From contig CAKZYJ010000259.1 in assembly GCA_937884755.1 (NCBI GenBank), forward strand, positions 1 through 34,041: a DNA stretch of 34,041 nt, given 5' to 3'. The position numbers and the translations under genes are program-made. Below, one piece after another: positions 1 to 34,041 of this stretch (positions are counted from its first letter, which is position 1; every line of letters begins with the position of its first letter). The DNA is from an uncultured Flammeovirgaceae bacterium. GTDB lineage: Bacteria > Bacteroidota > Bacteroidia > Cytophagales > Cyclobacteriaceae. Under the pieces are notes generated by a model, which did no database searches, was not told the DNA's origin, and saw only the letters and a list, made by a program, of their open reading frames with translations.

Positions 1-293
1 GGAGAGTGAATGAATAGTAAGTCGCAATTAGCTAGTACGTCAGCGCTTATTTCTGATTTTAGATTGTCGGTGGATGCATCTAGTGAAGAAGCAGTTTCGC
101 TTAGCTGGTTAGTCAGGTACTGTGCTCTTGCTGCGTCTTCTCCGGCACCTTTCACCATATTGGCGGGATTATTCCAGAACCTTTGTCCGTGGGCGATATC
201 TACGTATATACTTAATTTGTTCGCATCAGCCTGCGCCCACACAACACATGGGATGGTGATGATCAACGTTAAAATGAGGGCTAGGTGTTTCAT
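1..293 (-). CDS. Exported protein, N-terminal part (resembles DUF4350/GATase-like family)
   Basis: The gene runs off the left edge, so only the first 97 codons are visible. The product opens with MKHLALILTLIITIPCVVWAQA, trimmed here to its meaning: a classical signal peptide ending at a WAQ-like cleavage site. The mature part begins KLSIYVDIAHGQRFWNN and later reads ADVLANCDLLFIHSP. The IDxAHGQ start and the late 'cDLLfIH' strand resemble Bacteroidota periplasmic proteins with a glutamine-amidotransferase-like Rossmann fold (DUF4350-type), but the family call is from memory of the pattern. It starts 27 bp after the stop of the second permease on the same strand and is probably the last visible gene of the PadR/permease operon. 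The catalytic part, if any, lies outside the window. Confidence 0.6.
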   Translation of the reverse strand, partial: MKHLALILTLIITIPCVVWAQADANKLSIYVDIAHGQRFWNNPANMVKGAGEDAARAQYLTNQLSETASSLDASTDNLKSEISADVLANCDLLFIHS

Positions 294-319
294 AGTTTTA
301 AATATTAATTCCGTACTTA

Positions 320-2932
320 TTACTCGTCTCTCAGGCATTGTACTGGATTCACTCTCGCGGCTTTAATAGTCTGGAAGCCTACGGTAAACCAAGCAGTGAG
401 TAACGCAATTAATCCAGCACCAGCGAAGTACCACCACCGTAAATCAATGCTAAAGGCAAAATCATTGAGCCATTGCTGAGCGATGAAATAACTGATGGGT
501 AAGGCTATGAGGATAGCCATCAGTACCATCTGGGTAAACTCAGCGGATAGGAGGCGAACAATACGAAAATTGCTAGCCCCTAATGCTTTGCGAATTCCAA
601 TCTCTTTCAGTCGCCTTTCGGCTGTAAAAGTGGCTAAACCAAATAAGCCTAAACATGAAATGATAATGGCAATACCGGCAAAGTATTTAGATAATTTAGA
701 GACACGCTGCTCGGCAGCATAGAGCGCTTGATAATCCGTATCCAAAAATTGGTAACTAAACGAGTATCCAGGATTATAGGCTTGGTAAAATTCCTGAAGA
801 TTGTCAATAGCCTCCCGCTCCCTTCCGGCCTCAATCTTAGCTACTACTTGATGAGTCCATGATGGCCGCAAGACAAAAAATAGCGGGCTAACTTCTTCAT
901 GTAATGATCTAAAATGAAAATTCTTGGCCACTCCAATAATCTCTAGTTCGGTTTGACCAATTCTGATAATTTCTCCGATAGGATCACTCAACCCCATCAT
1001 ATCAACAGCCGCTTGATTAAAGATGATTTTTGAGCCTTCCGAACTGAATTCCGAGGAAAAAGTCCGCCCGGTAGCTATCTCGACGCCTAATGTTTCCAGT
1101 AAGTCATAGGTAACCGGACGCATCTCGAAGCTAGGAAAATCAACGCCTTCTGGTTTTCCTGGCCAGTTGTCAATAGAAAAACTATTGCTGCCATCGACAA
1201 TACTCTGTCCGATACTAGCGGCATTCACCACTCCAGGCACACTTCTTAGTTCGGAAAGAAATGTTTCCAATTGTTCTCCTACCCGTCCTTCTATATCAAA
1301 GTAGAGAACGTTATCTTTTTCGTACCCCAGGTTTTTTGTCTGCACAAAATCTATCTGTTGATACACGACCACTACCGATACAATGAGCAGCACGGATAGA
1401 GCAAACTGAAATATGACTAGGCTTCTTCTGGCCCACTTTCCTTTTGTGGCGTTGCGAAGTATACCTAACGTGTGTCCCCGCATCATGGTCACTGAATCCA
1501 GCCCTGATAAGTAAAAGGCAGGGTAGCTACCAGCTATTAGCCCTGTAAATAGGACAATGCCTACGATTGTTCCGACTAGAGCAACGTCTAAGTTAAGGTT
1601 AAGCTGCTTTCCGGTAATCTCATTAAACTGGGGAAGAAATAGTAAGACCAGCAGTATGGCAATCAGTAAAGATGCTGAAGCCATCAACAGTGACTCACTC
1701 AAGTATTGAAATATCAGTGTTTTCCGCTTAGCACCGATGGCTTTTTTTACCCCAACCTCCTTCAATCTTCGCGAAGCTTTGGCCGTGGCCAGGTTCATGA
1801 AGTTAATGCAGGCAATTAGAAGGATAAAAATGGCGATGATAGAAAACAGACGTACATATTCTATTCGCCCTCTAATTTGCTTTCCGTTTTCATAGTTGCC
1901 GTACAGATAACCATCCGAAAAAGGACGAGCCAATAAGGTGCTGTTAGAATTATTGCGCTTTTCTTTTAAAAGACCAGCAATTTTGCTCCTAAATTCTTGA
2001 ACGCTCGCTGTCTCTTGCAGTACTGCATACACTTTCGTGGTGTTGAAGTTCCAGTCTAGTGTATTAGGCTCAATTTCTTTGAATTTCTCAAACGATAAGA
2101 CAAAGTCAAATTGGAGAGAAGAATTAGTCGGTACATTAGCAAACACTCCGGCAACCCGGAACGGCTGGTCATCCTGAAAGTTGACAGTCTTACCAATGAT
2201 ATTTTCAGTTGTATTAAATAAATTCATCGCCAGTTCTTCCGAAATCGCAATGGAATTTTTGTCGGCCAGTACCTGATCCCGGCTGCCCTGTGTTAAGTCA
2301 AAAGAGAATACGTTAAAGAAGTCTTCACTAGCAAATAGTGCCGAAGCCCGAATGTATTTATTATCTATTGAGAGTGTAACCCCTTCCTCCCGGAGGCGAG
2401 TGGCCACAGCATGTTCTACCTCAGGTATTTCTTCAATGAGAGTCTCAGCCATCAACCCTGAAGTATACTCACCCACCCATATTCCTTCTGAATTTTTGCC
2501 TTGCTCCAGTAGTTGAAAGAGCTGAGCGTCTTTTTCATGAAACTTGTCGATGCTAAGTTCATCGGTCACCCACATGAAGATAAGTAGCGCACAAGCCAAG
2601 CCTGAGGAAAGGCCGACTAGATTAATGAAAAACGTACTTCGGTGACGTTGAAAATTTCTGAAGCTAATTAAAAAGTTGTGTCGTAACATGGCCGTATGAT
2701 TAGTGGAGTATCGTTTTCGTTTTCGGATATAAGCTGGTTGAAAAAACATCAATACATTGATCCAGTAGCGTCGCCTTGCTTTTTGTAGCCCTTTCGTTGC
2801 TACCCGTCGCTGAAAGAGTTCGTACAGATCTCCTTCTACTTCGTCCAGCAGTTCCGGTCGGCAGTACCAGCGCAAGAAACGAGTAGCCCACTGAGGTGGT
2901 GACTTACCGTGTTGGTTGCACTTGTTACTCAT
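320..2932 (-). CDS. ABC-transporter permease, MacB/FtsX type, with N-terminal permease prefix domain (copy 2)
   Basis: The 870-residue inner-membrane protein has a cytoplasmic prefix of about 95 residues (PPQWATRFLRWYCR, then EVEGDLYELFQRR) of the kind found on PadR-linked permeases of Bacteroidota. A first membrane helix near residues 100-120 follows (FFINLVGLSSGLAC), then a large MacB-like periplasmic domain. There are two FtsX modules, each with the hallmark RRLKE(V/I)G(V/I)(K/R)KA(I/L)GA loop, and three C-terminal helices. Such permeases work with a separate ATPase in export of peptides or lipids or in envelope stress handling; no ATPase gene is present nearby. Its ATG overlaps the stop of the upstream paralogue by 8 bp, so translation is probably coupled. 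Substrate unknown. Confidence 0.9.
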   Translation of the reverse strand: MSNKCNQHGKSPPQWATRFLRWYCRPELLDEVEGDLYELFQRRVATKGLQKARRRYWINVLMFFQPAYIRKRKRYSTNHTAMLRHNFLISFRNFQRHRSTFFINLVGLSSGLACALLIFMWVTDELSIDKFHEKDAQLFQLLEQGKNSEGIWVGEYTSGLMAETLIEEIPEVEHAVATRLREEGVTLSIDNKYIRASALFASEDFFNVFSFDLTQGSRDQVLADKNSIAISEELAMNLFNTTENIIGKTVNFQDDQPFRVAGVFANVPTNSSLQFDFVLSFEKFKEIEPNTLDWNFNTTKVYAVLQETASVQEFRSKIAGLLKEKRNNSNSTLLARPFSDGYLYGNYENGKQIRGRIEYVRLFSIIAIFILLIACINFMNLATAKASRRLKEVGVKKAIGAKRKTLIFQYLSESLLMASASLLIAILLVLLFLPQFNEITGKQLNLNLDVALVGTIVGIVLFTGLIAGSYPAFYLSGLDSVTMMRGHTLGILRNATKGKWARRSLVIFQFALSVLLIVSVVVVYQQIDFVQTKNLGYEKDNVLYFDIEGRVGEQLETFLSELRSVPGVVNAASIGQSIVDGSNSFSIDNWPGKPEGVDFPSFEMRPVTYDLLETLGVEIATGRTFSSEFSSEGSKIIFNQAAVDMMGLSDPIGEIIRIGQTELEIIGVAKNFHFRSLHEEVSPLFFVLRPSWTHQVVAKIEAGREREAIDNLQEFYQAYNPGYSFSYQFLDTDYQALYAAEQRVSKLSKYFAGIAIIISCLGLFGLATFTAERRLKEIGIRKALGASNFRIVRLLSAEFTQMVLMAILIALPISYFIAQQWLNDFAFSIDLRWWYFAGAGLIALLTAWFTVGFQTIKAARVNPVQCLRDE

Positions 2933-5525
2933 CCTTCAAGCAGACGGTCGGATTAACCCGGGCGGCTTTTACGGTTTGTAGACCCACCGTAAACCAAGCA
3001 ATCAGTAAGGCTAATAAACCAGCCAGTACAAATATCCACCAGGGAATAGTTGTCTGATAAGCAAAACCTTCTAACCAACGTTGAGCCATAAAATAGCTAA
3101 TGGGTAAAGCAATGAGTATAGCCATCAGTACCATTTTGGTAAAGTCGCCCGACAAAAGGTAAACAATGTTCCAGTTGCCAGAACCTAGCACCTTACGAAT
3201 ACCAATCTCCTTGAGGCGCCGCTCGGCCGTAAAGGCAGCTAAACCAAACAAGCCCAGGCAGGAAATAATGACAGCAATGCCCGCGAAGTACTTGGATAGG
3301 GTAGAAACCCGCTGCTCAGCCGCGTACATGGATTGATACTCTTGGTCCAGAAATTTGTAATCGAAAGGAAAACCGGGGTAGAAAGTCTGAAACAGCGATT
3401 GAAGCTGAGCAATTGTCTCGGGTTCTTCACCAGCGTTGATTTTAACTGCAACCGACCAGGTTCTTTGTGGTGATAACCAAAACATCATAGGCTTGACTTG
3501 TTCGTGCAACGACTCAAAATGAAAATCTTTGACTACCCCAAGAATCTCCAGCGTTTCATTCCCCCACACGACAGTTTTACCGATTGGATCAGTAAATCCT
3601 ATGTGTTCAATGGCCGCTTCGTTAAAAATAATCTTAGCACTATCGGTGCTAAACGCTCTAGAAAATGTCCGCCCCTCTTTCATCTCTACCCCTAGTAGCT
3701 CGAGCATGTCATAGCTGACGGGCATCATCTCAAACTCAGTTCTATCATCCGGATCTTTACCGGGCCACTCTACCCCATAGGTAGCCGCAATATGTCCGGT
3801 CATGTCGTGCCCCATACTAGATGCACTAAGTATACCTGGTATTTTTCTGGCTTCAGCCAAAAAGGTTTCTAGATTACCCTCCTCCCAGTCTACCCGGTCG
3901 AAGTAAAGGATATTATCCTTATCGTATCCTAGATTTTTATTCTGTACAAATTCAATCTGTTTGTACACAACAAATACGGAGACGATTAGGATGATAGATA
4001 AAGTAAACTGTAATACCACGAGTCCTTTGCGAGTCCACAGTTCCCCCACTGATGTATTTAGTGCTCCCTTCAGCACCTTCGCCGGATTAAACCCAGACAG
4101 ATACAATGCCGGATAGCTCCCGGCCATCAAACCAGTAAACAAGGTGACAGCCAGAAACGAGATAGCCAGCGATGCGTTAGTGGGGAGATAAAGCTGCTTA
4201 CCCGTGATTTCGTTAAACTGAGGAAGAAGCAGTTGGACGAGTAGAACCGCCACTGCTAACGAAAGCATTGCCATCAACGTAGACTCCCCCAGATATTGAA
4301 ATGCCAAAGCGGAACGCCTGGCTCCAATCGCTTTTTTGACTCCTACTTCCTTCAATCTTCGGGAGGCTCTCGCAGTCGATAAATTCATGAAGTTAATGCA
4401 GGCGATAAGTAAAATGAAAACAGCAATCACTGAGAACAGCCGCACATAATCAATTCTACCTCCGGCCTGTTGGCCATTTTCGTAATTACCGTACAGGTAA
4501 TTTTTTGAGTAGGGGGTAACGAATAAAGTACGGTGAGCCACTTCATCGTTAGTTTTCCGAGTGATAAGATCGGCGATCTTTTCATTTAGTGCATGTACAT
4601 CAGCTCCCGGCTTAAGAAGTACGTAAGTCTCTGGCCAGGAGGTAGCCCAACGTGTGGCCCATCCGTTTTCATCCAGAAATATTTTAAATGATAGTACGAA
4701 GTCAAACTGCATGGAGGAATTGCGAGGAGGATCGGCAAAAATACCCGTGATCTGGTATTCTTCTTCGTGTTGCCACTCTATTGTTTTGCCCACCACATTC
4801 TCCGTAGTACCAAATAAATTCAGAGCTAAAGTTTCGGATATCACGATGGCGCTTTTATCGGCGAGCACCTGACTGGAATCACCTTGCTGAAGTGGAAAAG
4901 AAAACAGCTTGAAAAAATCTACCCCCACGTACTGCCCCACTGCTTTAACGTCTTTATCACCTAATGAAAGCGTGTATTGATCGAGACCAAACCCAGGCGC
5001 AGCGTACTCCACTTCAGGCATTTCCTCTACTAACGTTTGCGCCGTAAGGCCGGGTACCCAGGTGGAGGTGACTAGTTCACCACCTTGTACTCGGTGCTGC
5101 ATTACCTGATAGAGTTGGGCATCACGCTCGTGGAATTTGTCCATCGCTAGCTCATCGGTTACCCATAAGTAGATCAGTAAGGTACAGGCTAAGCCGGACG
5201 ATAAGCCTACTAGATTGATAAAAAAAGTGCTTTTGTAGCGTTGGAAACTACGGAACGTTAGCAAAATAGTATGTCGTAGCATAGCTAAATAATTTGGAGA
5301 GTAAAATTCTTTTCGTCTTCGGATATAGTCAGGGTGAAAAAACATTAGCACATTGAGCCAGTAGAGCAACCTCGCCCGTCGCAACCCTTTCGCTTCCACT
5401 CGTCGCTGAAAAAGCTCATACAAATCCCCTTCTACTTCGTCTACTAACTCAGAGCGACAGTACCAGCGGAGGAAGTTGGTAGCCCAACTAGGGGGATGAG
5501 GGTGGTATGATGATTTGTCACCCAT
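2925..5525 (-). CDS. ABC-transporter permease, MacB/FtsX type, with N-terminal permease prefix domain (copy 1)
   Basis: This 866-residue paralogue is colinear with the next permease from end to end: the same prefix (PPSWATNFLRWYCR, EVEGDLYELFQRR), the same FFINLVGLSSGLAC helix, MacB-like periplasmic domain and two FtsX modules, ending VNPTVCLKDE against VNPVQCLRDE. The pair therefore arose by tandem duplication. The two are divergent mainly in the periplasmic domains, as expected if they form a heterodimer or recognise different ligands. It starts 3 bp after the padR stop codon, so the PadR regulator and both permeases form one minus-strand operon. No ATP-binding subunit is encoded in this window, so the energising partner must come from elsewhere. 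Confidence 0.9.
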   Translation of the reverse strand: MGDKSSYHPHPPSWATNFLRWYCRSELVDEVEGDLYELFQRRVEAKGLRRARLLYWLNVLMFFHPDYIRRRKEFYSPNYLAMLRHTILLTFRSFQRYKSTFFINLVGLSSGLACTLLIYLWVTDELAMDKFHERDAQLYQVMQHRVQGGELVTSTWVPGLTAQTLVEEMPEVEYAAPGFGLDQYTLSLGDKDVKAVGQYVGVDFFKLFSFPLQQGDSSQVLADKSAIVISETLALNLFGTTENVVGKTIEWQHEEEYQITGIFADPPRNSSMQFDFVLSFKIFLDENGWATRWATSWPETYVLLKPGADVHALNEKIADLITRKTNDEVAHRTLFVTPYSKNYLYGNYENGQQAGGRIDYVRLFSVIAVFILLIACINFMNLSTARASRRLKEVGVKKAIGARRSALAFQYLGESTLMAMLSLAVAVLLVQLLLPQFNEITGKQLYLPTNASLAISFLAVTLFTGLMAGSYPALYLSGFNPAKVLKGALNTSVGELWTRKGLVVLQFTLSIILIVSVFVVYKQIEFVQNKNLGYDKDNILYFDRVDWEEGNLETFLAEARKIPGILSASSMGHDMTGHIAATYGVEWPGKDPDDRTEFEMMPVSYDMLELLGVEMKEGRTFSRAFSTDSAKIIFNEAAIEHIGFTDPIGKTVVWGNETLEILGVVKDFHFESLHEQVKPMMFWLSPQRTWSVAVKINAGEEPETIAQLQSLFQTFYPGFPFDYKFLDQEYQSMYAAEQRVSTLSKYFAGIAVIISCLGLFGLAAFTAERRLKEIGIRKVLGSGNWNIVYLLSGDFTKMVLMAILIALPISYFMAQRWLEGFAYQTTIPWWIFVLAGLLALLIAWFTVGLQTVKAARVNPTVCLKDE

Positions 5526-5528
5526 TCC

Positions 5529-5870
5529 TTAAATATTGCCTCTCTCCCAAACAACTCGAGGGACTGCTTGCCACAGGGCATTACGGAGTTGCTTAGCCTC
5601 CCGCAGAGCATCTTTCCCCGAATTGGTAATCGTAAACAATCGCTTTTTACGGCCTCCTCGCTCTTCGGTAGCTCCGCCCATATGCGAGTACAGATAACCC
5701 TTTTGCTCCAGGCGCATCAGGGTTTTATGTACCGAGCTAAGCGTAACCTTGCGGTTAGTGCGCTGCTCAATTTCATCGGTAATGGCTAAGCCGTAGGCAT
5801 CGTCGTAGAGAATACCTACGGTTAGCAGAACGATTTCTTCAAATTCACCCAGATGATTGCGTTGACTCAT
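5529..5870 (-). CDS. PadR-family transcriptional regulator
   Basis: A winged-helix regulator of about 113 residues: LGEFEEIVLLTVGILYDDAYGLAI is helix 1 and 2 of the PadR fold, SSVHKTLMRLEQKGYL is the recognition helix leading into the wing, and GGRKKRLFTITNSGKDALRE is the wing and dimer helix. I use the ATG at 5870, which has an AAAGGTG six bases upstream; a GTG three codons further out (5879) is also open. The C-terminal dimerisation helix is short (PadR-s1 subfamily). It heads the permease operon, 3 bp before the first permease, and most probably represses it. Palindromic sequence upstream at 5977-5994 could be an operator. Confidence 0.9.
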   Translation of the reverse strand: MSQRNHLGEFEEIVLLTVGILYDDAYGLAITDEIEQRTNRKVTLSSVHKTLMRLEQKGYLYSHMGGATEERGGRKKRLFTITNSGKDALREAKQLRNALWQAVPRVVWERGNI

Positions 5871-5945
5871 TTGTTTCACCTTTGTCTATTTTGTAGTGAC
5901 AATGACGGTGCCAAGGCGATAAAACCAGAGGAATGAGGCAAATAA

Positions 5946-6122
5946 CAGAAGGATACTGTTCGGTTCCGTTCAGAAGCTGTTCGATAACGAACAGGAAGGT
6001 TATCATCAGAAGCACTTAGACTTCAGACTGATCTATTAGCAGACTTATCAAAGAATCAGAAGACAATAGTTGGTAATCTGGAATCACTGACCGGGGTAGT
6101 GAAATCGAATGAAGGCCATTAA
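5946..6122 (+). pseudogene. Remnant of a coiled-coil protein, interrupted by one stop
   Basis: Between stops this frame reads QKDTVRFRSEAVR, a TAA at 5985-5987, then SSEALRLQTDLLADL, SKNQKTIVGNLESL and TGVVKSNEGH. The heptad-like spacing of leucines and the charged, amphipathic composition look like real coding sequence for a small helical protein, but there is no ATG and an internal stop. The downstream frame at 6109 continues the same kind of helix, shifted by one base. I read this as the decayed front of that gene; the alternative is chance. Confidence 0.3.
5977..5994. promoter_or_regulatory. Perfect palindrome CTGTTCG-ATAA-CGAACAG upstream of padR
   Basis: Two 7-base arms are separated by ATAA. 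A further direct copy of CTGTTCG lies at 5956-5962, exactly 21 bp (two helical turns) from the left arm. The site is about 107 bp upstream of the padR start and could be an operator for a dimeric regulator such as PadR itself. It overlaps the degenerate reading frame, so chance or an RNA hairpin remain possible. Confidence 0.35.
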
Positions 6123-6264
6123 AGTTGCGTTCAACCAAAGTACCGAAAATGCAGAGCATAACTATAAATTAATCATTACTGAGCTAAAAGCGATCCGCGA
6201 TGAATTCCGGCGGATGGATGAGTGTGAGCGGCGGTTGCAGATTCTGGAACAAAAAGTAGGCTAG
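6109..6264 (+). CDS. Small coiled-coil protein, 51 residues, unrecognised
   Basis: The frame starts at an ATG and encodes MKAIKVAFNQ through a charged helix (ITELKAIRDEFRRMDECERR) to the end LQILEQKVG. Leucine, isoleucine and methionine spacing fits a single amphipathic helix or short coiled coil. No signal peptide or membrane segment is visible. A 7-bp perfect hairpin (6254-6272) straddles the TAG stop. It may be an intact tail of a longer coiled-coil gene whose front is broken (5946-6122), or an independent small gene. No function can be assigned. Confidence 0.35.
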   Translation: MKAIKVAFNQSTENAEHNYKLIITELKAIRDEFRRMDECERRLQILEQKVG

Positions 6265-6272
6265 ACCTACTT
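6254..6272 (+). terminator. Hairpin over the stop of the 51-codon frame
   Basis: AAGTAGG (6254-6260) and CCTACTT (6266-6272) pair perfectly around a five-base loop. Only a weak pyrimidine run follows, so it is a possible weak terminator rather than a clear one. Confidence 0.3.
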
Positions 6273-6368
6273 ATCTACTACTATTCCTTGGGCCCCTCTA
6301 ATACTAATTTGATTTTGAAATTGCGTATCGTCAGTGGTAGTACACTATAAGAAAAAATAATAATTTGG

Positions 6369-8378
6369 CTAATCAAAGAACTGCCAGTTGATACCCAAGT
6401 CCAGTACCAGGGGTTGCCCGGTATAAAAAGGCGTGGTGAAGTACCCATCCTCAAGAAACCCCTGGTTGATCTGCGGAATTCGCAGGAATATGCGGGCGGT
6501 ACGTACTTTCAGGTTAACAAATAGATCGGCAATTGGGAAACTCTGTCCATTAGGCAGCGGTAACGGAAAATTTCCGATAAGGCCAGTATTATCCAGACCA
6601 TTGGGTTGTAAGAAAAACTGCTGGGTGGCTATGTCATAATCGTAGCCCCGATACGAACTGGTGTAGTGAATATCGGTACCAATTTGCAGTACAATCTTTC
6701 CGTCCAGGAAAATATTCTCGTAGTAGAGGCGAGCAAAAGCCGTTAACTCCGGTACGGGGTACACATCGGCCGCCCGGCCACTAGTTAGCGTATAAATGAC
6801 CTGACTCTGCAAATGGAGCTTTTTCAGAAAATCAATGCGCGCCTCTACCCCAGGCGAAAGAAGCTGTACCGCCCCACTGGCCTGCTCAGGAAATGCCTGC
6901 CGACTGTCAACCACTATATCGCGCCGGTAGTAAATGGGCTGATTAATGTTAGTAATGGATGCAAACGGGCGGAGGTAGATCGTCGGGAACTGGTATTCTA
7001 TCGATCCTGATAGCTGATCAATGGCCGTCGGCTCAAATTCATTCTTCCTGTATTTTTGGTTACCGATATACTGCCGGTTAGTGTAGGTTGGCAGCACCCG
7101 CGCCCGAACGGCCTTAGCCTTCAGAATAGGGTTGATAAACTCTGCTTCAAGCTGATAGCTCTGCGTGTTGAGATAATCTACTCCACCTCCCAAAAAGGTA
7201 TTTTCGCCTAAGTCAAAACGCAGATCAAAACCGGCGTAGAGTTCCGTAACGCCCGTGTGGGCTACCTGGCTGGTATCGTACACCGGCAGCACCCGGACAC
7301 TATCCAGATCGTAATGATTGTAGTTAACCGTAGGGCGGCGGATACGGTAATGAACCTGGTAAAACAAATTTCCTAGCGTACCCTTCAGTCCTATCTCATT
7401 ATCCCAGACATCATATTTCACCCGGTCGGCCGTATTGGTGCTATCCAGCAAAATACGTTTGAAATACCCATTATCTGATAGCTGACTGCTGAGGGGAAAC
7501 GAAAAATAGTTGTTCTGGTGCCGACGGGTAAACTGATGATAGATTTGCAGCAATGTACTTAGCTCAAACTGATGATACAGGTGGTAGTTGAACCGGTACT
7601 CGTTCGCTTCAAATTCGCGCAGCCATATCTGGGCATTGCGGTACCGGAAGAATTCATCTAACCCGCTATCAAACGTAGTATCTTCTACAATGCCCCCCGA
7701 CTCAAACACCGTATGTCCGAAACGAGTAGCATTCGCCATTAGCTGGTAGCGTTTATCCTCACTACGGTAGTGGGCAAAAGCATTAATGTAACTCGACCTA
7801 ACTACCTTATCGCCCTGGCGGCGGGTAGCTCCCAGTTGTTTATCAATGCTCATGGTACGCACATTAAGCCCAAAGTTTAGGTTAGGTCCAATGTTGCGCG
7901 AGAAGGTAACATCTACCACGTCTCGTCCCCGACCACCAAACGTAATAAACATCTGGGTGAAGGGCGACTTGGTATCGTAGTAGCGGATTTCTTCTGGTTC
8001 AGTTACGTAAATATCGTAGGCATCCAGGCCAATATCGGTACCAATCACCTTCGGAATAGTAGGATAAATGGGACGGCTGGCCATGCCGATGACACCTAAG
8101 TACTGTTGGTAATTCAGAAAGTTCTCTACTCGGCTGTACTTATGTACTCCGGTGAGTAGTGTGTCTACCGTCTGGTACCGAATTCGGTTATTCTGTACAT
8201 CAGATTGATAAATGTAGCGAGAAGTTTCGGGGCCGTACTTCACGGTATCTTCCGTACTCTGGGTGGTAGTATCAGTTGGAATCTGCACTCGGCCCGGCCG
8301 CTGAGCCAGCACGTCGGCCACGCTGATAAGCACCATTAGGCATCCCCAGAAAAATACGAGTAACAGCTGCTTCGGCAT
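6369..8378 (-). CDS. Putative outer-membrane porin (Bacteroidota Porin_10-like)
   Basis: A 669-residue exported protein: signal peptide (residues 1-25, ending VLAQ), a proline/threonine stretch, then a long beta-strand-rich region with alternating aromatic residues ending in LGINWQFFD with an aromatic near the C-terminus, as outer-membrane barrels do. The segment DTKSPFTQMFITFGGRGRDV followed by FSRNIGPNLNFGLNV is the pattern I associate with the Bacteroidota 'putative porin' family (Porin_10, PF14121). It begins 4 bp after the lpxK stop, so both are almost certainly co-transcribed, linking lipid A synthesis with an outer-membrane barrel. Substrate specificity is unknown. Confidence 0.85.
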   Translation of the reverse strand: MPKQLLLVFFWGCLMVLISVADVLAQRPGRVQIPTDTTTQSTEDTVKYGPETSRYIYQSDVQNNRIRYQTVDTLLTGVHKYSRVENFLNYQQYLGVIGMASRPIYPTIPKVIGTDIGLDAYDIYVTEPEEIRYYDTKSPFTQMFITFGGRGRDVVDVTFSRNIGPNLNFGLNVRTMSIDKQLGATRRQGDKVVRSSYINAFAHYRSEDKRYQLMANATRFGHTVFESGGIVEDTTFDSGLDEFFRYRNAQIWLREFEANEYRFNYHLYHQFELSTLLQIYHQFTRRHQNNYFSFPLSSQLSDNGYFKRILLDSTNTADRVKYDVWDNEIGLKGTLGNLFYQVHYRIRRPTVNYNHYDLDSVRVLPVYDTSQVAHTGVTELYAGFDLRFDLGENTFLGGGVDYLNTQSYQLEAEFINPILKAKAVRARVLPTYTNRQYIGNQKYRKNEFEPTAIDQLSGSIEYQFPTIYLRPFASITNINQPIYYRRDIVVDSRQAFPEQASGAVQLLSPGVEARIDFLKKLHLQSQVIYTLTSGRAADVYPVPELTAFARLYYENIFLDGKIVLQIGTDIHYTSSYRGYDYDIATQQFFLQPNGLDNTGLIGNFPLPLPNGQSFPIADLFVNLKVRTARIFLRIPQINQGFLEDGYFTTPFYTGQPLVLDLGINWQFFD

Positions 8379-8382
8379 AGGT

Positions 8383-9459
8383 TCAGACTGACGTAGATTC
8401 TGACAATTGCTGAGCTATCCACAAGCTAAACTCAGTATCATCGGGCAAAAATCGGGTTTCAATAGGAAGATAAAAAATCGGAAGGGCTTGCCATTCAGCC
8501 GGATCGTCAATCAACTTAACCATATCCTTTTCGGTCGTAATAAAAGAAATATTGCCCGTTTCTTGCTGGGCTCCTTTGCTTAGTTGTTTACTATCTTTCT
8601 CCGTATAACGGTGATGATCGGCAAAAGTAATACATTCCTGGGTAAGAAAATGTTGACGTACATAGTCTTGAAATAGTTTAGGGCGGGCAATGCCCGAAAA
8701 AGCGATCACCTTTTCGCTTAATTCTGTGGTACTGAATACAGGTTTAGGTTCGCCGTAGTGGATGCTACTAAAGAATACGGGTGTACCTTCCTGGGTATAC
8801 ATTTTAACATTATGCGTTATCTGCTCGCGCTGCGATTCAGACAGGTTTTCAGGACATTTGGTAACGATCACTACATCGGCTCGCTTAGCTCCCGAACGTG
8901 ATTCCCGCAGTCGCCCTGCGGGTAGTATCCAGTCTCGATAGAACGGACGGTCAAAGGAAGTGAGCAGTAGGTTTAGGTTACGGGCAATAGCCCGGTGCTG
9001 GTAGGCATCGTCCAGTAGAATAACCTGCGTTTCGGGGTGGTGATGTATAATTTCGGGTACGCCCAACACCCGCTCCTCCGCCACTACTACTGGTACTGAT
9101 CGGCTGTGGTATTTCCTATAAAACTGGTAAGGCTCGTCGCCCAATGTCTCGGCCGTATCTTCGTCGGTGGCCAATCGTACTCCCTTGGTCTTTCGCCCAT
9201 AGCCCCGGCTCAATATTGCCACGGAGTAGTTCTCTTTCAGCAACAAGTCACTCAGATACTCAATCATCGGAGACTTCCCGGTACCGCCTACGCTGAGGTT
9301 ACCCACGCTGATGATGAAGGGCGTGAAGTCCAGTGTTTTTTGGTATCCAGTATTGTACAGATGATTACGGAAACGAGTGATGCTGTCGTATAATGCAGCG
9401 AGCGGCCAGAGTATCAACTGACTTAAGCTGGGGGGAGATGACTTTTGGGAATTTATCAA
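8383..9459 (-). CDS. lpxK: Tetraacyldisaccharide 4'-kinase (lipid A biosynthesis)
   Basis: LpxK phosphorylates the 4' position of the lipid A disaccharide precursor at the cytoplasmic face of the inner membrane. The 358-residue product has the family layout: an N-terminal membrane-associating segment (LILWPLAALYDSITRFRNHLY), the P-loop ISVGNLSVGGTGKSP at about residues 50-64, DDAYQHRAIARNLN at the usual second signature, and a C-terminal ITTEKDMVKL motif. No ATG lies upstream of the P-loop in this frame; the start used is a TTG at 9459. A promoter-like TTG-N21-TACTTCGC at 9486-9517 puts the transcript start only about 20 bases upstream, which supports a start close to 9459. The porin follows 4 bp downstream. 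Confidence 0.93.
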   Translation of the reverse strand: MINSQKSSPPSLSQLILWPLAALYDSITRFRNHLYNTGYQKTLDFTPFIISVGNLSVGGTGKSPMIEYLSDLLLKENYSVAILSRGYGRKTKGVRLATDEDTAETLGDEPYQFYRKYHSRSVPVVVAEERVLGVPEIIHHHPETQVILLDDAYQHRAIARNLNLLLTSFDRPFYRDWILPAGRLRESRSGAKRADVVIVTKCPENLSESQREQITHNVKMYTQEGTPVFFSSIHYGEPKPVFSTTELSEKVIAFSGIARPKLFQDYVRQHFLTQECITFADHHRYTEKDSKQLSKGAQQETGNISFITTEKDMVKLIDDPAEWQALPIFYLPIETRFLPDDTEFSLWIAQQLSESTSV

Positions 9460-9478
9460 AGAGTAGTTTCGTTGCGTA

Positions 9479-9580
9479 ATTTTACGCGAAGTAAAGGAAT
9501 GCTGGTTGTTTTATCAATTATGACTAGCGGGTCGTAGCTGTCATCAGATTAGCGTGCCTTATTCCTTTACTCGCGTAAAT
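9479..9580. repeat. Inverted repeat in the divergent lpxK / 9607 intergenic region
   Basis: The left arm at 9479-9500 and the right arm at 9561-9580 are reverse complements over 20 bases, differing only by two inserted bases in the left arm. They share the core GCGAGTAAAGGAAT / ATTCCTTTACTCGC. The left arm contains the -7 element of the lpxK promoter. The mirror copy places a similar element about 27-30 bases upstream of the divergent ATG at 9607. Confidence 0.7.
9486..9517 (-). promoter_or_regulatory. Promoter for lpxK and the porin
   Basis: On the minus strand TTG (9515-9517) is separated by 21 bases from TACTTCGC (9493-9486). This resembles the Bacteroidota -33/-7 arrangement with a TAnnTTYG-type -7 box. 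The same TTG-N21-TACTTCG arrangement is found upstream of the DinB gene at 10574-10605. Confidence 0.55.
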
Positions 9581-9606
9581 TCAACTATCATTAAGTCTTA
9601 ACAACT

Positions 9607-9924
9607 ATGGAGATGAAAGCAGTGGTTCGTTGGTTAGGAATTGTGTTATTGGTAGCAGGATGTTACTGGCTAGCTGAAAATGGAAGTACTTCTGGCCTTG
9701 GTGGCGAGAATATGAGCGTAGAATCCGCAAAAGTTGGCGACTACGAAGAAGCTCAACAAGTAAACTATGCGGCCATCCTACTGGCCGATACTGGAGATCA
9801 AGACGGGAATTTCGACGATCAGTGGAGGTATATTTTATCTAATCCTATGTATCTCCTCCTGATACTTATCGGGGTTTTCATAAACATAGTGCTACTGCGG
9901 AAGCTAATTAAAGAGGAATTGTAA
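9607..9924 (+). CDS. Small membrane protein or lipoprotein, 105 residues, unrecognised
   Basis: The N-terminal hydrophobic stretch (VVRWLGIVLLVAGCYWL) ends with LVAGC, which could be either a lipobox or simply a membrane helix. A polar, acidic loop of about 55 residues follows, then a second clear membrane helix (PMYLLLILIGVFINIVLL) and a short charged cytoplasmic tail RKLIKEEL. Two-helix hairpin topology with the loop outside is the simplest reading. It is divergent from lpxK and shares the inverted-repeat promoter region. I do not recognise a family. Confidence 0.65.
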   Translation: MEMKAVVRWLGIVLLVAGCYWLAENGSTSGLGGENMSVESAKVGDYEEAQQVNYAAILLADTGDQDGNFDDQWRYILSNPMYLLLILIGVFINIVLLRKLIKEEL

Positions 9925-10049
9925 CGTTGAGTGAAGAAATAGATTCGAGTTAGGGATCAAAAAACTCTGCGTGGTAAAAGTACTAGTAATAGTATCAAAT
10001 GTTTTACAGTGAGTAGGGATGATTTGCGGGAATTTGCCAAAAGACCATT

Positions 10050-10550
10050 TCACTGCTGAGTTTTGAATTCTTTGAGAAACTTTATAATAATTCCGAGCTG
10101 ACCTAAGTGGTAAATATCGTGGTGTAGCATTCCGTGAATTACAAACTGATAAGGATAATAACCTTTAAAATCAGTATCGTAATATTTCTCGTTCAAAAAG
10201 CTGTCATCTTTTGGTTGGAGTAGCTTAATCATTCTTGACAGACTATCTTGGTATCTGGCTTTTATCTCATTCCACCCAATTTCTTTGAGCTTATCGTTCG
10301 TTAGCCAATTTTCTTCACTGTCATCAGTGAGATTCCCTTTGCCTGTTTCAATCTTTAAGATAGTCTCCTCTCGCCAGATCGTAAGGTGAGAAATGATTTC
10401 TGCCACGCTATGTAGGTTAGGAATGGGGCGTAGGAAAGCCTCATTTTCGATGATTGTGTCGAGCTTCTGGCTGAAATTCGCCCCCATCCAGTTTTTACTA
10501 TCCTGAACATCCTTTAGTTGATTAACTATGTTATCGATTAGAATACCCAT
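10050..10550 (-). CDS. DinB-fold protein (DinB_2-like)
   Basis: The 166-residue cytoplasmic protein is a predicted four-helix bundle with the metal-binding histidines of the DinB/YfiT superfamily: H55 in the SVAEIISHLTIWRE helix, and H143/H144 and H148 in GMLHHDIYHLGQLG, which is the family's C-terminal signature. Members act as metal-dependent thiol transferases or hydrolases, or are damage-inducible proteins of unknown activity, so the reaction cannot be named. It stands alone on its strand, with a promoter-like element 24 bases upstream. Confidence 0.85.
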   Translation of the reverse strand: MGILIDNIVNQLKDVQDSKNWMGANFSQKLDTIIENEAFLRPIPNLHSVAEIISHLTIWREETILKIETGKGNLTDDSEENWLTNDKLKEIGWNEIKARYQDSLSRMIKLLQPKDDSFLNEKYYDTDFKGYYPYQFVIHGMLHHDIYHLGQLGIIIKFLKEFKTQQ

Positions 10551-10573
10551 TTTGTAAGAACTACTAACTTTAC

Positions 10574-10605
10574 ACGAAGTAAACGAACGCTGGCTGGATA
10601 ATCAA
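10574..10605 (-). promoter_or_regulatory. Promoter for the DinB-fold gene
   Basis: On the minus strand TTG (10603-10605) is followed after 21 bases by TACTTCGT (10581-10574), 24 bases before the ATG. The surrounding 45-50 bases are similar to those of the lpxK promoter (shared CGAAGTAAA, GAAYGCTGG, TGATAA-like stretch), so the two promoters look like copies of one ancestral sequence. Confidence 0.55.
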
Positions 10606-10662
10606 CTTTGACCTAATTATGGAGTCTTGAGGCACACATGACCTTATCTGATAAAGCATAAT

Positions 10663-11001
10663 ATGAATAATCATTTTGGTAAAGGGCAAAGGCAAAAGAA
10701 AAACAGGATTGTTCGCTATATAACATATGGAATAGGAATCATACTGCTGGTGTATGTTTTTGGAAAAACAATTTATGTACACTATCATCTGTATAAGTAC
10801 AGTTCATATACAACTGGGGAGGTTATAGGTTTTTCTAGAGGTGGTAGAGGAAATAAGATGGTAGATTACGAGTTTTTTGTGAGTGATGAAAAATACACTG
10901 GTTCATCCTGGTATGATGATGAAGTAAAACCTGAAGTAGGAGATCAATATATTGTAAGATATTCTAGTAGAGATCCCGATATTAGCAGGATGATATTTTG
11001 A
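10663..11001 (+). CDS. Small membrane protein with an SH3-like tail, 112 residues, unrecognised
   Basis: A basic N-terminus (FGKGQRQKKNRIVRY) precedes one membrane helix (ITYGIGIILLVYVFGKTIYV, residues about 20-40). About 70 residues of beta-rich sequence follow, with TTGEVIGFSRGGRG, VDYEFFVSDEKYTGSSW and VGDQYIVRYSSRDPDISR. The 'tGeVigf ... v.YeF.v.ge.y.g ... vGd.y.V.Y.p.dP..s' pattern is reminiscent of DUF3592-type membrane proteins. Its function is unknown. Codon use is more AT-rich than in neighbouring genes, which may hint at acquisition together with the nearby toxin/antitoxin pair. Confidence 0.65.
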   Translation: MNNHFGKGQRQKKNRIVRYITYGIGIILLVYVFGKTIYVHYHLYKYSSYTTGEVIGFSRGGRGNKMVDYEFFVSDEKYTGSSWYDDEVKPEVGDQYIVRYSSRDPDISRMIF

Positions 11002-11077
11002 GAATACAATACTTTTTGGGATGATTAAAATATCATGTTCACGATTCAAGTCCGCGACGTAACTACTTACTTAAAAA

Positions 11078-11410
11078 TCATTGTCCACTGATTATTCTTC
11101 GTATCTGTTCGGCAGAAATATCCCCTTGCTCAGTTTTGGAATAGATCGTTATCAGAATGACATCTGATGAAGTTTGTAGGTAGTAAATAATGCGGTATCC
11201 GCCACTTTTTCCTCGTTGAGCATCACTGTTTTTCACCCTGACTTTAAAAACTGTATAACCAGTCCCTTGAATCTGGTTACCCGGTGTTCCCCCTTGAGTT
11301 AGTTCTGTAATAACTGGTTGAATATCAGCTCTAATATTGCGGTATTTTCTAGCCAAGCGCCGGATATTTCGCCTAAATTCAGGGGTGAAAGATACCGTTA
11401 CTTCAGACAT
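11078..11410 (-). CDS. RelE/ParE-superfamily toxin
   Basis: At 110 residues this has the size and layout of RelE-type toxins: a first strand VTVSFTPEFRRNIRRLARKY leading into two helices, then the beta-sheet with VFKVRVKNSDAQRGKSGGYRIIYYLQ and ILITIYSKTEQGDISAEQI. The GKSGGYRIIYY and ITIYSKTEQGD segments match the sub-group of RelE toxins in which the basic and aromatic sheet residues cleave ribosome-bound mRNA. The start overlaps the upstream gene's stop by 8 bp, the usual antitoxin-toxin arrangement. Whether it is active cannot be told from sequence. Confidence 0.85.
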   Translation of the reverse strand: MSEVTVSFTPEFRRNIRRLARKYRNIRADIQPVITELTQGGTPGNQIQGTGYTVFKVRVKNSDAQRGKSGGYRIIYYLQTSSDVILITIYSKTEQGDISAEQIRRIISGQ

Positions 11411-11615
11411 TATCTTCGTTCCAAAGTTCAGTGATAGGGATAGTTTCGCCAGATGTGGCTTCTTCCCAACCCTGACGGAAAGTGTCTTCAGCAGGAGCCA
11501 AAGTAACCACTTCCCTAAAAGCCTGCATCATTTTGAGTAATGAGGGTAAGTATTCTACTGGAACCTGCTCTAGTTCTTCTATTACGAGGTTGTAATTGGG
11601 GTCTTTTGCCTTCAT
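11403..11615 (-). CDS. Antitoxin partner of the RelE-like toxin
   Basis: The 70-residue acidic protein (YNLVIEELEQVPVEYLPSLL, then MMQAFREVV, and a tail ETIPITELWNEDNV) lies directly upstream of and overlapping the toxin gene. It has a helical N-terminal half and an acidic extended C-terminus, as expected for a region that wraps the toxin. I see no clear ribbon-helix-helix or AbrB DNA-binding motif, so autoregulation may be absent or use a non-standard domain. The antitoxin role rests mainly on position and size. Confidence 0.7.
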   Translation of the reverse strand: MKAKDPNYNLVIEELEQVPVEYLPSLLKMMQAFREVVTLAPAEDTFRQGWEEATSGETIPITELWNEDNV

Positions 11616-11708
11616 CGTTATTTATTTATCATAAAAACCTAAGGTAGATTAGCAAGGTTCAGTTTCTGCGAATGGAAAGGCTGGCACTTCTCATTGAGCA
11701 ACTTTTTG

Positions 11709-11716
11709 TATCTTCG
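11709..11716 (+). promoter_or_regulatory. Possible -7 box TATCTTCG for the Nif3-like gene
   Basis: TATCTTCG fits the TAnnTTYG pattern and lies 22 bases before the ATG at 11738. No TTG is present 21 bases upstream, so the assignment rests on the -7 element and its spacing only. It would exclude the longer start at 11672. Confidence 0.35.
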
Positions 11717-11737
11717 TTTTATTTCCATTCACGCACC

Positions 11738-12835
11738 ATGACCCAAATACGCGACGTAACCCAATACCTAGAAACCATTGCGCCCCGCGCTTATCAGGAA
11801 TCCTACGATAACGCTGGGTTGATCACTGGTGATCCGCAGGCTGAAGTGCGGGGCATACTGGTTAGCTTAGATGCGATTGAAAGCGTGGTAGACGAAGCTA
11901 TTGAGCAGAGTTGTAACCTAATCGTCGCCCATCACCCTATCGTCTTCCGGGGACTGAAAAGCCTGACGGGACGAAACTACGTGGAGCGCACCCTCATCAA
12001 GGCGATTAAGAATGACATTGCCATCTACGCCATCCATACCAATCTGGATAATGTGTATAACGGCGTAAACGCTAAGATTGCCGAAAAGCTTGGGTTAGAG
12101 CAAACTCGGGTGCTGGTTCCCAAATCTCAAACCCTTCAAAAACTTACCACCTTCGTGCCTCACGAAAATGCCGAAGCCGTACTAAACGCACTCAGCGAAG
12201 CCGGGGCGGGCAATATTGGCAACTACCACAATTGCAGCTTTCAGATAAGTGGCACCGGTACTTTTGAGCCGAATGAACAGGCCAATCCGCACATTGGCGA
12301 GGCGGGTAAACTGGAGCGCGTAGAGGAGCAGCGCATTGAAGTAATTCTTCCGAATCATCTTACTGATCAGGTTTTGCGAGCACTGCGAACCGCTCACCCT
12401 TACGAGGAAGTTGCCTATTATCTGCATAACCTGGAGAACGAGAACCAGGAAGTAGGTTCCGGCATGATTGGGCAATTGCCCGAAGCTATGTCGGCTTCTG
12501 ATTTTCTGAAACATCTCAAACAGCAGATGAATTTGTCGGTCATCCGGCACACCGCTCTGCTTGAGCGTCCCATCAGCACGGTGGCACTTTGCGGGGGCGC
12601 GGGTAGCTTTTTGCTGTCATCCGCGATCCGGCAGAGGGCTGATGCCTACGTGTCGGCTGACTTTAAGTATCATGAGTTTTTTGATGCCGACGGGCAGATT
12701 ATGGTGGCCGACGTTGGGCATTACGAAAGTGAGGTTTACACAAAAGAGCTACTTCGGGATTTTTTATGCCAAAAATTTGTTAATTTTGCAATCCGTTTGG
12801 CAAAAGCCAACACCAATCCCGTTTTTTACACTTAA
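11738..12835 (+). CDS. Nif3-like dinuclear metal-centre protein (YbgI/YqfO family)
   Basis: The product (365 residues from the MTQIRDVTQYLE start) has the Nif3 fold signatures: NAGLITGD near residue 26, LIVAHHPIVF with the metal-binding histidine pair at 65-66, YAIHTNLDN at about 97-105, and a C-terminal VADVGHYESE motif completing the dinuclear site. A central insertion of about 130 residues (the PII-like module of YqfO) extends it beyond E. coli YbgI. These proteins form hexameric toroids; proposed roles include GTP cyclohydrolase I type 2 activity, but none is firmly established. The product ends 8 bp before the next gene, with which it forms the Nif3/zinc-ribbon pair that I recall as common in bacteria. 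Confidence 0.92.
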   Translation: MTQIRDVTQYLETIAPRAYQESYDNAGLITGDPQAEVRGILVSLDAIESVVDEAIEQSCNLIVAHHPIVFRGLKSLTGRNYVERTLIKAIKNDIAIYAIHTNLDNVYNGVNAKIAEKLGLEQTRVLVPKSQTLQKLTTFVPHENAEAVLNALSEAGAGNIGNYHNCSFQISGTGTFEPNEQANPHIGEAGKLERVEEQRIEVILPNHLTDQVLRALRTAHPYEEVAYYLHNLENENQEVGSGMIGQLPEAMSASDFLKHLKQQMNLSVIRHTALLERPISTVALCGGAGSFLLSSAIRQRADAYVSADFKYHEFFDADGQIMVADVGHYESEVYTKELLRDFLCQKFVNFAIRLAKANTNPVFYT

Positions 12836-12843
12836 AAGTACGT

Positions 12844-13647
12844 ATGGAAAGCACCACCACGCAGCAAAAAACCGTAGCCGAAAAGCTGGATATGCTTATG
12901 AAGCTACAGAATATTGACCTGGAATTAGACGAGATTAAGAAAATTCGGGGAGCATTGCCCGAGGAAGTGAGTGATCTGGAAGACGAAATTGCCGGTTACC
13001 AAACCCGCCACGATAAGTACGCAGGTGACGTAGAGCAGCTAGAGCAGGACATTGAGAACAACAAGGCTGCCATAAAAGAAGCCGAAGGCCTGATTAAGAA
13101 GTACGAAGAGCAGCAAATGAATGTGCGCAACAACCGGGAGTACGATGCCATTACCAAGGAGATGGAGTTGCAAAACCTGGAAATTCAGATTTCTGAGAAG
13201 CGTACTAAGGAGGCTTACGCTAAAATTGAGCAGACCAAAGAGCAGGTGGAAGACACCAAAGCTCTGATTGAGCAAAGGCAAAAAGATTTGGAGAGCAAGC
13301 AGCAGGAGCTGGAGAAGATTGTGGCCGAAAGTGAAGAAGAAGAAAAGCAACTGCTGGACGAGCGAGGAAAAGTAGCCGAGGAAATTGGTAGCGTAGACCG
13401 TAAACTACTGAACTACTACGAAAAACTACGAAATAGCCTTTCTAACGGCTTAGCGGTAGTGAAAGTAGTGCGAGGCGCTGCCGAAGGCTGTAACATTATT
13501 ATTCCCCCTCAACGCATTGTTGAGATTAAAGAGCGCAAACGTCTAATCTTTGATGAGTACTCAGGACGCATTCTGGCTGATGTAGAAGAAGAGGAGATTA
13601 AAGAAGAGCCTAAGCCTAAGCGAGGCCGTCGCAAAGCTAAGTCATAA
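12844..13647 (+). CDS. C4-type zinc-ribbon family coiled-coil protein, zinc site degenerate
   Basis: The 267-residue protein is a long antiparallel coiled coil (about residues 15-185) with the conserved YEEQQMNVRNNREYDAI segment near its tip. The C-terminal module (GCNIIIPPQRIVEIKER, then SGRILAD) corresponds to the zf-RING_7 ribbon of the HP0958/FlgZ-like family. In that family four cysteines hold zinc; here only C216 remains and the positions before GRIL are Glu-Tyr-Ser. A lysine/arginine-rich tail (PKPKRGRRKAKS) ends the protein. The fold is probably kept without zinc. It is 8 bp downstream of the Nif3 gene and followed by a strong terminator, so the two form an operon. Confidence 0.88.
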   Translation: MESTTTQQKTVAEKLDMLMKLQNIDLELDEIKKIRGALPEEVSDLEDEIAGYQTRHDKYAGDVEQLEQDIENNKAAIKEAEGLIKKYEEQQMNVRNNREYDAITKEMELQNLEIQISEKRTKEAYAKIEQTKEQVEDTKALIEQRQKDLESKQQELEKIVAESEEEEKQLLDERGKVAEEIGSVDRKLLNYYEKLRNSLSNGLAVVKVVRGAAEGCNIIIPPQRIVEIKERKRLIFDEYSGRILADVEEEEIKEEPKPKRGRRKAKS

Positions 13648-13673
13648 TTTAGCAACCCAGTTTTGATCATAGA

Positions 13674-13699
13674 AAAGCAGCCTACTAGCTGCTTTTTTT
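13674..13699 (+). terminator. Rho-independent terminator of the Nif3/zinc-ribbon operon
   Basis: AAAGCAGC (13674-13681) and GCTGCTTT (13688-13695) form an 8-bp stem with a six-base loop, followed by an uninterrupted T run to 13699. Confidence 0.9.
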
Positions 13700-13788
13700 G
13701 TTCGAGCTCTGGTTCATTCCCGTTTCACTTCACTGTAATTCGCCGTTCAATTACTATCTTTAGTCAGCTACAACCTAAAATAGAATCT

Positions 13789-15054
13789 ATGCTCCGTCGA
13801 ACGTTTCTAAAGAATGCGGCCCTGACCTTACCGGCTGCTTCTTGCCTACCTTACTTTAATGCCCTGGCAGCTATCGACCGGCAGAAAGTGAAAATCACTG
13901 ACGTAAAGTGTGTTCGTACTAAAATTAACTTTCGGGTAAGCCCGCTGGTGAAAATCGAAACCGACGCGGGCATTGTTGGTATCGGCGAGTGTCATCACGA
14001 CGAAAACGGCTTGGGAGCCAAAGATGTAGTGCTAAACGTATGTAAACCAATTCTGATGGGGCAGGACCCATTGGATCTGGAGTATTTGGTGTTCAAAATG
14101 AGTACCCGAACTTCCTACTACGGTGGCAATCACGGAATGGCTACTCACGCTATCACCGGAGTTGAGATTGCCCTCTGGGACATCATCGGGAAGATTACCG
14201 GGCAGCCGGTGCATAAAATTTTGGGTGGCGGCTCACACGTCGATCAGGTACGGGCGTATCTGTCTTCGGGACCGAAAGATAAACTGGACAAATCTTCCTG
14301 CGCTGAGTTTGCCGGCCGTGTGCGTAGCATGGGTTGGACCGCCGCCAAGGTTGGTATCATTCGCGATCAGCGTTGGAATGAGTTGGATAACCGCCGCATC
14401 TCCAATATAGAAGTAGACCGCAATGCCGAAGGCTACGCTAACCTTCGGGAAGCCGTAGGCTGGGATTTTGACATTGCTGTGCATTGCCACTGGGAGTTTG
14501 ATTTTGATAGCGCCCTTCGGTTGGCGCGGGCAGTAGAACCGATTCGCCCCTGGTGGATGGAAGACCCGTTACCCATTGGCTACAACGAACAGTGGGTGAA
14601 GCTTACGGAACGATCGCCGGTGCCCATTCTCTGCGGAGAAAATCTCTACGGCCGACAGGATTTCCGCCCCTTCATTGTAAACCAGGGAGTGAATATGATC
14701 GAGATTGACGTGGCTATGGCCGGTGGGCTACTGGAAGCCAAGAAAATTGCGGATCTGGCCGAGACCTACTATATCCCCGTAGCTACCCACAACGTGGCCG
14801 GACCCATTGCTACCATTGCCTCGGCTAATCTGGCGGCCTCGGTACGGGAATTTCTGGGCCACGAGGTATTTACTAGCACTCCCGAAAACCGAGAGGGAAA
14901 AGGAGTAAACGGTGATCAGGATGTGCTGGGCTACGACAGAGAGATGGTAAAAGATGGCTACCTTCAACTCAGCGACCGCCCCGGCCTCGGCATCGAGCTA
15001 AACGAAGATCTGGTAAAAAGCTACATGGTAGATGGAGAAGCATGGTGGGATTAA
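13789..15054 (+). CDS. Tat-exported enolase-superfamily enzyme (mandelate racemase / sugar-acid dehydratase-like)
   Basis: I use the start giving MLRRTFLKNAALTLPAA, because RRTFLK is a twin-arginine motif and a signal peptide follows; the in-frame extension to 13663 runs back into the terminator. The 421-residue product has the enolase-superfamily layout: capping domain (about 35-145), then the barrel with K187 in TAAKVGI, HCHWEFD (H232/H234) on the third strand, WMEDPLP (E258), CGENLYG (E284) and the general base in THNVAGP (H334). The HCH in place of the commoner DxN at the first metal strand is like D-galactonate or mannonate dehydratase relatives. It probably dehydrates or epimerises a sugar acid in the periplasm; the substrate is unknown. 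Confidence 0.88.
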   Translation: MLRRTFLKNAALTLPAASCLPYFNALAAIDRQKVKITDVKCVRTKINFRVSPLVKIETDAGIVGIGECHHDENGLGAKDVVLNVCKPILMGQDPLDLEYLVFKMSTRTSYYGGNHGMATHAITGVEIALWDIIGKITGQPVHKILGGGSHVDQVRAYLSSGPKDKLDKSSCAEFAGRVRSMGWTAAKVGIIRDQRWNELDNRRISNIEVDRNAEGYANLREAVGWDFDIAVHCHWEFDFDSALRLARAVEPIRPWWMEDPLPIGYNEQWVKLTERSPVPILCGENLYGRQDFRPFIVNQGVNMIEIDVAMAGGLLEAKKIADLAETYYIPVATHNVAGPIATIASANLAASVREFLGHEVFTSTPENREGKGVNGDQDVLGYDREMVKDGYLQLSDRPGLGIELNEDLVKSYMVDGEAWWD

Positions 15055-15253
15055 AAGTGTGTTCAAGTATTTGTTAAAGAGCTAAACCCGAACACGTGAA
15101 TACACGAGTACATGAACACATTAATTTATGTCCGAATACGAACAGTTTTGACCGATGTCGTACAACTAAAAAACCGTTTAGTATATTTAGCGCACTGATA
15201 GTACTACTGGCATATAACTTGTAACATAGCTAGACAAACGACCTCCTAACGAT

Positions 15254-15883
15254 ATGCTCACCGCTAGCCCTTCATGGTATAATTTGCTCTGGCGCGTTTA
15301 CCACTGGTTCACCCGAAGCAAGCTCGATCCAGTTGCATTTACTCCCTCTTCTTCTTCATTATCGGCGACTTCTGCTTCTCCAGAACCACTCATAGAAAAA
15401 TACTTCCGGGCTTATTACGCTCCTCTTTGTCAAACAGTGTATAAAATGGTACATAGTACGGCCATCGCCGAAGACATTGTTCAAGACGTATTCCTGAAAG
15501 TTTGGCGTAGCCGGGATCACCTGGATCAGCAACAATCCATCAAGTCTTATCTGTATCGGGCGGCTATCAATACCTCACTCAACTATCTGGAAAAGACCAA
15601 GCCCAGCGCTTCGCTGGAAGATAACGTTGAAAATAGCTGGGGCGCCAATAGTACCGACGAAGCTATTGCCTACCAGGAAACCGAGCAGCGGATTCAGGCC
15701 GCGATTGAAACCTTGCCTCCCAAATGCAAAATCGTATTTAACTTAAGCCGTTTCGAAGACCAAAGCTACGCCGAGATCGCCTATACGCTTGGCATTTCAG
15801 TAAAAGCGGTAGAAAAGCATATGGGAAAAGCCCTGAAAATCCTTCGGGAGCACCTAAAAGACTATTTTCCATCCACTGTTTAA
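15254..15883 (+). CDS. ECF RNA polymerase sigma factor
   Basis: The 209-residue protein has sigma-70 region 2 (YFRAYYAPLCQTVYKMV, then AIAEDIVQDVFLKVWRSRD) and region 4 (LPPKCKIVFNLSRFEDQSYA, then GISVKAVEKHMGKALKILRE). It belongs to the Bacteroidota expansion of ECF factors that pair with FecR anti-sigma factors. An unusual serine-rich N-terminal extension of about 45 residues precedes region 2; an ATG nearer region 2 is not available, so the extension seems genuine. It is the first gene of a four-gene operon (sigma, FecR, STN protein, receptor) and would direct transcription of that operon and perhaps other targets when released. Confidence 0.93.
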   Translation: MLTASPSWYNLLWRVYHWFTRSKLDPVAFTPSSSSLSATSASPEPLIEKYFRAYYAPLCQTVYKMVHSTAIAEDIVQDVFLKVWRSRDHLDQQQSIKSYLYRAAINTSLNYLEKTKPSASLEDNVENSWGANSTDEAIAYQETEQRIQAAIETLPPKCKIVFNLSRFEDQSYAEIAYTLGISVKAVEKHMGKALKILREHLKDYFPSTV

Positions 15884-15949
15884 AAAAACTTCTGCTAAGG
15901 GGTAGGGTACCCGGCTGCTTAGCGGTATTAGTAATAGTTAGCACAACAT

Positions 15950-16984
15950 ATGGGAGAACCCAATGACGATATTTGGACCTTAGTCGCCAAACAGGTTACG
16001 GGTGAATTAACCGAAGAGGAGGCTAAAAGGCTGGCCGAATGGCAACAGCAACGTCCTGAAAATCAGACCACCGTTGAACAGGCTAAAGAAATGTGGCAAC
16101 GGAGTAAAGAAACGGAGATTACCTACGAGCCGGATGTAGAAGAAGGCTGGCAACGGTTTTTGTTCCGGCGAGAGCAAAACAGACTGGATGATCCTGAACC
16201 AGACGGCTCCAAGTTGATTCCGGAGGTATCTGGTTCTAAATCGCGTAAGCTGGTTTGGTGGTTGGGAATTGCGGCCTCGTTGGCATTGCTGATAACGATT
16301 GGTTTTTTGTGGAGAAATGTTGCCTCAGAAACCGAGTGGGAGCAGTTTGCCACCGCAGAAGGAGAAAAGTTGCTGCTAACGTTACCCGATAGCAGTCAGG
16401 TGTGGTTGAACAGTGCAAGCACTTTGCGGTACGCCGAGAACTTCAATGTAGATAATCGCACGGTGTACCTGGAAGGAGAAGCCTTCTTTGACGTGAAGAA
16501 AGCTGAGGGAAGACGGTTTACCATCTTTAGTGGACCCGCTAAGACTGAGGTGATCGGGACTTCTTTTAACCTGCACGCTTATGCCGGACAACCAGTAGCG
16601 GTACAGGTAGTAAGTGGGAGAGTGGCCTTCTCACCTGCCAATCGGGATGATGCTGTTTTTCTGGAGCCGGGTGAGGAAGCTGTACTCACTGAGACCGCCG
16701 AGCCAGCTCAAAAGCAGGAAATTAGCGATACTAACTTTAGAGCCTGGCAGAATAACGTACTAAGCTTTGAAAATATTAGTTTGGCTCAAATTGCTCGTCA
16801 GATGGAAGAGCAATACGATATTACCATAGAATTAGCGGATGCGGCTCTGGCTAACTGCCGCTACACCGCTATGTTTGAAGACGCCTCCCTGGATGACGTG
16901 CTAACTACTTTGTCAATCATTGGCGATTTGTCGTACCAACAACAAGGCAATCATTACATTCTGAGTGGACCGGGTTGCCAGTAA
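15950..16984 (+). CDS. FecR-family anti-sigma factor
   Basis: This 344-residue inner-membrane protein has a cytoplasmic N-terminal part (DDIWTLVAKQVTGELTEEEA) that would hold the sigma factor. One membrane helix follows at about residues 100-120 (LVWWLGIAASLALLITIGFLW), then a periplasmic FecR domain (LTLPDSSQVWLNSASTLRY, GEAFFDVKKAEGRRFTIFSG, EVIGTSFNLHAY). The C-terminal DUF4974/STN-like module includes FENISLAQIARQMEEQYDI and ends SGPGCQ. It sits 66 bp after the sigma gene and 27 bp before the STN protein. In the known FecARI logic the periplasmic part receives a signal from an STN domain; here that domain is on the next gene, not on the receptor. Confidence 0.93.
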   Translation: MGEPNDDIWTLVAKQVTGELTEEEAKRLAEWQQQRPENQTTVEQAKEMWQRSKETEITYEPDVEEGWQRFLFRREQNRLDDPEPDGSKLIPEVSGSKSRKLVWWLGIAASLALLITIGFLWRNVASETEWEQFATAEGEKLLLTLPDSSQVWLNSASTLRYAENFNVDNRTVYLEGEAFFDVKKAEGRRFTIFSGPAKTEVIGTSFNLHAYAGQPVAVQVVSGRVAFSPANRDDAVFLEPGEEAVLTETAEPAQKQEISDTNFRAWQNNVLSFENISLAQIARQMEEQYDITIELADAALANCRYTAMFEDASLDDVLTTLSIIGDLSYQQQGNHYILSGPGCQ

Positions 16985-17011
16985 AATCTTAAAAATTTAA
17001 ACTAGGAAATC

Positions 17012-19039
17012 ATGACCTTTTCACGATACGCTCTTTTGGGAGGGGTGCTATTGCTGTGCCTTAGCAGTTTCTATCTCCTTCAACCCGATCTTCTGCAAAC
17101 CAGGGTGTCAGCTACCTACCAGGACGCTACTTTGGTTGAGGTACTAACCGATCTGCGGGATCAGTATAATCTAAAATTCGCCTACCTCAACAACGAGCTA
17201 CCTACCGAACCAAACATCACGCTGAGTGTACAGAACGCACCCCTGCATGGGGTGTTAGATGCAATACTAAAAGATACTTCCTTATCGTATCAATTGGTAA
17301 ATAATCAGATTGTACTAAAAAATGATCCTGGGAAAGCACTGCAGCCCGACCCTGAGCCAGAACTAGAGAAAACTTCAGTTCCAAACCAGTCTTCTGAGGC
17401 AGAAATACTAGCCGAGGAATCGCCCAATGCAACTACCTCAACTGATACAAACATAGCGGTAGCAGGAAACAGTACTACTGAAAATGACCTGTCCGAGACA
17501 GATAATAATTTTCCCGACCGTACCTCCCAGATCAGTGGCTCCCAAAATAATGATTCCCAGAACGACGGTTCCCAGAATGACAGTTCCCGGAGTGATGATA
17601 CTGAGAATCGTTATTCTTCAAACACTAATGACCTCGGTGAAAATATACCAGAGATGGTAGCCAAAAAAGAAGAGGCAGAACTCGCCACTAAAGTACCGTT
17701 ACCCGACAATGATGTTACTCTAAAAGAGGAAGAAGTTGCCGAACTACCACCCGCTGAACAAGAAACGGAATCATCTACTACTCAGCCACCTAATGCACAA
17801 GAACAAGGAGAAGTTGCTAAGAAAATCACGGAAACTATTCAGGAGGGAATGGACTACGCCATCTTCAATAACCTACCCGATGAGTCATCTTACGAGACGA
17901 GACCGCTGCACATTGGATTCATTTATCCACTGAGTACTAACGGGATTAACGCTGGGCAGTACGTCAACTGGCTATCGTTTCACGTCCTCATTGGCTACTC
18001 TGCCGGGCTGAATGGCGTAGAAGCCTCGGGTTTCGGGAATATAGAAAACGATTTTGTCAGCGGAGTTCAGGCAGCGGGGTTTTTCAACTTGGTAAAAAAT
18101 AGAGTAAGTGGAGTACAGGCGGCAGGCTTTCTCAACCTGAACGGTGGAACGCTGGAAGGTGGACAATTTGCAGGTTTTCTGAACACTAGCCTTGACTCTA
18201 TTGAAGGTGTACAAGGTGCAGGGTTCTTAAATGTGTCTACTGGCTATACTGATGGCGTACAAGGAGCTGGGTTTAGCAATATTATAACGCAGAATGCTCA
18301 CGCTGTGCAAGCCTCTGGATTTGCTAATATTGCTACTAGTAATCTGAAAGGAGCACAAATCGCCGGCTTTGGAAACTACACTCATTACTTGGATGGAGCC
18401 CAGCTTGCCGGTTTTGTTAATATTACTACTGGCGATGTTAAAGGTTTTCAGGGGAGCGGCTTCATAAATGTTGCTCGTAATGTGAAGGGAGTACAACTCA
18501 GTGTATTTAACGTAGCCGACAGTGTGGATGGAGTACCGATTGGTCTACTGAGTATTGTTCGTAAGAATGGCTATCGGACATTAGAAGTGTGGGGTGGGGA
18601 AACTATGTACGCTAACATAGCTTATAAAATTGGTGTTCGGAAGTTTTACAATATTTTCTCATTCGGTTCTCAGTTTGCCGATGCTGATTTTCGCTATGGG
18701 CTTGGCTACGGGGTCGGACATATCGCTGCTCTATCGCCTACGGTCGATTTATCCATAGATATAATTGCTCAGCAAGTCAACGATAGTGATAATCCTATCT
18801 TTAATAACAATCAGGAGCTAAACTTACTCAACTCATTCCGGTTAGGATTCGCCAAGCAGTTCTCTGAGCATTTTGGTCTATTTGCTGGCCCTACGTTTAA
18901 TGTGCTAGTATCGGAAGTGGTGAACTCCGATGGAACAGTTGGTAGTAATTTAGCCCCCTACACTTTTTTTGACCGGACTTATAATGGTCGCACCAACGTT
19001 CAAATGTGGGCAGGAGTTAACGTAGGTCTTCGTTTTTAA
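17012..19039 (+). CDS. STN domain fused to a 16-residue-repeat surface protein (LA_2272-like repeats)
   Basis: The 675-residue exported protein has a signal peptide (1-32) and an STN (secretin/TonB N-terminal) domain at about 34-104 (VSATYQDATLVEVLTDLRDQ, then SLSYQLVNNQIVL). A low-complexity acidic and Ser/Asn/Gln-rich linker follows to about 290 (repeats like GSQNDSSRSDD). About 12 tandem 16-residue repeats occupy about 335-515 (GVQAAGFLNL, GVQGAGFSNI, GAQIAGFGNY), then a beta-rich region of about 160 residues ends VNVGLRF like an outer-membrane barrel. The repeats resemble the LA_2272 surface-repeat family, predicted to fold as a beta-solenoid or small barrel. Sitting between FecR and a receptor lacking STN, it is the likely signal input for FecR. 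Confidence 0.8.
   Translation: MTFSRYALLGGVLLLCLSSFYLLQPDLLQTRVSATYQDATLVEVLTDLRDQYNLKFAYLNNELPTEPNITLSVQNAPLHGVLDAILKDTSLSYQLVNNQIVLKNDPGKALQPDPEPELEKTSVPNQSSEAEILAEESPNATTSTDTNIAVAGNSTTENDLSETDNNFPDRTSQISGSQNNDSQNDGSQNDSSRSDDTENRYSSNTNDLGENIPEMVAKKEEAELATKVPLPDNDVTLKEEEVAELPPAEQETESSTTQPPNAQEQGEVAKKITETIQEGMDYAIFNNLPDESSYETRPLHIGFIYPLSTNGINAGQYVNWLSFHVLIGYSAGLNGVEASGFGNIENDFVSGVQAAGFFNLVKNRVSGVQAAGFLNLNGGTLEGGQFAGFLNTSLDSIEGVQGAGFLNVSTGYTDGVQGAGFSNIITQNAHAVQASGFANIATSNLKGAQIAGFGNYTHYLDGAQLAGFVNITTGDVKGFQGSGFINVARNVKGVQLSVFNVADSVDGVPIGLLSIVRKNGYRTLEVWGGETMYANIAYKIGVRKFYNIFSFGSQFADADFRYGLGYGVGHIAALSPTVDLSIDIIAQQVNDSDNPIFNNNQELNLLNSFRLGFAKQFSEHFGLFAGPTFNVLVSEVVNSDGTVGSNLAPYTFFDRTYNGRTNVQMWAGVNVGLRF
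18012..18570 (+). repeat. Tandem 16-residue repeats within the STN/solenoid gene
   Basis: About twelve copies of a 48-bp unit encode (G)xQxxGFxNxxxxxxx. Nucleotide sequence has diverged between copies while the GF-N core is kept, so the repeats are old and selected at the protein level. Confidence 0.75.
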
Positions 19040-19055
19040 AATCCGGAAAGACACC

Positions 19056-21518
19056 ATGAGAAGAACACATACTGTTCAGAATTTGCTTCGGCTTGTACAG
19101 CGTAGCTACGCCCGAGGGTGGGAAGATTCTGTGCGTCAGTACGAAGAACTACATCCAAAATCAAAGTCTACAAACCGTAGAAAGTCACGCATACAGAAAA
19201 CTGTTTTAACGCTCTCGCTGTTATTAGCTGCTAACCTGCTGGTAGCCCAAGAACTCACCCAAACCATTCGGGGGAAAGTAATTGATCAACAGTCGCAGGC
19301 TGGAGTAGTCGGAGCCAATATTATTGTGCAAAATTCTAATCCGCTACTCGGGAGCAGCACCGATGCTGATGGAAACTTTCGGATTGCTGACGTACCTATC
19401 GGACGGCACACCTTACTGGTTACTAGCATTGGCTACGAGAACGCCGTAATTCCTGAATTAGTAGTTGGATCAGGTAAGGAGGTAGTACTGACCATTCGTC
19501 TTACCGAGTCGCTAGTGCAGATGGAGGAGATTGTAATTTCAGCCGCTGATCAGGAAAAGGGTAAGCCTAGTAACGATTTGGCGTACATCAGTGCCCGCTC
19601 GTTTACTGTTGAAGAAACCAAACGCTACGCTGCCAGTGTGAACGACCCCGCCCGAATGGCACTTTCGTTTGCCGGAGTAGCTTCCAATGATGATCAATCC
19701 AATAATATTGTTATTCGGGGTAACTCACCTCGGGGCTTATTGTGGCGTGTTGAAGGAGTAGAAGTACCCAACCCTAATCATTTTGGCGAAGAAGGGGCTT
19801 CGGGAGGCGGTATCAGTATGTTGAGCGTCAATATGCTGGATAATTCAGATTTTTATACCGGAGCCTTTCCGGCAGAGTACGGGAATGCTTCTTCGGGAGT
19901 ATTTGATATTAAACTGCGTAAGGGCAACAACGAAAAACGAGAGTACGCTTTTCAGGCGGGTGTTCTGGGTGTAGATATGGCTGCTGAGGGTCCCTTCAGC
20001 AAAAACAGCCGAGCATCCTATCTTATCAATTACCGTTACTCTACCTTAGCTGTACTAAGCCAATTAGGTATAGAAGTTAGTGGCGACGCAGTCCCCAACT
20101 TTCAAGATGCTGCCCTTAAAATTCATGTGCCCACCCGAAAGGCAGGTTCCTTTTCACTGTGGGGCGTGGGCGGTTTAAGCCGACAGGATATTGATGATCC
20201 GGAAGAAAAGGAGTCGTTCCGATACAACATGGGTACGGCTGGCTTATCGCACGTATATTTCTTCGGTCAACGAACGTATCTGGAATCCATCGTTTCCTAC
20301 TCCCAAACCCTCAACGCTTTTTCAGATGATGAACCCCCTTTTAATTACAACTTTGAAGAACGGTTCCGTAAGTCCTCTCTGCGAGGATCATTTTTGCTGA
20401 ATCATAAATTTAGTGCCCGACATACACTTCGCACGGGAGTAATTGCCAGTCATCTTAACTTTGATTTATTAGCCGAAGGAGTAGCCGATACACTTTCGTT
20501 CACGGAAGTAGACAGTGATGGAAGCACTCAATTATGGCAGGGGTACGCCCAATGGCAGTTTCGGGCTACTGAAGCTCTTACGTTTAATGCCGGATTACAT
20601 CACATGTACTTTCGGCTGAACGATAGCCAAAGCCTGGAACCTAGAGTTGGACTGCGTTGGGCATTCGCACCCGGACAAACGCTGAGTGCCGGATTTGGAG
20701 TGCATAGTCGAGTTGATCCCCTGGTAAATTATTTTGCTACCTTTCGTCTCAATCCTGATGCGCCGTATACTCAGCCTAACCGTAATCTGGACTTAACCAA
20801 ATCGCGCCACTACGTGGTTGGCTACGAACGAACACTACGCGACGACCTGCGCCTGAAAGTGGAAGCTTACTACCAACAACTCTACGATGTGCCTATTGGC
20901 CTACCGGCTGGTTCGGACATTCCCTGGTACCGAGCCTATTCATTGATTAACTATCAGGAAGGAATAGTAGACTTTCCGCTAGGTAATAATGGAACCGGGC
21001 GCAACTATGGTGTAGAATTTACGCTGGAGAAGTTCTTCACTCAAAATTACTATTTTATGCTTACCACTTCGCTATTTGAGTCTAAGTATACCCCACTCAG
21101 CGGTGAAGAATACGATACGCGTTTCAACGGAAACCACGTAATTAATTTTCTAGGAGGGAAAGAATTTAAGGTGGGAAGAAACAAGAACAATGTGCTTGGG
21201 CTTAACTTCCGGATAAGCTGGGTAGGCGGTAACCGCTACACTCCGGTAGATATTGCTGCTTCGCGGGAAGCAGGACGAGCTGTGGTGCAGTGGGATAGAC
21301 CCTACGCGGCTCAGGTACCTGACTACTTCCGACCCGATGTCCGGGTGAGCTACCGATGGAACCGGGCTAAGTATTCTAGTATTCTCTCGCTAGATGTACA
21401 AAATGTAATTAATCGCTCCAATATCTTTACCCGCTTTTACAGCGCGTCCGAAGGAGATATGGTCGACTCTTTCCAGTTAGGATTAATTCCGGTGTTGAAC
21501 TACCGTATCGAGTTCTAA
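19056..21518 (+). CDS. TonB-dependent receptor with carboxypeptidase-like N-domain
   Basis: The 820-residue receptor has a carboxypeptidase-regulatory-like domain (TIRGKVIDQQSQAGVVGANI through SIGYENAVI, about 69-150). A plug domain follows (NIVIRGNSPRGLLWRVEGVEVPNP through EYGNASSGVFDIKLRKGN, about 200-285), then a barrel ending in LNYRIEF with terminal Phe. It is shorter than SusC proteins and no SusD follows, so glycan import is not indicated. There is no STN domain. The start (with GGAAAG upstream) gives an unusual basic extension of about 47 residues (MRRTHTVQNLLRLVQRSYAR) before the signal sequence VLTLSLLLAANLLVAQ. It probably imports the ligand that the sigma/FecR system senses. Confidence 0.92.
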   Translation: MRRTHTVQNLLRLVQRSYARGWEDSVRQYEELHPKSKSTNRRKSRIQKTVLTLSLLLAANLLVAQELTQTIRGKVIDQQSQAGVVGANIIVQNSNPLLGSSTDADGNFRIADVPIGRHTLLVTSIGYENAVIPELVVGSGKEVVLTIRLTESLVQMEEIVISAADQEKGKPSNDLAYISARSFTVEETKRYAASVNDPARMALSFAGVASNDDQSNNIVIRGNSPRGLLWRVEGVEVPNPNHFGEEGASGGGISMLSVNMLDNSDFYTGAFPAEYGNASSGVFDIKLRKGNNEKREYAFQAGVLGVDMAAEGPFSKNSRASYLINYRYSTLAVLSQLGIEVSGDAVPNFQDAALKIHVPTRKAGSFSLWGVGGLSRQDIDDPEEKESFRYNMGTAGLSHVYFFGQRTYLESIVSYSQTLNAFSDDEPPFNYNFEERFRKSSLRGSFLLNHKFSARHTLRTGVIASHLNFDLLAEGVADTLSFTEVDSDGSTQLWQGYAQWQFRATEALTFNAGLHHMYFRLNDSQSLEPRVGLRWAFAPGQTLSAGFGVHSRVDPLVNYFATFRLNPDAPYTQPNRNLDLTKSRHYVVGYERTLRDDLRLKVEAYYQQLYDVPIGLPAGSDIPWYRAYSLINYQEGIVDFPLGNNGTGRNYGVEFTLEKFFTQNYYFMLTTSLFESKYTPLSGEEYDTRFNGNHVINFLGGKEFKVGRNKNNVLGLNFRISWVGGNRYTPVDIAASREAGRAVVQWDRPYAAQVPDYFRPDVRVSYRWNRAKYSSILSLDVQNVINRSNIFTRFYSASEGDMVDSFQLGLIPVLNYRIEF

Positions 21519-21571
21519 ACGCAATGTCTGTTTTTCCTTATTAACCATTTTTCCCAAGGGAAGGAAATACT

Positions 21572-21594
21572 GGAGTAGTTTAATGGACTACTCC
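21572..21594. terminator. Hairpin between convergent receptor and HxlR genes
   Basis: GGAGTAGT (21572-21579) pairs perfectly with ACTACTCC (21587-21594) around TTAATGG. The right arm overlaps the stop codon region of the HxlR gene. A second short dyad (TTTCCC-AA-GGGAA) lies just upstream at about 21550-21563. T-tracts are short, so this is a probable bidirectional transcript end rather than a textbook terminator. Confidence 0.5.
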
Positions 21595-21914
21595 GATACT
21601 TCCATCTTGGATAACCCCCACTGACTCATCGCATCAATCACCGGAAATAGGCTTTCCCCGTAAGGAGTGAATGAATATTCTACTCTCGGAGGAATCTCGG
21701 GATATATTTTCCGGCTGAGTATACCATCTTGTTCCATTTCGCGGAGTTGCTTGGTAAGCATTTGCTTAGTAATACCTACAAAGCCCCGCTCCAGAATTCC
21801 GAAGCGATTCGCCCCCTTCCGAATCAAGTAAATAATAATTGGTTTCCACTTTCCGCCAATCTTACCCATACAGAAAGTGACCGGACAATCCGAATGTTCA
21901 ACTGATTGTGACAT
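21588..21914 (-). CDS. HxlR-family transcriptional regulator
   Basis: A 108-residue winged-helix regulator with the HxlR hallmarks: the N-terminal CPVTFCMGKIGGKWKPIIIYLI (cysteines 10 and 15), the recognition helix GITKQMLTKQLREMEQDGIL, and the wing IPPRVEYSFTPYGESL. The paired cysteines at the N-terminus are used by redox- or electrophile-sensing relatives such as HypR and QorR. It is divergent from the SnoaL-like/oxidoreductase group, with a palindromic site between, so it probably represses that group and itself. Confidence 0.93.
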   Translation of the reverse strand: MSQSVEHSDCPVTFCMGKIGGKWKPIIIYLIRKGANRFGILERGFVGITKQMLTKQLREMEQDGILSRKIYPEIPPRVEYSFTPYGESLFPVIDAMSQWGLSKMEVSE

Positions 21915-21946
21915 ATTTTTCTACATAAGTAATTGATAATCAATAT

Positions 21947-21994
21947 TAGTCATTTTTATATGACTATAACACTTAATTATGACTACTTGACTTA
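21947..21994. promoter_or_regulatory. Operator-like repeats in the HxlR divergent region
   Basis: TAGTCAT (21947-21953) and ATGACTA (21960-21966) form a perfect dyad with a six-base spacer. TATGACTA occurs at 21959-21966 and again 19 bp on at 21978-21985, and the related TTGACTTA is at 21987-21994. The cluster lies 33-80 bases from the HxlR start and is the obvious candidate binding site for that regulator. Confidence 0.5.
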
Positions 21995-22048
21995 ATCATA
22001 CAATGATACAAAATTTGTCATATAGTTTTTAATCAAAATCAATCTTTT

Positions 22049-22828
22049 ATGGCACTGACAACAGATGAAAAAAGAAACATTAAGATCGTGTTTGATGGTT
22101 TGGATGCAATCCTTAAAGACAAGAGCGAAGCGGGCATAGATGCTAACTTCGATGAATCCTTCATTCAGCATAACCCCTGGGCAAAAGATACCAGCGAGCA
22201 CTTGAAAGAGATGCTACAAATGGATTTTGGCTACAAGCCAGTTCGTTGGGTATCGGATGGTAACATCATGGCCTATCAGGGATATTACACCGCACCTAAC
22301 CCATTGGGTGATCTACCACTGTATTGTACTGACGCTTGGCGCATTGAAAATGGAAAAGTAATTGAGCACTGGGATGCCCTGATGCCAATCCCTGATGAGC
22401 AATTACGAAACGCCATAGCCGGGGCAGGTAACGGAGAAGATGATACGGCGGACGCGACCCGAGCTCAAAATAAGGCTACGGTAAAGCGGTTTCTCGATCA
22501 TGTACTCAATCGAGGGCGTGTTGAAGAAATAAAAAACTTGATAAGCCCAGACTATATCTACCACCACGAAACAGAGGGTGCATTAACAGGTCTCGAGGTT
22601 CTAAAAGATCATATCGTAAATAAAAATGGGGGGCGAATGCTGCACGACAATAAATTGATTCTAGCATCAGGAGACTTGGTGATGGCTCACTCGCATTACT
22701 TTGGGGACAACGAACGAGTAGTGTTCGATTGGTTCCGGTTAGCGTATGGTCAGATTGCCGAACACTGGAGTGTTGAACAACCCATTACTCCCTGGGAACA
22801 GGTGGCTAACGAGCATCCTCATTTCTAA
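22049..22828 (+). CDS. Tandem SnoaL-like (NTF2-fold) protein
   Basis: The 259-residue protein has two SnoaL-like domains joined by an acidic linker at about residues 125-140. Domain 1 contains FDESFIQHNPWAKD and CTDAWRIENGKVIEHWDALMPIP; domain 2 contains VKRFLDHVLNRGRVEEIKNL, SPDYIYHHETEGALTG and FDWFRLAYGQIAEHWSVEQP. Both keep the 'D..R...GkI.EHWD' signature of this alpha+beta barrel. Single-domain relatives include polyketide cyclases and stress proteins of unknown reaction. There is no signal peptide. As the first gene divergent from HxlR it is probably part of that regulator's response. Confidence 0.85.
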   Translation: MALTTDEKRNIKIVFDGLDAILKDKSEAGIDANFDESFIQHNPWAKDTSEHLKEMLQMDFGYKPVRWVSDGNIMAYQGYYTAPNPLGDLPLYCTDAWRIENGKVIEHWDALMPIPDEQLRNAIAGAGNGEDDTADATRAQNKATVKRFLDHVLNRGRVEEIKNLISPDYIYHHETEGALTGLEVLKDHIVNKNGGRMLHDNKLILASGDLVMAHSHYFGDNERVVFDWFRLAYGQIAEHWSVEQPITPWEQVANEHPHF

Positions 22829-22934
22829 TATAAATAAGGCAAACGTCCGGGAGTATTTACTAATGAGTGGTATTCAATTGCGATTTGATTCACCCTCGAG
22901 TTGGTATACTCTTCATCGATGTCAAGCATATTAA

Positions 22935-22986
22935 TGGGATCTCATTTAATAAGCCTGAAAGTAGATACTATCAGCTACAGATCCCA
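22935..22986 (+). repeat. Inverted repeat TGGGATCT / AGATCCCA
   Basis: TGGGATCT (22935-22942) is the exact reverse complement of AGATCCCA (22979-22986), with 36 bases between, in the 197-bp gap between the SnoaL-like gene and the next membrane protein. It could be an RNA stem affecting read-through. No promoter was evident. Confidence 0.3.
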
Positions 22987-23025
22987 CTGATGAAAGTTTA
23001 ATAAGTTCAAAGAAGTTAAAAAGTT

Positions 23026-23424
23026 ATGAAACTGAAACTAAAATGGTGGTGGTACATACTGCCTGCCTATTTAACCCTCTGGTCTACTAGCTTCAGCTTA
23101 TGGAGCCTATTGGATAGTGAAGGTATGATGGCCATTTTTGGCATTGATACTGGCGGAAGCACTGCCTTTATCTTACTAAACTCTGCTTCTAGGTACGTGG
23201 CTATTGCCGTAGGAATGGTAGTAGGCGTCTGGATTTTTCGCACCTTTTATTCCATCCTAACCGCACTAATTGTGCGTCTAACTATGGATATACTTGATTT
23301 ATATTCTGGACTTCAGGCAGGAGTAATAGAAAGTGTCGATGGTATTTTTCAGTCAGCCTTTATGTTTCTTCTGCCTAATTTGATCTCAATCTTCTTACTA
23401 ATCCGATTGACCGGAAAGGAATGA
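23026..23424 (+). CDS. Four-helix membrane protein, unrecognised
   Basis: A 132-residue protein with four hydrophobic segments: WWYILPAYLTLWSTSFSLW, YVAIAVGMVVGVWIF, FYSILTALIVRLTMDIL and FMFLLPNLISIFLLIRL. There is no recognisable motif beyond the membrane topology. Its stop overlaps the start of the oxidoreductase (ATGA), so the two are translationally coupled and probably functionally linked. Confidence 0.7.
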   Translation: MKLKLKWWWYILPAYLTLWSTSFSLWSLLDSEGMMAIFGIDTGGSTAFILLNSASRYVAIAVGMVVGVWIFRTFYSILTALIVRLTMDILDLYSGLQAGVIESVDGIFQSAFMFLLPNLISIFLLIRLTGKE

Positions 23425-24410
23425 AAGCATACGTAATTTCTAAACCAAGTGGCCCAGAGGCACTGGAACTTAAAGAAATCCCTGCCCCTAAAGCACAAAG
23501 GGGTCAGGTTCGTATCCAGATCAAAGCATTTGGGTTAAATCGGGCAGAAGCCGTCACCCGCATGGGTGGTTCGGGTAAAGCGGTAAAGTTTCCTAGAGTC
23601 ATCGGCATTGAGTGCGTGGGCGTAGTACTAGACTGCCCAGGCGGTGAGCTAGAAAAAGGACAAGTAGTCGCAGCAGCAATGGGTGAAATGGGTCGGAAAT
23701 ACGATGGCTCCTACGCTGAACAAACAGTAGTACCCGCCATCAATGTTTTCCCAGTAGAAACATCATTAGACTGGGTTACTTTGGCATCTATTCCTGAAAC
23801 CTACTTTACTGCCTGGGGATGTTGTTTTAAAGCCCTGAAACTAGAGAAATTTGAAAAGCCCAAGGTTTTGGTACGCCCAGGAGCATCCGCTTTGGCTATT
23901 GCGATTACCCAAATCGTGAATGAGTTAGGCGGTCAGGTAATTGGCGTCACCAGAAGCCCGCATAAAGTAGAAAGAATGCTCGAGACGGGGATGTACAAAG
24001 TAATTGTTTCCTCGGGTAGCGTAGCTGATGAGGTACTATCCGTGTGGCCAGGGGGAGCAGATGGAGTGGTAGACACTATCGTGAGCAAAGTATCGATCGA
24101 GGACAATTTCAAATTACGATCAAAGAAAGACCATATTTGTTTGGCTGGTTCATTAACCGACAGCTACGGCACCGGAAAAGCCGGTAGTTTTGTCAAAGCC
24201 CTAATTCGGTCAAGGGTAGGGTTCTACGATAGCGGAACGATCTCGGTCAAAAAAGACGGAAAAAACCTCCAGAAAATTGTTCGCCGCGTAGAGCAAGGAG
24301 TGTATAATCCTCACATTGATTCGGTGTATGATTTTGCCGACTTACCTCAAGCTCACCAAGCAATGGATGAAAATGCTTTTACCGGAAAAGTGGTTATTTC
24401 ACTTCCATAA
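23421..24410 (+). CDS. Zinc-independent MDR-family NADPH:quinone oxidoreductase-like enzyme
   Basis: The 329-residue protein has the medium-chain dehydrogenase/reductase layout: a GroES-like N-terminal domain (AYVISKPSGPEALELKEIPAPKAQRGQVRI; VIGIECVGVVLDCPGGELEKGQVVAA) and a nucleotide-binding domain with VLVRPGASALAIAITQI and GGQVIGVTRSPHKVE. It ends with the family signature FADLPQAHQAMDENAFTGKVVISLP. The zinc-binding cysteines of classical alcohol dehydrogenases are absent, pointing to a quinone or enone reductase. Coupled to the upstream membrane protein and in the HxlR-divergent cluster, it fits an electrophile or quinone detoxification response. Confidence 0.85.
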   Translation: MKAYVISKPSGPEALELKEIPAPKAQRGQVRIQIKAFGLNRAEAVTRMGGSGKAVKFPRVIGIECVGVVLDCPGGELEKGQVVAAAMGEMGRKYDGSYAEQTVVPAINVFPVETSLDWVTLASIPETYFTAWGCCFKALKLEKFEKPKVLVRPGASALAIAITQIVNELGGQVIGVTRSPHKVERMLETGMYKVIVSSGSVADEVLSVWPGGADGVVDTIVSKVSIEDNFKLRSKKDHICLAGSLTDSYGTGKAGSFVKALIRSRVGFYDSGTISVKKDGKNLQKIVRRVEQGVYNPHIDSVYDFADLPQAHQAMDENAFTGKVVISLP

Positions 24411-24840
24411 AGCTAGATGTTGTGTAAGCAGAATTCACTGCTCGAAGAGGAATGAATAGCATGTCTAGGATAAAATCTAATAGGCTGAGTGTTACATAAA
24501 ATTGTTGACAAAGTCTTGTTGAGTTTGTAGGAAAAAGAACGACTTCGAACCATAGAGAATTTCAAGTAGTAAGCCCAAGTTAGAGAAGCTAGTTTCCGGA
24601 AGCCTTTCATCTTATGACTTTAACATTATTCCAAACTAGTTACTAAAATTCTATGTGTATTGGCAATTTGTCCACTAATTGCCTGTAAGACAGTTAATAA
24701 ATATAGTTGTACACTTTTTGTCTACTTACCAAAATGGCGGTGTTCACCTCATATCCACCCCATTTTTAGACAAGGCGGGTGGAGCTTATGTATCTTTACT
24801 AAAAGCAGTAAAGACTCATAAGTATCTAATCAAGAACTCT
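24411..24840. other. 430-bp gap without a recognisable gene
   Basis: No supported gene is seen on either strand. The only notable element is a possible -7 box, TATCTTTA at 24791-24798, 43 bases before the regulator's ATG at 24841; no convincing -33 partner was found. A reading frame continues upstream of 24841 to 24679, but its sequence has no resemblance to the protein family. Confidence 0.4.
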
Positions 24841-26511
24841 ATGAAACCTGTCACCCAATACACAAAAAGTGGTCGTATTAACATTGCTTATCAAGTCTTC
24901 GGTTCTGGTTCCATCGACTTAGTTTACATCCCTGGTTGGGTTTCCAATATCGACTGGATGTGGGCTTGTCCGGAGTTGGTGGATTTTCTACAGGAACTAG
25001 GAAAAATAGCTCGGGTTATCCTATTTGATAAGCGAGGCACCGGACTTTCCGACCGAGTGGTAGAGCTTTCTACGCTAGAAGAACGAATGGATGACATACG
25101 GGCGGTTATGGATGCAGTGGGTTCTGAAAGAGCTGTCTTATTCGGACATTCGGAGGGAGGTTCAGTCTCAGCACTGTTTGCCGCTACCTATCCTAACCGA
25201 ACAATTTCTTTAATTACTTTCGGTGCCTTTGCTAAACGCAAATACTCTCCTGACTATCCTTGGGCACCTACGGATGAAGAGCGGCAGGAAGTTTACGATA
25301 TGATTGAAAATAGTTGGGGAAGTGGAGATATGAACTTAGCTTCTCTGGCTCCTTCTAAAGCCGATGATAAAACATTTATGGATTGGCTGGCTAATTATTT
25401 CCGTTCGGGTGCTAGCCCTAGTGCGGCTATGGTACTTACCACCATGAATACGTATGTTGATATTATTGACATTTTGGATTCTATAAATGTACCAACTTTG
25501 TTGATGCAGCGCACTCATGATATCGACGTAAAAATTGAAGAAGGGAGGTTTATCGCTGAACGCATTAAAGGAGCTAAATTAGTGGAGCTTGAGGGTAACG
25601 ATCATCTGTTTTGGGCAGGTAACACGCAGGAGGTATTGGAGGAGATAAAGGCATTTGTGCTAAATACGCAGTCACAGGTGAGTCATGAAAAACAGCTTTT
25701 TACCATTGTAGCCGCTCGGATTATACCCTTTAAGACCACCCGTACTGACAATAGAGAGTTTATTGAGCAATTTATTGCGAACTACCGGGGGGAGATTGTG
25801 CATGATAACCATCATGCCTTTATTGCGACGTTTGAAGGGCCTAGCAAAGCGGTGCATTGCAGTATAGATTTACTAACCGCCTCACAACAAATAGATGCCC
25901 AGCTTGCTATCGGGATTCATATTAAAGAATGCGTAGTAGATGGCTCGCACCCCATCAGTGGAGACGCTAGGAGTATCATAGAAGAAATAATGAATCAAAC
26001 GAAACCTAACCAAGTCATTGTCACTCAAACGATTAGGCATCTATTATCCGGAGCTGGATTGAATTTTACCCCCTATAAAACAATTTTTGAACCCATATCC
26101 GGTGAGTCGGTCACATTGCTCACGGTAAAAGATCGATTAAGGGCGAATGCCGAGTTAGACAATCCCAATCCTAAGCAACTTCTGAAAAATGGCTCTTTGC
26201 TAGAAGATGTGCTGCAATGCATTGACCACCACCTAAGTAATGAACTCTTTGGCGTGGAAGTGTTGTGCGAGGAAGTCGGCATTAGTGAACGACAACTACA
26301 GCGCAAGCTTAAATCGACTACAAATAAATCGCCTAATCAATTGATTCGCTCTGTACGCTTGCATCGGGCTAAAGAATTGATTATGAGTAATAAAGGCAAT
26401 ATCGTCGAAATTGCTTTTCAAACGGGTTTTTCAGATCCTTCGTACTTTGCTAAATGCTTCAAGAAAGAGTTTGGAGTAACTCCTTCTTCTTTAGTGCCTG
26501 AAAGTGTGTAA
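24841..26511 (+). CDS. Fusion regulator: alpha/beta hydrolase, degenerate class III cyclase domain, AraC-type HTH
   Basis: From the ATG giving MKPVTQYTKSGRINIAYQVF the protein has 556 residues. Residues 1-275 are an alpha/beta hydrolase with nucleophile elbow GHSEGG (S104), acid near D227/D229 and H255 in GNDHLFW. Residues 285-432 align along their length with the class III nucleotidyl cyclase domain (GIHIKECVVDG, IVTQTIRHLLSGAGLNF). Both metal-binding aspartates are missing, though: LFTIV stands for LFTDIV, and HDNHHAF replaces the usual TGDG segment. Residues 455-556 are an AraC HTH (LCEEVGISERQLQRKLK; IVEIAFQTGFSDPSYFAKCF). The first two domains recall M. tuberculosis Rv1900c. It may sense a small molecule or nucleotide and control the adjacent curli locus. 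There is no signal peptide, so it is cytoplasmic. Confidence 0.88.
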   Translation: MKPVTQYTKSGRINIAYQVFGSGSIDLVYIPGWVSNIDWMWACPELVDFLQELGKIARVILFDKRGTGLSDRVVELSTLEERMDDIRAVMDAVGSERAVLFGHSEGGSVSALFAATYPNRTISLITFGAFAKRKYSPDYPWAPTDEERQEVYDMIENSWGSGDMNLASLAPSKADDKTFMDWLANYFRSGASPSAAMVLTTMNTYVDIIDILDSINVPTLLMQRTHDIDVKIEEGRFIAERIKGAKLVELEGNDHLFWAGNTQEVLEEIKAFVLNTQSQVSHEKQLFTIVAARIIPFKTTRTDNREFIEQFIANYRGEIVHDNHHAFIATFEGPSKAVHCSIDLLTASQQIDAQLAIGIHIKECVVDGSHPISGDARSIIEEIMNQTKPNQVIVTQTIRHLLSGAGLNFTPYKTIFEPISGESVTLLTVKDRLRANAELDNPNPKQLLKNGSLLEDVLQCIDHHLSNELFGVEVLCEEVGISERQLQRKLKSTTNKSPNQLIRSVRLHRAKELIMSNKGNIVEIAFQTGFSDPSYFAKCFKKEFGVTPSSLVPESV

Positions 26512-26581
26512 TGTCGGAAATGTCATAGTCTTGTCGGATTTTTCCTGATTTGTTGTCGGAAATATCATACAATTCGCCGGA
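26512..26581 (+). promoter_or_regulatory. Array of four TGTCGGA-like boxes, putative AraC-type operator
   Basis: TGTCGGA occurs at 26512-26518, 26532-26538 and 26554-26560, and the variant CGCCGGA at 26575-26581; start-to-start spacing is 20, 22 and 21 bp. Boxes 1 and 3 continue as AAAT(G/A)TCATA, boxes 2 and 4 as TTTTT. Direct repeats about 21 bp apart are how AraC-family dimers are arranged on DNA (araI1/I2). The array begins directly after the stop of the AraC fusion gene and ends 31 bp before a -7 box, suited to activation. Confidence 0.6.
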
Positions 26582-26612
26582 TTTTTTTCATAAACCAGAC
26601 CACTTCGCTGCT

Positions 26613-26620
26613 TACATTTG
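26613..26620 (+). promoter_or_regulatory. -7 box TACATTTG of the curli operon promoter
   Basis: TACATTTG matches the Bacteroidota TAnnTTTG -7 consensus exactly. A T-rich stretch at about 26582-26588 stands in for the -33 element at a slightly long spacing, which would suit an activator-dependent promoter. Transcription would start near 26627, about 555 bases before csgE. Confidence 0.55.
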
Positions 26621-26671
26621 TATCATATCAGTAAACAACCTTTTAATCAACCACAATTAATACCCCCAGTT

Positions 26672-26848
26672 ATGAACCCAAACTTCTCTAGACCCAATCT
26701 GGCTATTCAATGGACATTAAGCCTATTGAATGCCACCTCTTTTATACACGCTTCATTCCTCGATCTGACAAAAATTCATTCTGATTTTTTCCACTTTTGT
26801 TCTGGAGGATGTCGGGCTATTTACCGACTATTTGTTACTGGTCGGTAA
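26672..26848 (+). CDS. Short reading frame in the curli leader, 58 residues
   Basis: From the ATG at 26672 the frame reads MNPNFSRPNLAIQWTLSLLN and ends CRAIYRLFVTGR. It contains one weakly hydrophobic stretch, no known motif and no strong ribosome binding site. It lies about 45 bases after the predicted transcript start. It may be a small protein, a leader peptide or chance; I favour doubt. Confidence 0.2.
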   Translation: MNPNFSRPNLAIQWTLSLLNATSFIHASFLDLTKIHSDFFHFCSGGCRAIYRLFVTGR

Positions 26849-27009
26849 AACCAGCCTATACTTTCTACCTACCTCATTTATTGGCGCTGCGAAATAATGT
26901 TCTTTCCTCGCAGATAAACTTAATCTAAAGACCCAAAAGTCAAGAGCTATTGGGTTAATAGAAGACGTCTGGCCTATGTCTAACCAATAATGAAGTAAAC
27001 CAGAAACTC

Positions 27010-27174
27010 ATGAAAAATCAAGAAGCATCTTTGTCTTTAGTATGGTCTCAACCTACTTTTTTAAAAAGCCAGTACCAGGCGGTTACTCATTGGCAATTTA
27101 ATTACTCCCTGAAACAACCAGTAGCAGGACTCTTTCTATCAGGTCGCTATTTCTGGGTTTCAAACCCAATATAA
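27010..27174 (+). CDS. Short reading frame immediately before csgE, 54 residues
   Basis: The frame reads MKNQEASLSLVWSQPTFLKS, continues QYQAVTHWQFNYSLKQPV and ends FLSGRYFWVSNPI. It is rich in aromatic residues, Gln and Asn, and has no signal peptide. The stop lies only 8 bp before the csgE ATG, the spacing expected for translational coupling, and the ATG is the first in its region. Family unknown. It could be a small curli-associated protein or a leader. Confidence 0.35.
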   Translation: MKNQEASLSLVWSQPTFLKSQYQAVTHWQFNYSLKQPVAGLFLSGRYFWVSNPI

Positions 27175-27182
27175 ATCAAAGC

Positions 27183-27725
27183 ATGAAAGCAAAATTCATT
27201 ATGCGTACAAAGGTAGTCATATTAGTCATAGGGCTTATTCTCTTCTTGCTAGCGCTTACCGGATGTTTTGTTGTAACGCTCAGCCAATCACTACCGTCAG
27301 CGGCCGATTCACTAACCAAGCAGAATGACTTACTACAACGAGCGGTCAAGGCTATGAAAGAACAGGCTGAGACTGACCAATCACGAGATCCAGAAATGGA
27401 GATCGATGGACTGATCATTAGCGAGACATTAACCAAGATCGGGGTAGACTTCTACGATTTATTCTACCAACGCTGGGTTCCACCCCCAACTGCCAGTGGC
27501 TACGAAGTGCGAATCGAAGAACTACCCGCTCCCGGCTTCGGGACACTCATCGTCGTGAACGTGAATGAAACCACCGTCTTTCAACGGGTACTTCAACCGC
27601 GTTACGATCAATTAGAAGCTAGTGCTGAACTAGCTGTCTCACTGACCCAACGACACGTCAACGATCAACAACGACTTATCCAACAACTCTACGAAGAAGA
27701 CCAACAAGGTACCGGTATTTATTAA
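27183..27725 (+). CDS. csgE: Curli assembly factor CsgE with membrane anchor
   Basis: CsgE caps the periplasmic side of the CsgG secretion pore and directs curlin subunits to it. The 180-residue product has the CsgE domain at about 72-165: EIDGLIISETLTKIGVDFYD, FYQRWVPPP, GFGTLIVVNVNETTVFQRVL, SAELAVSLTQRH. It differs from E. coli CsgE (about 129 residues) in having a long hydrophobic N-terminus ending ALTGC (C28), which fits a lipobox or an uncleaved anchor, and a helical linker at 40-70. A second ATG at 27201 is equally possible. It is the first recognised gene of the csgE-csgF-csgG-curlin operon. Confidence 0.92.
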   Translation: MKAKFIMRTKVVILVIGLILFLLALTGCFVVTLSQSLPSAADSLTKQNDLLQRAVKAMKEQAETDQSRDPEMEIDGLIISETLTKIGVDFYDLFYQRWVPPPTASGYEVRIEELPAPGFGTLIVVNVNETTVFQRVLQPRYDQLEASAELAVSLTQRHVNDQQRLIQQLYEEDQQGTGIY

Positions 27726-27763
27726 CCCTTTTACTCATTATTCACTTTCTAATTCCCCCAACG

Positions 27764-28177
27764 ATGAAACGATTACTCTTCACCCTGGCTTGCTTGATCC
27801 TGTTTGCAGCAGGAAGTCAAGCCCAAGATTTTGTCTATCGTCCTACCAACCCAGCTTTCGGTGGTGATACCTTTAATTATCAGTGGCTATTGAACTCAGC
27901 AACCGCCCAGAATAATCTGGAAGACCCCGATGCCGAATTAGGCCGGTCGGAACGAGATCCGCTCACTGATTTTCAGCAAGACCTTAATCGTCGTATTCTG
28001 AGCGATCTGTCCCGCTCCTTAGTAAGTAGTCAGTTCGGCGAAGAAGGCTTAGAGGAAGGCGTCTTCGAAGTAGGCCTCTTCCAGATTGAAGTCTTTCAAG
28101 GGGCCGATGGGGTCAGTATCACCATCCTGGATACCTCTACCGGAGACCAGACCACCGTCACCGTCCCTGAATTTTAG
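27764..28177 (+). CDS. csgF: Curli assembly factor CsgF
   Basis: The product (137 residues, the same size as E. coli CsgF) has a cleavable signal peptide ending SQAQ. The conserved CsgF N-terminus follows directly (DFVYRPTNPAFGGDTFNYQW, then LLNSATAQN); this segment inserts into the CsgG pore and forms its outer constriction. The remainder is acidic with helix and C-terminal strands (IEVFQGADGVSITILDTSTG). CsgF is secreted to the cell surface, where it couples curlin export to nucleation. It lies 38 bp after csgE and 45 bp before csgG. Confidence 0.94.
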   Translation: MKRLLFTLACLILFAAGSQAQDFVYRPTNPAFGGDTFNYQWLLNSATAQNNLEDPDAELGRSERDPLTDFQQDLNRRILSDLSRSLVSSQFGEEGLEEGVFEVGLFQIEVFQGADGVSITILDTSTGDQTTVTVPEF

Positions 28178-28222
28178 ATTAGTTACCTCTGATTGATTAC
28201 CCACCCCCAACTAAGTCAACCC

Positions 28223-29599
28223 ATGCAACCGCTGAAAATTTATAAGTTATTCCTAGCCATTGGGCTGTTCACCACCGCCTGCGCCCCCTACTTTCGCCAA
28301 CCTTTGTCTACGGCACCGGCTCGGCTGGGAGCGGAGACCCCCCAGTACCAGCCTCTGACTAGCATACCGGCTCCTCAGCCGCCCGATACCGCGGCCGTAT
28401 TCAAGTTTCGTGACCAGACCGGGCAATACAAAGATGCTAATAATGGGATTAGCTACTCCACGGCTATTACCCAGGGGACAACCTCTATCTTGCTGCGAGC
28501 TTTAGAAGAATCAGGTTGGTTTGTGCCTATTGAGCGAGAAGGCTTGTCCAATTTGCTCAACGAACGCAAGATTATCCGCTCCAGTCGGGATAACTTCTCC
28601 CAAAAGAATGGCAACCCGGAACCGGATTTGCCCCCGCTGCTGTTTGCGGGCATCTTACTGGAAGGGGGCATTGTTTCTTACGATGCCAATGTGCTTACGG
28701 GAGGGGCCGGACTACGCTACTTTGGGGCTGGGGCTTCCGGACAGTACCGCCAAGACCGGGTGACGGTCTACCTGCGGGCAACTTCTACCCAAACCGGACG
28801 GATTTTAAAAACAGTGTACACCTCCAAAACGGTACTCTCCCAGAAAGTAGATGTGGGCTTATTTCGTTTTGTGAGCTTTCAGCGCTTACTGGAGACCGAA
28901 ACAGGCTTTACCTATAATGAGCCAGGCGAACTAGCCGTGCGAGAAGCTGTTGAAAAGGCCGTAGAAAGCCTGATTATTGAAGGCGTACTGGATGGGCTTT
29001 GGGATTTACAGCACGAAGAAGAGCGTAATCACCCCGCCATCCAGCGCTACCTGGCGGAGAAAGAGGAAAATCAATCGGTAGATGCCTTGGGCGGACAGCA
29101 GCGGGAGCGGCGTGGGGCGATCAGTCTGGGCTTAGGCGGTGGGGTGCTACGTTACGGGGGCGACTTCCGGCGACCGATCATCAAACCCGCGGTAGAAGGC
29201 AGTATTCAGTGGCAAGCTGGGCCTTCGTTCGCGTTGAACGTAACGGGTGGGAGGGGCACCCTAGCCACCGAAGAAGTGTATCAATCGGATTTCTACTACG
29301 GTGAGATCAGCACCCAGTTTTGGATACTGCCCCGCTACCGTTACTCGCCGTTCTTACGACTGGGGTTGGGCTTGACCAGTGAAGATACGGGTAACTTCTC
29401 AGATGTCGTGGATAACTATCTTCCCCATGCCGTCTACGAGCTAGGCTTTGAGTACCTGCTCAGCGACCGAGTAGGAATTCAAGTAGCGCTGAACCACCGC
29501 TACCTCTTCAGCGATGAGTTAGACCAGGTGGTGCAAGGCCGACGTAATGATTTTTACTGGGGGGCTAACCTCGGGCTACAACTCTATCTGGGACGCTAA
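28223..29599 (+). CDS. csgG: Curli secretion channel CsgG with C-terminal beta-barrel-like extension
   Basis: I use the ATG giving MQPLKIYKLFLAIGLFTTAC; the cysteine at 20 is the lipidation site. The TTG upstream (28193) is less likely. Residues 20-275 are the CsgG lipoprotein: VFKFRDQTGQYKD, TSILLRALEESGWFVPIERE, GLSNLLNERKIIRSSR, the pore-forming strand region (ILLEGGIVSYDANVLTGGAG, GRILKTVYTSKTVLSQKVDV) and EAVEKAVESLIIEG. E. coli CsgG ends about here (277 residues). This protein continues another 180 residues through a charged linker into alternating strands (ISLGLGGGVLRYGGDF ... FYWGANLGLQLYLGR), like an eight-stranded OmpA-type barrel. It forms the outer-membrane channel for the curlins encoded downstream. 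Confidence 0.93.
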   Translation: MQPLKIYKLFLAIGLFTTACAPYFRQPLSTAPARLGAETPQYQPLTSIPAPQPPDTAAVFKFRDQTGQYKDANNGISYSTAITQGTTSILLRALEESGWFVPIEREGLSNLLNERKIIRSSRDNFSQKNGNPEPDLPPLLFAGILLEGGIVSYDANVLTGGAGLRYFGAGASGQYRQDRVTVYLRATSTQTGRILKTVYTSKTVLSQKVDVGLFRFVSFQRLLETETGFTYNEPGELAVREAVEKAVESLIIEGVLDGLWDLQHEEERNHPAIQRYLAEKEENQSVDALGGQQRERRGAISLGLGGGVLRYGGDFRRPIIKPAVEGSIQWQAGPSFALNVTGGRGTLATEEVYQSDFYYGEISTQFWILPRYRYSPFLRLGLGLTSEDTGNFSDVVDNYLPHAVYELGFEYLLSDRVGIQVALNHRYLFSDELDQVVQGRRNDFYWGANLGLQLYLGR

Positions 29600-29660
29600 C
29601 CCCCCACTTTACGATGTTTTCATTCAACCATTTTATAACCAATTAATTTCTTAAACAATC

Positions 29661-32441
29661 ATGAAAAAGTTAATCGCAAGTTTAATGATGGGTGGGCTGG
29701 CCACCGGAGTCAGCTTGGCTCAAGACAACCAGAGCGACGTCCAACAGAAGGGCGAAGAAAACTCCGGGATCGTCGTCCAGGAGGGTACAATCAACACGGC
29801 TAACATTCTTCAGGGAATTGGCGGAACGGCTGATTTTAACGAGGCGGTTCAAACGCAAATCGGAGACAAGAACGAAGCTTTTATTGATCAGGGTACAGAA
29901 GGTGGTGAGGCCTACTACAATGTGGCTACTCAGACTCAGAAGGGTGACGAAAACTCCGCTGATATTGATCAAGGGACTAGAGATGGATACGCCGAAGGCA
30001 ACACCGCCACCCAGACCCAGGAAACTGATTACAATACTGCGGTTATCGACCAGGGAGATGATGACGGCGAGGCCTACGACAACGTAGCTACCCAGACCCA
30101 AACCGGGGAGGAAAACTTCGCAGATATTGAGCAGGGCGATGAAGGTGGATACGCTGAGGAAAACGAAGCTACCCAAACCCAAGAAGGTGATTACAATACT
30201 GCGATTATCGACCAGGGAGATGATGACGGTGAGGCCTATGATAATGTAGCCACTCAATATCAAGGAGGCGACTATAACGAGGCGTTTATTGATCAAGGAG
30301 AAGACGATGGATATGGCGAAGGCAACGAAGCTACCCAAACCCAGGAGGGCGACTACAATGAAGCTTTTATTGATCAAGGCGTTGATGGTGGTGAAGCTTA
30401 CGATAATGTAGCTACCCAAACTCAACCCGGAGATGAAAACTATGCTGAAATTAACCAAGGTGACGAAGGTGGTTACGCCGAAGGCAATGAAGCTACTCAG
30501 TACCAAGAAGGTGACTTCAACGAGGCACTTATTGATCAGGGTAGTTTTGACGGTGAGGCTTACGACAACGTAGCCACCCAGGAGCAATACGGTGATGAAA
30601 ACTATGCTCAAATTGATCAGGGCAACGGCGGAGACCGGGCCGAAGATAACGTAGCAACTCAAGAGCAATACGGTGACAATAACAACGCCCTCATTGTTCA
30701 AGGAGATGAAGGCGGTTACGCTGAAGGCAACGAAGCTACCCAAATCCAAGAGGGAAATGAAAATGAAGCTACCGTAAACCAGGGAGTGCTTGATGGTGAA
30801 GCCTACGATAATGTGGCCACCCAGAGCCAACCTGGAGATGAGAATGAAGCCATTATTGATCAGGGAATTGAAGGTGGGTATGCTGAAGGTAACGAGGCTA
30901 CTCAAACTCAAGAAGGTGATAACAATAGCGCTTTCATCGAGCAAGGAACCTACGATGCTGAGTCTTACGATAATGTAGCTACTCAATATCAGGAAGGTGA
31001 CTTTAACCAAGCGACTATTGAGCAAGGCGATAATGCAGGTGGAGAAGCCTACGACAATATTGCTACGCAAGAGCAGTACGGTGACGAAAACGAAGCTGAT
31101 ATTGAGCAGGGTGATGAAGGGGGTATAGCTAGAGACAATGAGGCTACTCAGCTACAGTACGGCGACAATAACGAAGCCCGCGTAGAGCAAGGTGATGACG
31201 ATGGTGAAGCTTATGATAACGTTGCCTACCAAGAGCAATACGGCGAAGACAACTACGCCCAAGTTGACCAAGGTGACCAAGATGGTTTCGGAGACGGAAA
31301 CGATGCCACCCAATATCAGGATGGTAAAAACAACGACGCTCGTATTTTCCAAGGTGATGAAGGTGGAGAAGCTTACGATAACGTAGCCGATCAGTACCAA
31401 GAAGGGGACGGAAATGACGCGGACATTGAGCAAGGTGTTGAAGACGGCGAAGCTTACGATAATATCGCCGAGCAAGAGCAGTACGGCGATAACAATGTTG
31501 CCTACATTCAGCAAGGAGTAAACGGTAGCTCTTCGGAAGATAGTGAAGCTATTCAGTATCAAGAAGGGGACGAAAATGACGCTTTTATCTTCCAGGCGGG
31601 TGAAGGAAACCTAGCCGACCAGTACCAAGAAGGTGATTACAACGTGGCCGATGCCCGACAGTACGGTGACGATAACATAGCTGATCAAGAGCAGTACGGT
31701 GACTACAACGAAGCCACCATCAACCAAGGTAGTGCTACCAACTTTGTAGATGGTAACCTGGCCGAGCAATACCAGGAAGGTGATGAGAACTTCGCACTTA
31801 CCCAACAAGCGGGTGATTTCAATACGGCCTATGTGAGCCAAACTGGTGACGAAAACAGTGCTGTGCAGCAGCAAATCGCTAACAACTCCGAAGTATACAT
31901 TGAGCAGATTGGTGACCGAAACAGTGCTGTTCAGCAGCAAGTAGGCGAACTTTCAGTGGAACAGATTGCTGACTTGGAGAACTTAGATCCTTTCTCATTA
32001 TCCCGCGGTGATAACCAGAAAGCCGAAGCCTACCAAACTGGCGAAGATAACGTGAGCTTGCAGCAGCAGGGTGGCGAAGATAACGTGGCTTACGCCGAGC
32101 AGATTGGTGAGCGCAACATTGTTGTTCAAGCCCAAAGCGGCGAAGGAAACGATGCCTACGCTAAACAAGATGGCTACGACAATAGCATTGAGCAATTTCA
32201 ACTCGGTGATTACAACGAAGCCGACGCCCTCCAGATTGGCTACGATAACATTTCGTTCCAAAGCCAGATTGGTGAGTACAATGTATCTGATGTAGTACAA
32301 GACGGTTTTGAGTTAACCTCTATTACTACTCAGGAAGGTGACTACAACGAGGCTTACGTAGATCAGAGTGGCAACGGTCATATCAGTACCATCAATCAGA
32401 TCGGTACTGGTAATGTCGCTGACGTTACTCAAGGTAATTAA
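29661..32441 (+). CDS. Giant acidic curlin-repeat protein (presumed major amyloid subunit)
   Basis: This 926-residue exported protein has a signal peptide ending SLAQ. Its body is almost entirely curlin-type repeats with the core QxGDxNxAxIxQG. Residues 63-630 are 21 units of 27 residues (one of 28): an 11-residue canonical half-repeat, then a half-repeat with a turn enlarged by about five residues (for example DDDGEAYDNVATQ). Units of GEAYDNVA type alternate with GYAEGNEA type. After residue 631 the period falls to the canonical 22, with an insertion around 765-780 (ADLENLDPFSLSRGD). The composition is strongly acidic. CsgA has five repeats, so a many-rung amyloid beta-solenoid is expected. 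It follows csgG by 61 bp and is presumably exported through CsgG. Confidence 0.88.
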   Translation: MKKLIASLMMGGLATGVSLAQDNQSDVQQKGEENSGIVVQEGTINTANILQGIGGTADFNEAVQTQIGDKNEAFIDQGTEGGEAYYNVATQTQKGDENSADIDQGTRDGYAEGNTATQTQETDYNTAVIDQGDDDGEAYDNVATQTQTGEENFADIEQGDEGGYAEENEATQTQEGDYNTAIIDQGDDDGEAYDNVATQYQGGDYNEAFIDQGEDDGYGEGNEATQTQEGDYNEAFIDQGVDGGEAYDNVATQTQPGDENYAEINQGDEGGYAEGNEATQYQEGDFNEALIDQGSFDGEAYDNVATQEQYGDENYAQIDQGNGGDRAEDNVATQEQYGDNNNALIVQGDEGGYAEGNEATQIQEGNENEATVNQGVLDGEAYDNVATQSQPGDENEAIIDQGIEGGYAEGNEATQTQEGDNNSAFIEQGTYDAESYDNVATQYQEGDFNQATIEQGDNAGGEAYDNIATQEQYGDENEADIEQGDEGGIARDNEATQLQYGDNNEARVEQGDDDGEAYDNVAYQEQYGEDNYAQVDQGDQDGFGDGNDATQYQDGKNNDARIFQGDEGGEAYDNVADQYQEGDGNDADIEQGVEDGEAYDNIAEQEQYGDNNVAYIQQGVNGSSSEDSEAIQYQEGDENDAFIFQAGEGNLADQYQEGDYNVADARQYGDDNIADQEQYGDYNEATINQGSATNFVDGNLAEQYQEGDENFALTQQAGDFNTAYVSQTGDENSAVQQQIANNSEVYIEQIGDRNSAVQQQVGELSVEQIADLENLDPFSLSRGDNQKAEAYQTGEDNVSLQQQGGEDNVAYAEQIGERNIVVQAQSGEGNDAYAKQDGYDNSIEQFQLGDYNEADALQIGYDNISFQSQIGEYNVSDVVQDGFELTSITTQEGDYNEAYVDQSGNGHISTINQIGTGNVADVTQGN
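29847..31550 (+). repeat. 21 tandem 81-bp units in the giant curlin gene
   Basis: Each unit encodes 27 residues; unit 15 has one extra codon. Neighbouring units form pairs, giving a 162-bp higher-order period: the second half alternates between GEAYDNVA and GYAEGNEA types most clearly in units 1-9 and 11-13. Synonymous differences between units show the array is not the product of very recent expansion. Confidence 0.9.
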
Positions 32442-32456
32442 TCCCTCATGAAATAA

Positions 32457-32504
32457 GCCGGGGACGGGGGGAAGTGCCTTTGGGTACCCGCCCCCACCTC
32501 GGCC
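32457..32504 (+). terminator. GC-rich imperfect hairpin between the two curlin genes
   Basis: GCCGGGGACGGGGGG (32457-32471) can pair, with mismatches, with the stretch at 32487-32504 (CCCGCCCCCACC then TCGGCC). It is followed by CTATTTATT, a weak T-rich tail. Its place between giant and small curlin genes suggests partial termination or mRNA processing that would lower expression of the second gene. Confidence 0.4.
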
Positions 32505-32524
32505 TATTTATTAACCTACTTCTC

Positions 32525-33049
32525 ATGATACATCACACCATCAAGCTACTAGCCATACTACTGCTGAGCAGTTGGATGAGCTATGCCCAAGACTTAGAAC
32601 CAGCCTTACCGGAAGGACCGGAAATAATCAATTTCCCCTCCGAAGTCATCACCATGCCTGGAGCCAACATTGAGCAGGCGGGGATGTACAACGAAGTGTT
32701 TATTCAGCAAGCCGGGGAGCGACAGTACGCTACCTTGGTGCAAACGGGTCATTACAATGTAATGGACTTGACCCAACAAGGCAATGGTAACCAGGTAGCT
32801 GTGCAGCAAGTTGGCGATGGCAATACCTACGACGGTAATCTGCAAGGTAATGACAATCGCCTGGATATTGGGCAGTTTGGTAACGACAACCGCTTGGTAC
32901 AAGAGCTAGTAGGCAACCAAAACACCTACCAGGTGCTACAAGAAGGCAATAACAATGAACTGATCCAACGTGAATACGGAAACGGCCTGCAATACAGCAT
33001 TCACCAACAAGGCAGTATGCAGGTCATCATCGAAAACGGAACGTTCTAA
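32525..33049 (+). CDS. Small curlin-repeat protein (CsgB/CsgA-like)
   Basis: From the ATG giving MIHHTIKLLAILLLSSWMSY the protein has 174 residues, with a signal peptide ending SYAQ. An acidic/proline-rich linker (LEPALPEGPEIINFPSE) leads into about six to seven canonical 22-residue curlin rungs (IEQAGMYNEVFIQQAG, LTQQGNGNQVAVQQVGDGN, IGQFGNDNRLVQELVGNQN). The C-terminus reads QVIIENGTF. Size and single-period repeats match E. coli CsgA/CsgB, and the less regular final rungs are more like the nucleator CsgB. An in-frame upstream extension to 32474 runs through the intergenic hairpin and is rejected. It probably nucleates or co-assembles with the giant curlin. Confidence 0.85.
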   Translation: MIHHTIKLLAILLLSSWMSYAQDLEPALPEGPEIINFPSEVITMPGANIEQAGMYNEVFIQQAGERQYATLVQTGHYNVMDLTQQGNGNQVAVQQVGDGNTYDGNLQGNDNRLDIGQFGNDNRLVQELVGNQNTYQVLQEGNNNELIQREYGNGLQYSIHQQGSMQVIIENGTF

Positions 33050-33077
33050 TGGTAAGCCACTAATTGATTCTTTTAGC

Positions 33078-33166
33078 ACTTGTTGGGGGTAACAAGTAGA
33101 ACGGGACGCCCAGCCAAGTGTGTGCGATTTGTGCAGTCCCGTTCTTTATTCTTCCACCCCCAACAA
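33078..33166 (+). terminator. Terminator with overlapping alternative hairpins after the curlin genes
   Basis: Hairpin A: ACTTGTT (33078-33084) with AACAAGT (33091-33097), loop GGGGGT. Hairpin B: AGAACGGGAC (33098-33107) with GTCCCGTTCT (33136-33145), 28-base loop, followed by TTATTCTT. In addition TTGTTGGGGGT (33080-33090) is exactly complementary to ACCCCCAACAA (33156-33166), which would enclose B and exclude A. B is the likely end of the curlin transcript. The whole lies just before the lipoprotein ATG. Confidence 0.65.
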
Positions 33167-33176
33167 ATTGTTAATT

Positions 33177-34041
33177 ATGTCACGCATACTTTCTTTCACC
33201 CTGTTACTCAGCGGGTGTCTCTGGCTAGCCGCCTGCACTGAAGATACTATTCCGCCCATCACCTTAGGCACGTTGGAAGGCATGGTGATTGCCGATGAAA
33301 CCCCCCTACCCAATGTCAGTATCACTACTCAACCCGCCACCAATCAGGTGCAAACCGATTCGGCTGGCCGCTTTCTGATCAGTGGGATTCCGGCGGATAC
33401 CTACACCATCACGGTACGAGGGGAAGGCATTCGCACCACCAGTCTTACTGCTTTGGTCAGCCCTGACTCGGCTACCGAAGTCACGATCCGTACTGAGCCT
33501 ACTGAAGTAGAGAACCGAGCCCCCAACACTCCCATTCTAGTGAGTCCCCAAAAAGAAGTAACCAGTGTACCTCGTGCGCTAACCCTCACCTGGCAAGGTA
33601 CCGACCCCGATGAAGATAGCCTGAGCTACGAAGTACGGCTCTTTACTTCCCAAGCAGCCCTACGTCAATCAGTGGTTGCCCAAGAGATCACCGATACTAC
33701 CCTAATGGTACAAGACCTTCAGTTTAACACTACTTATTTCTGGCAAGTCATTGCCACCGATCCGGAGGGGCTAAGCAGCCAGAGTGAAGTAGCTAGCTTT
33801 ACGACTGTTCCGGTTCCCAACCTACGCTTCGCTTGGGTATCAGATACCTCGGGCAATGCTGAGATCTACGCCTCCGATGGTTCGGATACCGCCATTGTGC
33901 AGGTGACCAATCGACCGGCCCGTGACGTACAACCTCAGCTCCATCCGCGCTTACCCCAAGTAGCTTTTGCTTCTGAAGTACAAGGCGAAACGCAAGTGTT
34001 CGTCACCTCGCTGATAGGTGGCGAACCTACACAGATCACCC
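33177..34041 (+). CDS. Lipoprotein with carboxypeptidase-like, FN3 and beta-propeller regions (5' part)
   Basis: The gene runs off the right edge; 288 codons are visible. The product starts MSRILSFTLLLSGCLWLAAC, with LAAC a strong lipobox (C20). Next is a carboxypeptidase-regulatory-like domain (LGTLEGMVIADETPLPNVSI through PADTYTITVRGEGI, about 30-105). A fibronectin type III domain follows (NRAPNTPILVSPQKE, TLTWQGTDPDEDSLSYEVRL, NTTYFWQVIATDPEG, about 113-212). Then come the first blades of a TolB/PD40-like beta-propeller (LRFAWVSDTSGNAEIYASDG, PQLHPRLPQVAFASE). It is a surface or periplasm-facing adhesion or binding protein. It follows the curli terminator on the same strand, so a link to curli is positional only. 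Confidence 0.85.
   Translation, partial: MSRILSFTLLLSGCLWLAACTEDTIPPITLGTLEGMVIADETPLPNVSITTQPATNQVQTDSAGRFLISGIPADTYTITVRGEGIRTTSLTALVSPDSATEVTIRTEPTEVENRAPNTPILVSPQKEVTSVPRALTLTWQGTDPDEDSLSYEVRLFTSQAALRQSVVAQEITDTTLMVQDLQFNTTYFWQVIATDPEGLSSQSEVASFTTVPVPNLRFAWVSDTSGNAEIYASDGSDTAIVQVTNRPARDVQPQLHPRLPQVAFASEVQGETQVFVTSLIGGEPTQIT

Follow-up and report, generated by a model that had tools for sequence, protein, structure and literature searches.

A tethered solenoid-barrel protein carrying an STN domain as a candidate outer-membrane transducer of FecI/FecR-type signalling in Bacteroidota

The 34,041-nucleotide stretch of DNA analysed here (the window; contig C259 of an uncultured Flammeovirgaceae genome of 8.35 Mb) encodes a new variant of cell-surface signalling, which is well supported as an architecture: an STN domain, a tether, a solenoid and a barrel are joined in one protein, P0001, encoded between fecR and the gene of a TonB-dependent receptor. 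The data support the gene order, the domains, the folds predicted for P0001 and the tie between STN and FecR. We consider it fairly likely that P0001 serves a FecI/FecR-type system as its outer-membrane transducer, with an OmpA-type barrel and a periplasmic solenoid replacing the TonB receptor.

On the forward strand, the genes run in the order sigma factor, fecR, P0001 and TonB receptor (Table 1), with the ECF sigma factor gene adjoining that of the FecR-type regulator, as in FecI/FecR systems. The sigma factor matches TIGR02985 at E 2.4e-47 (161 bits, cut-off 126), and the periplasmic part of FecR aligns to PupR (6ovk_R) at Z 19.3 over 209 residues and to BDI_1681 (4m0n) at Z 22.1. An earlier reading of the sequence alone (the sequence-only reading) had placed STN on a separate protein between fecR and a receptor with a carboxypeptidase-like domain and no STN. 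Both points are confirmed: Pfam finds STN in P0001 at residues 56-103 (E 3.7e-7; 30.3 bits, cut-off 28.4), and in the receptor it finds CarboxypepD and Plug domains and no STN match. Elsewhere in the window lies the gene of a curlin-repeat protein (926 aa, 29661-32441, forward strand; Pfam Curlin_rpt E 1.5e-59, 5 stretches), and the ORFs at 27183-29599, immediately 5' of it, could be export genes for that protein.

Table 1. Coordinates of the signalling genes and domains in the window, and of Dma-like relatives in other loci.
Feature	Coordinates	Strand	Basis or remark
ECF sigma factor, 209 aa	15254-15883	+	TIGR02985, Sigma70_r2, Sigma70_r4_2
FecR anti-sigma/sigma regulator, 344 aa	15950-16984	+	Pfam FecR E 1.4e-15, FecR_C E 2e-16
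FecR_C, STN-like C-terminal subdomain of FecR (residues 271-337)	16760-16960	+	Pfam
P0001, STN-tether-solenoid-barrel protein, 675 aa	17012-19039	+	Pfam, AlphaFold2, structure comparison
STN domain (residues 31-104)	17102-17323	+	Pfam, AlphaFold2 model, PupB match
Disordered acidic tether (residues 114-258, 145 residues)	17351-17785	+	pLDDT < 50
Beta-solenoid (residues 295-512)	17894-18547	+	Model, structure comparison, repeat motif
8-stranded OmpA-like transmembrane barrel (residues 516-675), C-terminal Phe	18557-19036	+	Predicted model
TonB-dependent receptor without STN, 820 aa	19056-21518	+	CarbopepD_reg_2 E 5.4e-16, Plug E 6e-6
Receptor CarboxypepD_reg-like domain (residues 71-161)	19266-19538	+	Pfam
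Dma-like loci	L083:5876-8182, L088:6539-8272, L087:2887-4629		Right after sigma gene

The AlphaFold2 model of P0001, for which the scan of named genomes described below supplied 63 further alignment rows, has a mean pLDDT of 80.6 and a pTM of 0.60. The STN fold, which had been expected at residues 34-104, is modelled as strand-helix-strand-helix-strand-strand over 31-104 (block pLDDT 84-97), and residues 29-112 superpose on the signalling domain of PupB (6ovk_B; Z 10.0, 2.8 A over 80/81 residues). Pfam also reports a weaker FecR_C match on this stretch (E 1.4e-5), with no Plug and no families beyond STN and FecR_C in the whole protein, and a search of the STN sequence against PDB sequences returned an unrelated protein as its best match (E 0.036). 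Export of P0001 is suggested by a hydrophobic stretch that is clearer in relatives; the case is weaker than originally claimed, as judged by eye there is no obvious signal-peptidase site. The motif L-C-[LI] is common to residues 8-20 of P0001 and the starts of the proteins at L036, L038-L042 and L044; it sits within the signal's hydrophobic core, and the export signal presumably lacks the usual lipobox in P0001 and these relatives. A cleavage site is not clear in the export signals of the window's genus, and an uncleaved anchor is possible. As for the linker, described as 180 disordered acidic residues, its acidic character stands (40 D+E vs 11 K+R at 106-283; 34 D+E and 8 K+R within the tether itself) and its length shrinks to the 145 residues in Table 1. 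In the model, a helix at 262-283 lies between tether and solenoid; it is the most variable part of P0001 compared (entropy 3.05 bits, 32 aligned proteins).

From residue 295 to 675 the model is all-beta, with ten-residue blocks mostly at pLDDT 94-98 and few lower. The anticipated region of 16-residue repeats consists of a 16-residue coil in 11 copies, the first beginning at residue 335 and the last at 493, with near-constant spacing (16, 16, 16, 16, 16, 16, 16, 15, 16, 15), and shuffling of residues 295-520 yielded at most one copy of the motif in any of 10,000 shuffles. These shuffles, together with the existence of relatives, rule out chance or an annotation artefact as the explanation of P0001. 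At the DNA level the coils have diverged, since Tandem Repeats Finder reported no 48-base-period array in 16900-19100 and three short arrays of 8-15 bases. The solenoid matches in the PDB have rmsd values of 3.6-10.7 A, residues 295-519 aligning to GlmU at Z 13.3 and 9.7 A and to HxuA at Z 12.2 and 3.8 A over 168 residues, and Foldseek with the whole P0001 model found nothing in the PDB at E <= 0.001 (best 4.2e-3). Short glycine-rich repeats are shared with the LA_2272 and VC2662 repeat proteins, the former having been named in the sequence-only reading. P0001 itself reaches 22.1 bits against LA_2272_repeat (NF047436), under the cut-off of 25, and its matches to both NCBIfam families are under their cut-offs and confined to the repeat region, with STN outside; within the family, LA_2272 matches 19 and VC2662 20 of the 32 aligned proteins at E <= 0.001.

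What had been called a barrel-like end is a full transmembrane barrel in the model, of the OmpA type, closed by eight antiparallel strands (521-529, 534-542, 545-556, 559-573, 578-591, 604-616, 622-634 and 661-674). It aligns to the designed barrel 6x9z (Z 13.6, 1.8 A/110), NspA 1p4t (Z 12.8, 2.8 A/131), OprF 4rlc (Z 12.8) and OmpA 1qjp (Z 12.1). Both chain ends of OmpA are on the periplasmic side. If the same holds here, the solenoid would be periplasmic and the barrel loops alone would face outward, with the gaps at 592-603 and 635-660 outside; this placing is contrary to the name of the NCBI repeat family, which says 'surface'. Across the 32 aligned proteins, mean entropy is 2.82 and 2.64 bits in these outer loops, 2.18 in STN, 1.89 in the strands and 1.76 in the solenoid, the lowest value compared.

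Relatives of P0001 tie the STN domain to FecR. Our survey set consisted of 119 loci and the window, with duplicates removed by the last 150 residues, and was read with profiles for STN, CarboxypepD, FecR, sigma factor, receptor, solenoid and barrel that were built on the window and the initial 40 loci and are therefore biased toward P0001's family; 40 flanked places came from a same-family scan and were picked for genus spread, so that frequencies are those of the samples taken. The set contains 143 distinct solenoid-barrel proteins, 84 with STN and 59 scored STN-less. FecR is the next recognised upstream gene in 82/84 STN proteins (gaps of -138 to 228 bp), and in the remaining two the start lies 55 bases and 1 base, respectively, from the end of the contig. 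In a second sample FecR lies upstream of 14/14 STN-solenoid-barrel proteins and in a third of 14/15, the fifteenth being at a contig edge. After removal of 2 and 4 proteins already counted, FecR is directly upstream of 104 of the 107 distinct proteins in the sampled Bacteroidota; each of the remaining three lies at the end of a contig. The pairing of STN-solenoid proteins with FecR is thus supported, and the possibility that the architecture is routine without FecR is rejected for these samples. Among STN-less proteins, FecR is upstream of one in 59 (L072), the start of which is probably miscalled, given that a CarboxypepD part is present; upstream of the others there is a solenoid-barrel protein within 3 kb (26/59), a sigma gene (3/59) or none of these (29/59). 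Two further STN-less rows, L144 and L095|1, carry the CarboxypepD domain as L072 does (3/59 altogether) and have their starts no more than 21 bases from the edge of the locus. On the 3' side of STN-solenoid genes, four of six scanned neighbours are DUF2807 proteins (GIN, putative adhesin head; L096:9318-10061, L101:10146-10865, L122:6198-6932 and L127:9538-10269), which may be regulon members.

Within its own genome, the window's arrangement looks like an exception among ordinary FecA-type arrangements. The genome has 26 FecR matches, at least 12 of the other 25 being followed on the same strand by a receptor-like frame that matches the window's TonB receptor, and STN matches at E <= 1 fall in 16 distinct frames, 11 of them of 896-1,204 aa. 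A search with P0001 returned the window as the only place spanning STN and solenoid. A second repeat protein of about 470-490 aa (G000:C501:11251-11811) is matched by the solenoid profile and unmatched by those of STN and the barrel end.

Because fecR and P0001 share a reading frame, reading through the stop gives a single chain, as is possible in 11 other loci. Modelled as 337 residues with 73 alignment rows, 12 of them paired, this chain reaches pLDDT 92.0 and pTM 0.84, for one cognate fusion alone and with a linker that enforces nearness; by our own estimate a randomly placed STN would give a pTM of ~0.65, FecR being two thirds of the chain. The junction at ~221-250 is the sole stretch with block means < 70. 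The model lends support, short of a docking test, to the predicted contact of STN with FecR. For the PupB-PupR contact a structure has been solved and a binding strength of 0.69 uM reported (PMC7186176), and in FoxA/FoxR the STN domain binds the anti-sigma factor already without signal and guards it against proteolysis (PMC11637429).

We propose that the barrel would moor P0001 in the outer membrane, and that the flexible tether would allow the N-terminal STN to cross the periplasmic space and bind FecR's periplasmic domain. The trigger at the outer membrane might be a ligand that binds the loops of the barrel, a partner (the adjoining TonB receptor, for instance) or a change in the membrane itself; it would shift or break the STN-FecR contact, upon which FecR would be processed, presumably by proteolysis, and the sigma factor freed. 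By analogy with FoxA/FoxR, where STN is bound before the signal, loss rather than gain of contact may be the trigger. Given that P0001 has no plug domain, the TonB motor should be dispensable, and P0001 would signal without it.

Parts of this arrangement have known counterparts. In common with FecA/FecR/FecI, PupB/PupR and FoxA/FoxR, the window combines an ECF sigma factor with a FecR-type regulator that has an STN-like end (PMC7186176, PMC9249621), and, as in the FecA, PupB and FoxA systems, STN is borne by an outer-membrane protein (here a predicted one) encoded in the sigma/fecR cluster. The difference is that in FecA-type systems STN is attached to a large plugged TonB receptor, whereas that of P0001 is attached to a predicted 8-stranded barrel and a solenoid; with no Plug and eight modelled strands at 516-675, P0001 falls outside the TonB-dependent transducers. 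The STN-CarboxypepD TonB receptors of Bacteroidota share their STN+CarboxypepD half with the CarboxypepD-bearing relatives of P0001, but the C-terminal half is swapped. A receptor-free STN with a CSS regulator and an ECF sigma factor is found in VreA/VreR/VreI (PUMA3) of Pseudomonas aeruginosa; however, VreA is described as largely soluble and lacks a barrel, its second domain resembling TolA/TonB (PMC2729926), whereas the model of P0001 has solenoid and barrel. Dma proteins, likewise of Bacteroidota, are outer-membrane barrels that a long disordered tether in the periplasm connects to an ECF sigma factor (PMC13088901). Unlike P0001, the chain of which is broken at the FecR-STN contact, Dma runs as a single chain from the cytoplasm to the outer membrane; P0001 differs further in its N-terminal STN, its separate FecR and, in the model, the solenoid before the barrel. 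VreA is a precedent for an off-receptor STN and Dma for barrel-sigma wiring, and what is new, within the literature covered, is their combination. Among the open-access titles and abstracts listed, a set with subscription papers mostly outside it, STN or FecR with such a barrel was not found.

Some relatives of P0001 are themselves Dma-like. The Dma layout consists of an anti-sigma domain, a transmembrane helix, a disordered tether and a barrel (PMC13088901). The proteins of L083 (Microscilla, 768 aa) and L088 (Microscillaceae, 577 aa), each overlapped by a sigma gene, have a short charged N-terminus, a hydrophobic stretch and a long polar part, followed by a solenoid and barrel of the P0001 type (E 3e-68 and 1e-48 for the solenoid and barrel profiles in L083). 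Pfam gave no match at E <= 0.1 in either protein; by analogy with Dma, we infer that the N-terminus binds the sigma factor. A barrel placed behind such an anti-sigma-like N-terminus suggests that this barrel is able to act on a sigma pathway with no receptor involved. The Dma-like cases amount to three loci (L083, L087, with an uncertain start, and L088) and a near copy that is cut (L190), and when 148 genomes from the window's order were searched with L083, 20 loci came back, of which solely L083, L088 and L190 are Dma-like.

The family is widespread in Bacteroidota. P0001 has matches at E <= 1e-6 in 186 of the 295 genomes of the window's family, STN-less matches included. A scan of named genomes gave 346 relatives among 378 candidate stretches; the best 80 of the 346 were taken, corresponding to 79 loci, and all of these are by title from Bacteroidota (Cytophagales, with the genera Cesiribacter, Adhaeribacter, Emticicia, Runella and Larkinella; Marinilabiliales/Bacteroidales; Saprospiraceae; and one Chitinophaga). 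In a sample spread across the phylum, the family profile matches 126/296 genomes at E <= 1e-10, many of the 126 through the STN-CarboxypepD half alone, in frames of ~870-1,250 aa that were taken as receptors; four STN-CarboxypepD frames of the source genome (L003-L006) match the receptor profile too. A viral origin of P0001 was considered and rejected, the one scan of viral contigs with P0001 having returned no relative.

A CarboxypepD-like domain lies between STN and solenoid in 58 of the 84 STN proteins and is absent from 26, the window's among them, with alike median STN-solenoid distances (136.5 and 131.5 residues, respectively); Pfam at E <= 0.01 finds STN in 25/32 and CarbopepD_reg_2 in 22/32 aligned proteins. 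STN+CarboxypepD is thus the commoner module, and the disordered linker described in the sequence-only reading turns out to be a feature of one branch. In a quick tree of the barrel ends (142 of the 143 proteins; one support value, simple model), a supported split (98) separates the 25 rows that have STN but lack CarboxypepD from 57 of the 58 STN+CarboxypepD rows. Over 139 rows, with L144, L095|1 and L072 left out, the tree requires a minimum of 11 changes of the STN label, and well-supported branches force at least six changes for the STN-less group; the Dma-like rows show 2 changes, 1 of them forced. Judging from these repeated changes, the barrel seems to have been joined to or severed from the signalling half several times. 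Use of the tree for telling STN gain from loss was ruled out, as the count of changes is independent of the root.

The sequence-only reading had suggested a split transducer, in which the solenoid protein would either dock on the receptor or sense the ligand itself, and one part of it stands, in that STN is off the receptor and on a predicted outer-membrane protein encoded with FecR. Taken further, P0001 would be an adaptor docked on the TonB receptor that imports the ligand, and motion would pass through the solenoid-barrel and STN to FecR in a TonB-dependent manner, which we consider unlikely. In the window, the genes of P0001 and the receptor are 16 bp apart. There are 69 distinct STN loci with 5 kb or more of sequence downstream, and in 35 of them the next 5 kb hold a same-strand receptor of the window's subfamily. 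Of the other 34, three (L131, L134 and L138) have one on the opposite strand, and seven (L041, L044, L089, L114, L122, L139 and L146) show a receptor match farther off or a fragment; a receptor is also the next recognised gene for 20 of the 59 STN-less relatives, all of which points toward partnership. However, the subfamily receptor is missing from the 5 kb of same-strand sequence downstream in those 34 of the 69 loci, so that P0001, despite the receptor's frequent recurrence, is probably the transducer itself. In 24 of these 34 there is no receptor-profile match anywhere in the examined stretch, and the receptor, judged from these stretches, is apparently a frequent and not a needed neighbour of the STN-barrel protein. 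Partnership is also at odds with L051, L053, L058 and L059, where the next ORF (at least 100 aa) lies within 10 bp on the opposite strand, and with the second full-length receptor of the subfamily in the source genome (45% identity), which is on a contig (C266) without a P0001 match. An STN-less solenoid-barrel protein occurs within 5 kb downstream in 21/69 loci, 14 of them with the receptor too. At L081:2249-4464, three fragments of the receptor subfamily 5' of the sigma gene are apparently a decayed copy, and L041 and L044 have a different TonB receptor between sigma and fecR.

The lack of the subfamily receptor in about half of the loci would also fit a role of P0001 apart from ligand sensing, in which STN merely stabilises FecR or serves outer-membrane quality control, and the solenoid-barrel, as a reader of envelope stress, signals how it is assembled or what lipids surround it. 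The solenoid is the most conserved part and the long outer loops are variable, as expected of a conserved periplasmic reader; but outer-membrane proteins usually have variable outer loops, so that this contrast would arise in any of them. Dma proteins of Bacteroides are reported to govern vesicle formation (PMC13088901), which is in line with such a role. The neighbouring genes, named in a small sample of loci, speak neither for nor against a link to stress genes. On balance, we regard it as quite improbable. Finally, STN might be a relic of a receptor fusion with no use in signalling, and its Pfam score in P0001 is indeed barely above the cut-off. Retention of FecR upstream of nearly every STN protein, despite the many changes of the STN label on the tree, makes this explanation very hard to credit. 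The reading of P0001 as transducer might extend to a receptor-free, TonB-independent class of signalling, in which an exchangeable solenoid-OmpA sensor is wired through STN-FecR, with or without the CarboxypepD domain, or through an anti-sigma fusion, and STN-less copies lie beside receptors; we put this joint reading forward tentatively, as a possibility short of a probable one.

In textbook cell-surface signalling, a TonB-driven importer doubles as the sensor. A FecR-reading domain on a small barrel across Bacteroidota would decouple sensing from uptake, and would tie FecR systems to Dma proteins. STN-barrel systems would offer a clean way to ask if STN-FecR signalling requires TonB, and they suggest a possible input for FecR regulators without a nearby STN receptor. 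An STN domain on a tethered barrel with a repeat spine points to a second wiring of outside-to-inside gene control.
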